IMG/VR virus record: IMGVR_UViG_3300030521_000003
Location: 1 to 49,200 of that record
Length of the DNA stretch: 49,200 bases
Reading direction: 5' to 3' (one strand)
Source of the DNA: a virus
Part shown: positions 1 to 49,200 of the stretch, in pieces
How positions within the stretch are numbered: the first letter of the stretch is position 1
Layout: every line of letters starts with the position of its first letter
Notes under the pieces: generated by a model
The model's input: the letters and a program-made list of their open reading frames with translations, nothing else
What the model was told of the DNA's origin: nothing
Database searches by the model: none
Translations under genes and position numbers: made by a program

Positions 1-127
1 AGAAGTCGATGATGTCGATTAGGGCAAAGTCAGCGTCTGACTGAGAATTGTAATAGACTTGCCAGTTACCCATGTAAAGATCGGCAAACTTAGCGCCGTT
101 AGAAGCGTTGTATGCCATTGAGCAAAC
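1..127. repeat. Terminal overlap, left copy (circular contig)
   Basis: Bases 7-127 are identical to 49080-49200. Bases 1-5 also match 49074-49078, while base 6 is T here and G at 49079. A direct overlap of this length at both contig ends, inside one continuous coding frame, is what assembly of a circular or circularly permuted molecule leaves. It is probably not a packaged terminal repeat. The single mismatch changes Asp (this copy) to Ala (other copy) in the primase protein. Confidence 0.93.
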
Positions 128-724
128 ATCGTGGTCTGTGTCTTTAGCCGGTTGGTCTGGAATCTCGCTATAGACTGCTACGTCTTTGCTCATTTCCGAC
201 CATAGTTCGGTTAACAGTTCCTGTTTTTCAACGATTGGAAGCGCCTTAATAAAGTTCCCGGTAACGGTCATAAAACGTTGCGTAGAATACACTTCCACTT
301 GCGCACGCTTACGGCCTTGGGCTACGGAACCTTTACATAGGATATGAAGCCCGCGACCGGACGGGGAAAGTTCCGAATAGCTTTCGAACAAATCATGAAT
401 TAATTTGTGTCGTTCCATGATTTTGTTTGAATCGGCTTCGCTGTAGTTCTTCGCTGGTTCGAACGGGTCGTCCAAGTCGATAAACGCGAACGGGTCATTT
501 TCAGACAATACGAAGCCGATGCCCGAGAAATAATCAGGGTGACTATTAAGCATGGAAACGGCGCTATCAAAGTCGCACCAATCGGAAGGCTTATTAACCG
601 ACGCCGGATGTCCTTTAACGGAATACGGTACTTTCGTTGCTTTCTTTCCGTCTTCTTTTTCTTCATAGCGCCAAAGCACAAAGCTTTTATACTGGCGCAA
701 TTCAGCCGGGACGTTATCCAACAT
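1..724 (-). CDS. Primase-polymerase/ATPase, N-terminal part (continues at 49200)
   Basis: This is the 5' part of a gene that runs off base 1 and continues from about 49073 down to 47410, giving roughly 795 aa. The ATG at 724 follows an AAGGGG ribosome site. Residues 1-160 look like an archaeo-eukaryotic primase (AEP) domain. They begin with a Tyr-Lys-Ser-Phe-Val-Leu-Trp strand, carry the acidic metal motif IDLDD (Asp83, Asp85), then SPSGRGLH (120-127), and EVYSTQRFMTVTG (144-156) containing the third conserved region. This arrangement is typical of primase-polymerases such as that of phage NrS-1. Expected role: primer synthesis, possibly de novo initiation, at the phage fork. It follows the small HTH gene with a 9-base gap and is probably co-transcribed with it. 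Family call is firm; the biochemical role is inferred. Confidence 0.85.
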   Translation of the reverse strand, partial: MLDNVPAELRQYKSFVLWRYEEKEDGKKATKVPYSVKGHPASVNKPSDWCDFDSAVSMLNSHPDYFSGIGFVLSENDPFAFIDLDDPFEPAKNYSEADSNKIMERHKLIHDLFESYSELSPSGRGLHILCKGSVAQGRKRAQVEVYSTQRFMTVTGNFIKALPIVEKQELLTELWSEMSKDVAVYSEIPDQPAKDTDHDVCSMAYNASNGAKFADLYMGNWQVYYNSQSDADFALIDIIDF

Positions 725-733
725 TACGGCCCC

Positions 734-955
734 TTAATTGAATTCGTTAGATAGTAGTGGTTTTTTCGAAAGGTACTCATATAGACGCTGCATCTTGTCG
801 GCGCCGGGGTCTTTGTACTGCCCCGCAATTAGCAAGTTTAGCCAAGATTTGCTAACCTTACAGTCTGCCGCGATAGTGTCGAGGTCTAAGGTAACTGGCC
901 TGTTGCGCAGTAGTTCGACAGTGTGGGCAGTCAGGCTGATAGGTGGGGTTTGCAT
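734..955 (-). CDS. Small helix-turn-helix DNA-binding protein
   Basis: A 73-aa protein. The ATG at 955 was chosen because a GGAG ribosome site lies 8 bases upstream; the frame stays open further upstream but without a comparable site. Residues about 22-45 (DLDTIAADCKVSKSWLNLLI) match the spacing of a Cro/CI-type helix-turn-helix, and the rest is a short helical tail. It lies directly upstream of the primase-polymerase, facing away from the rightward replication promoter at 1024-1052, which suits a repressor or activator of that divergent region. An exact copy of the genome-wide 10-mer lies inside the gene (920-929). Its target sequence is unknown. Confidence 0.72.
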   Translation of the reverse strand: MQTPPISLTAHTVELLRNRPVTLDLDTIAADCKVSKSWLNLLIAGQYKDPGADKMQRLYEYLSKKPLLSNEFN

Positions 956-1023
956 CGGGAACGCTCCAAAGGAATGACGCAAGCCTACAATGCAGGATAC
1001 TAGAAAGCAAGTGTAGAATCCTG

Positions 1024-1052
1024 TTGACACATACCGGCAGGCTGGATAGGAT
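1024..1052 (+). promoter_or_regulatory. Sigma70-type promoter for the replication operon
   Basis: A perfect -35 TTGACA (1024-1029), 17-base spacer and TAGGAT -10 (1047-1052) lie 33 bases before the first rightward gene. A near copy of the repeated 10-mer (TGCCCACACA, 1052-1061) overlaps the end of the -10 box and the expected start site, so binding there could control transcription. Confidence 0.75.
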
Positions 1053-1084
1053 GCCCACACATTCAAACACCCGAGGTTGTACTA

Positions 1085-1645
1085 ATGAACGGCTCTACTC
1101 CTAACGGTAGCTGGAACACTAACACCGTCCCCAGTATCGACTACGCCAAGTGCCCAATCGAGCACCTTTATACGCTCAAGGCCACTGAGCTTGGCCCGGT
1201 CGATTTCATCACTGTTCGTGACCGCCTTTTGGCCCAATGGGAAATCACTAAAAAGACCCTTGAGCGCGCCAAAGAAGTAGAAATGGAACTGCGCAAAATC
1301 AACGTCGCATTCTTGAGTGATCCGGCCAAACATAAAGGCACGGAAAACGTTGAACTCGGCGGCGGTTATAAAGCCACGATGGTTAAAAAAATCAATTACG
1401 GCTTCGTTAAGAACGCCGATGGCAAGATTGATAAACACGCTATTGACGACGCACTCGACGCAATCGAAGAGAAAATCGAAAGCGGTAAGTTGATTGCCGA
1501 ACGTCTGATTAAATGGACGCCCGATTTGTCGCTTACCGAATACAACCAACTGCCGGACGCCGCGAAAGCAATCATTGATAAAGTGATTGTTACTACCGAT
1601 GCAGCGCCGACCCTCGAAATCAAAGCGCCGAAAGCAGCCAAATAA
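1085..1645 (+). CDS. Conserved hypothetical early protein
   Basis: A 186-aa, charged, largely helical protein with no signal peptide or membrane segment, and the first gene of the rightward replication operon. The ATG is preceded by GAGG. Residues about 45-85 are rich in Lys and Glu and could form a coiled coil (TLERAKEVEMELRKINVAF); the C-terminus is Ala/Lys rich. I do not recognise the family. Its position ahead of the Sak4-like ATPase and SSB suggests a link to replication or recombination. Confidence 0.8.
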   Translation: MNGSTPNGSWNTNTVPSIDYAKCPIEHLYTLKATELGPVDFITVRDRLLAQWEITKKTLERAKEVEMELRKINVAFLSDPAKHKGTENVELGGGYKATMVKKINYGFVKNADGKIDKHAIDDALDAIEEKIESGKLIAERLIKWTPDLSLTEYNQLPDAAKAIIDKVIVTTDAAPTLEIKAPKAAK

Positions 1646-1695
1646 ATCAAACGTTAGCCGATTGCTTGTATAGGGTCGGCTTTTGGGGGTAAAAG

Positions 1696-1926
1696 ATGGA
1701 AATCCAAGACCCAAAAGTTGCAGGGGCAATGTTGATAGCAGTTGGTCGCACGATGATTGCGAACGACGTTAATGCTATCGAAGTAATGGGTAAGGAACAT
1801 GATCCAATGCGACTTGCCATTTTTAAAACAGTTCTTGAGCAAGAAGACAGCGGCGATAAGTACGATCTTACCGAAGCTGTTTACCTTCTTGAAGAAGAAC
1901 TTTCGGTTGTCATTGGGGGCGTATGA
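1696..1926 (+). CDS. Small acidic hypothetical protein
   Basis: A 76-aa acidic protein, soluble and probably all-helical. Its last codon and TGA overlap the ATG of the Sak4-like ATPase gene (GTATGA), implying translational coupling. No recognised domain. Confidence 0.72.
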   Translation: MEIQDPKVAGAMLIAVGRTMIANDVNAIEVMGKEHDPMRLAIFKTVLEQEDSGDKYDLTEAVYLLEEELSVVIGGV

Positions 1927-2618
1927 ACGCTAGTAACTTAATCCCGGCTGGCCAGTGTGCGCAGAACCTTGGCGTAAAGATGGTTCTTTACGGGGGTCCG
2001 GGTGCTGGTAAAACTCCGCTTATCAATACCGCACCTTCGCCTGTATTCTTGGCCATTGAGCCGGGCCTACTTTCTATGCGTGGTTCTACCGTTCCAACGT
2101 ACAAAGCTTACGAGCATAAGGACGGCGTAGCGGAAGGCGTTAAAGAGTTCTTCGCTTGGTTTCACAGTAGTTCGGAAGTTAACAAATATGCAACATTAGC
2201 CGTTGACAGCATCAGCGAAATGGCCGAAGCTATCTTACGCGCCAAGATGAAGAAGTTTACAAACAAACTTCAATGTTACGGCGAAATGTCTTTCGATGTG
2301 ATGGACATTCTTACGAAGCTGTATTACACTCGTAACAAGAATGTTGTTTTGATCGCTAAGCAGCACGAAGACCCGGAAACCAGACGGAAACGTCCAAGCT
2401 TCCCCGGCCAAGATTTGCATACGAAAGTACCGCATTTCTTTGATGAAATTTTGCATTACGCTAAGTTACCGGCCGGAACTATCCCCGGCGTGATGCACGA
2501 AGTAAAAGCAATACGAACACGCGAAACGTTCGACATTATGGCCCGTGATCGTTCAGGCCGACTGGATGAGTTCGAAGAACCGAATTTGTCTACTATCTTT
2601 CAAAAATGTATGTCTTAG
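1923..2618 (+). CDS. Sak4-like RecA-fold ATPase (single-strand annealing)
   Basis: A 231-aa protein with a Walker A motif GGPGAGKT at residues 24-31 and a Walker B-like strand LAVDSISE near residue 90. Position, length and the segment around KNVVLIAKQ match the Sak4/AAA_24 group of phage RecA-like proteins, which promote single-strand annealing together with a cognate SSB. The next gene encodes a DUF669-type SSB, the usual partner. Walker A has Pro after the Thr (GKTP), a common variation in this group. The gene starts inside the stop of the previous gene. Expected role: phage recombination and replication-linked repair. Confidence 0.82.
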   Translation: MNASNLIPAGQCAQNLGVKMVLYGGPGAGKTPLINTAPSPVFLAIEPGLLSMRGSTVPTYKAYEHKDGVAEGVKEFFAWFHSSSEVNKYATLAVDSISEMAEAILRAKMKKFTNKLQCYGEMSFDVMDILTKLYYTRNKNVVLIAKQHEDPETRRKRPSFPGQDLHTKVPHFFDEILHYAKLPAGTIPGVMHEVKAIRTRETFDIMARDRSGRLDEFEEPNLSTIFQKCMS

Positions 2619-2630
2619 GAGTTTTAAACA

Positions 2631-3365
2631 ATGGCTCAGCTTCTTTCCGGTCCGTTCAACGCCCTGCAATATGATCCTGAATTGGGCGCCCCACAGTTTC
2701 CGCTCGGTATGAAACAACCGATGCGTATCGTTTCCGATGAAGTCGTTGCCGCGAAATCTAACGGTAACAACGGCTACATTGCCTTCACCTGCGAAATTCT
2801 GGACGGCCCGAACAAAGGCGCCCAAGGCGTTTACCGACTGAACGTCTATCACAGCAGCGAAAAAACCGTAGAAATTTCGTTGCGTCAATTGTCGGCTTTG
2901 TCCATCGCTTGCGGCAAACCTCATTGGGCCGATACCCGTGAACTGTGGAACCTGCCCTTCTTGGCCGACGTTACCCCGCAAAAAGCTACCGAAGCCAACG
3001 AAGGCAAAGGCTATACCGAAATCAGCCAAGTCTACGACGTTAACGGCAACAAGCCGAAACGCGGCGGCGCGACTGGTCAAGACCAATCGCAACAGCAGAC
3101 CAACAATCAACAGCAACAAACCAACAGCAGCGGCCAGAACTGGAATCAGAACGGCAACCAAAGCCAGAACAACGGCGGCGGTAATCAGCAACAAGACAAC
3201 AGCCAGCAACAAAACCAAAACCAGCAGCAAGGCAACAACGGCGGCAACGGTCAGCAGTGGAACCAGAACCAGCAACAGGACAACACCAACCAACAACAGC
3301 AGACCAACAACCAAGCGCCGCAAAATAACAGCCAAACCCCGCCTTGGATGCAGAAACAAGGCTAA
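2631..3365 (+). CDS. DUF669-type single-stranded DNA-binding protein with Q/N-rich tail
   Basis: A 244-aa protein. Residues 1-140 resemble the DUF669 family of phage SSBs (an FPLGMKQPMRIV strand, then GNNGYIAFTCEILDGPNKG and a LRQLSAL segment), found beside Sak4-type ATPases. From about residue 150 to 235 the chain is almost only Gln and Asn with scattered Gly, Ser, Thr and Trp, then a hydrophobic tip TPPWMQKQG. This is a long disordered, prion-like linker similar in layout to the intrinsically disordered linker and tip of bacterial SSB. An AGGAG site precedes the ATG. A terminator follows immediately, so this gene is probably made in excess of downstream genes. Confidence 0.82.
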   Translation: MAQLLSGPFNALQYDPELGAPQFPLGMKQPMRIVSDEVVAAKSNGNNGYIAFTCEILDGPNKGAQGVYRLNVYHSSEKTVEISLRQLSALSIACGKPHWADTRELWNLPFLADVTPQKATEANEGKGYTEISQVYDVNGNKPKRGGATGQDQSQQQTNNQQQQTNSSGQNWNQNGNQSQNNGGGNQQQDNSQQQNQNQQQGNNGGNGQQWNQNQQQDNTNQQQQTNNQAPQNNSQTPPWMQKQG

Positions 3366-3380
3366 GTAATTCTGCAATTA

Positions 3381-3407
3381 AATAACGGGCTTCGGCCCGT
3401 TATTTTT
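3381..3407 (+). terminator. Intrinsic terminator after the SSB gene
   Basis: The stem AATAACGGGC / GCCCGTTATT closes a TTCG tetraloop and runs into a T-rich tract. It lies between the SSB and nuclease genes of the same operon, so it probably attenuates rather than ends transcription. Confidence 0.85.
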
Positions 3408-3430
3408 CCCCGCAATAAAGAGTGTATGAA

Positions 3431-4345
3431 ATGGACAATCTTTTTACCAGTCAAACCCCGATGGAAAAACCAGAAATACCGGGCGACGAACTTTCGTTAG
3501 AAACCCGTGAAATGCTGGCAAAGAAAATTGTTGATTCCATAGACGCATGGTCGCTTCAAACATATAAAGACGATTTTCGTTGGCACTTGGGCGCGTCGAT
3601 TATTGGTCGCCCGTGCGACCGTTATTTATATGGCGTGTTTCATTGGTGGCGAAAAAACGCCGCCGACGGTAGAACTCTTCGGTTGTTCGAAAGAGGGAAG
3701 GAAGAAGAAAAGCAAATGAACAAGCTTATGCAAGGCATAGGCTTTAATGTTCAACCTGTAGACCCTGCCACCGGTAAACAATGGGTTGTCAGTTTCCTTA
3801 AAGGTCACTTCGGCGGATCGTCAGACGGTGTTATTAAATTCCCGCCAGCGTGGAACGTGCCCGGCGATTTCGTGCCCGAATATAAAACTTCTAAAACGGG
3901 AGCGACGTTTACTAACCTAGCTAAAGAAGGCGGCATTGAGCGCAACAAAGAAGAACACTACGTTCAACAATCTATTTATGGCTACGGCAAGCGTATTGGA
4001 TACGGGGTTTATCTTGCTGTAAACAAAAATGACGACGACTTAATCTGTGAGGTTACAAAGCTTTCAATAGAAAAAGCAGAGGCGGGAATTCGTCGCGCTG
4101 AAAATATCATCACTACCGATTACGTTCCGGCGATGTTGCCCGGCGCTAAAACTACTTACTTCCAATGCCGTATGTGTGCGTTTCATGGAATTTGCCACGA
4201 AGGTGACAGCATTGCGAAGAATTGCCGTTCGTGTGTGCATTCAACGCCGGTAGACAATGCCGAATGGCGCTGCACTAAGTACGGCTACGACATCCCCCGC
4301 GAGTTCGTAGAGACAGGCTGTGACGAATATAAGGCGATGATATGA
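3431..4345 (+). CDS. PD-(D/E)XK exonuclease, Cas4/RecB-like with Cys cluster
   Basis: A 304-aa protein. The ATG at 3431 was preferred over a GTG at 3422 because GAG lies 8 bases upstream. It has the pattern of phage Cas4-like nucleases: an early IIGRPCDRYL segment with a conserved Cys, a Gly-x-x-Asp-Gly strand (GGSSDGVIKF), then a PEYKTSK strand carrying the E-x-K active-site residues. The C-terminal third holds two Cys clusters (CRMCAFHGIC and CRSC...RC) likely to bind zinc or an iron-sulfur cluster. Expected role: DNA end resection feeding the Sak4/SSB annealing pathway. It overlaps the helicase gene by four bases. Confidence 0.8.
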   Translation: MDNLFTSQTPMEKPEIPGDELSLETREMLAKKIVDSIDAWSLQTYKDDFRWHLGASIIGRPCDRYLYGVFHWWRKNAADGRTLRLFERGKEEEKQMNKLMQGIGFNVQPVDPATGKQWVVSFLKGHFGGSSDGVIKFPPAWNVPGDFVPEYKTSKTGATFTNLAKEGGIERNKEEHYVQQSIYGYGKRIGYGVYLAVNKNDDDLICEVTKLSIEKAEAGIRRAENIITTDYVPAMLPGAKTTYFQCRMCAFHGICHEGDSIAKNCRSCVHSTPVDNAEWRCTKYGYDIPREFVETGCDEYKAMI

Positions 4346-6039
4346 CAATGATGTTAGGCGGGCCGGTAGTCCAAGCTATTCAGGCTCGCTATTATCAGGA
4401 CGAAGCGGCAGATTGTCTATTTCCATACTTTGAAGAAAATGCAGTTGGCAATCCTCTTATTGTGTTGCCCACAGCTTCTGGCAAAAGTATTGTTATCCCT
4501 CTTTTCCTTCGCAAAGTGTTCGACCGTTACCCGCTGGCTAATATGCGTTCGCTTATTATCGTCCCAAGTAAAGAGCTAGTTAAGCAGAATGCCAAGAAAA
4601 TGCGCGCAATGCTACCTAACGTTTCTCTTGGCATTAACTGCGACGGCTTGAAGAAACGCGACACTTGGCAAAACAACGTTATAGGCACGCCGGGTAGTAT
4701 CGTCAGTATGGTTAAAGAGATTGGGCACATCGACCTAATCTTAGTTGACGAAGCGCACACAATCCCCGAGAAGGAAGCGGCAGTAATTAACCTTATCATC
4801 GCCGGGTTAAAAGCAATTAACCCGAACCTTCGAATGATTGGTTTAACTGCTACCCCGTTCGATAATTACGGGCTTATCGTTCGGCACGATCCAAAAACCG
4901 GCGAATGTACCAGCCTGTTTACGCACATCCCTTACACCCGCATCGCCCCGGAAGACTTCCTAGAGTTTATTCACAAGGGCTGGCTGTGTCCGCTGATAGC
5001 AGTAGGCACAACGACGAAGTACGACGTTAGCAGTGTGGGTATGAGTAGAGGCGACTTTAACCAGCGCGAACTACAAGATTGCACAGATAAAGAATGGATT
5101 ACACGTTTGGCTGTAAGCGAGATTATCGCTACGTTCCACGCTAAGAACCGTCATTGCGGGCTAGTGTTCGCTAACGGTATTCAGCACGCCGAACACGTCT
5201 GTGAAGAAATGCAAGCGCAAGGTATGACGGCGACTGTAATTCATTCCAAGCTTAAGGACGATGTACGCAACGAAAGACTAGAAGCCTATCACCGGGGCGA
5301 ATATGACTTTATGGTTAACAATGGGGTTTTGACCATTGGCTATGACCATCCCCCGGTTGACCTTATAGCGGTCATTCGCCACACTTGTTCTATTCCGCTA
5401 TGGGTACAAATTCTAGGTCGCGGGCTTCGTCCATATGACTGGAACAATCCAGAACAGTATATCCCCGGCTTTGAATACACTAAGTCTGAAACTATCGTTA
5501 TGGACTTTGCAGACAACACATCGAGGCTTGGCCCAATTGATAATCCGTTCTTTAAAAAGCGCAGTAAAGGTGATTCAGGGGACGCCCCTGTTAAAATATG
5601 CCCTGTTAGCCATTGTCAGGCTTACAATTATGCTAGCGCTCGTTATTGCTATAACTGCGATCACGAATTCAAGTTCGAAGTTAAATACACCGGACAAAGC
5701 TCGGGAGATTCGCCGCTATCCAATACAGAACCTGTGCGTGATTGGGTTAACGTGCAATACGTTAACTACACAAAAGTAACAGGTAGCGGCGGTTTAAACA
5801 TGATGAAAGTTATCTATCACGCTGGATCGAAAACGTATAGTGAACTTGTGTGTCTTGAGCATACAACCGGCGCAGCACGACACGCTAGAGCATGGTGGAT
5901 ACAACGAACTGAAATGTTAATGCCGTCGCGAGTTGACGACGCTTTAAAGATTACTAGTAAGCTTCGATGGGCTAAACGAATAGAAGTCGAAGTTACCCCC
6001 GGCGCTAAATATCCAAAGGTTATTTCGCATGAGTTCTAA
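4342..6039 (+). CDS. SF2 DEAH-box helicase, RadD/YejH-like
   Basis: A 565-aa protein with SF2 motifs in order: motif I LPTASGKS (42-49), motif II VDEAH (about 135-139), motif III LTATPF, and motif VI QILGRGLRP. The C-terminal quarter carries a four-Cys zinc ribbon (CPVSHC...CYNC). This arrangement resembles RadD-type repair helicases and the helicases common in phage replication modules. It probably unwinds DNA at the fork or remodels recombination intermediates with the nuclease encoded just upstream. Start and stop overlap both neighbours. Helicase assignment is firm; RadD-like is by resemblance. Confidence 0.87.
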   Translation: MTMMLGGPVVQAIQARYYQDEAADCLFPYFEENAVGNPLIVLPTASGKSIVIPLFLRKVFDRYPLANMRSLIIVPSKELVKQNAKKMRAMLPNVSLGINCDGLKKRDTWQNNVIGTPGSIVSMVKEIGHIDLILVDEAHTIPEKEAAVINLIIAGLKAINPNLRMIGLTATPFDNYGLIVRHDPKTGECTSLFTHIPYTRIAPEDFLEFIHKGWLCPLIAVGTTTKYDVSSVGMSRGDFNQRELQDCTDKEWITRLAVSEIIATFHAKNRHCGLVFANGIQHAEHVCEEMQAQGMTATVIHSKLKDDVRNERLEAYHRGEYDFMVNNGVLTIGYDHPPVDLIAVIRHTCSIPLWVQILGRGLRPYDWNNPEQYIPGFEYTKSETIVMDFADNTSRLGPIDNPFFKKRSKGDSGDAPVKICPVSHCQAYNYASARYCYNCDHEFKFEVKYTGQSSGDSPLSNTEPVRDWVNVQYVNYTKVTGSGGLNMMKVIYHAGSKTYSELVCLEHTTGAARHARAWWIQRTEMLMPSRVDDALKITSKLRWAKRIEVEVTPGAKYPKVISHEF

Positions 6040-6265
6040 CAATGGTATGCGGTCGAACACCATTCGTATTTTAAACGAAATGGCCGGTCTTAAAGACGAG
6101 CTTTCGAAAATGCGACCGGAACAAGTTCACCGTAGCTGTCTTAACTGTAACAACTGGAACAAAAACGAAACGTACTGCCAGAAATTTATGCTAACGCCAC
6201 CGCTGGAAGTGATAGTATGGGCGTGCAATGACTGGTTTAATCTGGACGATGATTGTCCGTTCTAG
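6029..6265 (+). CDS. Small Cys-rich protein
   Basis: A 78-aa protein with an N-terminal helix followed by a Cys-x-x-Cys knuckle (CLNCNNW) and three later Cys residues (YC, AC, DC), suggesting a single zinc site. The start lies inside the last codons of the helicase gene. Function unknown; its position between helicase and clamp/polymerase suggests a replication accessory factor. Confidence 0.7.
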   Translation: MSSNNGMRSNTIRILNEMAGLKDELSKMRPEQVHRSCLNCNNWNKNETYCQKFMLTPPLEVIVWACNDWFNLDDDCPF

Positions 6266-6275
6266 GGGTTGACAA

Positions 6276-7322
6276 ATGGCAGTTAGGCGCGGTCGTAAAA
6301 AGGAAATGAGCGAAGGCAATTTGTTGTTGCTTTCCTCAGTGCAGCGCGTTGCATCAATCCAAAAAGGAACCGGCTTAACTGACCGGCAAACTCATTGCCG
6401 TTTCGCCAACGGTTATGTTATGGCGACAAACGATGTTGAAATGATCGGTATTCCCGTAACAGGGTTGGCTATCGAATGTTGCCCACACTCTAAGACGTTG
6501 GTTGCCGCGTTGGAGCGTTGCGAAGCCGATATTACCTTCACTCTTGAAGGCTCAGTGTTGACAGTAAAGTCGGGTCGTGTGCGCGTGCCTGTGCCCTGTC
6601 TGGACGCGTCGGCCCTTGCTGACCTTGGCCCCGACCCCCGGCAAGGCGATGCAGGGCCAGAATTGGCGGCAGCGCTCGGGCAGGCGGCAGCCGTGGTACT
6701 CGAAACCGCCGACAACCCAATGTGCCGCGCCGTGTTCATGGGGCCGCAAACTGTCGAAGGGATACACGATAGCAAGGTTATGATCCAAGTTTGGCATGGC
6801 GTTTCGCCGCTTCCTTGCGTGAACCTTCCGAAAGAGTCAGCTTTGAACGTTTCTAAGCACCCTTCAAAGCTCGTTGCATTGGGCGTAAGCGTTGGTAGCG
6901 CGACATTCTGGTACGAAGACAACTCGTATTTGCGAACGTGCCTATACGATGTTAAACGCCCTGATTTCGATAAATTGATTGAATGCAAGGTTAATACAAA
7001 ACCTTCCCCGATTGACGCTGGATTTTACGACGCAATTAAAACCGTTCTCCCATTCTCAAAGAATGCTTTACAGGATGGGTACGACGAAGCAATCACTTTT
7101 GAAGATGGCAAAGTGTGGGCAGGTATTCACGCGCACGATGATGTCGCTAGTTTTGAATATCCGTGTGAACCGATGCAGTCTGCGACCATTAATGGCAACT
7201 TCATTCTAATGTTTGAGAAAACCGCCAAAGAAATAGTGTACGACGACTTCGAACGTAAACTGTACATGCGTGGCGGCAATATGCGTGCCGTACTAATGGG
7301 CATGCGTCGGCGGGGCGAATAA
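6276..7322 (+). CDS. Putative sliding-clamp-like (DnaN-like) protein
   Basis: A 348-aa protein immediately upstream of, and overlapping by one base (TAATG), the DNA polymerase gene. Length and repeated strand pattern recall the three-domain bacterial beta clamp: an early ATNDVEMIGIPV strand, later TLEGSVLTVKSGRVRVPVP where clamps have their 'l.i.sg' strand, and a final GGNMRAVLMGM segment. No catalytic motif is visible. A GC-rich patch at about 6570-6760 encodes an Ala/Asp/Pro-rich inter-domain stretch unlike its surroundings. Clamp identity is inferred from position and remote resemblance; a structure prediction would decide it. Confidence 0.55.
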   Translation: MAVRRGRKKEMSEGNLLLLSSVQRVASIQKGTGLTDRQTHCRFANGYVMATNDVEMIGIPVTGLAIECCPHSKTLVAALERCEADITFTLEGSVLTVKSGRVRVPVPCLDASALADLGPDPRQGDAGPELAAALGQAAAVVLETADNPMCRAVFMGPQTVEGIHDSKVMIQVWHGVSPLPCVNLPKESALNVSKHPSKLVALGVSVGSATFWYEDNSYLRTCLYDVKRPDFDKLIECKVNTKPSPIDAGFYDAIKTVLPFSKNALQDGYDEAITFEDGKVWAGIHAHDDVASFEYPCEPMQSATINGNFILMFEKTAKEIVYDDFERKLYMRGGNMRAVLMGMRRRGE

Positions 7323-9370
7323 TGGGAACGTTTGGATTTATTGAGCCGAAGAAAAACAAGGAAGTTAAAAACCTTACCTTCCCGCAAAGAATGCTTAAGC
7401 CAATTCACGAACTGCAAAATAATGAATTCGAAGCGTGCATTGGTGACGAAGTAATTCTAGACGTTGAATGTTATCCGAATTACTTTCTTATTTGTATGCT
7501 TCATATCAAGTCGGGCAAGGTTGCCGTATTTGAAAACTCGCCAGTATCGCAAATCGACGGCGTTAAGCTGGCATGGTGTTTGTTCGCATTTAAAATATAC
7601 ACCTTTAACGGTAATCATTATGATATGCCATTAGTTTATATGGCGCTTAAAGGTTACGACTGTCGCTCGCTTAAAGAAGCGTCTAACCTAATCATTGACG
7701 AAAAGATTCGTAACGATGATCTTTTTGAAATGTACAAGATTACCGCGCCGTTCATAAATCATATCGACTTGAAAGAAGTATGCCCGCTTAATGGTAGCCT
7801 GAAGAAGTACGCCGGTCGGCTGCATGCTATTCGTATGCAGGAACTACCCTACGACCCGTACAAAGACCTTAGCGAGGATCAAGCGCTTGAAGTTAAAAAT
7901 TATTGCGTACATGCTGACTGTCAAAATACATTGTTGATCGTTGATAACCTTCGGGAAGAATTGAACCTTCGCGATGAAATGACAAAGAAATACGGCGTAG
8001 ATTTGAGGTCTAAGTCCGACGCGCAAATTGCAGAAGCGGTAATGCGCAAAGAGCTTTCTAAAATACTAGGTAAAGACCCGAAACGCCCAACGTTACCAGA
8101 AGACTATAGTTGTGTTTATAATGACACGGGTATAGTTCGCTTCGAATCAGATTACTTGAACGAAGCTTATCAAAAGATTCTAAGTTCCCGTTTCAAGCTG
8201 GACAAAGGCGGTTCGCCGCAATGGCCGGTAGGTTTAGGCGTACAAGAAAAGAATAAACAGGGTAAGTATGTCTGGACGCTTAAACTTAAAATCGGCCAAA
8301 GCGTTTATAAGTTTGGCATGGGCGGTATTCACAGCAGTGAAAAAAGCATAGCGCACGTTTCCGACGACGAATATATATTACTTGATCGCGACGTTGCGTC
8401 GTATTATCCGCGAATCATCCTTAATCAAAAACTCTTCCCTAAACACCTTGGCCCGCCGTTCCTTTTGGTTTATGACGGCATTGTGGTTGCACGTCTTACC
8501 GCCAAAGAAGCAAAAGACCTTATCGGCGCTAACAGTCTGAAGATTGTTATTAACGGTGGCTTCGGTAAATTCGGCTCTAAATGGTCCATCCTTTATTCGC
8601 CTGACTTGTTGCTACAGGTAACATTGAGCGGCCAGCTATGTCTAGCGATGCTTATTGAAACGTTAGAGCTTAACGGCATTCAAGTTGTGTCGGCTAACAC
8701 AGACGGTATAGTTAGCAAAGTCAAACGTAATGAACGCCTAAAGTTTGAAGCGATCATTAAAGCATGGGAAAAGAAAACTGAGTTCGTAACCGAAGAGACG
8801 GGTTATCAAGCGATCTACAGCAAAGATGTAAACAACTACATTGCAGTTAAATATAAGGAAGATAAGGCCACCGAAAAGCTAAACTTTGGCAAGAACTGGT
8901 TAAACGAAAAGGAAGTATGCAAACTTAAAGGCGCTTACGCCAACCCTTGGCCGGATAAGAAAGCACAAATATTTAGATTTCACGTTAACCCGACTTTCCA
9001 GATTTGTACCGAAGCCATTTGCGCGTTCTTAATGACAGGCACGCCAGTTGCCCACACTATTCGAGCCTGCACCGATATAACCAAGTTCATCGCTGTTCGG
9101 GATGTAAAAGGCGGGGCGCACAAGTCAGGGTTATTTGTGGGCAAATTTATTCGTTGGTATATTTCAACCGAAGTTAAGGGAACTATTAACTATGTTCTGT
9201 CTAACAACAAAGTACCTGAAACGGAAGGCGGTAAGCCATGTATGGATTTACCTTCGACGCTACCCGCTGATATTAATTACGATTGGTATATTAAGCGAGT
9301 CGATACAATGCTGGTTAAGATAGGGCATACAACCCAAGACGAGTTAAGCGGTCAAGGACGGTTCTTTTAG
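7322..9370 (+). CDS. Family B DNA polymerase with proofreading exonuclease
   Basis: A 682-aa replicative polymerase. The exonuclease signature is present: Exo I DVE (47-49), Exo II FNGNHYDMP (about 100), Exo III YCVHADCQNT (about 198). Polymerase motif A is DRDVASYYPRI (355-365), motif B is KIVINGGFGKFGS (about 408-420), and motif C is SANTDGI (about 457-463). Motif C has Asn in place of the first Asp of the usual DTDS; the second, metal-binding Asp is kept. It is short for family B, like other compact phage enzymes. It ends the rightward operon and is followed by a terminator. Confidence 0.9.
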   Translation: MGTFGFIEPKKNKEVKNLTFPQRMLKPIHELQNNEFEACIGDEVILDVECYPNYFLICMLHIKSGKVAVFENSPVSQIDGVKLAWCLFAFKIYTFNGNHYDMPLVYMALKGYDCRSLKEASNLIIDEKIRNDDLFEMYKITAPFINHIDLKEVCPLNGSLKKYAGRLHAIRMQELPYDPYKDLSEDQALEVKNYCVHADCQNTLLIVDNLREELNLRDEMTKKYGVDLRSKSDAQIAEAVMRKELSKILGKDPKRPTLPEDYSCVYNDTGIVRFESDYLNEAYQKILSSRFKLDKGGSPQWPVGLGVQEKNKQGKYVWTLKLKIGQSVYKFGMGGIHSSEKSIAHVSDDEYILLDRDVASYYPRIILNQKLFPKHLGPPFLLVYDGIVVARLTAKEAKDLIGANSLKIVINGGFGKFGSKWSILYSPDLLLQVTLSGQLCLAMLIETLELNGIQVVSANTDGIVSKVKRNERLKFEAIIKAWEKKTEFVTEETGYQAIYSKDVNNYIAVKYKEDKATEKLNFGKNWLNEKEVCKLKGAYANPWPDKKAQIFRFHVNPTFQICTEAICAFLMTGTPVAHTIRACTDITKFIAVRDVKGGAHKSGLFVGKFIRWYISTEVKGTINYVLSNNKVPETEGGKPCMDLPSTLPADINYDWYIKRVDTMLVKIGHTTQDELSGQGRFF

Positions 9371-9375
9371 ACATT

Positions 9376-9404
9376 AAAAAGCCCCATCCTTGGGGCTTAG
9401 TTTT
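9376..9404. terminator. Bidirectional terminator between replication and tail-fibre genes
   Basis: The 8-bp stem AAGCCCCA / TGGGGCTT with loop TCCT has A-rich sequence on its left and TTTT on its right, so it can stop both converging transcripts (polymerase from the left, fibre chaperone from the right). Confidence 0.88.
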
Positions 9405-9795
9405 AAGTCGGTCGCGTTGGCCGCTTAGTGCTGTCGGGGAAGTCCGGCGATTCATGCCATAGACGAACCCCTGTTCGATAAGTAAGCCACTGCTTACGAG
9501 TACCCGGCATTGCATCGTCCGCTTCTTCCTCGATTGCAAGAAGTTGATTAGCGATAATCAACATTTCACCCGTTTGCCATTCGACTTCCGCCTGACGTAG
9601 AACCGAAGGACTAACGCCCCAACCGGGGAATAGCCAAGGTTGATCGGCCCAACTCGGCGCGCTGTCTACTTCGATTGCCCCTTCAGGCTGATTTCCGTTA
9701 TCCCATCCCCCTAAATAGGTTCCAAATGCGTCGATGTAATAACGCATTTGTAGAGCTTGTACGCTTGCTTCAACAGTATCGATAGTTTCTTTCAA
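9403..9795 (-). CDS. Tail fibre assembly protein (Tfa/gp38-like)
   Basis: A 130-aa protein directly downstream of the tail fibre gene, the standard position for a fibre chaperone. The segments IDAFGTYLGGW and PSWADQPWLFPGWGVSP, followed by a helical WQTGEMLIIANQLLAIEEEA and a TRKQWLTYRTGVRLW motif, resemble short tail-fibre assembly proteins of lambda and Mu type. It starts at a TTG that overlaps the fibre stop codon (CTTGA), so translation is coupled. Expected to aid folding or trimerisation of the fibre tip. Confidence 0.7.
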   Translation of the reverse strand: MKETIDTVEASVQALQMRYYIDAFGTYLGGWDNGNQPEGAIEVDSAPSWADQPWLFPGWGVSPSVLRQAEVEWQTGEMLIIANQLLAIEEEADDAMPGTRKQWLTYRTGVRLWHESPDFPDSTKRPTRPT

Positions 9796-11795
9796 GGGTA
9801 AATTCTCATAATGATTTTCCAGCTAGTATTAACCAGCGCTGTAAACGCGCCAGTGGTTTTATGCGGTACAGCGAACACAGTTGCAAATTGCCCGAATCTT
9901 AAAGCAAGGTTGTCAGCATCAACCGCCCAAATTGAGAAACCACGAAACGCAGCACTCGCCAGCGAGCTGTAAAAACCAAGCCCGGCTACTTCGTCGCCAA
10001 CTGCAAAGCCTGCGTCTGCCACTGCGCAAACAAGAGAAAACGAAACATTTGAAGGTACGACGCCTAGGCTATGCGTGAAGGTTAGCGTCCCTGAAGAAGT
10101 TATCGTTTGTTGCGAGCTAACAAATGGCTTGCGCTGCAACGTTGCAATAACCGCATCTTGTGCTGTTACATGCGTAGCTAGGGCGGTAACGTCAACTGTT
10201 CCGGGGTTGCTTGTGCCTGTAGCGCCAACCGTAATCCAAACAACAGTAACGTTAGTACCTCGGGTTTCGGTGCCAGTACGGGCATCAGGGGAACCCGACG
10301 CATCGAAACCGAGGCTTCTACAACTAGCAATAGCCGTCCCTGTTGGGCGGTTCGCTAATGTTGTTGCACCCAGCTTAAACGCGCCCGAAATCACAGCATC
10401 TGGACCAACGGCGCCGACAGCGGGGGTTATCGAAAAATCGCCCGTAATGTTTTGCAGTTGGTCGAGCTGGAACAGACCCGGCGTGCCTGCCGAATTCTTA
10501 CCGTGCCCTCGAAGTACGGCAGCAGCAGGGGTTAGCCCGTCGCTGTATTTGCCGTTAAGGTCGGGCATTCGAAACGTAGTAGAGCCGTTACCTGTTGACG
10601 GTTTGCCGCGCTGCAATGGGTCAGCTAACCATGTAGCGTCTGAAACAGATTGTGAAGAATATAATGTCCAAAGTTCCGGCCACGTCGCACGGTCAACTAG
10701 TTGTCCATTGTTGGCAATAGACCCGCCCGGTATTGACGCTTCAGACAACGGCCATGCAATTAAAGTGCCTACCCATAGTCCACCGCCAGTGCTGCCACTT
10801 GCCCGCGTTACACCTACGCATTTCCAATTGCCGCTACCCAGCGAAACGAACTCTACAACATCCCCCGGCGAAGTTGTAAAGTTAACCCCGTTTGGAAGAA
10901 TCATAGAAGTTGCATTATGGGTTATCGTAAGAATACCCGAAAAAATCAATGTTCTTGTTGCACCACTCGCAACAGTTCCGAAGCTCGTTATACCGGTAGT
11001 ACCTGAAACCGTAATAACGTTAGACGTAGCAAATCCGATGTTAAGTGTGGCGCTAGAACTAAGGGTTGTTATAGGCGAATAGTTAAGTACGCCCGTAAGC
11101 GTTCCGCCACTCTTATCTAGTTTACCCGTGGTAGCCGCTGCAATTGCCGCTGCAAGGTCACTGATAGTTGAGGCAAGCTGTGTCCCGGTGTGATTACCGC
11201 GTGCGAGCAAATACGCATCAGTTTGGTTTGCCGTTGCCCCGGCCTGAATAGCTGCGAGTTTGGCTTTCTGTGCGTCAGTAAAAGCGTTTGTGTCCGGGTT
11301 CGACTCATAAAGCGTTTTAACTTGCGCCGCTGTTAGCGAAGGAGCACTACCGCTAGACACCCATTTTGCGTCGTTAACATCCCAAATATAACGGGTTGCA
11401 TCAGTGCCCACACCTGTATCGACATCCGCATAGTCGCCCGCGACCGGGCTTGCAACTCCCGCTTGCAGCGCAGCCAAGCTGATAAATGTTCCCCGAAAGT
11501 GACTGCCTTGCAAACCCGCAAGTTTAGCTTTCTCAGCGCTTGTAAAATCTTCGCTACTTAGCCCCTTGCCTGCCACCTTGTCAACTTTAGAATTGACTCC
11601 CAAAGTTTCCTTAAGTGGATCAACCGAAATATCGCCGTCAACGTCAGGGGTAAGTAACGCCACTGTTTTGACAAACGACAAATCTTCTACAACTTCGGCT
11701 AACCCTTGGACTTCGGTATTAAGAAAGACAAAGTTATCGTCTACTTCGTCTTTCGTTAACGGCCTATCTAAATTTCGTCTTAGAACAAGTACCAT
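9792..11795 (-). CDS. Tail fibre with phage collar domain
   Basis: A 667-aa fibre. N-terminal region: short repeats of the kind seen in trimeric fibres (FTSAEKAKLAGLQ and FTDAQKAKLAAIQAGATANQ, then GNHTGTQ). The middle is Ser/Thr/Gly-rich beta structure. Residues about 330-430 form a phage tail collar domain (GTLIAWPL...PGGSIANNGQ, FRMPDLNGKYSDG...RGHGKN). The C-terminal part is a compact beta domain probably contacting the receptor. The preceding and following genes are also tail-tip genes. Expected role: host recognition at the cell surface. Confidence 0.88.
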   Translation of the reverse strand: MVLVLRRNLDRPLTKDEVDDNFVFLNTEVQGLAEVVEDLSFVKTVALLTPDVDGDISVDPLKETLGVNSKVDKVAGKGLSSEDFTSAEKAKLAGLQGSHFRGTFISLAALQAGVASPVAGDYADVDTGVGTDATRYIWDVNDAKWVSSGSAPSLTAAQVKTLYESNPDTNAFTDAQKAKLAAIQAGATANQTDAYLLARGNHTGTQLASTISDLAAAIAAATTGKLDKSGGTLTGVLNYSPITTLSSSATLNIGFATSNVITVSGTTGITSFGTVASGATRTLIFSGILTITHNATSMILPNGVNFTTSPGDVVEFVSLGSGNWKCVGVTRASGSTGGGLWVGTLIAWPLSEASIPGGSIANNGQLVDRATWPELWTLYSSQSVSDATWLADPLQRGKPSTGNGSTTFRMPDLNGKYSDGLTPAAAVLRGHGKNSAGTPGLFQLDQLQNITGDFSITPAVGAVGPDAVISGAFKLGATTLANRPTGTAIASCRSLGFDASGSPDARTGTETRGTNVTVVWITVGATGTSNPGTVDVTALATHVTAQDAVIATLQRKPFVSSQQTITSSGTLTFTHSLGVVPSNVSFSLVCAVADAGFAVGDEVAGLGFYSSLASAAFRGFSIWAVDADNLALRFGQFATVFAVPHKTTGAFTALVNTSWKIIMRIYP

Positions 11796-11812
11796 GATTT
11801 TTATCCTGTATT

Positions 11813-12508
11813 TTAAAAGCCCGTGACGTCTAATATCATAAAGTTATAGCCAAGTCTATCGTAACTTATCGTAGGGAGATTTCCTAAAAAAGCTTCCCCG
11901 CCACTTCCGCCGAAATTGTAACTCCAAGAATTGCCCGAACATCTAATTTGTCCGCCGAATATTGTTATCTGCACAACGGGCTGGCCTTGGTCAACAGTCC
12001 GTCGCCGCCATGAATACGGGCGTAGTTGAACAGCAATAGCAATTGACCTACCAGCAGCGACCGAACCCGTTAGCGTGTCCTGTACGGCCATTTGTCCGCT
12101 TCTGACTTGCAAAACTTTCATGTACTTTCGTTCTGAGCTAAAAGCAATGTTTCCTGTAACCCGGTTTCGTATGCGTAGACCGATAGCCCCTGTTTGACCA
12201 ACATTAGAAGGCTTCGGCGTCCCATAAATGTAATAACGAATTGTCGGTATTACCCCGGAAGGACCAATAGCGTATATTCTATAAGTTGTGTCATTAAGCA
12301 TTGTACCCCAGCAATAATAGGTAGGAGTCGATAATGCTAAAACGGGGAAAGATTCGCCCGACGGTATAGAAATATCTCCGAAGTGCCCAACATCGCCCCC
12401 GCCGGTTAAAGTTAGGTTTCCAGTTGCGATTAATTCAAAGTTTCGATAAAACGAATCAATTTGAACAACACTACTTGCCCCTTTTACTCTTAATCCTACG
12501 TTAGCCAT
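11813..12508 (-). CDS. Tail tip-associated structural protein
   Basis: A 231-aa beta-rich protein overlapping the 99-aa gene upstream by one base and preceding the fibre gene. Its N-terminus (VGLRVKGASSVVQIDSFYRNF) has the same pattern as the start of the 99-aa protein (GLIIRDRVSGLETLRVVDRL), suggesting related attachment modules. No catalytic motif. Probably a virion protein decorating the tail tip; I do not recognise the family. Confidence 0.65.
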   Translation of the reverse strand: MANVGLRVKGASSVVQIDSFYRNFELIATGNLTLTGGGDVGHFGDISIPSGESFPVLALSTPTYYCWGTMLNDTTYRIYAIGPSGVIPTIRYYIYGTPKPSNVGQTGAIGLRIRNRVTGNIAFSSERKYMKVLQVRSGQMAVQDTLTGSVAAGRSIAIAVQLRPYSWRRRTVDQGQPVVQITIFGGQIRCSGNSWSYNFGGSGGEAFLGNLPTISYDRLGYNFMILDVTGF

Positions 12509-12807
12509 TAGAAAACCCCATAAGTTGCATAGCAGCTAACAGCGGGCATTTCGGAAGTAGTACCCGGAAATGTCCAAGATATACCCGAGCTGGAAACAAC
12601 GAACACCGGGGCGGTTGTTGGTCTGTTTGTCGCTTGTTCTATAACCCGAGGGACCACCCATCCTTGCGCGGTCGCAAACTCGGGAATACTTATAGAGCCC
12701 GCCCCCGGCCCTGTTTGAAAAGTTCCAAGTATTCGGCCTAGCCTGTCTACTACGCGAAGAGTTTCTAGCCCTGAAACTCTATCGCGAATTATTAGCCCTA
12801 TTGTCAA
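12508..12807 (-). CDS. Small tail tip protein
   Basis: A 99-aa beta-rich protein between the central tail tip protein and the 231-aa tail protein. It starts at a TTG overlapping the upstream TGA (TTGA), implying reinitiation. Its beginning resembles that of the following protein. Probably a minor virion component. Confidence 0.6.
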   Translation of the reverse strand: MTIGLIIRDRVSGLETLRVVDRLGRILGTFQTGPGAGSISIPEFATAQGWVVPRVIEQATNRPTTAPVFVVSSSGISWTFPGTTSEMPAVSCYATYGVF

Positions 12808-15800
12808 CTGAGTAACCCCAATTCTACGACTACGACACCCGTGTCAGTATCTGTCAAGAATAACCCTGTACTGTTTAGCTGTAAACGATAACCTGTTCCG
12901 ACCCCGTTTAATTGTAGGTTTCCGTCCTTCGCCAATCGCCAACCCGATGTATTAGAAACGTAGTTGTCTGACTGAAGATCGCCAACTTTCAGATAATCAA
13001 TCGACCCGTTTTTAATAAACGCGTTTGCGAGATATGTGTTCATGCCTTCGACCGCCCAAGGGCTAAACACGGTCCCCGCGTCGTTAACATTAATAAGGGC
13101 CATGCGATCCGCACGGAAAAGAATCTGTGAAGTGATTACACCTTCGTTATTTTCAACACCGACACCGATACCCGCCATATACGGAACACCGTTAACTGTC
13201 AACTGTGTTTTAATCGTATACATCGCCGCAAGTTCTGACTTAAGGGCTTCAACCTCTACAGAAGCTCCGCCGCCGCTTTCTATTTGTTCTAGAAGTTCGG
13301 TGGCGAGTTGGGTATCTTCAATTTTGCCAACAAGCGCATCTAGCAATAGTTGCCCGTCGCTGTTAGTCACTTGGGTAATAGGAACGGCGCCGTTGTACCA
13401 ATCGCCAATCCGACCGGCTGTATCAATTACGCGAGCCCAATAATAGCGGCGCGCGCCCGGTTCTAAGTTCGTATGGTCATAAGAAGTTGCCGGGTAGGCC
13501 ATCGTCGTTAACTTAGTTGAATCGCCTAAAACGTTAGTAACACCAACGTAGATTTCTAACGTTTTAGCAATCGTATTTGTTTCGGCTGCAAAGGCCCAAT
13601 TAAGGCCGATTGCGAAAAGCTTGGTTGTTGCGGTAAACAAATCAAGACGCGGAGTAGGGAGGCTGGTAGCTTCGATAACGCCGGTCCAAGTTGTCCAAGC
13701 ACCATCCGCCCGCCCAATAGCCCTAACCCGAACTTGCCAGTTACCGGGAGACAGCCGAACAGAAAGTGTGGGCAATGAATTCGTTCCCAAGTTTGCCCAA
13801 TCGCCGTATGTGCCCGCTGTTTGAAGTCTAGCTTGATACTCGTAATAGATTGCGCCGTTGGCCGAAGAAGCAATAATGTTTTGCAAACCTACTTCGGTAG
13901 TATATACAACGTTAACCGTGTTGATAATTGGCGCAGTAGGGATACCCGGCAGGTTTGAACCGGGCGCCTCGGGGGGAATAGTTCCGCCGTTTTCAGCCGT
14001 GTAAACACTTTCCGCATAGTTAATACAGTTAATAGTAACCTGCCCTTGCGCGTTAGGCGCGGCAGACATTACTAATGCTTTCAAACCTTCTTTTTCAGTC
14101 GGCCCGCACTGATAAAAGGTGAATTCGTCGCGAGTGCCGTCACTAATATAAATTGCATTTTTCTCTGCAATTGTAGCCTGAATAATGCAGCCGTATTCGT
14201 CGTTATCTGCGTCTAGTGAGCTATCGATAACCATTGTGTATGGGCCATCTTCCGAACCGTCTTTTTTACGGAAGGCGATAACGTGAAGAAGGTTAGAGGT
14301 AAAGATAACCGGCTCTGTAGTTCTAAGCTTGCCTGTAGTTCGGTCGAAGCTTAGAACCCGTCCAGAATAACCCCATAACGGGACATCGTGACTGATACGA
14401 ATTAAACCATTATACCGGGGAATGAACCCTTCGCTTAGTGTCGAAAAGCTAATAGTTCGTCGGCGGTCACGGTTCGCGGCAACCATACTCATACCTTCAC
14501 GGTATGCTTGTTCCCGGCTTGTACATCCGAACAAAGTTACGTTATACGGATTCAACGCTGTTTCGCCCGGTATCTTGCAGGATACTGTAGCCGGCTTCCA
14601 AGTAACAGGGTCTGTGTATTCAACGATAACGTGGTCCGGGGTATCGATGTCGAAGAAACTGTACGTTGTCTTAAACGAACCCATAACCATATTCGCGGGT
14701 TGGAACATTGCGGTTGGAATGGTTTGTGGTTGATCGCGAACGAAGTCGATAACACCCGCGTAATAGATTGGAACAGTTCTCATGCATCGCAAAACTTTAG
14801 CCAGTGCATCCCAAAGCTGTACTGTACTGTCGAATACCCCGTTAAACTTGTCGCCGCGTGCGTCGGCTGTTTGCGCCAATGCGTAAGCTTTGTTCATGGC
14901 AAACCGGTCTGTTCCAAGACCGCGCCCGTAATCGGTATCACGAAGAATATCTAAAGCAATCCATACCGGATTACCGCCGCTATATTGATACGCGCCCCAT
15001 CCGTTAATCGGGTCCCATTTTTGAACACGGTCCTTGTAAAGAACACTAAACTTCCTAGCAGTTGAAGAGTTAAGCGCAGCGGTCGCCCGCATACGAACAG
15101 CAATCAAAGTACAGTTGCCGTAAGTGTAAGTAGACTGAAGATAAGATTTAAGGCCAACCCATTGCGCGCCATCCGAAGTCCGGTTATCGGCAGCGTCGTT
15201 AGAAATGCGTTGCCCCCGAACTTGATAGCGACCAAGCGGAACCGCTGTTTTAATACTGATAACTTGCGGCTGACGTGTTGCGAATGTAAACACTTGAGTA
15301 AACAATTCAAGCCAAGGGCTTAGCGGTGCGCCCGCATCGTCAACAAGCTGATATTGGAAGTTAAGCGTAACAGATGCAGCAACGGTATTACCGCCATCGT
15401 CAACGCGCCCAATACCTTGGGGGAAAGCGATATCGATTCCAATGTACGCCGCTTCTGTTCCAGAAGGTGCGGTAACAAAAGGCCCAAGTACATTAAAACC
15501 CGGATTGTTAGGAGCTAGCATATCCAGCCCGTTAACCGCATCGCTAGTTACTACGTTGTCAGGAAACAAAGTAACGACTTGATTAGGGTTTATAATTCGA
15601 TATTGAGCATCTGTGAACTGATTAAGATTTGTTTCATCGACGTAGATAGAAACTATCTCGGTAGCCCCTAGCGAAACACAAAATAGTTGGTAAAGATACT
15701 GTTCGTTGCCTGAATACTCGGTGTACGGCTGCGATGCTAAGTCGGGAACCATCCGCGCACTACCGTAACACTTCGGCATAGCCTCAAGCATTCGGGCGGT

Positions 15801-16277
15801 GTTACTTTGGGCGCTAAGGCTATACGTTGGGCTTGTGCTTTCCCCCGAACTAGACGAAGAAGATGCAGTAGGTGGCGGGATAGCCCCCGTCATCAAGCTG
15901 AGAACTGCGAAGGCGCCAATGCCGACAGCGGCAGTCGCTACCAAACTAAGACCGAAAGTAAAATAAGCCGCCACCGCGATTAGAATAGCGCCAATAATAC
16001 TCTTGATGTTTGAGCCCCCGCCCCCGCCTTTAGGCAAGTATGCGATTTGAATAACATCATCTTCGGCTAAAACCAAGTTCCAATCCTTGGAAAGCAACGC
16101 AACGCCATTATGCATAACAACGTAGCAACCAAGACGGTAAAAGCCATCTTCTGAAAAAGATACAAGCGAAGCATTTTCCAAAACTTGAAAAACAGTTAAC
16201 CCGTGGTCGATTTCCTTTTCGATTACGTTTAAGTTTGGGCGATACGGGTTAGTGTGAATTAACAAGCTAGTGGACAT
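12804..16277 (-). CDS. Central tail tip / host specificity protein (lambda J, TipJ-like)
   Basis: A 1157-aa protein. Residues 1-85 form a ubiquitin-like head (LTVFQVLENA...AEDDVIQIAYLPKGGGGG) followed by a strongly hydrophobic stretch at about 93-130, as in proteins that fuse a lambda gpI-like domain to gpJ. The middle contains the typical tip-attachment segments (ARMLEAMPKCYGSARMVPDL, GYSGRVLSF), then fibronectin-type strands around residues 770-960 and a DUF1983-like C-terminus with ITSQILFRADRMALIN. It forms the tail tip hub and contributes to receptor binding and DNA injection. It follows the NlpC/P60-type gene, as in lambda. Confidence 0.9.
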   Translation of the reverse strand: MSTSLLIHTNPYRPNLNVIEKEIDHGLTVFQVLENASLVSFSEDGFYRLGCYVVMHNGVALLSKDWNLVLAEDDVIQIAYLPKGGGGGSNIKSIIGAILIAVAAYFTFGLSLVATAAVGIGAFAVLSLMTGAIPPPTASSSSSSGESTSPTYSLSAQSNTARMLEAMPKCYGSARMVPDLASQPYTEYSGNEQYLYQLFCVSLGATEIVSIYVDETNLNQFTDAQYRIINPNQVVTLFPDNVVTSDAVNGLDMLAPNNPGFNVLGPFVTAPSGTEAAYIGIDIAFPQGIGRVDDGGNTVAASVTLNFQYQLVDDAGAPLSPWLELFTQVFTFATRQPQVISIKTAVPLGRYQVRGQRISNDAADNRTSDGAQWVGLKSYLQSTYTYGNCTLIAVRMRATAALNSSTARKFSVLYKDRVQKWDPINGWGAYQYSGGNPVWIALDILRDTDYGRGLGTDRFAMNKAYALAQTADARGDKFNGVFDSTVQLWDALAKVLRCMRTVPIYYAGVIDFVRDQPQTIPTAMFQPANMVMGSFKTTYSFFDIDTPDHVIVEYTDPVTWKPATVSCKIPGETALNPYNVTLFGCTSREQAYREGMSMVAANRDRRRTISFSTLSEGFIPRYNGLIRISHDVPLWGYSGRVLSFDRTTGKLRTTEPVIFTSNLLHVIAFRKKDGSEDGPYTMVIDSSLDADNDEYGCIIQATIAEKNAIYISDGTRDEFTFYQCGPTEKEGLKALVMSAAPNAQGQVTINCINYAESVYTAENGGTIPPEAPGSNLPGIPTAPIINTVNVVYTTEVGLQNIIASSANGAIYYEYQARLQTAGTYGDWANLGTNSLPTLSVRLSPGNWQVRVRAIGRADGAWTTWTGVIEATSLPTPRLDLFTATTKLFAIGLNWAFAAETNTIAKTLEIYVGVTNVLGDSTKLTTMAYPATSYDHTNLEPGARRYYWARVIDTAGRIGDWYNGAVPITQVTNSDGQLLLDALVGKIEDTQLATELLEQIESGGGASVEVEALKSELAAMYTIKTQLTVNGVPYMAGIGVGVENNEGVITSQILFRADRMALINVNDAGTVFSPWAVEGMNTYLANAFIKNGSIDYLKVGDLQSDNYVSNTSGWRLAKDGNLQLNGVGTGYRLQLNSTGLFLTDTDTGVVVVELGLLS

Positions 16278-16668
16278 TGTTTAACCTATAGTATTTAACT
16301 CGGCCAAAGCCGTGATAGTTTAAATCGACGCAAGGAGTAAAGACTACGCCGATTCCTTCCAGTGCGTGAAGTATGCCACCGCCATCGAAGTCTAGATAGA
16401 TACCAACATGAGGATTCTTACCGGGGCGCATTAAAGCACCGTCACCATGTACCGGGTTTTCTACAATTGCCCACACTTTAGCCTCAACGCGATCTTTAAA
16501 CATCCGCTGACAACGTTCGGCGTCCCCTATTGGGGCAATTGGTAAATCGGTATTGAAATATGTTTTCTGAATATGATGTAAAAGACCCCAACAATTATAA
16601 CTGTCGGGGCCGAAAGAGCCCTCTTTGTAGGGTATGCCTAAATAAGCTTCGACTTCTTCTAAGATCAT
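16267..16668 (-). CDS. NlpC/P60-type tail peptidase (lambda K-like)
   Basis: A 133-aa protein with the catalytic Cys26 in YNCWGLL and His87 in NPHVGIYLD, the pattern of small NlpC/P60 peptidoglycan peptidases of phage tails. It starts at an ATGA overlap with the previous gene and overlaps the tip protein gene by 11 bases. Expected role: local cell-wall cleavage during DNA entry or tail-tip maturation. An exact copy of the genome-wide 10-mer lies at 16468-16477, in the codons for KVWA. Confidence 0.83.
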   Translation of the reverse strand: MILEEVEAYLGIPYKEGSFGPDSYNCWGLLHHIQKTYFNTDLPIAPIGDAERCQRMFKDRVEAKVWAIVENPVHGDGALMRPGKNPHVGIYLDFDGGGILHALEGIGVVFTPCVDLNYHGFGRVKYYRLNNVH

Positions 16669-17198
16669 CGCTGTAGCCCCGGAAAGCGTTCCGGCGTGTA
16701 CTTCTTACCCGGAAACGGCCAGTTGTGTACATCGCTAAGCGTAGCTGTTCCCGTAATTTGCATAGTCGAAGCATCGGCAGAACTAAGGGTCATTGTAACG
16801 ACAGGATCAATCTGGGGACCGCTCAAGTCACTTTGTAAGTAGTTGCGATAGATAAGCGTAATTGGAGTAGTCTGTGCTATTGCCAGTTCAAGATAACGGG
16901 TAACTAAACGACTTACGTTCGAAATACTAAACTGAAGTGTTGGTACTTGGTCTTCTGCATAACCCGGCTGCGTAAAATCGAACGGCACCGGCAAAAAGTC
17001 AACATACTGACCGCCATCGAGCGGCGCCGATGGTTCTAAACAGAACTGCCAAGTTTGTGTGTCTCGCACCACGCGTACCGCCGTTCTAACGCCAAATTCA
17101 TCGACAAACAACGGGTGATGAAATTCAAGTGTATCAAACACCATTTCGTCAATTGGTTGGGACGCGTAAGCCTCTTCGATAGCTTTACTTGTTGTCAT
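16665..17198 (-). CDS. Minor tail protein, DUF1833-like
   Basis: A 177-aa beta-rich protein whose start (SKAIEEAYAS...MVFDTLEFHHPLF) and ending (DVHNWPFPGKKYTPERFPGL) match the DUF1833 family that sits between the distal tail protein and the NlpC/P60 protein in many siphophages. It corresponds positionally to lambda gpL-type tip components. Stop and next start overlap. Confidence 0.82.
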   Translation of the reverse strand: MTTSKAIEEAYASQPIDEMVFDTLEFHHPLFVDEFGVRTAVRVVRDTQTWQFCLEPSAPLDGGQYVDFLPVPFDFTQPGYAEDQVPTLQFSISNVSRLVTRYLELAIAQTTPITLIYRNYLQSDLSGPQIDPVVTMTLSSADASTMQITGTATLSDVHNWPFPGKKYTPERFPGLQR

Positions 17199-17203
17199 AT
17201 CAT

Positions 17204-18031
17204 TTAGTCCACGTAGTAACCGACGTAATCGTCAACAACGTAATCCGCTTCAACATAATCGTTAATGAAGTCGCGATGCAATGCGTATTCGGAACGGCTC
17301 ATGATTGGAGCGTTTACAGTTTCAAGGCTAAGGCTGATAGAATACCAGCCACTAAGCGGAGTTTCAACCGGCTGTTGTACGATACGCGCTCTTTGATTGT
17401 CGCTTGTCTTTGCGTTTGCGAACGGTGCAATAAACCACGCCGCGCCGTTAATTAGAGTGTCCCGGTAGAACTCCCAAAGTAAATCCCGCTGGGTTTGGTC
17501 ACAGTAAATTTTTCCCGAAAACTGCGTTAGTCTTTGACGAAAACGAACGCGCCCAAGCTCATTACCTGCTTCTAGATCGCTTTGAGTAACCGAACCTACG
17601 GGGCCAATAGTGTATCCGTCTCGTTCGAATGTCGGCATAGTCGAAGGCCAAACAGGAAGAATGCCAGTTCTTGTCGGAACAATGGGCTTAGCTTGTAACT
17701 CCTTAACGTCAAGCTTAACTAGCCATTTATCCCCTATCGGCGTATAGCTTGGAATACCCGTTGTAGGTTTAACGTGTATTTGTTTTCCTGCGAAGGTAAT
17801 GTCGAAATAATTAACCCCGCCGCCTATAACATACTCAAACCAAGCTTCGAATATTTGCGTTTGGACAAAGGTCATCTTCCAGCTAAGCGAATAGTTGAAA
17901 GACTGTGCGACAGATTGTCGTTGTATTCTATATTGCGAGTCTTCCATTTGAAAACGTTTAGGCTGTAACGACGGCGTACCTTGATAACTATCGCGTACAG
18001 CTTCGGGTAATGCTTGAGGAAAGTTTGGCAT
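17204..18031 (-). CDS. Minor tail / distal tail protein
   Basis: A 275-aa protein whose start codon overlaps the tape measure stop (TAATG). It follows the tape measure, where siphophages encode distal tail proteins that cap the tube. Two similar halves may be present (KMTFVQTQIFEAWFEYVI and RFRQRLTQFSGKIYCDQTQ). The C-terminus is Asp/Tyr-rich (DYVEADYVVDDYVGYYVD), an unusual acidic tail. Exact family not assigned. Confidence 0.72.
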   Translation of the reverse strand: MPNFPQALPEAVRDSYQGTPSLQPKRFQMEDSQYRIQRQSVAQSFNYSLSWKMTFVQTQIFEAWFEYVIGGGVNYFDITFAGKQIHVKPTTGIPSYTPIGDKWLVKLDVKELQAKPIVPTRTGILPVWPSTMPTFERDGYTIGPVGSVTQSDLEAGNELGRVRFRQRLTQFSGKIYCDQTQRDLLWEFYRDTLINGAAWFIAPFANAKTSDNQRARIVQQPVETPLSGWYSISLSLETVNAPIMSRSEYALHRDFINDYVEADYVVDDYVGYYVD

Positions 18032-21000
18032 TACGTGCGCGCCCCTTGTGGTTTAGGAGAAAGACCGAAGCCAGTAGATATAGACTTGCTAAGCGGCCCG
18101 CGACCGGACGAAACTCGCGAAGCCAAAGCGTTCTCAATGGTATCTATAGTTACAACCATATCAACGTTACCGTCTGCGTCTTCGCTAGATTCTTGCTTAG
18201 TTTGGCTGTTGTTGGAATTGTTGATTACAGTCAATGTGACCCGAGGACCGTCACCACTGCCCACACTCTGCTTTGTCGATCCCGTGCTTTGAACCGCGTT
18301 CGAACGGCCATCTTGCATCGCCTGTAAGTTACCGACGCCAATGCGTTGCGTAGCTTCGGCGTTCATAACGAATTCTTGTCCGTGAACAACGCCAGCCACT
18401 GCGCCGCGTCCTACGTCGCCTGTGTAGCCGCCTTTGCTGAAGCCAGCCAGGGCGAAGCTAGTGGAAGCCACGTTTGCAGAGCTGATAGCCGCCACAGCGG
18501 GCGCCCCGTTAGCGCCAAGGGTCGCCAGCGACACAGCAGCGGCGGCTGGCGCCCAAGCCACAGCGGTAGCCGAACCCATCGCAATTGAAGACGCCACACC
18601 GGCGGCCCCGAGGGATTGACCAATGGCCGCGTTTACTGCGTATTGAATCCCAAGCTTAATCAGCGAAGCAATGAGTTGCTGTACGGCCTGTTGAGCAACG
18701 TTTCTAAGCGCGTCACCTAGGCTCTCAGTGCCCATGATTGCACCGGCGATTGCATTGGCGAAACCGTCAGTTATGTTAACGAACAAGCTACCAAAACTAT
18801 CGCTAAGACCAGACAACAACCCTTGATAACCTTCAATGATTGCACCGAACGAAGCTAGCGCGGCGTCACCCGGCATTACGTTGCCCGCTGCAATTCGAAT
18901 CTGTGCAGCCTGCACGGCAAGTTGATTAAGTTTGATCCCGTATTGTTCGGCGGAAATAATACCGTTTTGACGGGCGAGCGTTGTAGCTTCTATGGCTGCG
19001 CGGTTAGATGCTTCGGCCCCGGCGGTTTGTGCATAAATTGCATCGTATTGTTGTTGAATAGCGGTTAGCTGTTGAAGTGCAACTAGCTTTTGCTGAAGTG
19101 CCGCACCTTCTTTAGTAAGCGCGCCTGTCGTTGCGTCGATCAATGATAAGCCTTGCGAACGAAGTTGGTTTTCAACTTGTTGCATTTGTTGCGATATTTC
19201 GCGTTCGGGTTGAATCTGTTTCAACAAATCCGCTTGTTGGTCAAGCTGGATGTTGGTTTGGCGCAATGGATCTACTGAGTTTTTGTATTGCTCCGACGCT
19301 TTCGTCACTTGTTTAGCGTGTTCGGTCTGGTCAATAGTGCCAGCTTTCAACAGTGCATTAGAAGCTGTCAACGTGGCGTTGTAGTCACGAAGTGGCCCGG
19401 TTGTTTCTTCAAAAATTCTATCCGTAGCTTGTTGAGCCGAATTGTAGTCTTGAATCGCCTTAAGCTTGTCTTCGATGGACTTACGTTCATCTGCGCTAAG
19501 CTTGATTTTGCGCGAAGCTAAATCAATTTCGTACTGGTCAAGCTGTTGCTGTAGTTCACGCTGAGGCTTAAGAACCCCCAAGCCGTCAACCTGTTTTTGC
19601 AACTCAGCGTTAATTTTAGCTATTGCAAGTGCGCGAGACTCGCCGGTTTTATCGCCCTTTTTAGTTTCGGGCATATTGTCTTCGCGAAGTTTCTTTTCAA
19701 TCTGTGCAGCTTTTGCTTGAGCGGCCAACGCCGCCTTGTCGTTAGAATCGGCAGCAAGCGCAGACTTAATACTATCGCGAAACTTCTTAACGGCTTTATC
19801 GGCAGCGCTAACGTTATCTACAGTTTTGAGATATTCGTTCGAAATACGCTTAGAGGCTTCGTAGCCTTCAGCTTGTACCCGATTGATATCGGATTGTTTT
19901 TTGGCGTCTTCTTCTTTAAGCGCAATTTGCGAAGCAAGCAACCCGTATTCTTTGTTTAGCTGTTCGATTCGCAGTTGATCGGAAGGCGAGTTAGGATTTG
20001 CTTTTTGGCTATTTGCAATAGCCTGAAGTTGCATAGAAATTTCAGACAGGCGCGCAGTTGGACCAGCGCCGTAAACAAAATCTTTAAGCGCCAAGCCTGC
20101 GCCTGTGATTGCTTTACTAACAACGTCCCATGCGCCTGCAAGTGGGCCTAGCTCCGCATCGCCAACGTTACCTAAGTAGTCATAAAGGGCACGGCTAATC
20201 ATTTCCGTAGCTTTAGTTTTTTCGCCAATGTCTTCAAGATTGCGAATTTGCGTAAGCTGTGCAGAATCAAGGAAGTGATAGCTTTTATTAAGTGACTCGG
20301 CAAAGGCGGTAGGAGAGTCCGCCATTTGGTTAAATGCTTTCGCTATATCGTCGGCGGATTGGTCCGTAAGTTTAGCGAGCTTAAGAACGCTAACCGAATT
20401 TTGTTCGATTACTTCGCGCTGAAACCGACCACTACTTACAAACGCCAACTCGACATCTTTGGCAGCAGAAACGCTAGTGTTAGCGGCGTTTGCAATACCT
20501 TCAGCCATTTGACGGAAGTTATCGGCAGTAATACCCGCGTAGTTATTGGTTACAGTAACCGCGTTGTTAAGCTTTGCGGCTTCAGCGGCGGCGCGATCAT
20601 AAACAATTGCAAGCCCGCCAATAGCAGCGGCGGTTACAGCGGCGACCCCGCCTAGAGCACCTACGCTTGTGGCAAGTCTTCCGATTTCTTTTGTAAACAC
20701 TTGCGCAACTTGTGGGCCTTGTTGAAGCGCGATAGTCATTGGCGAAATGCCAGAACCGAGCGAAGCCACAATGTCAGACGCTGTGTATTGCAAAGTAAGA
20801 ATTTGGTTGCGACTAAGCTTCGCTTGTTTTCCAACTTCGACTAGCTGCGCAACTTGTTGTTTAGCCCCGTCTACTGTTTTCTTTGAAGACGCGGCTTGCT
20901 TTTCATTTGCGGAAATAGTATCTCGGGCCGCACGGGTTGCGGCTTGAGCTTGGGCCAAGCTTGCGTTGTACTGTTCCTGCGCGGCTTGTGTATCCCGATT

Positions 21001-21552
21001 GCGCGAAGAAACTGTATTCGAACGCGCTTGGTTTGCTTGATTTTCAGCCTGACCTTCTGCTTTAACCGCTTTAGTTGCGGAGTCTAAAGACATTGCATAC
21101 TTACGCTGAGATTCGGCGGCTGAATCAGTAAGCGTTACAGTTTTAGCAATACGTGCGACTGCCTCAGCCTGAGTTTCAGACAGTTGCTTTTGAGCAACTT
21201 GTGTTTTATTTGTAGCCGCCGCAAGACGTGCCTTGGTAGCTTCGGCCAACGCTTCAGCGCGTGAAGTTTTAGCAATTTCGGTTGCTAGTCGTTGTTGCAC
21301 CAAAGCAGCTTTACCGGCTTCCGCTGACATCTTAATTTCAGCGGAAGTTACTTTAGTAGTTGCATTGGCAATCTGCGTAAGGCTAGACGCAATCTTTTGC
21401 ACAGAACTTGTGGGCAACCCATTAATAGCCGACTTAAGCGTGTCTACCGACGAAGCCGCTTTAATAGCCTGTTCGGCCATGTCGCGAAACTTATCGGCGG
21501 GTCCGGTCGCTACCTTGTCCGTAACCTCTACGATAATACTTTCATCAGCCAT
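18031..21552 (-). CDS. Tail tape measure protein
   Basis: A 1173-aa protein, the longest in the genome, in the standard place after the G/GT chaperones. It is mostly Ala/Gln/Lys-rich coiled coil. The segment GISPMTIALQQGPQVAQVF (about 275-295) is typical of the lambda-like TMP_2 family. Hydrophobic stretches occur near residues 300-330 and 950-1060, expected to enter the membrane during injection. At roughly 0.15 nm per residue the tail would be about 170 nm long. It overlaps the preceding gene by eight bases. Confidence 0.92.
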   Translation of the reverse strand: MADESIIVEVTDKVATGPADKFRDMAEQAIKAASSVDTLKSAINGLPTSSVQKIASSLTQIANATTKVTSAEIKMSAEAGKAALVQQRLATEIAKTSRAEALAEATKARLAAATNKTQVAQKQLSETQAEAVARIAKTVTLTDSAAESQRKYAMSLDSATKAVKAEGQAENQANQARSNTVSSRNRDTQAAQEQYNASLAQAQAATRAARDTISANEKQAASSKKTVDGAKQQVAQLVEVGKQAKLSRNQILTLQYTASDIVASLGSGISPMTIALQQGPQVAQVFTKEIGRLATSVGALGGVAAVTAAAIGGLAIVYDRAAAEAAKLNNAVTVTNNYAGITADNFRQMAEGIANAANTSVSAAKDVELAFVSSGRFQREVIEQNSVSVLKLAKLTDQSADDIAKAFNQMADSPTAFAESLNKSYHFLDSAQLTQIRNLEDIGEKTKATEMISRALYDYLGNVGDAELGPLAGAWDVVSKAITGAGLALKDFVYGAGPTARLSEISMQLQAIANSQKANPNSPSDQLRIEQLNKEYGLLASQIALKEEDAKKQSDINRVQAEGYEASKRISNEYLKTVDNVSAADKAVKKFRDSIKSALAADSNDKAALAAQAKAAQIEKKLREDNMPETKKGDKTGESRALAIAKINAELQKQVDGLGVLKPQRELQQQLDQYEIDLASRKIKLSADERKSIEDKLKAIQDYNSAQQATDRIFEETTGPLRDYNATLTASNALLKAGTIDQTEHAKQVTKASEQYKNSVDPLRQTNIQLDQQADLLKQIQPEREISQQMQQVENQLRSQGLSLIDATTGALTKEGAALQQKLVALQQLTAIQQQYDAIYAQTAGAEASNRAAIEATTLARQNGIISAEQYGIKLNQLAVQAAQIRIAAGNVMPGDAALASFGAIIEGYQGLLSGLSDSFGSLFVNITDGFANAIAGAIMGTESLGDALRNVAQQAVQQLIASLIKLGIQYAVNAAIGQSLGAAGVASSIAMGSATAVAWAPAAAAVSLATLGANGAPAVAAISSANVASTSFALAGFSKGGYTGDVGRGAVAGVVHGQEFVMNAEATQRIGVGNLQAMQDGRSNAVQSTGSTKQSVGSGDGPRVTLTVINNSNNSQTKQESSEDADGNVDMVVTIDTIENALASRVSSGRGPLSKSISTGFGLSPKPQGART

Positions 21553-21988
21553 TAGTCATCACCCTTTTGAATATTGCTTTAATTTGTTTTCGCGCAACCA
21601 TCACGCTTTGTTTAGTAAAACCGGCAGGGGCTTGGGACGAACTTCCGTTTTCTAAATCGCGTATATACTCAGCGGAGTTAGAAACGAATATCGGTTGCCC
21701 CGGTTTCTTTTTAGCGGCTTGTAACTTAGCAAAAGCAATAGCTTCGTTAGCGCTGGCGGTTTGAGTTGAACCGAATACACCCGGATAGTAAGCATCGAGG
21801 TCAACTAACACCGGGTCTTCTAATGAAAGAAGCCAGTTGGACAAAGCTTTAGAAGTATCGACGGGGGTTCGTTCAACTAATTCGCGAACTAATAGAATTG
21901 AAACTTCGGCGGCAACCTTGCTAGGCGCCGCCTCTAGTTTGTCTGCGTATTTATTTAACCTTTTAGCTAGGTCGTGTAAGTCCGCCAT
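21545..21988 (-). CDS. HK97 gp10-like neck/tail completion protein
   Basis: A 147-aa protein starting at an ATG at 21988; a GTG at 22015 is possible but lacks a good ribosome site. An N-terminal amphipathic helix (ADLHDLAKRLNKYADKLE) is followed by VRELVERTPVDTSKALSNW, the hallmark of gp10-like proteins that join or regulate head-tail and tail-completion interfaces. It lies within the end of the frameshifted T region and just before the tape measure gene, an unusual place for this family. Confidence 0.68.
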   Translation of the reverse strand: MADLHDLAKRLNKYADKLEAAPSKVAAEVSILLVRELVERTPVDTSKALSNWLLSLEDPVLVDLDAYYPGVFGSTQTASANEAIAFAKLQAAKKKPGQPIFVSNSAEYIRDLENGSSSQAPAGFTKQSVMVARKQIKAIFKRVMTNG

Positions 21989-22723
21989 TCCCTTTCCCGC
22001 CCGGTTTTTTGACACTACTTAAGTAATCAAAATCGAGTCTATCAAGGATAGAGAAAAATTGCTCAGTCTCGAAAGGACCAAGGCGATAAAACTTTGCGTA
22101 ATCTGCTTTTGCAGTCCAAGGGATGGGACCGGCAATCATGCCCACACTTCTGCAAGTCCCGAGGTCGTGAAAGGCCGTTAAATAGAATTGAAGCCCTACA
22201 GCTAGAACTGGCCGGTTAACTATTTCGTCGGGGACATCTTCGCCGGCTAGTTTGGCCTGTCGCGCAATGCTATTAGCCTGAAGACTATTAACCTTACGCG
22301 AAGACTGTAGAACCTCGATTAGTTTTTTACGGCTTTCTCTTCGTTAACTTTGAGGTAAGTGGCGACCGACTGTGAAGCGAAATGCAGTCGGTTAAGAATC
22401 TCGGGAAGATCGGTCAGCAACGTTTCTGCATTGCCCCGGTTGAATTCCAACGGCAAACCATCGCGGCCCTGTACGTTTCTCCAACCCATCAAATTGCTGT
22501 CGAGGAAAACAGCCAAGTTCGCCGCCTTCAACTCTTCGTCACTCATGTTTTCGGTTCCGCCTTGATAATGCTCTTTAACAGCCTTGGCGAACAGTTGGTT
22601 GGAACTGTGCGAGCGAGCGATAAAGAAGGTCGGAACGGTGCCGTCTTCGTTGGCTTCGAACTTGACAGGGGCGCCTTTAATCGAAAGCTCGTTGCTGGTT
22701 TCATAGCGTTTGTAAAGAGACAT
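21963..22723 (-). CDS. Tail assembly chaperone gpGT-like (-1 frameshift product)
   Basis: After reading A-AAA-AAC the ribosome slips back one base and continues from 22322 to the TAA at 21963, adding 119 aa to the 134-aa G product (about 253 aa). The added frame has no start codon near its beginning, no internal stop, and a protein-like sequence (LIEVLQSSRKVNSLQANS... AGPIPWTAKADYAKFYRLG). This is the same strategy as lambda G/T. It contains an exact 10-mer repeat copy at 22139-22148. Confidence 0.86.
22319..22723 (-). CDS. Tail assembly chaperone gpG-like
   Basis: A 134-aa protein in the standard position between tail tube and tape measure genes. It contains KGAPVKFEANEDGTVPTFFI and a helical C-terminal half, ending VNEEKAVKN. 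Its last codons form a -1 slippery heptamer (see 22322-22328), so it is the short product of a G/GT pair that guides tail tube polymerisation around the tape measure. Confidence 0.85.
   Translation of the reverse strand: MSLYKRYETSNELSIKGAPVKFEANEDGTVPTFFIARSHSSNQLFAKAVKEHYQGGTENMSDEELKAANLAVFLDSNLMGWRNVQGRDGLPLEFNRGNAETLLTDLPEILNRLHFASQSVATYLKVNEEKAVKN
22322..22328 (-). promoter_or_regulatory. -1 programmed frameshift site A AAA AAC
   Basis: Read on the minus strand in the G frame the codons are GTA-AAA-AAC-TAA, so the slippery heptamer is directly followed by the zero-frame stop. The shift yields the GT fusion. A AAA AAC is among the more efficient bacterial slippery heptamers; efficiency here is not known. 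Confidence 0.85.
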
Positions 22724-22746
22724 ATTGGTAAAACCTCATATTGCAG

Positions 22747-22774
22747 ATAAAAGAAAACCCGGCGAACCGGGTTT
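22747..22774 (-). terminator. Intrinsic terminator after the tail tube gene
   Basis: The stem AAACCCGG / CCGGGTTT (22755-22762 and 22767-22774) with a 4-base loop is followed on the minus strand by TTTTCTTTTA. It lies just after the major tail protein gene and probably attenuates expression of the chaperone and tape measure genes relative to the tube. Confidence 0.85.
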
Positions 22775-22791
22775 AGTTGGCTTGCCGTATG

Positions 22792-24321
22792 TTACGCCGG
22801 AATAGCGATTGCTGGCAAGTAAGGGAAGAAACAAAGCATCAGCGTGTAGCCTGCCTTGTTTTCAGCAGCCGACATTTCAAGCGGAAGCTTGATGGACTCG
22901 CCCGCCGCAACATCCAGACGGCCACCGCCGAGCGCAAGCAATGGGATATCGATAACGAACCCGGCGTTGTTCGCGGCAAAGATAAAGTCGATAGAAACGT
23001 CAGCGTTTTGGCGAATTGCTTTAACAGCCGAAACTGTAGAGAAATACGCGGTTACGTCGCCGCTTACTTCGAAGTTACCCGCCGATGTATCGAACGCACC
23101 CAAGACACCTACCGCCTTATCAGGGGTTACGCCGTTGTTAATAGCAACGGTTCCTTCTGTGATGTAAGCAAAGAAGGGGTTAGGGTTCGGGTTAGCTTCG
23201 TCGATAATCGACATACGCATACGAAACACGTTGGACGAAGTGTTAAACAGAGTTTCCCCTAGTGCTGGTTTGCGAATACCGGGGCGCAAACCTTCAACGC
23301 CTGTACGTTGGGCATTGTCCAACGCTACAAAGGTAAGATCTGCGTTAAGTTTGTCGGCTTGTGGGACGTTGATAGTAAGTTCATTCGGAACAGCACCATC
23401 AAGGTATTCCGCTTGCTGGCCGTCATCGTCGTTACCCAATGTACGCTCAAGACTATAAGTGCGGCGCTTAATCAAAAGCGGGTCTTTTTCGTTGCGGATT
23501 GCAGTTCCGTAGAAAATACGGATGGTCTTACCCGCGCCGGACACAGCCGCGAAGTTTGCCCAAGTAACCTTGTCGAAGACAATGGCGTTCTGCGACACGC
23601 TTTTAACGCGAGCGTAACCCCGCGCCAAGGTGCCAAAGTTGGCCGCTGCATCGTCACCGCCGATATACAGCCACTCGCCCGGAATAAGCCCCAGCGTGCG
23701 GAGGTCGAACGCTGTAGACGTCAGCGCTGGGACGTTAGAGGTCAAGGTCAGGGCGACGTCGCCCGCTGCGAATTGGTGCCCACACTCTTCAACAGAGCCC
23801 GCCGGGGCGGCGTCATCGGCAAGACTGGCAAAGCCAACATCATTAAGACCGCCGGTTGTAACAACCTTAAGGCCGTTGTTAAGCGGGGACGCGAAGTTTT
23901 TGAACAGAAACAAGTCACCAACAAGCGCCGCCGTAACAAGCGGGGTCGTGAAGGTAATAGCGTTGGTGTCGATTTCGGTCAACGGGTTGGCGGAAGTTGC
24001 GAGCGGCAGCGTTTTGGTTTTTTCGTGCGCGTCTGCGAACATGAAACCTTGCAACAGACGCTGCATGTTGGTTTGCGTGAAGTCTTGATTAAAACCGCCG
24101 GAAGCGTCCAAGTCAACAACGCCGCCTTTCTGGTTCTGGCGACCGGCGTTAATAGGGGAACGCGAAACTAGCGTAAGCTCGCTACCGAAGTCGGAATATT
24201 CGTTTGGCTCTTGTGTGAACCAAACAGCGTCAGCGCCACCGATACCGGGTAGAACCTTAAGCGAAGCTTCTTCGGCAATCGCAAGGCCCGTTCTGTTGCT
24301 GTCTTGTTTTGCAGCAGCCAT
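22792..24321 (-). CDS. Major tail (tube) protein
   Basis: A 509-aa protein, large for a tube protein, encoded just upstream of the G/GT chaperones. The pattern LPGIGGADAVWFTQEPNEYSDFG at the start, a DGAVPNELTINVPQADKLN segment in the middle and a FEVSGDVTAYFSTVSAVKAIRQN segment near the C-terminus resemble long tail tube proteins of Gram-negative siphophages, some with an extra Ig-like domain. A strong terminator directly follows. Role: polymerises into the tail tube. Confidence 0.85.
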   Translation of the reverse strand: MAAAKQDSNRTGLAIAEEASLKVLPGIGGADAVWFTQEPNEYSDFGSELTLVSRSPINAGRQNQKGGVVDLDASGGFNQDFTQTNMQRLLQGFMFADAHEKTKTLPLATSANPLTEIDTNAITFTTPLVTAALVGDLFLFKNFASPLNNGLKVVTTGGLNDVGFASLADDAAPAGSVEECGHQFAAGDVALTLTSNVPALTSTAFDLRTLGLIPGEWLYIGGDDAAANFGTLARGYARVKSVSQNAIVFDKVTWANFAAVSGAGKTIRIFYGTAIRNEKDPLLIKRRTYSLERTLGNDDDGQQAEYLDGAVPNELTINVPQADKLNADLTFVALDNAQRTGVEGLRPGIRKPALGETLFNTSSNVFRMRMSIIDEANPNPNPFFAYITEGTVAINNGVTPDKAVGVLGAFDTSAGNFEVSGDVTAYFSTVSAVKAIRQNADVSIDFIFAANNAGFVIDIPLLALGGGRLDVAAGESIKLPLEMSAAENKAGYTLMLCFFPYLPAIAIPA

Positions 24322-24326
24322 AGTTT

Positions 24327-24782
24327 TTACTCCGAAATGTCTTGGTAAATGAATTCAACAACAACGTTTACACGGAACCACGTTTTTTCCGAATCCAGTT
24401 CTTTTATGGTTACATCCCGACACCACAACAAATTAGTAGGGTCGTGTTTACCGATGAAACAAGCTTGCAGAAATTCGGCAAGCTTCGGCAAATTTTTCGC
24501 AGCGTTCTTATCGCTTTGTGGATAAAACAACTGAATGTACATTAGCCCGATGGTGCTATAGCGTGCCGCTTTGTTCGCGTTACCTTCGCCAAAGCCATCA
24601 AGTTGTTTAGGGAGGCTGCGACGGCTTACGCGTAGCCATGCTTTATCAATCGGTGCCGAAGTCGGTTCGGTTTGGAAAGGCCAATAGATTGTGGGCATGT
24701 AGCCAAGCACAGTTGTAGCAAACGGTTTAAACGTCGGGAAGAATAGCGCGTTAAGTGCATCGCCAGCTTCGTCGTAAGTCAT
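24327..24782 (-). CDS. Tail terminator / head-tail joining protein
   Basis: A 151-aa protein; the ATG at 24782 (ATGA overlap with the previous stop) was chosen over a GTG at 24791. Central beta strands (TIYWPFQTEPTSAPIDKAWLRVSRRS...IGLMYIQLFYP) and position directly before the tail tube gene suit a tail terminator (gpU-like) that caps the tail. Assignment rests mainly on gene order. Confidence 0.65.
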   Translation of the reverse strand: MTYDEAGDALNALFFPTFKPFATTVLGYMPTIYWPFQTEPTSAPIDKAWLRVSRRSLPKQLDGFGEGNANKAARYSTIGLMYIQLFYPQSDKNAAKNLPKLAEFLQACFIGKHDPTNLLWCRDVTIKELDSEKTWFRVNVVVEFIYQDISE

Positions 24783-25153
24783 TCGTTGCACTCGATAATA
24801 AATAAAATTGGTTCACCATTTGGCGCAATTTTATCAATGGCTACGATAGTAGCGTGGCTACCGTCTGCTTTAATAATCGTATCTTCCAAGCTAGGCACAA
24901 AGTTAACAGCAGCCATATAGGCCAAAGAAGCGCCAACTTGAACTTCGCCACCTTGAGCGCGGGCTAACGAATGCTTTGGGTTTGGAAAGAATACAATTTT
25001 AATCTTTTCATACGTTGTAGGTTCACCGGCCCCGTTATTCCACGGCGAATCCGGGTCGTCTACTTCAACTATAGGTTTAACCCAATTGCAAAACTGCCCA
25101 TACTTGGCAATCATCCGTTTAGCGCTGGCAACTTGACGCGTGTAAACGGCCAT
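24779..25153 (-). CDS. Head-tail joining protein
   Basis: A 124-aa beta-rich protein in the connector region between the adaptor-like protein and the tail terminator candidate. The layout (WVKPIVEVDDPDSPWNNGAGEPTTYEKIKIVFF... IVAIDKIAPNGEPILFIIE) resembles small neck proteins that close the head. No exact family is assigned. Confidence 0.62.
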   Translation of the reverse strand: MAVYTRQVASAKRMIAKYGQFCNWVKPIVEVDDPDSPWNNGAGEPTTYEKIKIVFFPNPKHSLARAQGGEVQVGASLAYMAAVNFVPSLEDTIIKADGSHATIVAIDKIAPNGEPILFIIECNE

Positions 25154-25154
25154 A

Positions 25155-25652
25155 CTATCGCCCGACTATAAAGTTAATACCGGTTGGGACAAACAGCGGC
25201 TCTAAGATCGCGTCGATAACGGGTAGGTCTGGATTGCCCACACTATTCGCCGCATCGTCCGTGTATACCGTTTCGAGCGGTCCAACCTGTTCGCTTTTGA
25301 TTCCAGAAACAGAAGACGCCCAAATAAACCCGCCTTCTTCTAAAATACTTACAAGCATTACTTGTGCAAGCTTTAGCTCTTTTGGTATTGCGTCGTTAGG
25401 GAAGCTTGAGCCGTAACGATAAGAGTTGGCGCGGGGATAGCTAAGCCCCTGAATACCAGTCATCCGAACGCCGGTAAACCGATTTTCGTAAGTGGTAAGC
25501 CTGTCGGCTGCGCTAACAAGTTGTCCCGATAGTTCGGGGTCACTAGCTGAAAGGGTAATGCCCCGAGTCGAAGCTAGTTCGCGGGCGTCAGCAAGACTAA
25601 GGTAAGTGTTTGCGTCTTCTACGCCGGTTCCATCTTCGATAATCAGGGCCAT
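25155..25652 (-). CDS. Head-tail adaptor (DnaT-like ssDNA-binding family name)
   Basis: A 165-aa protein beginning LIIEDGTGVEDANTYLSLADARELA, the signature of a family named DnaT-like in databases but found in phage connector modules as an adaptor below the portal. The rest is helical (LVSAADRLTTYENRFTG, LKLAQVMLVSILEEGG). It probably binds the portal and starts the neck. An exact 10-mer repeat is at 25235-25244. Confidence 0.76.
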   Translation of the reverse strand: MALIIEDGTGVEDANTYLSLADARELASTRGITLSASDPELSGQLVSAADRLTTYENRFTGVRMTGIQGLSYPRANSYRYGSSFPNDAIPKELKLAQVMLVSILEEGGFIWASSVSGIKSEQVGPLETVYTDDAANSVGNPDLPVIDAILEPLFVPTGINFIVGR

Positions 25653-25664
25653 TACGATACTTCC

Positions 25665-25982
25665 TTACTGTTGGGTCCAGCCTTCGGGCTTGGTCGGAGC
25701 GTCTGCTTTTTCGGTCAAATACTCGGCGTAGTTGCGGGCGAATTTCAAAACGTCGTCACGCTTGGTTACGTCGTTAGGAACTTCGATGGCGCCGCCATCT
25801 TGACCTTTAACCCATTCCTTGAGTTGGTTAATAGTCATGTCTTCGAACTGGTCTTTGCCCGAAATGTTGTCTCCTTCCTTGGTTTCTTCGCCGGTTTTAC
25901 CCGGCAAAGGGATAACGCCACCGTGTGCCAGTGCGCTGCGCTGTTCGGCGCGCTGTGCTTTACGCTGTTCCAAAGATTTCAT
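25665..25982 (-). CDS. Hypothetical head-region protein
   Basis: A 105-aa hydrophilic protein. The N-terminal 45 residues are Lys/Glu/Gly-rich and likely disordered; residues 45-95 resemble a small helical domain (MTINQLKEWVKGQ... TKRDDVLKFARNYAEYL) similar in feel to HeH/LEM-like folds. It lies between capsid and adaptor genes. Function unknown. Confidence 0.65.
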   Translation of the reverse strand: MKSLEQRKAQRAEQRSALAHGGVIPLPGKTGEETKEGDNISGKDQFEDMTINQLKEWVKGQDGGAIEVPNDVTKRDDVLKFARNYAEYLTEKADAPTKPEGWTQQ

Positions 25983-25991
25983 GTATTCCCC

Positions 25992-26198
25992 TTACGCCTT
26001 AAGCGCGGCGATGATTGCGTTAATTGCAACCTTGTTAGCGTTCGCCAATGTTTGGGCGGTCGGCAAGTCGGTTGCGTTAGCAGCGGTTACGGCGGCAAGT
26101 GCAACAATCTGCGCCTTATCCTTCGTAACGGCGGCGTTTACTTTGGCGTCAAATGCCAAAGCGTCCTTTACATATTTAAGCCAACGCGGAGCGCGCAT
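25992..26198 (-). CDS. Small Ala-rich protein after the capsid gene
   Basis: A 68-aa protein, about one third Ala, predicted to be fully helical. It is the first gene after the capsid hairpin at 26220. It may be a minor head protein; nothing in the sequence identifies it. Confidence 0.55.
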   Translation of the reverse strand: MRAPRWLKYVKDALAFDAKVNAAVTKDKAQIVALAAVTAANATDLPTAQTLANANKVAINAIIAALKA

Positions 26199-26219
26199 AT
26201 TAAACCCTCGCTTAGAAGT

Positions 26220-26237
26220 TAGGGGCCGAAGCCCCTA
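26220..26237 (-). terminator. Hairpin after the major capsid gene
   Basis: Stem TAGGGGC / GCCCCTA with a 4-base loop (TTCG on the minus strand). There is no T-run after it, so it is more likely an attenuator or mRNA stabiliser for the abundant capsid message than a full terminator. Confidence 0.6.
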
Positions 26238-26252
26238 CCAATTGTTGCCGTC

Positions 26253-27302
26253 TTAGGCTTTGGAAACCACGAAGGCGAACGGGGCTTGTTTACGGTCCAC
26301 AACTCGGGACCAGTGTTTCGCTAACGCGAGGTCTGCCAATGCTGGCGAAAACTCGGTTGGAGCATCTGCGCCGACACCTTCAATCCAAGTAAACCCGTTC
26401 GGATGAAGAATCTGAGTCTTGCGCTCAATGATCCATTCTTCACCGCCACCATTACCCGCCAAACCGTCCCGTTCAACTTCTACAGCTACTTTCGGAATAC
26501 CGGCACCGGCTGCGAAAGAGTGGCCTTCAACGCCGCCGTAACCAAACGCACCACCGCCCATGATTACCGACAGGAACACGCGGTTAACACCAGTGCCGGA
26601 AAGAACCGGCATGCCATCATCCATGATTACGCGCAGACCTTTATAGGTCGGAATATCCAAACCTGTAACACTGTCTTGGATATAAACAATCTCGTTGTTT
26701 TTCAGCATGCGGGTATGGATGGCGCTGTGAACCATGATCGCGGAGAAAGCACCGCTTGCATCGCCCAAGGTGCCATTGGCATCGATTACCGCGTCAGCGT
26801 TGAAGATTTGATTCGCTGGCGTTGCATCTGCCGAAATATCAACGGTCATATCGCCGTTGTCGTTTGCAACGTTATCTTTGTACAGACCGACCAAAGTAGC
26901 GATAGCTCGGCGCTGCCATTGACGGGTCCAGTAAGTCGAGAAACGATCACGGATACGCGACATCGGTTCGGAGCCGGTAAGTTCGACGATGATATCCATC
27001 GAGCTATACGCTTGGTTCAACCAAGCTTTACGACATTCCATCTGCCCGGAACCGATTTTATTAGGAACGGCTTTGTCTGCCGGATCGTCGTTCGAATAGT
27101 TCGGTTCAACAGCCGAATCCAAATCTTTCCAGAATGGAATAACGGCAGTTTTACCGCCCGAACGAGCGATTTCGTCAAGGAGTGGATTAGTAGCTACCAG
27201 ACCAGAAGTCCAGATGCTAGTAAGCTCCGGGGTATTCAGACCTTGATAGGCCAGATACACGGCGGGAATAACGGTGTCACTTAGGCGGACTGGACCGGCC
27301 AT
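26253..27302 (-). CDS. Major capsid protein
   Basis: A 349-aa protein following the scaffold candidate. The start (LSDTVIPAVYLAYQGLNTPEL), the WKDLDSAVEPNYSNDDPA segment, the WTRQWQRRAIATLVGLYKDNVAN helix and the MGGGAFGYGGVEGHSFA loop are typical of a widespread siphophage coat group with the HK97 fold. No protease or prohead-cleavage gene is evident. A hairpin follows the gene. Confidence 0.9.
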   Translation of the reverse strand: MAGPVRLSDTVIPAVYLAYQGLNTPELTSIWTSGLVATNPLLDEIARSGGKTAVIPFWKDLDSAVEPNYSNDDPADKAVPNKIGSGQMECRKAWLNQAYSSMDIIVELTGSEPMSRIRDRFSTYWTRQWQRRAIATLVGLYKDNVANDNGDMTVDISADATPANQIFNADAVIDANGTLGDASGAFSAIMVHSAIHTRMLKNNEIVYIQDSVTGLDIPTYKGLRVIMDDGMPVLSGTGVNRVFLSVIMGGGAFGYGGVEGHSFAAGAGIPKVAVEVERDGLAGNGGGEEWIIERKTQILHPNGFTWIEGVGADAPTEFSPALADLALAKHWSRVVDRKQAPFAFVVSKA

Positions 27303-27314
27303 ATTTTACCTTCC

Positions 27315-28016
27315 TTACTTAGTGGGAAACAGGCGATGAAACTTAGCAGGGTCGCTATGGTAAAGCGCCGTGCGTTCGGCTTCGGTGTATTCATTGGGTT
27401 TTTTGGAAGCATCGCCCCCACTGTTTCGGGTAGTATCACCGCCCGAGGAATCAACGCCTATTAGAATAGAGGCGAAGTCCGGGTTAAGCAACAACTCTTT
27501 TTCAAGGTCTTCAATAGACAGTGTAGAAGGTTGACCCGCTTCAGTAACAACTACTGCGCGTGGTTCGTCGCCAGTGAAGTCTACTTTCAATCGCACTTTA
27601 ATATGCGGCAAAAGCAACTTAGCGTGTTTACCGGCCAACTTAACGGCCATATTATTAGCGCGGTCATCAACCAACAAGCGACCAATTACTTGATCTTTCT
27701 TGCTAATAATGCCGTCTTTATCGGCGCGTAGTTGTTCGCGTTCAAGTTCCAGCGCGTTACGGATTTCGTCAACGTTACCACCGGCCAAGATACCGGCGCG
27801 AATACGGTCGGCTTCTGTGCGGGCGCGTTCGGCTTCAGCTTCTTGCAGAACGCGCTTTTCTTCTTTCAAGCGGTCAAGCGCACTACGCAAAGCGCCTGTA
27901 TCTTCGTCAGGTTCGGTGTCCAGAACATAACCGGCGCCATCGCCTTTATATTCTGCTTTCAAAACATCCGACAAAGCATCGTATTCGTCTTTAGTAATTT
28001 TACGTTTCAAAGCCAT
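27315..28016 (-). CDS. Capsid scaffold-like protein
   Basis: A 233-aa protein; the ATG at 28016 was chosen over a GTG three codons earlier. The middle is a long charged coiled coil (ALDRLKEEKRVLQEAEAERARTEAD), then LEREQLRADKDGIISKKDQVIGRLLVDD, followed by a small C-terminal region ending ERTALYHSDPAKFHRLFPTK. Length, composition and position just before the capsid gene match phage scaffolding proteins. Confidence 0.72.
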   Translation of the reverse strand: MALKRKITKDEYDALSDVLKAEYKGDGAGYVLDTEPDEDTGALRSALDRLKEEKRVLQEAEAERARTEADRIRAGILAGGNVDEIRNALELEREQLRADKDGIISKKDQVIGRLLVDDRANNMAVKLAGKHAKLLLPHIKVRLKVDFTGDEPRAVVVTEAGQPSTLSIEDLEKELLLNPDFASILIGVDSSGGDTTRNSGGDASKKPNEYTEAERTALYHSDPAKFHRLFPTK

Positions 28017-28055
28017 GATAAGCACCGCCTATTTTTGTGTCCAGCTTCGCCGGAC

Positions 28056-29198
28056 TTAGATTAGATTGCCGGTTCCTGCAAGGAAGTCAGCAATTGTTTT
28101 AGAGTTTGTCGGTTTGAACTTGTCGAAGTCAGCACGGCGAATAGTACCGTTAGAGAACTTGGCGCCGATTGTACTACCGAATACATCGTTAATAAAGCTT
28201 TCAGGTTGGGCTTTAAGCCACTCGTAAAACGAAGGCACAACGAAACCCGAGTTGAACGAATCGGATGGCGTAACGTGCGAACGGCAATGGTTATGTGCAG
28301 GCGGCAACGGACCTTCACCGAAGCGCCAAGCCTTACCGTTACGATAGAAACAGATATCGCTTGTGCGGTCGTCTATGATCGATACCCACACATATTCTGG
28401 CCAGATTGCGCTGTTGACGGCCGCTAAGCTTTGCTGTGCAACGTGCTGCATTACAGTGTTGATTACGCCGCGCATTGCGTTATTAACTTTAGGGAGAACG
28501 CCCGTAACCGTTTCTTCGCTTTTACTTCCGTCCGCCGTTGTCCGGGGAATAGTACCGCCGATAATATCGGCCTTAAGCTCAGAGATTGTTTTCTTGTTGG
28601 CCCAAGCATTGCGCACCGCGTTTTCTACGTCGAGCATCGCCTTAGCTATGGCGAAGTTCACATAGTCCACCGGCAAGGCGCCCCCGGACGGCATAGGCGC
28701 GTTACGGATGCGCGACCACAGCGAGCCAAAGGCAGCGGACGTACCGGCCAGCACAGCGAACCCAAACAGGCTTGTATTGTCGTTAGCCTTCATTGCTTCT
28801 TCAATGACTAGCTTCGATTTAGCTACAGACAACAGCTCAATCTCTTCTTCGTCTTCCAACGCTTCGAAATTGTGGGCATAAAATGAAGCCGACGTTTGCA
28901 TAGTCTGGACGGTTGCCGCCGCCATAAAGTTTTGCAAACGTTCGATCAATTGTTTTTGATAACGTGTATAAACTCGCGTCTGCGAAATGCGTAAGTCTTT
29001 GAGGAATATATTAAGCTGCGCTTTGCTTAATCCGTCGAGTGTTTCATATTTCAATCGAGGAAGAAGCTTTTTAAACTCTTCCTCGATATCCATAAGAACA
29101 GCCGCGAATTTTTGCGTTTCGCCAAGCTTAACTTGTTCGACGTAAAGAGACTGCCTTGTCACGATGTCAAACAGTTTACTTGCGGCTGCGATATCCAT
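28056..29198 (-). CDS. MuF-like head morphogenesis protein
   Basis: A 380-aa protein with the diagnostic minor head protein C-terminal region: TSDICFYRNGKAW followed by GEGPLPPAHNHCRSHVTP (about residues 270-320). The N-terminal part is helical. It directly abuts the portal gene, as in SPP1 gp7 and Mu gpF layouts. Expected role: minor capsid protein bound to the portal, possibly ejected with DNA. Confidence 0.88.
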   Translation of the reverse strand: MDIAAASKLFDIVTRQSLYVEQVKLGETQKFAAVLMDIEEEFKKLLPRLKYETLDGLSKAQLNIFLKDLRISQTRVYTRYQKQLIERLQNFMAAATVQTMQTSASFYAHNFEALEDEEEIELLSVAKSKLVIEEAMKANDNTSLFGFAVLAGTSAAFGSLWSRIRNAPMPSGGALPVDYVNFAIAKAMLDVENAVRNAWANKKTISELKADIIGGTIPRTTADGSKSEETVTGVLPKVNNAMRGVINTVMQHVAQQSLAAVNSAIWPEYVWVSIIDDRTSDICFYRNGKAWRFGEGPLPPAHNHCRSHVTPSDSFNSGFVVPSFYEWLKAQPESFINDVFGSTIGAKFSNGTIRRADFDKFKPTNSKTIADFLAGTGNLI

Positions 29199-30707
29199 TT
29201 ATGCAGCCTCGGGAACGACTGGAACAGCAATAGGCTTACCTTCAGCGTCGAGCGTAGTAGCTGCAAACTCCTTAGCGGCTTTTGCGATTTCATCGGCTTC
29301 TTTATCGGCAATTTCCTTTTTAGCGTCTTCGTCATTTTCTGTTGCAATACCTGCCTTGTGAAGCGCGCCGCGCCACTCTTTCCAAGTAATGCCGTTCGCT
29401 TGATATTCTTTGATAAGCTGTGCGCGTTCGCCATCGGTCATACGAGTAAGATCGAATTCAGAATTAAGCTTGAATACGATTTCTTTTTCGTCGGCACCTT
29501 GGAATATAGCGGCACATTCTAGAGCGAACTGGAAAGCGGCACTAACGTTTTTAGCGGCGTTGGATATAGCCGAAGTACGCGAAGAATCATCAATGGAAGC
29601 TTCGGTTGCGGTCTTCGTTACAGTCTGACCTTTAAGGAACTCTGCGCCCATGCTTGCAAGCTGTTCTTGCTTGTCTACCATGCCTTCACGAACGACGCTA
29701 TTTGGCAATGCTTGAATAACCTTAGCGTCTGCGTCTTTTTCGAGCGCAATACCGAACCGGGAACCGAACCGTATAACGCCGCCTAATATCTTGTTAAGCC
29801 AATTTTCTTTAATGCCCGTTACGATAAACGTAGGTTGCCCGCTGAAGAAAATACTTTCTTCATTATCGGCGCTGTTGCGGTAGTGACCGATGTTAATCAT
29901 CGCCATGTCATACATCGGCGGAAGGTCGGGGCAAGGATCGTTGTTAACGGCGCCTATGAAAGTAAACGGAATGAAATCGAGCGGTTTGCCGTTAGCCTTC
30001 GGGGTAATTACTTCTGGCGCGCTGTTATCTTCTTTGAAGATTCGAATTCGGTATTGGTTTTTATCGTCCAAGTCCAAAACGCGCCATTGAGTTTTAAACT
30101 CAGGCTCGAACAAATTATCGTTAGAAAAATACTTTTCGCACAACACGACGAAGCAAAGGACGTTAAGCCCGTTAATTTTCTTTGTGTTCCAGTTCGTGAT
30201 ATCTTCGCCAAGATACGGTGTAATCGTTGGCCGGATTAAACCTTTCTCTACTTGTTCAAGTGTTGCCGGGTCAGTAAGTGAAGGGTAATCAACGAAAAGC
30301 CCGTATCTACCCACACTTAGCACTTCTCCGCACGCGTCTTTGGCGAGCTGTTCAAGGCTCAGGCCGTCGCCGGTTGCGTCTTTGATAATAGCTTTCAAGC
30401 GATCAGGTACAGTTACTTCAGCGTCACGGCTAAAGATTTGGCCGACAAATCCGGTAAGTGTGCGACCGACGAAGTTATAAAAAATGGCCCGAAGAACGTA
30501 GTTGGCGTATCTCTGCTTATCGTCGTCGGTTCGGTCGCGGTCCATCTTACCGCTAGGGCAAGGCAAATACTTTTGACCTAGCTCATCAATCTTCTGGCCG
30601 ATAACGTCGCGGATAATGTTGTAACGGTTTAGAACCTTTTCAAGTTCGGGGCGAATGTATTGTACGTTTTCGGTAGTACCGGGGCTTTGCGGCACAAGAT
30701 CGGCCAT
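29199..30707 (-). CDS. Portal protein, DUF4055-like
   Basis: A 502-aa protein matching the DUF4055 portal group: YIRPELEKVLNRYNIIRDVIGQ at the start, then YVLRAIFYNFVGRTLTGFVGQIF, an ACGEVLSVGRYGLFVDYP strand, and the crown helix around QLASMGAEFLKGQTVTKTATEAS. It sits between TerL and the MuF-like gene. The acidic, Ala-rich C-terminal 60 residues are likely disordered. It forms the dodecameric DNA channel. Confidence 0.9.
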   Translation of the reverse strand: MADLVPQSPGTTENVQYIRPELEKVLNRYNIIRDVIGQKIDELGQKYLPCPSGKMDRDRTDDDKQRYANYVLRAIFYNFVGRTLTGFVGQIFSRDAEVTVPDRLKAIIKDATGDGLSLEQLAKDACGEVLSVGRYGLFVDYPSLTDPATLEQVEKGLIRPTITPYLGEDITNWNTKKINGLNVLCFVVLCEKYFSNDNLFEPEFKTQWRVLDLDDKNQYRIRIFKEDNSAPEVITPKANGKPLDFIPFTFIGAVNNDPCPDLPPMYDMAMINIGHYRNSADNEESIFFSGQPTFIVTGIKENWLNKILGGVIRFGSRFGIALEKDADAKVIQALPNSVVREGMVDKQEQLASMGAEFLKGQTVTKTATEASIDDSSRTSAISNAAKNVSAAFQFALECAAIFQGADEKEIVFKLNSEFDLTRMTDGERAQLIKEYQANGITWKEWRGALHKAGIATENDEDAKKEIADKEADEIAKAAKEFAATTLDAEGKPIAVPVVPEAA

Positions 30708-30719
30708 GGGGTAATCTCC

Positions 30720-32246
30720 TTAATGGGTTTTAATTGGTACGTCTTTGGCATGACGATTAGGGCTAGCAAGCAAACGATAACGGATAGTATCCCAAGGGTG
30801 ATCTTCTGTCTTCGTGTCGATGTCGTCGGGCTTCTTTTTATCGCGCTGTAGAACCGGGAAAATCTCCAGCGTAGCTAGGCAGTTGTCCATAACATAGAAC
30901 GCCGGGCCTTCGCCAGTTAGCGCCGCTTCTAACCGGTCGCGGCATAGCTGCATACCGTTTCGACGGCTACCCGCTGACTTATCCGAAGGTGTCCATTTGA
31001 TACCTTCTTCAGACATCTTGATTTCAATTGTTTCTACATCTTCCTGCACAACATCACGGATTTGATTATCAGCGGGGCCAGCTTCAGGCTGTTCAAGTAT
31101 CCAGCCTTCTTGCATCATTTCAATTTCCATATCCCTCACGCCAATAGCGATATTCTTAGCGGATATCTTCAAACCTTTGTTCGTACCAATCTCTTCTGTT
31201 CCGTACCATTCGTTAATAAGAATGATCGTACCGGCGGGAGGACAAAACATTTTGATTTGTCCAGTTTGCGGATTAAAAATCATAACTTCTTCGCCGTCCG
31301 CTTCGGCAAACCAGCCAACGTGAAACGGATGCGTTGAACCCCAGTCGAACGCCCTATCTACGCGCCAGCCTTTCGGTATTTTAAAACGGGGCAGAACGTG
31401 ACGCGGACGCGACCAAAGATCATCGAAGGCACCGCCGCTAACAATGTCCCAATCTCCAAGCAACCACGAACGCTTTAGCATTGGGTCGGTGTTCTGCATA
31501 AGACCGGCAATGTAAGTTGTGGAAAGGTAAATATTCTCTTTCCAAGTGCCGAAGATCGTAACGCGACTGCGCGTAACTTTTTCGTCTTTTTTAGTGCGCG
31601 GGTTAAACACAGTGCAAGTTTCTTTAATAACTTTACCATAGCCATGATTAACGAAACGACGACGAACCCAATTATGGCCGGGGCCACTAGAGTTAGTTGT
31701 GCTGAATATAACAAGCGGAATAGGCGGGAGAAAGTATTCTCTACCGTCGGCGGTGTACTTGGGGTTGAACTCAGGAACAAACGAAGATCGGTTGCAAGAC
31801 ATCATCATGTCATAACAACTAATAGTCGGCCATTTGGTTAATTCGTTCCAGCCAATGTATGGGAATTCTTGCCCGTGATACTTACTGTATGTCTTTTCGT
31901 CTTTAAACTCACGGAACAACAATTCTTCGCCAGTTGGCCAAACCCATTTGTAATCCGTTAGCGAGCGTTTGAACTGCGCACCGTCGCCGCAATCACCGAA
32001 CATACGGTGCGACTTAGCAACGATATCATCTAGGCTTTTATACTCTTGGTCGAATATAACACCCTTCCAATGCGAGCCGTAGCCCATGCCAACAAACTTC
32101 TTAAAAAACGCCAGCTGACAGTCAGTCTTACCGGGGCCGCGTGTTCCAGTAAAGCAAGTTTCATTGCAGCGACTATCGAGCGCTAATTCTTGCGAAGAGT
32201 TGGGGATAGGACGCCATTCATTTTTATAGAGGTTAATTGCCTGCAA
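30720..32246 (-). CDS. Terminase large subunit
   Basis: A 508-aa packaging motor. The Walker A-like loop is GTRGPGKT (34-41). A GVIFDQEYKSLDD segment follows, and the nuclease part opens with RAFDWGSTHPFHVGWFAE. The only start available near the N-terminus is a TTG at 32246 overlapping the small terminase gene by 14 bases, preceded by GGTGAAG. Packaging mode (cos or headful) cannot be told from the sequence. Confidence 0.92.
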   Translation of the reverse strand: MQAINLYKNEWRPIPNSSQELALDSRCNETCFTGTRGPGKTDCQLAFFKKFVGMGYGSHWKGVIFDQEYKSLDDIVAKSHRMFGDCGDGAQFKRSLTDYKWVWPTGEELLFREFKDEKTYSKYHGQEFPYIGWNELTKWPTISCYDMMMSCNRSSFVPEFNPKYTADGREYFLPPIPLVIFSTTNSSGPGHNWVRRRFVNHGYGKVIKETCTVFNPRTKKDEKVTRSRVTIFGTWKENIYLSTTYIAGLMQNTDPMLKRSWLLGDWDIVSGGAFDDLWSRPRHVLPRFKIPKGWRVDRAFDWGSTHPFHVGWFAEADGEEVMIFNPQTGQIKMFCPPAGTIILINEWYGTEEIGTNKGLKISAKNIAIGVRDMEIEMMQEGWILEQPEAGPADNQIRDVVQEDVETIEIKMSEEGIKWTPSDKSAGSRRNGMQLCRDRLEAALTGEGPAFYVMDNCLATLEIFPVLQRDKKKPDDIDTKTEDHPWDTIRYRLLASPNRHAKDVPIKTH

Positions 32247-32730
32247 TTACTTCACCCGTAATCTCTTTAAGGCCGTCTTCCATCAAGCCTTGTTGCTGGC
32301 GAAGTAGCTTGTCTTCCCAGCTTTCGTCCGGCCCATGATCCCTGTACATAAAAACCTTGTGATTAACGGTGCTATCGGCGGGCTTAACAGGCTCGGGGCG
32401 TGCAATCATCGAACCAATTTCAGCGAACAACTTTGCCGCTTTAATCTTTTCATCAAACGACATAAGACCCGATGTCGGGCCGTCGATCCAACCCCAAATC
32501 TTTTTAAGTAAGTCTTCTTTTGTCGGTATGTAGTTTTCAGCGGTCGAATCAGCGCCAACGAAACGGGCGATTTCATCTAAGACGAATTCGTCACGCGGCC
32601 AATTTTGGGATACACGAAGGGCGACAGCAGTATCTGGAAAAAGCGTCAGCGCAGCCTGAAAGGGATTGACCCCCGGCTGGTTATAGAGTAATGCGGCGTA
32701 GGCCGTCTTTTCTCGCGCTTGATCTTCCAT
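32233..32730 (-). CDS. Terminase small subunit (putative)
   Basis: A 165-aa protein directly upstream of and overlapping TerL. It has helical N-terminal segments that could hold a DNA-binding domain (NPFQAALTLFPDTAVALRVSQ, then DEFVLDEIARFVGAD) and a C-terminal tail (WEDKLLRQQQGLMEDGLKEI) suited to motor binding. The ribosome site is weak. The start codon lies within a CATAGTTC/GAACTATG inverted repeat. Assignment rests on position and size. Confidence 0.75.
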   Translation of the reverse strand: MEDQAREKTAYAALLYNQPGVNPFQAALTLFPDTAVALRVSQNWPRDEFVLDEIARFVGADSTAENYIPTKEDLLKKIWGWIDGPTSGLMSFDEKIKAAKLFAEIGSMIARPEPVKPADSTVNHKVFMYRDHGPDESWEDKLLRQQQGLMEDGLKEITGEVIAGN

Positions 32731-32776
32731 AGTTCATAGTCTTGTCAAAGTTGAACGAACTATACAGCGAACTATG
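32728..32776. repeat. CGAACTAT direct and inverted repeats before terminase
   Basis: CGAACTAT occurs twice, 12 bases apart (32756-32763 and 32768-32775), and CATAGTTC (32728-32735) is the inverted match over the small terminase start codon. The cluster lies in the short gap between Rz1 and terminase, a natural place for an operator or a packaging (cos/pac) recognition site. Confidence 0.55.
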
Positions 32777-32788
32777 AAAGAAACAAAG

Positions 32789-33049
32789 TTATTTGGCGGG
32801 GATGATTCCGCGTCCGCAATTGGACATTACGGCGCGATTGTGGGCAAGTATCTGGCGGGCGGTTGTTACGGTTACATCGTCTTCAGAATTTACACGGATG
32901 AACTTTACCCATTTGCACGATGTGTCAATGACGACAGGCGCCGCGTAAACCAGTTCCTTAACGGTTCGAACTTCGGTCGGTCCAGTCGCGGCGCAACTCG
33001 CTAAGGACGTCAGCGTCAGACATAGAAGTAACTTCATTCGATTGCTCAT
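32789..33049 (-). CDS. Outer-membrane spanin Rz1-like lipoprotein
   Basis: An 86-aa lipoprotein: MKLLLCLTLTSLASC contains a lipobox LASC with Cys19 as the lipidated residue. The mature part is about 68 aa. Its reading frame overlaps the 3' end of the Rz gene by 92 bases in a different frame, the classic nested spanin arrangement. With Rz it fuses inner and outer membranes at lysis. Confidence 0.85.
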   Translation of the reverse strand: MSNRMKLLLCLTLTSLASCAATGPTEVRTVKELVYAAPVVIDTSCKWVKFIRVNSEDDVTVTTARQILAHNRAVMSNCGRGIIPAK

Positions 33050-33263
33050 GAGCGTTACCTATTGCTTTAACTTCGGCCTGTGCGGCGGCTTCAGCTTTTT
33101 GAATTTCGTTAACCTTAAGTTCTTCTTGGTCAACGGTGCGTTGCTCGGCGGCTTTAACTTTTGCATTCGCTTCGCCTTTTGTTTTACCGGCGTACCAAAC
33201 ACTAAACAAAGCAGTAAGCGCAGCAAGGGCGATTGCACCATACTGCCTGATTTTTGCCATCAT
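32958..33263 (-). CDS. Inner-membrane spanin Rz-like
   Basis: A 101-aa protein; the ATG at 33263 overlaps the lysozyme stop codon, while an upstream TTG at 33269 is less likely. There is one N-terminal membrane helix (YGAIALAALTALFSVWYAG) followed by a periplasmic coiled coil rich in Ala, Glu and Lys. It pairs with the overlapping Rz1 gene. Confidence 0.85.
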   Translation of the reverse strand: MMAKIRQYGAIALAALTALFSVWYAGKTKGEANAKVKAAEQRTVDQEELKVNEIQKAEAAAQAEVKAIGNAHEQSNEVTSMSDADVLSELRRDWTDRSSNR

Positions 33264-33694
33264 TGCCAAACACCTGTTTCCATTTGTTTAGCAACTCGTT
33301 TTGCTCTGTTCGGGCTATCAATCTTTGCCCATTTGCTATCGAGCATTTCGCGGGCGGAGTCTGCATATTTGCCCACACTTGCCAGCAACAACGCTTTCTT
33401 GAAACCTAGCAAGCCGTCAACCCCCATTTGGAAGGCCATGTTAACCAACGCTGCAAAACGTACTTCGTCCAACCCTGTAACCCAAGGTAGGCGCCGTATT
33501 AGCTCCGCTCGTTTCAACTTGATTCGGTTGTTAAGGATGAACTCGTTTTCTTCAGGCAGCAATCCACCGCCCCGACGCTTGTCAACGAGAATGCCCGTTC
33601 CAATTGTCCAAAACCCCTTAGAGTCTTGGTAAACATAAAGAACGGTATCTTCGTCGCGCTTAAGCTGGTCAACTGTATTATTTGGCGCTGTCAT
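33260..33694 (-). CDS. Endolysin, T4-type lysozyme
   Basis: A 144-aa muramidase. The ATG at 33694, 10 bases after GGAG, was preferred over an upstream start that would add an unrelated 26 residues. Catalytic residues match T4 lysozyme spacing exactly: Glu15, Asp24 and Thr30 (Glu-8-Asp-5-Thr). The segment RFAALVNMAFQMGVDGLLGF is the conserved core helix. No signal peptide, so it needs the holin. An exact 10-mer repeat is at 33370-33379. Confidence 0.92.
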   Translation of the reverse strand: MTAPNNTVDQLKRDEDTVLYVYQDSKGFWTIGTGILVDKRRGGGLLPEENEFILNNRIKLKRAELIRRLPWVTGLDEVRFAALVNMAFQMGVDGLLGFKKALLLASVGKYADSAREMLDSKWAKIDSPNRAKRVAKQMETGVWQ

Positions 33695-33947
33695 TGTTTT
33701 GAATCTCCGCACGAAGTTTAGGTTGTGGAATGAACTTAGCAACCATCGAAAGAACGAAGATTGCAACGCCAATTAACGGCATGTAGTTCGGCGGAATGAA
33801 CGCCTTTAAATCGTCGGGAAGAATCGCCCAAGCATTCAAGGCGATATCAGGAAACGCGATAAGAACCGAAGCAACAGCGGCCCCCAAAGCCCCCAAGCGA
33901 ACAGACCAATACTTATAAAACTTTTGCCAACCGTCCATTAGTTTCAT
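33678..33947 (-). CDS. Putative holin (two membrane helices)
   Basis: An 89-aa protein if started at the ATG in the ATGA overlap with the previous stop (33944-33947); an in-frame ATG 12 bases upstream (33959) adds Met-Gly-Ala-Lys. Two hydrophobic helices are visible (RLGALGAAVASVLIAF and YMPLIGVAIFVLSMVAKFI) with a short charged C-terminus. It lies directly before the lysozyme gene, overlapping by 17 bases. Expected role: timed pore formation to release lysozyme. Confidence 0.78.
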   Translation of the reverse strand: MKLMDGWQKFYKYWSVRLGALGAAVASVLIAFPDIALNAWAILPDDLKAFIPPNYMPLIGVAIFVLSMVAKFIPQPKLRAEIQNNDSAK

Positions 33948-34267
33948 TTTGGCGCCCATTGTTGTTTCCTTCGCATTTCCTCTACATCGCGCTTAAGGTC
34001 CGCTATGTCGGAAGTAACCCGCGCAACTTGTGCTTGTTGGGTTCTATCTTCGCCTTGTAGCGCGATAATGTTTTGGGAGATAACATTAGTTCGTTCGTCC
34101 CTTATATCGGTCTTAGTTTCGATTTTAGCAACCGTCGCGGCAACTGAGTTAATTTGCACGAACACCCCGCCCATAGAAAAGACGATTGCGCACGAACAAC
34201 CGATAAGCCAAGTGAGGGGAAATTTAGCATCTATCACGCGTTGGTTGCCTTCTGTCGTGCCGGTCAT
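33944..34267 (-). CDS. Membrane protein with coiled coil, head of lysis operon
   Basis: A 107-aa protein; the ATG at 34267 follows AGG and was preferred to a GTG at 34321. It has one membrane helix near residues 18-40 (FPLTWLIGCSCAIVFSMGGV) and a long coiled coil (VAKIETKTDIRDERTNVI... DIADLKRDVEEMRRKQQ). It overlaps the holin. It could be a second holin, an antiholin or an additional lysis regulator; sequence does not decide. Confidence 0.66.
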   Translation of the reverse strand: MTGTTEGNQRVIDAKFPLTWLIGCSCAIVFSMGGVFVQINSVAATVAKIETKTDIRDERTNVISQNIIALQGEDRTQQAQVARVTSDIADLKRDVEEMRRKQQWAPK

Positions 34268-34348
34268 AGCCGTTAGCCTGTGAGGTGTGGTTGGCCCCAA
34301 GGATAACCGCCAAAAAGGCACAGCGCCAGCACGGCTAAGCGATAGACA

Positions 34349-34376
34349 GCAAAAACCCGGCGCTTGGCCGGGTTTT
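34349..34376 (-). terminator. Terminator upstream of the lysis operon
   Basis: A 10-bp stem AAAACCCGGC / GCCGGGTTTT (34352-34361 and 34367-34376) with a 5-base loop; the minus strand continues TTTTTGC. It separates leftward accessory transcription from the lysis and structural genes, so the latter need their own promoter or antitermination. Confidence 0.85.
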
Positions 34377-34595
34377 CACTTATTCGGGCTTTACAGCCCA
34401 ATTTTTAGGCAATGGTGTGGGGTTGGGTAGACACTTGCACCTTAAGCAAGCCTTGCCGCCACCGGCTTGGGAACGTTACGACTGTGCGCCCGTTTTCCCT
34501 ATAGTCGGTTGAGGGGATTAAGCGCCCCTCAACGCTTTGTATTCGTCTGGATAGCCACACCAGCAATAACCAGACGATGAACTTTTGCAGCGGCC
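34377..34595 (-). other. Structured 220-bp non-coding segment, possible small RNA
   Basis: No gene with a plausible start is visible. Two strong hairpins are present: GTTGAGGGG / CCCCTCAAC (34508-34516, 34525-34533) and TCGTCTGG / CCAGACGA (34543-34550, 34570-34577), plus a short GCAAG/CTTGC stem near 34443-34455. The segment ends in the terminator at 34352-34376. It is either a structured 3' UTR of the 210-aa gene or a discrete RNA. Confidence 0.5.
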
Positions 34596-35228
34596 TTACT
34601 CGGCGGTCAAAGCAACGCGGAACACGCGGGCGCCTTGAACGGCCACACCATCAACAACCTTTTCCGAATGGCGCAGTTCGAACTTGCGAGTTGCGCGGGT
34701 CACAGGGACGGTTTTGCTCGGGTCGCGTTTGTTCGGGCGGGTTTCGCCGGTTTCTTCGCTGTAACGAGCGTTCGCGCTGTTCACGGTGCTTTGCAGAGTC
34801 TTGAACGCTGCGCCCGATTTAACGTCGGAATTGGCAACGAAGAACGATTGACCGACTTGCAGAGCATCGAACGGGTAAAGCTGTTCGACTGGAGCGCGGG
34901 TCTTCGGCGGCAGTGGCAGCGCTTCTTCGATTTCGAAGGACTTGCGGACAACCGGGCCTTTCGTTTCGGTCTTGTTATCGCCAGCGATGTCATCAGTCGG
35001 CAGAACACCAGACTTGGCGTATTCGCGACCGGCGACGGAAGGACGGGCGCCGATTTCGTCAGCTTCGTTTTTTACATCTGCGTTTACGTCAATCAAGCCG
35101 TTTTCGATCAAGGCTTTGCCAGCCGGGTAAGAAGCGGCGACGTAACCGCAACCGGATTCGAAGCCGTTGGCGTCGGTGGCGGCGATGATTGCGGCCAGAA
35201 GAGTAATGGATGCTTGAGTCAGTTTCAT
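34596..35228 (-). CDS. Conserved hypothetical 210-aa protein
   Basis: Soluble protein with a helical N-terminal region (QASITLLAAIIAATDANGF... AGKALIENGLIDVNADVKNE), a charged linker (about 75-100), and a C-terminal basic domain (YPFDALQVGQSFFVANSDVK... VTRATRKFELRHSEKV... GARVFRVA). It looks like two small domains; the second has the pattern of phage proteins ending in 'GVRVFR'. Its codon use is noticeably GC-richer than its neighbours, consistent with high expression. A long structured segment and a terminator follow. Function unknown. Confidence 0.75.
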   Translation of the reverse strand: MKLTQASITLLAAIIAATDANGFESGCGYVAASYPAGKALIENGLIDVNADVKNEADEIGARPSVAGREYAKSGVLPTDDIAGDNKTETKGPVVRKSFEIEEALPLPPKTRAPVEQLYPFDALQVGQSFFVANSDVKSGAAFKTLQSTVNSANARYSEETGETRPNKRDPSKTVPVTRATRKFELRHSEKVVDGVAVQGARVFRVALTAE

Positions 35229-35293
35229 TTTCAGTTCACCTGTACGGGGTTGTAAGAATTCGGGGTTGTTTGCTTTCGAGGCTTCATTCTATA

Positions 35294-35485
35294 TCAGCCG
35301 TTGTTAGTGTCAACATCTTTTTTGCAAATATCGTTAAAGTTTTTCTGGTAGTCGGGCCACAGCTTAGACTTGACGTTTGCACAATAACGGGCTTCGGTTT
35401 TCTTCGCTTCGGTGTAGTCAGCGTGCCCTATGCTTCCGTAAACAATCGCGATTGCTACACCTGCCAAGAAAATACGAACTCTCAT
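35294..35485 (-). CDS. Small secreted protein
   Basis: A 63-aa protein starting at the ATG behind AAGGGG (35485). A signal peptide is likely: MRVRIFLAGVAIAIVYGSIGHA followed by a mature part of about 40 aa with two Cys (YCANVKSKLWPDYQKNF... CKK) that may pair. Probably periplasmic; function unknown. Confidence 0.72.
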   Translation of the reverse strand: MRVRIFLAGVAIAIVYGSIGHADYTEAKKTEARYCANVKSKLWPDYQKNFNDICKKDVDTNNG

Positions 35486-35535
35486 TGCGAAACCCCTTCT
35501 ATTAATGCCCACACTATCGATGCGGGCCTTTTGGT

Positions 35536-35745
35536 TTAAAGCTGGCGGTAAAGGTGTCGGTTTGCGGCGGCTGTCGCTTCGTCAAGCTCTGAGGACGCCG
35601 TAGTAAATCGGTCTTTGTCCGTGCGATTCAAGAAGTCAGGGTTGATTAAGCTGTTCTCTAGCGCGTAACCGTAGTTCGCAACACAGAGCAACAACCGGGC
35701 TAGATGCTTGTCACCTTCGCTTTCAATGATCGGCACTGTACTCAT
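35536..35745 (-). CDS. Small hypothetical protein
   Basis: A 69-aa helical protein. The ATG at 35745 follows AAGGAAG and overlaps the TGA of the zinc-finger gene upstream. No recognised domain. Confidence 0.68.
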   Translation of the reverse strand: MSTVPIIESEGDKHLARLLLCVANYGYALENSLINPDFLNRTDKDRFTTASSELDEATAAANRHLYRQL

Positions 35746-35906
35746 TTTAGCGACTTCCTTAAGTCCGCTGCGTGACCAGCTGGTGTAAGATCGCCGCAAA
35801 TAGGGCATTTGTGAGTATTGCAGTAAACAGCAGCGTAACAGCAGGGGGTAAAGGTTACGCGTGGTTCGCGCTTACGAACGAACGGTTGGCCTTTTGGTCT
35901 GGTCAT
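35742..35906 (-). CDS. Tiny zinc-finger protein
   Basis: A 54-aa protein with Cys22-Cys23, Cys29-x2-His and Cys34-x2-Cys37 (CCY...YCNTHKCPICG), suggesting one zinc site. Starts after GGAG, coupled to both neighbours (TAATG before, ATGA after). Basic N-terminus (RPKGQPFVRKREPR) could touch nucleic acid. Function unknown. Confidence 0.72.
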   Translation of the reverse strand: MTRPKGQPFVRKREPRVTFTPCCYAAVYCNTHKCPICGDLTPAGHAADLRKSLK

Positions 35907-36076
35907 TACCGCCACTCCAATTTAACGCAGCCTGCGCCGTCCTTCTTAGCTTTGCGCGCGGCAAGAATTGCTTTAATCCAGCTTCGCCCGCCGTATACTT
36001 CTACATACTCGTACCCAAGGTTCGGAAAGCCTTTAGACTTTTCAACCCATGAATAAACGTAAATAGGCCATCCCAT
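35906..36076 (-). CDS. Small hypothetical protein
   Basis: A 56-aa protein (GWPIYVYSWVEKSKGFPNLG... YGGRSWIKAILAARKAKKDG) starting after AAGGA. Stop overlaps the zinc-finger gene start (TAATG). Aromatic-rich N-terminus, basic C-terminal helix. Function unknown. Confidence 0.7.
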   Translation of the reverse strand: MGWPIYVYSWVEKSKGFPNLGYEYVEVYGGRSWIKAILAARKAKKDGAGCVKLEWR

Positions 36077-36112
36077 TTCTATTTTTCCTTCTAGCGATGA
36101 ATTTAACGAAGC

Positions 36113-36583
36113 TTACCACTTCTGAGTTAGGTACGCAATAAGCATGTCTCTAGCTTCGCGCCAACCGTAGCAAACCATAAACGCGTAACCTTGCGACTGT
36201 ACGAACTCGCCAAACTCTAGTTGTTCGTCGCTTGGGCCAACGCCCGCGCCGGGCATTTTCTTAAGCTCTATATAGAAGCCGGGGAACTCGCCACGCCGTA
36301 CAGGTAGCATTGTGTCAGACACGCCGGGCTTTACGCCTTCGGCTTTCATCTTGCCACCTTCTATACGTCGTGACTGCGCAGTGTCGCCACGGCTGCCACC
36401 GTTGCCGATAGCGTGGAACCAACGTAGTTCTGGGAAGGCTTCGCGCACAGGCGGAAGGTTGGCCCATGCCATCAAAGCAACCTGATGGCTATGTTCCGAT
36501 TCTTTGGCAAACGTAGCGGGATAAGGTGCGCCTTTCTTTATCGGTGCTTCGCCTAGAAACTCGGGAGAATAATTATTCTCCAT
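36113..36583 (-). CDS. VRR-NUC domain nuclease
   Basis: A 156-aa protein. The ATG at 36583 was preferred to a TTG at 36592. The VRR-NUC pattern is complete: an early RWFHAIGNGG, then KAEGVKPGVSDTMLPV with the catalytic Asp, FYIELKK (Glu-x-Lys), and a C-terminal SDEQLEFGEFVQSQGYAFMVCYG. Stand-alone phage VRR-NUC proteins act as structure-specific or Holliday-junction nucleases, so a role in resolving branched DNA before packaging is likely. Confidence 0.87.
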   Translation of the reverse strand: MENNYSPEFLGEAPIKKGAPYPATFAKESEHSHQVALMAWANLPPVREAFPELRWFHAIGNGGSRGDTAQSRRIEGGKMKAEGVKPGVSDTMLPVRRGEFPGFYIELKKMPGAGVGPSDEQLEFGEFVQSQGYAFMVCYGWREARDMLIAYLTQKW

Positions 36584-36830
36584 CTTTGCCAATCTGCCAG
36601 CTTAGTTTGTTTTGAAGAACCGATACAGCGCCCATAAGCGTATACCTGCCGTTATCTGCGCAGAATGTGTTATGCGCTGTGTGTCCGTCGTCGCTTGTTT
36701 GCAGCCACGCAATGGCTACAGCAACGCAAGTGCCACCTTCAACGAGCGTTGCAAGGTTACGAAGGTTCTTAGCCATGTCGAGCATTTCAGGGCTAACTGA
36801 CTTGCCTACTTTCTTTTCAATTACTCGCAT
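36573..36830 (-). CDS. Small hypothetical protein
   Basis: An 85-aa soluble protein: helical N-terminal half (PEMLDMAKNLRNLATLVEGG), then a beta-like half containing TCVAVAIAWLQTSDDGHTA. It starts immediately after the upstream stop and overlaps the nuclease gene by 11 bases. No recognised domain. Confidence 0.7.
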   Translation of the reverse strand: MRVIEKKVGKSVSPEMLDMAKNLRNLATLVEGGTCVAVAIAWLQTSDDGHTAHNTFCADNGRYTLMGAVSVLQNKLSWQIGKDGE

Positions 36831-36959
36831 TTAAGCCACCGAATTATAGATAAGCATGATTGCCCAAAACTGCGCTTTAGCAATATCACCTTTAGCGTAG
36901 TAATAAGCAACAGTTGGGATTAATAACACTGCGATAGTCGCTCTTAATAACTCGCTCAT
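36831..36959 (-). CDS. Tiny membrane protein
   Basis: A 42-aa protein made mostly of hydrophobic segments (LLRATIAVLLIPTVAYYY and AQFWAIMLIYNSVA), so one or two short membrane helices. ATGA overlap with the gene before, and its TAA directly abuts the next ATG. Function unknown. Confidence 0.62.
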   Translation of the reverse strand: MSELLRATIAVLLIPTVAYYYAKGDIAKAQFWAIMLIYNSVA

Positions 36960-37162
36960 ATTTCCCCCAAAGCCTTACCGGCTTCCTTAACACAGATAGA
37001 AAGCTCACGATGACGCGAAACCGGATGGCCGTCAACTTCGGCGTACCAGACTTGACCGTTGATCGATTTAACGAACTTAACGCCGACAGCCTCAAGCTTA
37101 GACTTCAGCGTCCCGGTTTGCGTGTTGAAGCTTTTCGGCTCGGTAGGCTTCGCGTTGCTCAT
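36956..37162 (-). CDS. Small hypothetical protein
   Basis: A 68-aa basic protein: disordered start, then KLEAVGVKFVKSINGQVWYAEVDGHPVSRHRELS, a compact alpha/beta pattern. The start overlaps the upstream gene by 65 bases, unusually long; the only alternative start is a non-AUG codon. Confidence 0.68.
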   Translation of the reverse strand: MSNAKPTEPKSFNTQTGTLKSKLEAVGVKFVKSINGQVWYAEVDGHPVSRHRELSICVKEAGKALGEI

Positions 37163-37328
37163 ATTCTTTACGTTCTCTTTCTTTGTTTAAGTTAAGGATA
37201 AATGCATATGCTTCGTTAATCTTAGCGCGTTCTTTATAGCTAAGGCTGGACCACTTCCTAGGCTGACGAGCAACCCGCCAACGCTTCATTGAGTTGTAAA
37301 CGCAAAGATAAATGTGAGGATTGTTCAT
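37098..37328 (-). CDS. Small basic coiled-coil protein
   Basis: A 76-aa protein beginning at the ATG 8 bases after AGGAG. The first half is basic and aromatic (KRWRVARQPRKWSS); the second is a charged helix (NKERERKEYEQREAYRAEKLQ). It is the first gene after the terminator at 37384-37406, so a promoter should lie in 37330-37380, though no strong one is visible. Confidence 0.66.
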   Translation of the reverse strand: MNNPHIYLCVYNSMKRWRVARQPRKWSSLSYKERAKINEAYAFILNLNKERERKEYEQREAYRAEKLQHANRDAEV

Positions 37329-37383
37329 TCTTCGCACTCCTAAATAGAAGCTAACCTTAGCCTATCTTCAAATTAAACGCAAG

Positions 37384-37406
37384 AAAAAGCCCGCAATTTA
37401 GCGGGC
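37384..37406 (-). terminator. Intrinsic terminator inside the leftward accessory operon
   Basis: GCCCGC / GCGGGC stem with a 6-base loop and TTTTTCTT on the minus strand. It divides the leftward island into two transcription segments. Confidence 0.86.
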
Positions 37407-37417
37407 CGGTTAGCGGA

Positions 37418-37876
37418 TTAGTTAAACGTCGTTTCGTTGAACTCTTTTCGCGCTTGGGCTCGGGCTTCGTTTTGCATAATTGAATTACCACGATCAACCC
37501 ATTTAATGAAACCGTTTTTCGTGAGCCAACCTTCATAAATTTCTTTAGCTCGCGCTTCTAACGCTTCGTCTAAAGTTTGTTCGCATTCATCAACTGCGAT
37601 AACTTCAGCCTTAACGCCGCCGAACGCCCGACCGTCACCCTTCATAAACTTTTCTGGAATCGACCCGTCTTCGTTGACCAATCCCATTTTTATGTTGTGT
37701 ACAGCAACTTGGCAGTTCGTGTACGCCACCGCGATCATGAATGTACGCCCATGAATCGGATTACCAACCGATGCCATTAGCGAAGAAATCATTGCAGTAC
37801 ACAGCGCTTTTTCAGCGGCAGGCATAGCGTTCATAATGTCGGTTACGTTTTGAAGTTCAACTTCTGATTTATTCAC
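37418..37876 (-). CDS. Conserved hypothetical protein
   Basis: A 152-aa protein starting at a GTG at 37876 that overlaps an in-frame TGA of the preceding reading frame (GTGA). Mixed alpha/beta: helical start (LQNVTDIMNAMPAAEKALCTAM), a SSLMASVGNPIHGRTFMIAVAYTNCQVAVHNI stretch written in two parts here, and an acidic C-terminus. No recognised family. Confidence 0.7.
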   Translation of the reverse strand: MNKSEVELQNVTDIMNAMPAAEKALCTAMISSLMASVGNPIHGRTFMIAVAYTNCQVAVHNIKMGLVNEDGSIPEKFMKGDGRAFGGVKAEVIAVDECEQTLDEALEARAKEIYEGWLTKNGFIKWVDRGNSIMQNEARAQARKEFNETTFN

Positions 37877-38103
37877 AGGCTTAGTTCCTCACAGACGGTT
37901 TTAACATATTGGTCGCGAGCCGCTTTAGTAGCGTACCCGTTTTATTGATCTTCCGAACCTTCTTCGTAAGCAGCGGTTAACTTTTCAATAAGCAAACGCT
38001 TAGAGATAATCACAGCCTCTTCGCCTGTGATTGGATCGCTAACCTTTACCTTCGAAGTCGGGGTAATCGGCAGAAGTCTTGCCAGCCAAGCGGGTGCTAT
38101 CAT
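37873..38103 (-). pseudogene. Small gene interrupted by an in-frame TAA
   Basis: As written it encodes 53 aa (37942-38103, starting at an ATGA overlap and ending GSEDQ). After the TAA at 37942-37944 the same frame continues for 22 codons with protein-like content (NGYATKAARDQYVKTVCEEL) and ends in a TGA overlapping the next gene's GTG start. That fits an original 76-aa protein split by one nonsense change, a sequencing error, or stop readthrough. The short form may still function. Confidence 0.62.
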
Positions 38104-38303
38104 TTCTTCACCCATCCCGTTCCGTTGCATTGCCCACACTCTACCGGGCAAGGCGCTTTGAACTTTCCGCACAGTTGATTGGGACAAAGCTTGAAGCCTG
38201 TAACCGCGTCAAGGTATGCCGTTTGAGCCGCGTCAGCTTCACGAACAGTAGCTTTCATTCGGTCTTCCAACGCCCGCATTTCCCGATTGTTATTTATTTG
38301 CAT
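38100..38303 (-). CDS. Small protein with Cys-rich C-terminus
   Basis: A 67-aa protein: an N-terminal helix (REMRALEDRMKATVREADAA) then four Cys in CPNQLCG and CGQCNGTGW, the last like a DnaJ zinc-finger repeat. Overlaps neighbours on both sides. An exact 10-mer repeat lies at 38131-38140. Confidence 0.72.
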   Translation of the reverse strand: MQINNNREMRALEDRMKATVREADAAQTAYLDAVTGFKLCPNQLCGKFKAPCPVECGQCNGTGWVKK

Positions 38304-38437
38304 TTCTTCACCTTTCTGAATAACTTGCGTTTTGGATATTGCCCCGTTCTAACAATCTTGCGACTAGCCGCAACTATTGCGTGAGCGGCCATTCTATGGA
38401 CTAAGCGTTTGAAGTGCCAAAGAAACGGGCTATTCAT
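38294..38437 (-). CDS. Tiny basic protein
   Basis: A 47-aa, strongly basic protein (FLWHFKRLVHRMAAHAIVAA... KRKLFRKVKKCK). The ATG at 38437 overlaps the previous gene end by eight bases. Possibly nucleic-acid or membrane associated. Confidence 0.6.
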   Translation of the reverse strand: MNSPFLWHFKRLVHRMAAHAIVAASRKIVRTGQYPKRKLFRKVKKCK

Positions 38438-38687
38438 AGTTCCACCATGAAAGCCATTCTTCGAACTCGCGAAGCCGGTAGTTTTCAAAAGCATACGCCA
38501 CTTCGCAGACAGGCGGGCCGCTTTCATCTTGCTTTGTGTACGGCACTTGCAGAAAGCGAAAGAACGAAAACTGATACAAACCTTTGTTAAAGGTTATCGG
38601 GTCGCCACGCTCCCAACCATCGGGAACCCAACCGGGCTTAAGTTGCTGTTCGATGTCGCCGGGTTCGATGTTATCTGTTTGTCTCAT
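38430..38687 (-). CDS. Small hypothetical protein
   Basis: An 85-aa protein starting 8 bases after a strong AAGGAGG site. Rich in Trp, Tyr and Phe (GWVPDGWERGDPITF, FSFFRFLQVPY, WLSWWNYE). Probably a compact alpha/beta fold. Function unknown. Confidence 0.72.
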   Translation of the reverse strand: MRQTDNIEPGDIEQQLKPGWVPDGWERGDPITFNKGLYQFSFFRFLQVPYTKQDESGPPVCEVAYAFENYRLREFEEWLSWWNYE

Positions 38688-39003
38688 TCTGACAACCTCC
38701 TTCACATTCAGCAGATGAACAGAAGCAGCAATGTCGAATGTCGCCAAACATAGTGTGAGCGTAGTCAACATGCCCCGTACAATGGACGCCGCCAATCACA
38801 TCGTTTACTTCCGATGCGTCAAGCTCGATAGCGGGCGGAAGATTAGAGGAATGTTCGGCTACAGTCAGCGTATAGCCTACGACGTATTTAACGCCAAGAG
38901 GCAAGGATTTAGCTAAAGCCGAACGCACAGCATCCGCACTGCCTTTGTATTGCACAATGCGGATTACCGTCACTTCTGAATCTTTATCCTGTTCGCTGGT
39001 CAT
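38671..39003 (-). CDS. Hypothetical protein with C-terminal Cys cluster
   Basis: A 110-aa protein: an alpha/beta N-terminal part (VTVIRIVQYKGSADAVRSAL... VKYVVGYTLTVAE) and a C-terminal HCCFCSSAECEGGC cluster likely to bind zinc. Overlaps both neighbours. Function unknown. Confidence 0.7.
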   Translation of the reverse strand: MTSEQDKDSEVTVIRIVQYKGSADAVRSALAKSLPLGVKYVVGYTLTVAEHSSNLPPAIELDASEVNDVIGGVHCTGHVDYAHTMFGDIRHCCFCSSAECEGGCQNETNR

Positions 39004-39235
39004 TCCTTACCTCACTTTGGATTATTGGTTCATGAGTGGCCCAAGAATCTATTTTAATAGGTATAGTTTGAAATAGCCAGCCGTTTTCGTCGTATTCCAA
39101 TTCGTCGAAGAATTCAGCGTCTTCACGGATGTAGTAGCATAAAAGCTTATGATGCATCTTGATAGCGACCGGATGACGGCCTTCGTTGTGTACTGCCCAT
39201 AGCTTTTGGATTAGCGAGTCGCGTAGAGTGCTCAT
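38984..39235 (-). CDS. Small acidic hypothetical protein
   Basis: An 83-aa acidic protein with aromatic residues throughout (MHHKLLCYYIREDAEFFDEL). No recognised domain. Overlaps the following gene by 20 bases. Confidence 0.68.
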   Translation of the reverse strand: MSTLRDSLIQKLWAVHNEGRHPVAIKMHHKLLCYYIREDAEFFDELEYDENGWLFQTIPIKIDSWATHEPIIQSEVRNDQRTG

Positions 39236-39240
39236 TTTGA

Positions 39241-39432
39241 TTATACCTGTTGTTTAAGTGTTTGAACGTAGTTCCAAGTATTGCGAACGCAATGCCAGAA
39301 CAAAGCCCCCTTAGCTATTCGCTTCCCTTCAAATATGGACTCCCAACTGTATGCACCCGGACGGTATGGCACTCGATTAAACCAAATGCCCGCCTCTTTA
39401 AGAGTGTTCAACTTTTTGTACATCTTATTCAC
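39241..39432 (-). CDS. Small hypothetical protein
   Basis: A 63-aa basic, aromatic protein (TLKEAGIWFNRVPYRPGAYSW). The GTG at 39432 overlaps the upstream TGA and has AAGGA 10 bases before it; an ATG three codons later is the alternative start. Confidence 0.62.
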   Translation of the reverse strand: MNKMYKKLNTLKEAGIWFNRVPYRPGAYSWESIFEGKRIAKGALFWHCVRNTWNYVQTLKQQV

Positions 39433-39635
39433 TTTGCATTCATCCTTGCCCGTGTTGCTTCCCGCTGACCTTCTACATAGCAAGTATAGCAGCGAAGCTT
39501 AATGTGTGGCCGAATGATATAACGTTTTGTTTTCTTGAACGTGCCACCGCACGCACAAAGAACGGTGTAATCAACGCCATCGAATCCGGTCAAACGTGCG
39601 CCATCTTTTGTGTAAGTGAGAATGTTAAGCGTCAT
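39429..39635 (-). CDS. Small zinc-ribbon-like protein
   Basis: A 68-aa protein with Cys pairs CACGG and CYTCY separated by about 20 residues, and a Lys/Arg-rich middle (KKTKRYIIRPHIKL). Fits a minimal zinc ribbon that could bind RNA or DNA. Confidence 0.7.
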   Translation of the reverse strand: MTLNILTYTKDGARLTGFDGVDYTVLCACGGTFKKTKRYIIRPHIKLRCYTCYVEGQREATRARMNAK

Positions 39636-39745
39636 TACTTACCTTCCAAGTCCCAATCCCATTCATTATCAAACCAAAAGCTAGTTATCACTTGCAGTGC
39701 AAGCATTAGCATTTGAATTATAAGGTTCCACAATGGCGCGAACAT
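39635..39745 (-). CDS. Tiny membrane protein
   Basis: A 36-aa protein with one hydrophobic helix (PLWNLIIQMLMLALQVITSF) and an acidic, Trp-rich tail (DNEWDWDLEGK). AAGGG lies 7 bases before the ATG, and TAATG overlaps join it to both neighbours. Function unknown. Confidence 0.62.
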   Translation of the reverse strand: MFAPLWNLIIQMLMLALQVITSFWFDNEWDWDLEGK

Positions 39746-39963
39746 TAATCAACCCTTACGATATGAATATCTCTGATACTAGCGTCAAGTTTAGCTTCGT
39801 ATCCTGCAAAAGTCAATTTGCCATCAACGACCGGAAACACTTCGTCGCCTAGCTCTTGATACATGCGCGGACTAACGCGAACGTAACGGATTTGTTTAAG
39901 CGCCTTGTTATCGACGCATCGAGCGGCATGTCCTGCAATGCCTTGCCAGTTAGTAATGCTCAT
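39745..39963 (-). CDS. Small hypothetical protein
   Basis: A 72-aa protein of alternating strands and helices (IRYVRVSPRMYQELGDEVFPV). Overlaps both neighbours. No recognised domain. Confidence 0.68.
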   Translation of the reverse strand: MSITNWQGIAGHAARCVDNKALKQIRYVRVSPRMYQELGDEVFPVVDGKLTFAGYEAKLDASIRDIHIVRVD

Positions 39964-40190
39964 TCGGCATACTCAATGAAGTAGCCGGGTTGCTCGCTTA
40001 GGTTTTTATCAACCTTGATTATTGCCCCGTAAAGCATTGTCCCATCTTTTGTGGCTAAGGCTAAATGTCGAATTGAAACATCAGACATAAGTTGCGTGTA
40101 GTTGTCGTTAGTCAAATGCACACAACGAACGTCAAGCCCCGAAGTAACAGAAGCTTCGTTTACCCATTCAACCAATTGTTCGTATTTCAT
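39960..40190 (-). CDS. Small hypothetical protein
   Basis: A 76-aa protein (EQLVEWVNEASVTSGLDVRC... HLALATKDGTMLYGAIIKVD), compact alpha/beta pattern. ATGA overlap at the start and a further overlap at the end. No recognised domain. Confidence 0.68.
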   Translation of the reverse strand: MKYEQLVEWVNEASVTSGLDVRCVHLTNDNYTQLMSDVSIRHLALATKDGTMLYGAIIKVDKNLSEQPGYFIEYAE

Positions 40191-40333
40191 CCCTTCACCT
40201 CATACCGTTCGTTGCGTGCAAACTCTTCGGCTTCGGCCTTAGTGTCGAAGCCTGTATGTAGAATTCTTTTCCCTTCGGCTGTTCTAATATGCCAGCCTTC
40301 GGCGCCCCGGTAATAAATGATTTCAACAAGCAT
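40187..40333 (-). CDS. Tiny DUF2188-like protein
   Basis: A 48-aa protein with the pattern W-x-I-x-T-x-E-G-K ... F-D-T-K-A-E-A-E-E-F-A (EGWHIRTAEGKRILHTGF), reminiscent of small DUF2188-type folds. Couples by TAATG and ATGA overlaps. Function unknown. Confidence 0.66.
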   Translation of the reverse strand: MLVEIIYYRGAEGWHIRTAEGKRILHTGFDTKAEAEEFARNERYEVKG

Positions 40334-40620
40334 TAAAGTACACTTCCCCAATTAGGTTCGGAATAGCGCCAATCCAACCAAACAAAATCGCAAGGTTGTT
40401 TAGGTCTTTCGTTAAGGTCGAAAACGTAAATCGGACACAGGATTTCGCTTATCGGTTCATCCTTCGGCCTTCCGTCCCAAAGAGTACGCATGTCGTCTAT
40501 CAATAGATCGTCGCATTCAGTGCAACCGTCTATTAGTAGTTCGTCGCGAGTAATCCAGCAATCGCAACGTCTGCAATTGCCTTCTTCTGGCGGGTCAGGC
40601 GGTTGCGGGAATCTATCCAT
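40333..40620 (-). CDS. Zinc-binding hypothetical protein
   Basis: A 95-aa protein starting in a TAATG overlap. A Pro-rich start (FPQPPDPPEEG) is followed by CRRCDCW...GCTECDD, a probable zinc knuckle, and an acidic, aromatic C-terminal part (CPIYVFDLNERPKQPC). Function unknown. Confidence 0.7.
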   Translation of the reverse strand: MDRFPQPPDPPEEGNCRRCDCWITRDELLIDGCTECDDLLIDDMRTLWDGRPKDEPISEILCPIYVFDLNERPKQPCDFVWLDWRYSEPNWGSVL

Positions 40621-40934
40621 TATTCGTCCACCACTCGATAGCCATTTGCTTGTGCCCACACTTTAGCCTCAGCCACTGACTCGAAAAGGCGGCGTTCGTT
40701 ATCGCCAGAACAAACAAGCGCGAATTTATCGCCCATGGTTTCATACCAAGTCGCCACAGGCTTAGCCATTTCAGCAGCGTGCGTTTTAGCGGCAAGCCAA
40801 ATATCGAAGTTATATTGGCATTCGTACAGACCATATTGCTCTACACCGTCAACTAGCCAACGGCGAAGAAAACCGGGTTCCATTGTCTTAAGCACTTCGG
40901 CTTCAAACGCCTTACGTTCTTCTTCAATGTTCAT
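40620..40934 (-). CDS. Hypothetical protein, two-part
   Basis: A 104-aa protein: a helical N-terminal half typical of small phage proteins (EERKAFEAEVLKTM... YNFDIWLAAKTHAAEM) and a C-terminal strand-helix unit (FALVCSGDNERRLFESVAEA). Contains an exact 10-mer repeat (40653-40662) within a 19-base match to the NlpC/P60-type gene. Confidence 0.74.
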   Translation of the reverse strand: MNIEEERKAFEAEVLKTMEPGFLRRWLVDGVEQYGLYECQYNFDIWLAAKTHAAEMAKPVATWYETMGDKFALVCSGDNERRLFESVAEAKVWAQANGYRVVDE

Positions 40935-41091
40935 TGTTTAAACCTTCGAATTTTGTATATGGAATATCGGCAATTCGAATCGGATTATCTGAAACATGCC
41001 GATTAGCAAGGTGGTAGGCGGCTAACTCGCGTTCTCGCCTTGCTTCTTCATTAATTCGATTCTTTCGACGTTGCATTTTATCGGGATTCAT
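40924..41091 (-). CDS. Tiny basic protein
   Basis: A 55-aa basic protein: an Arg/Asn-rich helix (MQRRKNRINEEARRERELAA) and a disordered tail (PIRIADIPYTKFEG). ATGA overlap before it; its end overlaps the next gene by 11 bases. It may bind nucleic acid. Confidence 0.64.
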   Translation of the reverse strand: MNPDKMQRRKNRINEEARRERELAAYHLANRHVSDNPIRIADIPYTKFEGLNNEH

Positions 41092-41384
41092 TCTTGCGCC
41101 TTCCAGCTAGAAACGTCCGGTTGATCTTCGATAACGATGCGGGCGATTTCGTACCAATCACCCTCATGTTTAACGACAACGTATTTGCGACCGTACGCCT
41201 TAGCCTTCTTACTGACTAGCGAACGAAGGTGGTTGCCGGATTTGTCTTTAGGCAATTTGAAAGGAAACGACAGACCGGCGGGGCATTGCTCGAAACCATC
41301 TTTAATTAATGCCCACAGTGAGCCGCTGCCCTCGGTAGCTACTTTCTTAACTGCGTTCGAATGTTGGATGTATTCGGGAAGCAT
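41088..41384 (-). CDS. First gene of the leftward island, hypothetical
   Basis: A 98-aa protein with an alpha/beta C-terminal part (HLRSLVSKKAKAYGRKYVVV... DWYEIARIVIEDQ). First product of the leftward promoter at 41416-41444, so probably made very early. No recognised domain. Confidence 0.74.
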   Translation of the reverse strand: MLPEYIQHSNAVKKVATEGSGSLWALIKDGFEQCPAGLSFPFKLPKDKSGNHLRSLVSKKAKAYGRKYVVVKHEGDWYEIARIVIEDQPDVSSWKAQE

Positions 41385-41400
41385 GATGATATTTCCGTAT

Positions 41401-41780
41401 TAATTAAGTCAACATACCTTACACCTTATACCCTTGCCTGTCAACACCCCTGTTGCAATCTTGCCATAAGAATCGAAATGTATAGAAAAATGCTCTCCTA
41501 AACAGGCTGTAGCCCTTGGTTTATCTATACTATTAATATATATATATATTAAATATATAAAGAGAAGGAGAATTGAATTACGTTATTAGGGTGTTCGTGC
41601 TCGAAACCCTTACACCCTATGCACCCTTTTGGATATAGGTTACATATTTAATATATGCGAAGCTGAGACGCATACAGGCTAAGGGGTGTACCCGGTTAGC
41701 AAGGCCATTTGTTTATACATTTCGATTCTTACGGGTGTGAAGAATCATCAAAAATAGGGGTGTACAAGGTGTGAGGTGTG
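41401..41780. other. Candidate replication origin (iteron-like repeats, AT-rich core)
   Basis: This 440-bp non-coding gap separates divergent gene islands. It holds at least seven related G-rich elements of the form A(T)AGGGGTGTA: minus strand at 41417-41430 and 41442-41455, plus strand at 41584-41596, minus at 41607-41620, plus at 41679-41692, 41732-41742 and 41754-41769. Between them lies a nearly pure A/T stretch (41528-41560, with a run of alternating TA) and another at 41644-41656. Iterons flanking an AT-rich unwinding element are the classic origin design. Functional proof is lacking. Confidence 0.58.
41416..41444 (-). promoter_or_regulatory. Leftward early promoter
   Basis: On the minus strand a perfect TTGACA (41439-41444), 17-base spacer and TAAGGT -10 (41416-41421) precede the first leftward gene. 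The spacer contains one of the GGTGTA repeats, so origin or regulator binding could affect it. Confidence 0.72.
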
Positions 41781-41789
41781 CGGTAAGAT
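41761..41789 (+). promoter_or_regulatory. Rightward early promoter
   Basis: TGTACA (41761-41766), 17-base spacer, TAAGAT (41784-41789). The leader ends GGAAACGAAAATG, like the leaders of the promoters at 43621 and 45803. The last origin-type repeat overlaps the -35. Confidence 0.68.
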
Positions 41790-41824
41790 AGGCACATCAA
41801 CCAAGCGAACAGAAGGAAACGAAA

Positions 41825-42037
41825 ATGAACACTGAAATTGCAAACATCCTAATCAAGCTGGTCAAAGATTGCGAAACAGCACCGAAGAATGCAAAAGGCG
41901 CGATCAATGGTAAGCGCTTAAATGCAATGACTGACAAGGCGATCGATGCGATTGTGACGGCTGGTGACGACAAGCACAGCGCTCGCAGCATGGTCACAGA
42001 GGCAACCGAAAAATTCATGGCCCGCTCTTGCAAATAA
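41825..42037 (+). CDS. First gene of the rightward island, hypothetical
   Basis: A 70-aa basic helical protein (ANILIKLVKDCETAPKNAKG) starting 8 bases after AAGGAAA-type ribosome sequence. First product of its promoter, so probably an early protein. No recognised domain. Confidence 0.74.
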   Translation: MNTEIANILIKLVKDCETAPKNAKGAINGKRLNAMTDKAIDAIVTAGDDKHSARSMVTEATEKFMARSCK

Positions 42038-42050
42038 GCTAACCAATCAT

Positions 42051-42064
42051 GGCCCTTCGGGGCC
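42051..42064 (+). other. Short hairpin in an intergenic leader
   Basis: GGCCC / GGGCC stem with a TTCG loop between the 70-aa and 29-aa genes and no T-run after it. It may stabilise the upstream message or modestly attenuate. Confidence 0.45.
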
Positions 42065-42081
42065 GCTTAGGAGTAAAGCGA

Positions 42082-42171
42082 ATGAACAAAGAAGCTACTA
42101 ACCGACAAGCCCGCACGACTCGGTACGAACGTCGTCAAGCTAAACGATTGGCTAAGAAGGGACGTAAGTAA
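42082..42171 (+). CDS. Tiny Arg/Lys-rich protein
   Basis: A 29-aa protein with about 13 Arg/Lys residues (NRQARTTRYERRQAKRLAKK). AGGAG precedes it and its stop overlaps the next start (TAATG). The charge suggests nucleic-acid or ribosome binding. Confidence 0.62.
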   Translation: MNKEATNRQARTTRYERRQAKRLAKKGRK

Positions 42172-42395
42172 TGTTCTTTCAAGTGACGCTAACCCGTAGC
42201 GACTATGGCTCAGTCGAAGACGACATTGTTCTAGAAGAAGAGACACACAAGAAAGCCAAATGGTACGCTGAGCATCGAGCCGAAGCTTACGGCTACGAAG
42301 GTAAGCCGGTTGCGACCATCAAGCGAATCAGCAAGGCGGAAGCGCAACGAATGTTCGACGGCAACGCAATTGCTTGGACAAACACACTTTATTAA
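42171..42395 (+). CDS. Small hypothetical protein
   Basis: A 74-aa protein of strand-helix pattern (FFQVTLTRSDYGSVEDDIVL; THKKAKWYAEHRAEAYGYEG). No recognised domain. Confidence 0.7.
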   Translation: MFFQVTLTRSDYGSVEDDIVLEEETHKKAKWYAEHRAEAYGYEGKPVATIKRISKAEAQRMFDGNAIAWTNTLY

Positions 42396-42411
42396 TAAAG
42401 GAAGATAAATA

Positions 42412-42768
42412 ATGCAATACGAATTCGAAGCAGGCGATACAGAGAAGCCGGGACGTTATGACAAATGGGAAGCAGGCATTGACCATAAGACTCCCCAAGG
42501 TGGAACCAATGGCGTTTGGTATCAACGCATAGGATGCATTGGCGATACTGAAGCAGACGCCGACGCATTGCGGGATCGCGTCTTGGATGCATTGCAAGAC
42601 GAAGGCAAGCTAGACCAAATGAAGGATCGCGCAGAGAAAGCCGAAGGGTTAATCCGAATGCTTGCAATCAACGTGCTTAGCTTTGACCAGTTGAACGCGC
42701 TTGAACCTGAAGAACTACAGTTCATCGAAGCAATTATTAAAATGCCCGGATTAAGGAACGATTCGTAA
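42412..42768 (+). CDS. Hypothetical protein
   Basis: A 118-aa acidic protein, likely a small beta domain (ETGD-type start with WEAGIDHKTPQGGTNGVWYQ) followed by a long helix (ADALRDRVLDALQDEGKLDQ). One-base stop/start overlap with the next gene. Function unknown. Confidence 0.72.
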   Translation: MQYEFEAGDTEKPGRYDKWEAGIDHKTPQGGTNGVWYQRIGCIGDTEADADALRDRVLDALQDEGKLDQMKDRAEKAEGLIRMLAINVLSFDQLNALEPEELQFIEAIIKMPGLRNDS

Positions 42769-43106
42769 TGTCGATCAAGCACGGAAACAAGATGTTGCGC
42801 GAACAACAGTCAGACTTACGCGAAAAGATTCGTTGGGGGCGCATTCAGCTTGAAGAGGCAAACGAAGAGATTGCCCGACTTAAACAGGCGTTGCGAGATT
42901 CAAACGCGCAGATTTCGAAACGTAACATTCAGCTAAGCGGCGTGCGTGCGACCAATCGTAAGCTTCGGTCGATGATGAATGATTTGCTTCTGTCTAACGC
43001 AATCGAGTACGCGCTAGAAGTGGCATACACAAAACCTAACTTTGATTTGTTCAATGGCCTGCGCGACAAATTCAAAGAGGAAGTAAAGAAAGAGGTAGAA
43101 GGATGA
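42768..43106 (+). CDS. Coiled-coil protein
   Basis: A 112-aa protein with heptad-like spacing from about residue 12 to 65 (LREKIRWGRIQLEEANEEIA). The C-terminal third is helical with a Lys/Glu-rich end. ATGA overlap with the next gene. Function unknown. Confidence 0.72.
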   Translation: MSIKHGNKMLREQQSDLREKIRWGRIQLEEANEEIARLKQALRDSNAQISKRNIQLSGVRATNRKLRSMMNDLLLSNAIEYALEVAYTKPNFDLFNGLRDKFKEEVKKEVEG

Positions 43107-43612
43107 ACGAACAATACGTTTATTACTACCGCTTCGAAGGTGAACCAATAGGGCGCGTTTCGTCCGCTCTCCCGTACGTAACCCATGTTTGCCGTGTGTT
43201 GTGGCTGGATAGTTTCGGCAATGAGAAAGAACTATTAGGCTTAGCCAGTTCGGAAGCCAGCGCCAAGCGAACGGGAAAGAACCTGATAACCCGGAATGAA
43301 GAACGAATGGTTGGCGTCAACGAGTACGGGCCGATTGAAGTTATCAGTGTGGGCAATGAACCTTCACCCGCGCTCAAGGGCATTGACCGCTTCGTTAAGC
43401 TGTTGTGGAAGCCGAAGGGAATGCCGAAAGTTTGGGATAAGGCATTGCATTTCAAAGGCCGATATTTGGTAACGGGTGAAGGTCGCGGCTGCTTTTATAT
43501 AATCGTCGCTAGGCAAGAGTACAAAATGGGTAACGTGACCGGCGAAATCATTTGGAAGGACGCCGAAGGCAAACGCGTTACCGGCGGTCCTATTTTCCTA
43601 AAGGATTTCTAA
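43103..43612 (+). CDS. Hypothetical alpha/beta protein
   Basis: A 169-aa protein with strand-rich N-terminal region (EQYVYYYRFEGEPIGRVSSA) and a long basic C-terminal region (RFVKLLWKPKGMPKVWDKAL). No recognised domain. Contains an exact 10-mer repeat at 43346-43355. No terminator follows, only the next promoter. Confidence 0.72.
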   Translation: MNEQYVYYYRFEGEPIGRVSSALPYVTHVCRVLWLDSFGNEKELLGLASSEASAKRTGKNLITRNEERMVGVNEYGPIEVISVGNEPSPALKGIDRFVKLLWKPKGMPKVWDKALHFKGRYLVTGEGRGCFYIIVARQEYKMGNVTGEIIWKDAEGKRVTGGPIFLKDF

Positions 43613-43620
43613 AATAAAGC

Positions 43621-43649
43621 TTGCGCTTGTGTGTGAAGCAGATTAATAT
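43621..43649 (+). promoter_or_regulatory. Promoter with shared TGTGTGTGAAG spacer
   Basis: TTGCGC (43621-43626), 17-base spacer, TAATAT (43644-43649). The spacer contains TGTGTGTGAAG, identical to that in the promoter at 45803. Precedes the 85-aa gene. Confidence 0.68.
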
Positions 43650-43688
43650 CATCACATCGAAACGAACAACCAAACAGGAATTCCCAAA

Positions 43689-43946
43689 ATGACCAAACAA
43701 GAATTGTTGAATCGCGTCGAAGAAAGCTATGCGACCAAAGGCTACGGCCCAAGCGTTGGCTGGAAAGATGGGTATGAGCAATGTAAAGACCTTGACGGCA
43801 AACACGCCCGTCAGTTTCTTGAAGTGCTTGGCTTTGAAGTAGTAGCAAACGGCGACAAAGGTAATCGCGGCTTTGCGTTGACCGCTTGCGGTTTGGACCT
43901 TTCAACAAACGGCGTAATAACCAGACCAGCCAAAACACGAATTTAA
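43689..43946 (+). CDS. Small hypothetical protein
   Basis: An 85-aa soluble protein (TKQELLNRVEESYATKGYGP; KHARQFLEVLGFEVVANGD). Monocistronic: its own promoter before and a hairpin after. Function unknown. Confidence 0.74.
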   Translation: MTKQELLNRVEESYATKGYGPSVGWKDGYEQCKDLDGKHARQFLEVLGFEVVANGDKGNRGFALTACGLDLSTNGVITRPAKTRI

Positions 43947-43962
43947 TCATAGCGCCAACCTC

Positions 43963-43984
43963 AAGCCCCTTAACTGGGGCTTTG
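43963..43984 (+). terminator. Weak intrinsic terminator
   Basis: AAGCCCC / GGGGCTT stem with a 6-base loop, followed by only a short TTTG. Confidence 0.62.
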
Positions 43985-44010
43985 TCAGTACCAGAATAGG
44001 AGTGTTTGAA

Positions 44011-44241
44011 ATGCAGAAAACAAAGTTCAACAAACGCGCCGGTAAGCCAACGCCAGTTGTTCGCATGGTTCAAAGTAAACGCGGCCTTCACTATTTCTTG
44101 GCATATAACACGCGTCCCGGTTATGAACATGAATTGCTAGTTAAATTCCCCGCTGTTTTGTTTCAAAACCCACCGTTTCAATTACTAGACGGTGTTAGCT
44201 GGGGAAAAATGCGCGACTGGCTTAAGTCGAAGGCGTTTTAA
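44011..44241 (+). CDS. Small basic hypothetical protein
   Basis: A 76-aa protein; ATG at 44011 lies 8 bases after AGGAG, better than the GTG at 44002. Basic start (KTKFNKRAGKPTPVV), aromatic middle (LHYFLAYNTRPGYEHELL). Its stop overlaps the next gene (TAATG). Confidence 0.72.
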   Translation: MQKTKFNKRAGKPTPVVRMVQSKRGLHYFLAYNTRPGYEHELLVKFPAVLFQNPPFQLLDGVSWGKMRDWLKSKAF

Positions 44242-44792
44242 TGCAAGTCGAAGACGGCTTAAACCCGCGTTGTTTCGCTCGCGTAAAGCTAACTCCGCCT
44301 GCGCCATTGCCACACGTTTCGCGCAGAGCATTGAAGCGAGTTAACCATTGGATTAAGCCGCCGACCGAATGCGACTGTTGCGGAACTTCTGGTGTTCGTT
44401 TGGTCGGTAACGAAGAGGTTTACGGCAAGCCTTACGGTCTTTGGCCTTACTGTTATGTGTGCCCACACTGTCGCGCCTATGTTGGCCTGCATCCTGAAAC
44501 AGACTTACCTCTAGGCTTTATGGCCGACAGCTTTATACGTGACGCTAGAAAGGCCGCTAAGGCGCCGTTTCAGTGCATCTGTAGAGTGAAGTATGAAAGC
44601 ATACAAGACTGTTACGATGTTAAGCGCGAACGGATGGTTAAGCGCAAGATCATTAACAGAAGCGCCGCTTACGAGTGGCTAAGCAAAGCAACTGGTATCG
44701 AGCCTAAGCTTTGTCACTTCGCAATGATGGACGAAGATACCGCAATGAGAGTGTTCGAAGTTTGTTTCAACTACTTGTTTGAGGAATGCTGA
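44241..44792 (+). CDS. DUF3268-like zinc-finger protein
   Basis: A 183-aa protein with the distinctive pattern CDCCG...YGKPYGLWPYCYVCPHCRAYVGLHPETDLPLGFMAD written here in parts: Cys pairs in CDCC and CPHC, then AYVGLH and PLGFMAD. This closely follows the DUF3268 family of small phage zinc proteins. A helical region with more Cys (CICRVKYESIQDCYD) follows. Exact molecular role unknown. Contains an exact 10-mer repeat at 44460-44469, coding for Cys-Pro-His-Cys. Confidence 0.8.
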   Translation: MQVEDGLNPRCFARVKLTPPAPLPHVSRRALKRVNHWIKPPTECDCCGTSGVRLVGNEEVYGKPYGLWPYCYVCPHCRAYVGLHPETDLPLGFMADSFIRDARKAAKAPFQCICRVKYESIQDCYDVKRERMVKRKIINRSAAYEWLSKATGIEPKLCHFAMMDEDTAMRVFEVCFNYLFEEC

Positions 44793-44794
44793 AA

Positions 44795-44983
44795 ATGACA
44801 GCTAAAACTTGCGATGAATTATTAACAGAGCTTTGTATTTCCATAGCGGTATACAGAAGCGGGATGTTAGATTGGGCTAAGGACTTTGACAGCGAAAAGC
44901 TAAAAGAAAAAGCCGAAGAAGGCGAGCGGCAAATGTACGCCAAGAACAACGAAGCTTGCGAATACTTACAGGGTAAAAAATAA
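44795..44983 (+). CDS. Small acidic hypothetical protein
   Basis: A 62-aa helical acidic protein. The ATG at 44795 follows GAGGA by 9 bases; an upstream ATG at 44786 overlapping the previous stop is possible. Its stop overlaps the next start (TAATG). Confidence 0.68.
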   Translation: MTAKTCDELLTELCISIAVYRSGMLDWAKDFDSEKLKEKAEEGERQMYAKNNEACEYLQGKK

Positions 44984-45255
44984 TGGAAATCACACAAGAA
45001 CAACTAGACGGCTTGCGCAAGCTTCGTTTGCATCACTGGAAAGGTGTTGTTAAATTTGACGGATTTATGATTAAGCTTTCCGCCGACATTGAAAAGCTTA
45101 ATACAGGCCGCGCTTCCGATATGGCCGCGCTTAAACGTAAAACGGGACTATTGGAAAGCGCTAAAAAGATTCATTCTTTCCAACTATCGCAAGTACAATT
45201 CCTTAACCAATTCTTCACCATTGGTGACACAGCAGAAAAGGACGCTTCGAAATGA
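44983..45255 (+). CDS. Small helical protein
   Basis: A 90-aa protein, mostly helical with a possible coiled coil (KLSADIEKLNTGRASDMAAL). ATGA overlap with the next gene. No recognised domain. Confidence 0.7.
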   Translation: MEITQEQLDGLRKLRLHHWKGVVKFDGFMIKLSADIEKLNTGRASDMAALKRKTGLLESAKKIHSFQLSQVQFLNQFFTIGDTAEKDASK

Positions 45256-45461
45256 AAGAAATATTCCTTTGGATCGCCGTTTGTTCGTCGTCTTCGATGG
45301 ATAGTTGCACGGTTGGTACTTTCTTCAAGTCGGCTGAAGCTAACGCGCCTTTCGAGTGTGCCAAGGAAGAAAAAATCGCCGTTAAGGAGCTGAAAGCATC
45401 CGGCGTTTACTTCAAACATGGTTGCAAAACATTGGCAGAGTTCGAACGGGAGGGGCTTTAG
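45252..45461 (+). CDS. Small Cys-containing protein
   Basis: A 69-aa protein with a weakly hydrophobic start (EIFLWIAVCSSSSMDSCTVG) and four Cys. It could be exported or simply a small disulfide/zinc protein; no convincing cleavage site is visible. Confidence 0.66.
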   Translation: MKEIFLWIAVCSSSSMDSCTVGTFFKSAEANAPFECAKEEKIAVKELKASGVYFKHGCKTLAEFEREGL

Positions 45462-45463
45462 CA

Positions 45464-45748
45464 ATGGCCAGCACAGCGAAGTATCAGTGCGCGAACCCGA
45501 ATTGCGGGGCATGGTTCGAAGCCCGTACAGCCGACCGGGCGCGGGGTTGGGCTCGTTCGTGTTCTAAGCGGTGTGCCTCAATCGTTCGCGAGAAAGCCAT
45601 CCCCGATATGTTCGGCCAAAAGAAGAAAGGCCCGTTTGCAAAATGGGTTGATCGTAAGCTATCCCAAGCTGAAGCTGACGAAGAAATGCACGAAGAGGCA
45701 ATGCAGGACTGCACATCCGGTTGGGACGAAGGAGGTTGGCGAGATTGA
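45464..45748 (+). CDS. Zinc-finger protein
   Basis: A 94-aa protein starting at the ATG 3 bases after the previous stop. Four Cys in CANPNCG and CSKRC form a likely zinc finger in the first 35 residues, followed by a basic linker (QKKKGPFAKW) and an acidic tail (EADEEMHEEAMQDC). Possible DNA or RNA binder. A strong terminator follows. Confidence 0.75.
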   Translation: MASTAKYQCANPNCGAWFEARTADRARGWARSCSKRCASIVREKAIPDMFGQKKKGPFAKWVDRKLSQAEADEEMHEEAMQDCTSGWDEGGWRD

Positions 45749-45764
45749 TTCAGCGTTAAAACGT

Positions 45765-45785
45765 ACCCGCTTCGGCGGGTTTTTC
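45765..45785 (+). terminator. Intrinsic terminator
   Basis: ACCCGC / GCGGGT stem with TTCG loop and a TTTTT tract. Ends the 44.0-45.7 kb transcript just before the next promoter. Confidence 0.9.
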
Positions 45786-45802
45786 CGTCGGTAAAATAAA
45801 TG

Positions 45803-45831
45803 TTGACAGGCTGTGTGTGAAGGCCAATAAT
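45803..45831 (+). promoter_or_regulatory. Strong sigma70-type promoter
   Basis: Perfect TTGACA (45803-45808), 17-base spacer with TGTGTGTGAAG, and AATAAT (45826-45831). The leader GAAACAGAGGAAACAAAATG resembles that of the 41761 promoter. Confidence 0.85.
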
Positions 45832-45861
45832 GGGCCATCAGAACGAAACAGAGGAAACAAA

Positions 45862-46038
45862 ATGGACCGCTTCAAACTGCGCAAGCTTCGTAAGCAACTT
45901 GATGAACAGTTTTCCGAAACGTATTACAAAGCTTTGAACGCGGTTGAAGGTGAAGCGATGTCGTTTGTTTCCTTGTCCAAAGCTCGCGTTACCGTTCAAA
46001 ATGGCCGTCGTACCCAACATGAGGAAATGCCGAAATGA
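45862..46038 (+). CDS. Small basic hypothetical protein
   Basis: A 58-aa protein; the ATG behind GAGGAAAC at 45862 is the natural start for the promoter at 45803. Basic helix (RFKLRKLRKQLDEQFSETYY). Its end overlaps the next start (ATGA). Confidence 0.74.
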   Translation: MDRFKLRKLRKQLDEQFSETYYKALNAVEGEAMSFVSLSKARVTVQNGRRTQHEEMPK

Positions 46039-46127
46039 AAACTTTCTACACCGTGCTTAGCGCCGTAGCTTTCGTGGCGTTGCTCTCCCCTTTCCTAGTC
46101 GGTCTTGTTAAAGCGGTGGCCATGTAA
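46035..46127 (+). CDS. Tiny membrane protein
   Basis: A 30-aa protein that is one membrane helix (YTVLSAVAFVALLSPFLVGL). ATGA overlap before and TAATG after make translation coupled. Function unknown; resembles small phage membrane effectors only in form. Confidence 0.66.
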   Translation: MKTFYTVLSAVAFVALLSPFLVGLVKAVAM

Positions 46128-46330
46128 TGAACCTTTACGAAATCACAAAGGAAGAGGCGTACCACGTCTTCCGAACAGGCGGCACAGTTTACGGCTCAAG
46201 TGTGGGCAGTGGCCAACGGCGCGTGTTCCTTAACGCCAAAGATGCAAACGCACCTTTGTTGTGGGTCTTAGAACATACGCGTCTTCAAAACGAAGGTATA
46301 GCCCAACCATTTCAATACTGGACGGATTAA
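46127..46330 (+). CDS. Small hypothetical protein
   Basis: A 67-aa protein with strand-rich core (HVFRTGGTVYGSSVGSGQRR). Contains an exact 10-mer repeat at 46199-46208 coding for Ser-Val-Gly. No recognised domain. Confidence 0.7.
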   Translation: MNLYEITKEEAYHVFRTGGTVYGSSVGSGQRRVFLNAKDANAPLLWVLEHTRLQNEGIAQPFQYWTD

Positions 46331-46331
46331 A

Positions 46332-46568
46332 ATGGAACCTGACGTTTTCGAAAAGGTAGATAGATTGTCCGTTGTTACGGTCCATCTAATGGAAAGTGCT
46401 AGGCTTAATTGCGGGCGCGTTCTTTATACCGATATCGGCAACGCTATAGATGGTTGGCTAACAGAGCGTGAACAGATTTTGCGGGAGCTGGACGCTATGG
46501 GGATTTTCATAGCTATGCCCGATTCTGTCTATCGCGGGCGCCTGCCGCCGGATATACCCGAGGGGTAA
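46332..46568 (+). CDS. Small hypothetical protein
   Basis: A 78-aa acidic helical protein (DRLSVVTVHLMESARLNCGR; TEREQILRELDAMGIFIAMP). One base after the preceding stop. No recognised domain. The following 80 bases are non-coding and hold an exact 10-mer repeat (46580-46589). Confidence 0.7.
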   Translation: MEPDVFEKVDRLSVVTVHLMESARLNCGRVLYTDIGNAIDGWLTEREQILRELDAMGIFIAMPDSVYRGRLPPDIPEG

Positions 46569-46649
46569 CAAAGGGTATCTGCCCACACTCTGTACGCGAT
46601 CTGACGGGCTCGCCGGGGCCGGGATTTTCTCACTGACGGGGTTCAAAAG

Positions 46650-46985
46650 ATGAAACGTAAGATTATTCAATTGGAAGAAACGGCGAAGTGTACTTTAGCG
46701 CTTTGCGATGATGGAACAGTATACAAACTTACAAGTTGCGACCGTAGGCCGCTAGCTTACGAATATACTTGGGAAGAGTTGCCGCCTTTGCCTGAAAAGC
46801 AAATAGAACGTAACTTTATTGGGCGTGGCGAAATATCAAAACCCGACCCCGACCTTTCTTATACTAAAGGAATTGAGGCGGGACTAAATAATTTAGGTGG
46901 ATCAAACCCTTATCCTGTTGGTTCTTTCGAAGCTAATTGCTGGGTAGATGGTTACACAGAGGGTATTAAAAGAAAGCAACGTTAA
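46650..46985 (+). CDS. Hypothetical protein with RMF/CrpP-like C-terminus
   Basis: A 111-aa protein. The N-terminal 60 residues contain a small beta-like part (CTLALCDDGTVYKLTSCD). The last 45 residues follow a Gly-x-x-A-G ... N-P-Y-P ... W-x-x-G-Y-x-x-G pattern (KGIEAGLNNLGGSNPYPVG, then CWVDGYTEGIKRKQR) like ribosome modulation factor and small CrpP-type proteins. A ribosome-directed role is possible but unproven. A terminator follows. Confidence 0.7.
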   Translation: MKRKIIQLEETAKCTLALCDDGTVYKLTSCDRRPLAYEYTWEELPPLPEKQIERNFIGRGEISKPDPDLSYTKGIEAGLNNLGGSNPYPVGSFEANCWVDGYTEGIKRKQR

Positions 46986-46999
46986 TTCCCACCCATAGA

Positions 47000-47026
47000 A
47001 AACCCGGCCTAGACCGGGTTTCTTTT
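47000..47026. terminator. Bidirectional terminator at the right convergent junction
   Basis: AAACCCGG / CCGGGTTT stem (47000-47007, 47014-47021) with a 6-base loop, CTTTTTG on the plus side and TTTTCT on the minus side. Separates the rightward island from the leftward primase operon. Confidence 0.88.
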
Positions 47027-47040
47027 TGCCTGTTGAAAAG

Positions 47041-47398
47041 TTAATCCTGAATAGCGGCGCAAGGTCCGTCGTGACCTACTTCCCGCGAACAACCCCAACC
47101 GCTAGGCGCTTTGTCACAAGTTTGGGGCAACGCAATATGCTTTAAGATTGAATCGTAAAACCCCCCCGGTCATTCCATGAGCGGAAGTAAGCAGTGTATT
47201 AAGCTCGCCTACTGCTTTATAAAGTTTAGCTGTGGACTCTTGCATATCAACGCGACTGTTATAGCCAATGCCGCCTAATTCTTCTGAACAGAAGTCCCCG
47301 GCATTAAGGGCTATCATATTGTCGCGTGCAGTTTGCAACGACAAACATGCGTCTTCGATTGCTTCCATCTTAGCATATACGTCTTTTGGATTGTACAT
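47041..47398 (-). pseudogene. Hypothetical gene with probable frameshift at a C7 run
   Basis: Starting at the ATG at 47398 (AAGGGG upstream), the frame as written encodes 94 aa and stops at 47114. At the C7 run (47161-47167; G7 in the coding strand) a one-base slip opens a frame that continues to a TAA at 47041 with markedly protein-like content (TCDKAPSGWGCSREVGHDGP, then CAAIQD), a Cys/Gly pattern common in small phage proteins. Most likely one base is extra (error or mutation), or expression is phase-variable or uses frameshifting. The N-terminal part is helical. Function unknown. Confidence 0.7.
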
Positions 47399-47409
47399 AC
47401 CCGTCCCCT

Positions 47410-49200
47410 TTATAGTCCAAATGCACGCGGGTTGCTTATCATAAAGGCCCGCGCAGATGTACCCATTTTCTGAAGCTCGTTACGCGGTACTTCGCGAATA
47501 TCGCCGCGATCAACAAGAGTTTGGATTGCTCGTTTGATATTATCAGCCGGACGCCCGCCGCTTCTATCACCTTTAAAGGATGCTTTCTGCGTAAGACGCT
47601 TATAAACGTAGGCGTAGGAGATAATGCGTTCGGCATGTAGAACTAGCGGAACTTGGTACTTTTCAACATCTGAATGCGCGCAAACAAGATACTCGCGGAA
47701 GCAATCCGTAATGTCTACCATCTGCCGCTGTTCCGAGCCTTCGAAACCAATTTCGCCGGAATCGAAGCAAGCTAGAATTGCTTTGGTGTCGTCGTGAACC
47801 ATCGAGATAGCCCAATTGGCAATCTCGTAATTAATCGTTGGTTCGTAAGGGTGACAGCCTACCGCAACAGTCGCCGCTAACTTTAACGCTTTCATATGGG
47901 AACGGTTCCACAGTTGAGCGCGCACGCCGCCTGTGCTGGTTCGCAGAGCTTCGTTAATTTCTTCGTCACAAAAATCATTCCAGTGTTCGAACAGAGCTAA
48001 ACCGTCGTCAGTATAGCCAACGTTAATAACTTGATCCTGTTCGTTCAATGCAAGCGCGTTAGTACAAATACTAGCCATTCCTTGTACAAGCTCGTTAGAC
48101 GGTCTAGCGAATGGCGCTTTGGCATTCTTTTTAGGTCGAAAGCCTTTATATTCAATGATAGAGAATCGAGGAACCAAGCCCGAACTAATCATTGATTCAT
48201 CAAGTGCTTTGTAAAATTCCTCGGGCGTTGATTCGCCCAATAATGAGAAAGCAGGCGCCTTAGTGGCGTCGGTGGAATCGTCCTTTTGACTGTTAATCGT
48301 TGCCTTAAATACGTCGCCATGTCCCGAAATGTTATAAAGCTCTAGTAACATTTTCATAAGGCCGCGACGGTTTGGGTCGGCGTTTGGCGAACAGATTTCC
48401 TGAAGCCACAAACCAATCTCCCCCGGCATAGCGACGAACGATTTGGAATGACGGTGAAAGTGTTTTGACAAAGCTTGCCGTGAAGATATTTCGCCCGGCC
48501 CTATGAACAAATGCGAGTTAGGTGCAAGGTTAGCAACTGCTGCCATTATCTTGTCAATGCCGCCGCGCATTGCTTCTTTACCCGTTCCGGTAGGAGCGAG
48601 TAACAAAGTATATTGGTTAAGACCAGTTCCGCTTATGTTGTAAGCGCGGCCAGCAACACCAGAAAGAAGGCCGACAGCGCCAGCCAATGCAATCTCAAAC
48701 ACTGGACGCGTGGCAGCCTCATAAATGAACTGCGCAAGCATACCGACAATACCGGGCGGAACTGTGTAAGTTCGTTGACCTTTGCGGCGCTCTACAGACT
48801 TCGGCGCTTCTTTCAAAACTTTATCTAAAACTTCCGGCGCCGTTTCATTGTGAACATTCAAACGCGCTTGTTGAATTTGAGCATCAACGGCTTTCTTCGC
48901 CAGAATAGCCGACTCAATTTGAAGCTTAAGACCTTCAATATCAATTGGCGGTAACTCATGGTCAAAGCTACGAAGAATCATTGTTTCAACATAATCATTC
49001 CGCCAAGCTTTGTCGCGTTGACCCAATCCCGAGCCGCGAAAGATACGGGTAATCTGCGCCCGGTTCTTCGTATAGAAGGCGATGATGTCGATTAGGGCAA
49101 AGTCAGCGTCTGACTGAGAATTGTAATAGACTTGCCAGTTACCCATGTAAAGATCGGCAAACTTAGCGCCGTTAGAAGCGTTGTATGCCATTGAGCAAAC
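47410..49200 (-). CDS. Primase-polymerase/ATPase, middle and C-terminal part (from 724)
   Basis: Continuation of the gene starting at 724; the frame is open through 49200. In whole-protein numbering, residues about 235-275 (FYTKNRAQITRIFRGSGLGQ, then DYVETMIL) form the helical domain that follows the polymerase domain in NrS-1-type enzymes. Residues from about 340 to 620 are a DUF3987-like ATPase: Walker A-like APTGTGKEA (about 401-409), then GPGEISSRQALSKHF, MPGEIGLWLQEIC, and SLLGESTPEEFY. The last 150 residues include a winged-helix-like end (QTLVDRGDIREVPRNELQKM). It combines priming with a helicase or loader-type motor in one chain. Start, stop and the join are clear; enzyme activities are inferred. 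Confidence 0.87.
   Translation of the reverse strand, partial: VCSMAYNASNGAKFADLYMGNWQVYYNSQSDADFALIDIIAFYTKNRAQITRIFRGSGLGQRDKAWRNDYVETMILRSFDHELPPIDIEGLKLQIESAILAKKAVDAQIQQARLNVHNETAPEVLDKVLKEAPKSVERRKGQRTYTVPPGIVGMLAQFIYEAATRPVFEIALAGAVGLLSGVAGRAYNISGTGLNQYTLLLAPTGTGKEAMRGGIDKIMAAVANLAPNSHLFIGPGEISSRQALSKHFHRHSKSFVAMPGEIGLWLQEICSPNADPNRRGLMKMLLELYNISGHGDVFKATINSQKDDSTDATKAPAFSLLGESTPEEFYKALDESMISSGLVPRFSIIEYKGFRPKKNAKAPFARPSNELVQGMASICTNALALNEQDQVINVGYTDDGLALFEHWNDFCDEEINEALRTSTGGVRAQLWNRSHMKALKLAATVAVGCHPYEPTINYEIANWAISMVHDDTKAILACFDSGEIGFEGSEQRQMVDITDCFREYLVCAHSDVEKYQVPLVLHAERIISYAYVYKRLTQKASFKGDRSGGRPADNIKRAIQTLVDRGDIREVPRNELQKMGTSARAFMISNPRAFGL
49074..49200. repeat. Terminal overlap, right copy
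   Basis: Matches bases 1-127 except for G at 49079 instead of T at 6. Removing one copy gives a circle of about 49,073 bp. Confidence 0.93.

Follow-up and report, generated by a model that had tools for sequence, protein, structure and literature searches.

The noncoding gap at positions 41385-41824 of the analysed stretch of viral DNA (hereafter the window, 49,200 bases that make up a single virus record) is probably the replication origin of the phage and of the iteron type, as judged from its sequence and from its counterparts in related genomes. The gap spans 440 bp between one ORF on the minus strand (41088-41384) and one on the plus strand (41825-42037). Its repeats occur above chance, they surround an A/T core, and the same plan is shared with the closest relative G001 and mostly with 17 other genomes, which supports the iteron-origin layout proposed in an earlier note on this DNA.

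The window represents an essentially complete phage genome, its ends (1-127 and 49074-49200) overlapping by 127 bp at 99% identity to give a circular map of ~49.07 kb in which the overlap splits the primase gene in two. It encodes head, tail and terminase genes and a replication set consisting of a PrimPol-helicase, a Sak4-like protein, an SSB, a Cas4-type exonuclease, a helicase, a clamp and a PolB; no RNA families or tRNAs were found within it. The SSB (2631-3365, plus strand) carries a long Q/N-rich C-terminal tail, and the repetitive DNA encoding it outscores every other local 7-mer repeat of the genome. The ORF at 46650-46985 (plus strand) gives a sub-threshold Pfam match to RMF (ribosome modulation factor; E 8.7e-4, residues 71-106). 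The zinc-finger DUF3268 protein (phrog_1934; 44241-44792, plus strand) is present in 9 of 10 relatives, and in the more distant ones its gene sits on the opposite side of the primase, so that the window and G001 seem to have a rearranged early block (41.8-47 kb). The nearest named phages, at ~50% identity in the primase, are Pseudomonas phage PSV3, the Septimatrevirus phages and Burkholderia phage KL1 (Kilunavirus). Close DNA relatives were absent from the phage collection, tblastn returned no relatives of the small proteins flanking the gap, scans of viral contigs with the primase and early genes gave no usable relatives, and a capsid scan reached remote relatives only. The PolB scan provided the sole close relative, the environmental genome IMGVR_UViG_3300028586_000030 (G001; 77% identity in PolB and 69% in the primase), and two-sequence alignment added none. 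The ends of G001 likewise overlap, by 200 bp.

The gap is densely populated by a degenerate G-rich word. Allowing at most one mismatch on either strand, AGGGTGTA is found 8 times in the gap versus 17 times in the other 48.8 kb, where the matches are scattered and form no second cluster. Eight copies make up the best 8-mer family of the gap, a number that 0 of 500 dinucleotide shuffles attain (mean 4.2, maximum 7). By word match, the left flank holds two overlapping iterons on the minus strand (AAGGTGTA and AGGGTATA, 41420-41434, with copies at 41420 and 41427), followed by a weak iteron-like word (AGGCTGTA, 41504-41511, plus). The inner iterons are AGGGTGTT (41588-41595, plus), an exact AGGGTGTA (41611-41618, minus) and AGGGTGCA (41620-41627, minus), while the right flank contains GGGGTGTA (41683-41690, plus), which is also a direct repeat, and the cluster GGGGTGTACAAGGTGTGAGGTGTG (41757-41780, plus), with one copy at 41757 and the looser members AGGTGTG at 41767 and 41774. 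Further looser members are GGGGTGTTG (41444, minus) and the right-flank iteron GGGTGTG (41733-41739, plus), bringing the G-rich elements to more than 10, so that the original count of at least seven related elements on both strands is borne out. Since the left-flank repeats lie on the minus strand and the right-flank repeats on the plus strand, with the inner ones mixed, the repeats point outward. Clustering of 7-mers alone does not rank this gap first in the window because the copies are degenerate, and a mismatch-tolerant test is required. The gene to the right of the gap matches phrog_4310, and the gene to the left encodes a 98-aa protein with ~40% identity to its neighbour in G001.

Between these repeats lies a 31-nt A/T-only core (41531-41561), a candidate DNA unwinding element and the sole A/T-only run of at least 16 nt in the window genome. 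It falls inside the least stable 80-mer of that genome (41515-41594, z 4.9). A second, shorter A/T tract (41644-41656), also expected from the initial reading of the sequence together with the A/T-only core, is likewise present and belongs to an inverted copy of the core (41640-41656 versus 41544-41560, 94% complementary). The gap centre is additionally flanked by the arms of an inverted repeat that the earlier note did not contain, TAAGAATCGAAATGTATA (left arm 41467-41484, plus; right arm 41714-41731, minus), which is perfect over 18 bp, matches at ~24/26 positions when extended, and scores 20 against a null maximum of 11.

The syntenic gap of G001 occupies the same position, beside the homologue of the left neighbour gene of the window, and repeats the arrangement in other letters. 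It has a 49-nt A/T-only core, a 19-bp perfect inverted repeat whose arms stand at -83/+168 from the core centre (-84/+155 in the window), and 11 copies of GGTACAAA-type words where 0.5 are expected, the G001 word being GGTACAAG. Both the words and the arms are unlike those of the window. A plan that is kept while its letters are replaced would fit what is expected of protein sites changing with their reader, rather than idle sequence. Within a single ORF, the left-neighbour homologue in G001 (15344-16003) matches the 98-aa window protein twice in succession, a tandem duplication.

The comparison was extended to 19 genomes, the window and G001 with 17 further phages of Septimatrevirus, Kilunavirus, Lokivirus, Titanvirus and other groups (KL1, Kopi, DoCa1, Halfdan, RcTitan, Kharn, Loki, KP1, VCLv11, Pfeifenkraut, LPPA15 and six IMG/VR records), which do not amount to 19 independent cases, as G010 and DoCa1 are near-duplicates at this locus and KL1 and VCLv11 in the primase; the fragment G005, with no clear core near its primase, was left out. 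Each of the 19 has its least stable 80-mer at the A/T core of a noncoding gap (z 4.1-5.6); the core is at 30.43 kb in Escherichia phage Halfdan, 37.57 kb in KL1 and about 15.2 kb in G001. In 15 genomes this core is found downstream of the primase-helicase gene, at 0.15-2 kb; three have it ~3.8-6 kb away (the window at 5.9 kb, G001 at 6.1 kb, and RcTitan), and in Loki it is upstream of the HTH-primase pair. By a simple word test the best repeat word beats all 60 shuffles in 9 of the 19 gaps and stays below that level in the other 10. Words above all shuffles include ATACAACC in Kharn (n=10), TATAATGG in G017 (n=9), GTATAAGG in Halfdan (n=8) and TATAACGG in Pfeifenkraut (n=8), and TATAA-like words in the gaps could in part be promoter -10 elements. 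Inverted arms reach significance in roughly a third of the genomes only, and a CTAAGTCNTTGATT/AATCAANGACTTAG-type motif brackets the core in several of the 17 further genomes. With regard to conservation of the repeats in relatives, which had been named as a check, the exact word is not kept, whereas the plan (an unstable A/T core, short repeats on both strands, inverted arms, and a noncoding gap near replication genes) is kept in G001 and mostly in the 17 others. The lineage-specific spelling fits a DNA-copying protein that changes in concert with the sites it lands on. The left neighbour of the window is also a remote HMM match to the gene family beside the core in KL1-like phages (E 0.0046; 0.0005 for the G001 homologue), tying the gaps of the window and of these phages together. 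The match also suggests that the window origin is turned round relative to the primase.

GC skew is compatible with an origin. In 11 of the 19 genomes the detrended cumulative curve reaches its minimum no more than 1 kb from the core, and in 18 the skew increases on crossing it, also where the genes to its left and right run in one direction. When the comparison is confined to third codon positions of co-directional genes, 6 of 8 genomes shift as expected and the remaining 2 do the opposite. The skew analysis that the earlier note had called for does find a switch at the window gap, yet this switch coincides with divergent transcription there, and skew does not separate replication from transcription.

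The most plausible initiator candidate is the primase-helicase itself. The 593 C-terminal residues of this PrimPol-helicase are encoded at 47410-49191 (minus strand), the gene running over the contig end to ~724 (minus). Its last 105 residues are predicted to form a winged helix (47413-47727, minus; AlphaFold2 pLDDT 91.5), a candidate iteron-binding domain whose PDB fold matches include, among many others, the winged helices of MCM and ORC. The part preceding it resembles MCM-type AAA+ lids in the fold search. As the full-length model is poor (pLDDT 51.5), the C-terminal part alone was relied on. A PDB entry described as a DNA primase, 7ola (the SaPI5 primase-helicase), is hit by the primase profile with E 1.4e-5, over positions 5-52 only and without covering the helicase; no SaPI PriRep chain was among the fold-search matches listed. 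Residues before and within the recognition helix vary with the iteron word, but the rest of the protein varies too, so that this trend is confounded with ancestry, and the helices of G000 and G001 are similar despite different words. In five phages the gene beside the core encodes the only second significant winged-helix copy of the genome (E 1e-13 to 1e-17), as a stand-alone protein of ~210-236 aa (G018:14325-14990, L086; G002:19863-20543; G003:3150-3782; RcTitan, L102, 38943-39650; VCLv11, L106, 6991-7692). The SaPI Rep helicases offer a precedent, their C-terminal domain recognising iterons in an origin directly downstream of their own gene, and the isolated C-terminal domain of SCC Cch2 binds its putative origin (PMC7581432).

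The same features might instead belong to a bidirectional early promoter/operator, with the repeats serving as operators of a regulator such as a small HTH protein and the A/T tract as an UP-element or bent DNA, and nothing more. Such a role would suit a gap that separates divergent operons in the window and G001, a good TTGACA promoter just right of the core in relatives, and the conservation of an HTH gene upstream of the primase. It would also suit the palindrome CAACA-CCCC-TGTTG (41442-41455), which contains GGGGTGT on the minus strand and was correctly described from the outset as overlapping the leftward -35 region, a perfect TTGACA at 41444-41439 (minus). The two outward early promoters claimed for the gap are nevertheless weak by consensus, a sigma-70 scan performing no better than on shuffled sequence: the left candidate joins its perfect TTGACA to a poor -10 (TAAGGT) over a 17-nt spacer, and the right candidate (TGTACA-17-TAAGAT) is weak. 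Because the embedded promoters are this poor, coupling of replication to early transcription is plausible only. In most relatives, moreover, the gap lies within a co-directional gene block, which has no need of a divergent promoter; in every genome the core is where the DNA is least stable; and the HTH is uncoupled from the repeat word, Kopi having an unrelated HTH yet sharing CGTATAAC with DoCa1, and RcTitan lacking the HTH. We therefore regard a purely regulatory gap as unlikely.

If the gap is an origin, its repeats could be read by another protein, be it the HTH protein, the SF2 helicase or the product of the core-side gene; this we consider a serious possibility but the less probable one. 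The small HTH-like protein (734-955, minus strand; sub-threshold Pfam HTH match in the window copy) is encoded directly upstream of the primase and shares its operon, and the core-side gene has a conserved position. Against these readers stand the HTH gene of Kopi, which is unrelated to that of DoCa1 despite their common word, and its absence from RcTitan, as well as the fact that the winged helix is the only domain common to the primase and the core-side protein, and the SaPI Rep precedent cited above (PMC7581432). The HTH protein was accordingly rejected as first-choice iteron reader, as it does not follow the repeat word. A host-type, DnaA-dependent origin, for which the A/T-rich core might speak, is highly improbable: the gap has no DnaA box cluster and a single match at one mismatch, and the genome holds 64 where 98 are expected.

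Under the preferred reading, an iteron origin recognised by the primase-helicase, we infer that replication would start in this gap by binding of the winged helix to the repeats, melting of the core and a bidirectional start. Several copies of the primase-helicase (PrimPol, AAA+ helicase and C-terminal winged helix) would bind the AGGGTGTA repeats on both sides, the winged helix making the contact and the bound copies being oriented outward from the centre. The bound protein would then open the A/T-only core and load itself as helicase onto the exposed strands, as SaPI Rep does, after which phage-encoded PolB, clamp and SSB would extend the forks. As for the inverted arms, their probable role is to bind another protein or to set the two halves in position.

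Feature tables of the related phages examined carry no origin annotation (the VCLv11 record being without any annotation), and a literature search, thin on subscription journals, found no earlier description of this origin: the words origin and iteron are absent from the Loki paper, and where the DLP1/DLP2 paper speaks of origin, twice, replication is not meant. The iteron origin is a known type; this one is distinguished by repeats and inverted arms that stand on both sides, by a word that is rewritten between lineages, and by a second winged-helix gene. From the comparison come a precise location in cultured phages of a common group and a named candidate initiator domain, and the series AGGGTGTA, GGTACAAG, CGTATAAC, GTATAAGG and GTTGTATG supplies natural words for studying the joint change of an initiator and its sites. 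That five phages have an additional winged-helix gene next to the core suggests a built-in means of controlling replication. More tentatively, these loci may form a widespread origin family of lytic siphophages, in which the word is rewritten along with the winged helix fused to PrimPol-AAA+ and a stand-alone winged helix, encoded beside the origin in part of the phages, competes for the sites, thereby regulating initiation.

Among known systems the SaPI origin, with its iterons around an A/T-rich stretch, provides a close parallel. Here as with SaPI Rep/PriRep and SCC Cch2, an iteron origin lies near a primase-helicase gene, usually downstream, and SaPI Rep, a self-loading helicase, is an initiator with a C-terminal DNA-binding domain (PMC7581432), the counterpart here being a predicted winged helix. 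The present origin differs in belonging to a lytic phage itself rather than to a satellite, in its long inverted arms and, in some relatives, in the second winged-helix protein beside the core, and the helicase looks like another branch (MCM-like lid, NrS-1-type HBD). In addition, 5.9 kb separate the window origin from the primase, and the origin appears to face the other way round. Given this distance, the 6.1 kb in G001 and the upstream core of Loki, we describe the origin as working like the SaPI type without assigning it as a member.

Lambda ori also places iterons beside an A/T-rich unwinding element, but these are contained in the O gene, to one side of that element, and the helicase recruited is the host's DnaB. 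The present repeats, by contrast, flank the core on either side in noncoding DNA at a distance of 5.9 kb from the primase, and the helicase is phage-encoded. The alpha protein acting at P4 ori1 is a primase-helicase that also recognises short repeats; unlike P4, the window has no separate crr-like second repeat cluster. Finally, the origin used by RepA of the Vibrio cholerae satellite PLE is similarly noncoding, with repeats that are bound by a dedicated initiator and diverge between lineages. PLE1 has three semi-palindromic iterons of ~30 bp (PMC8263062), whereas the words described here are ~8 bp long and more numerous.
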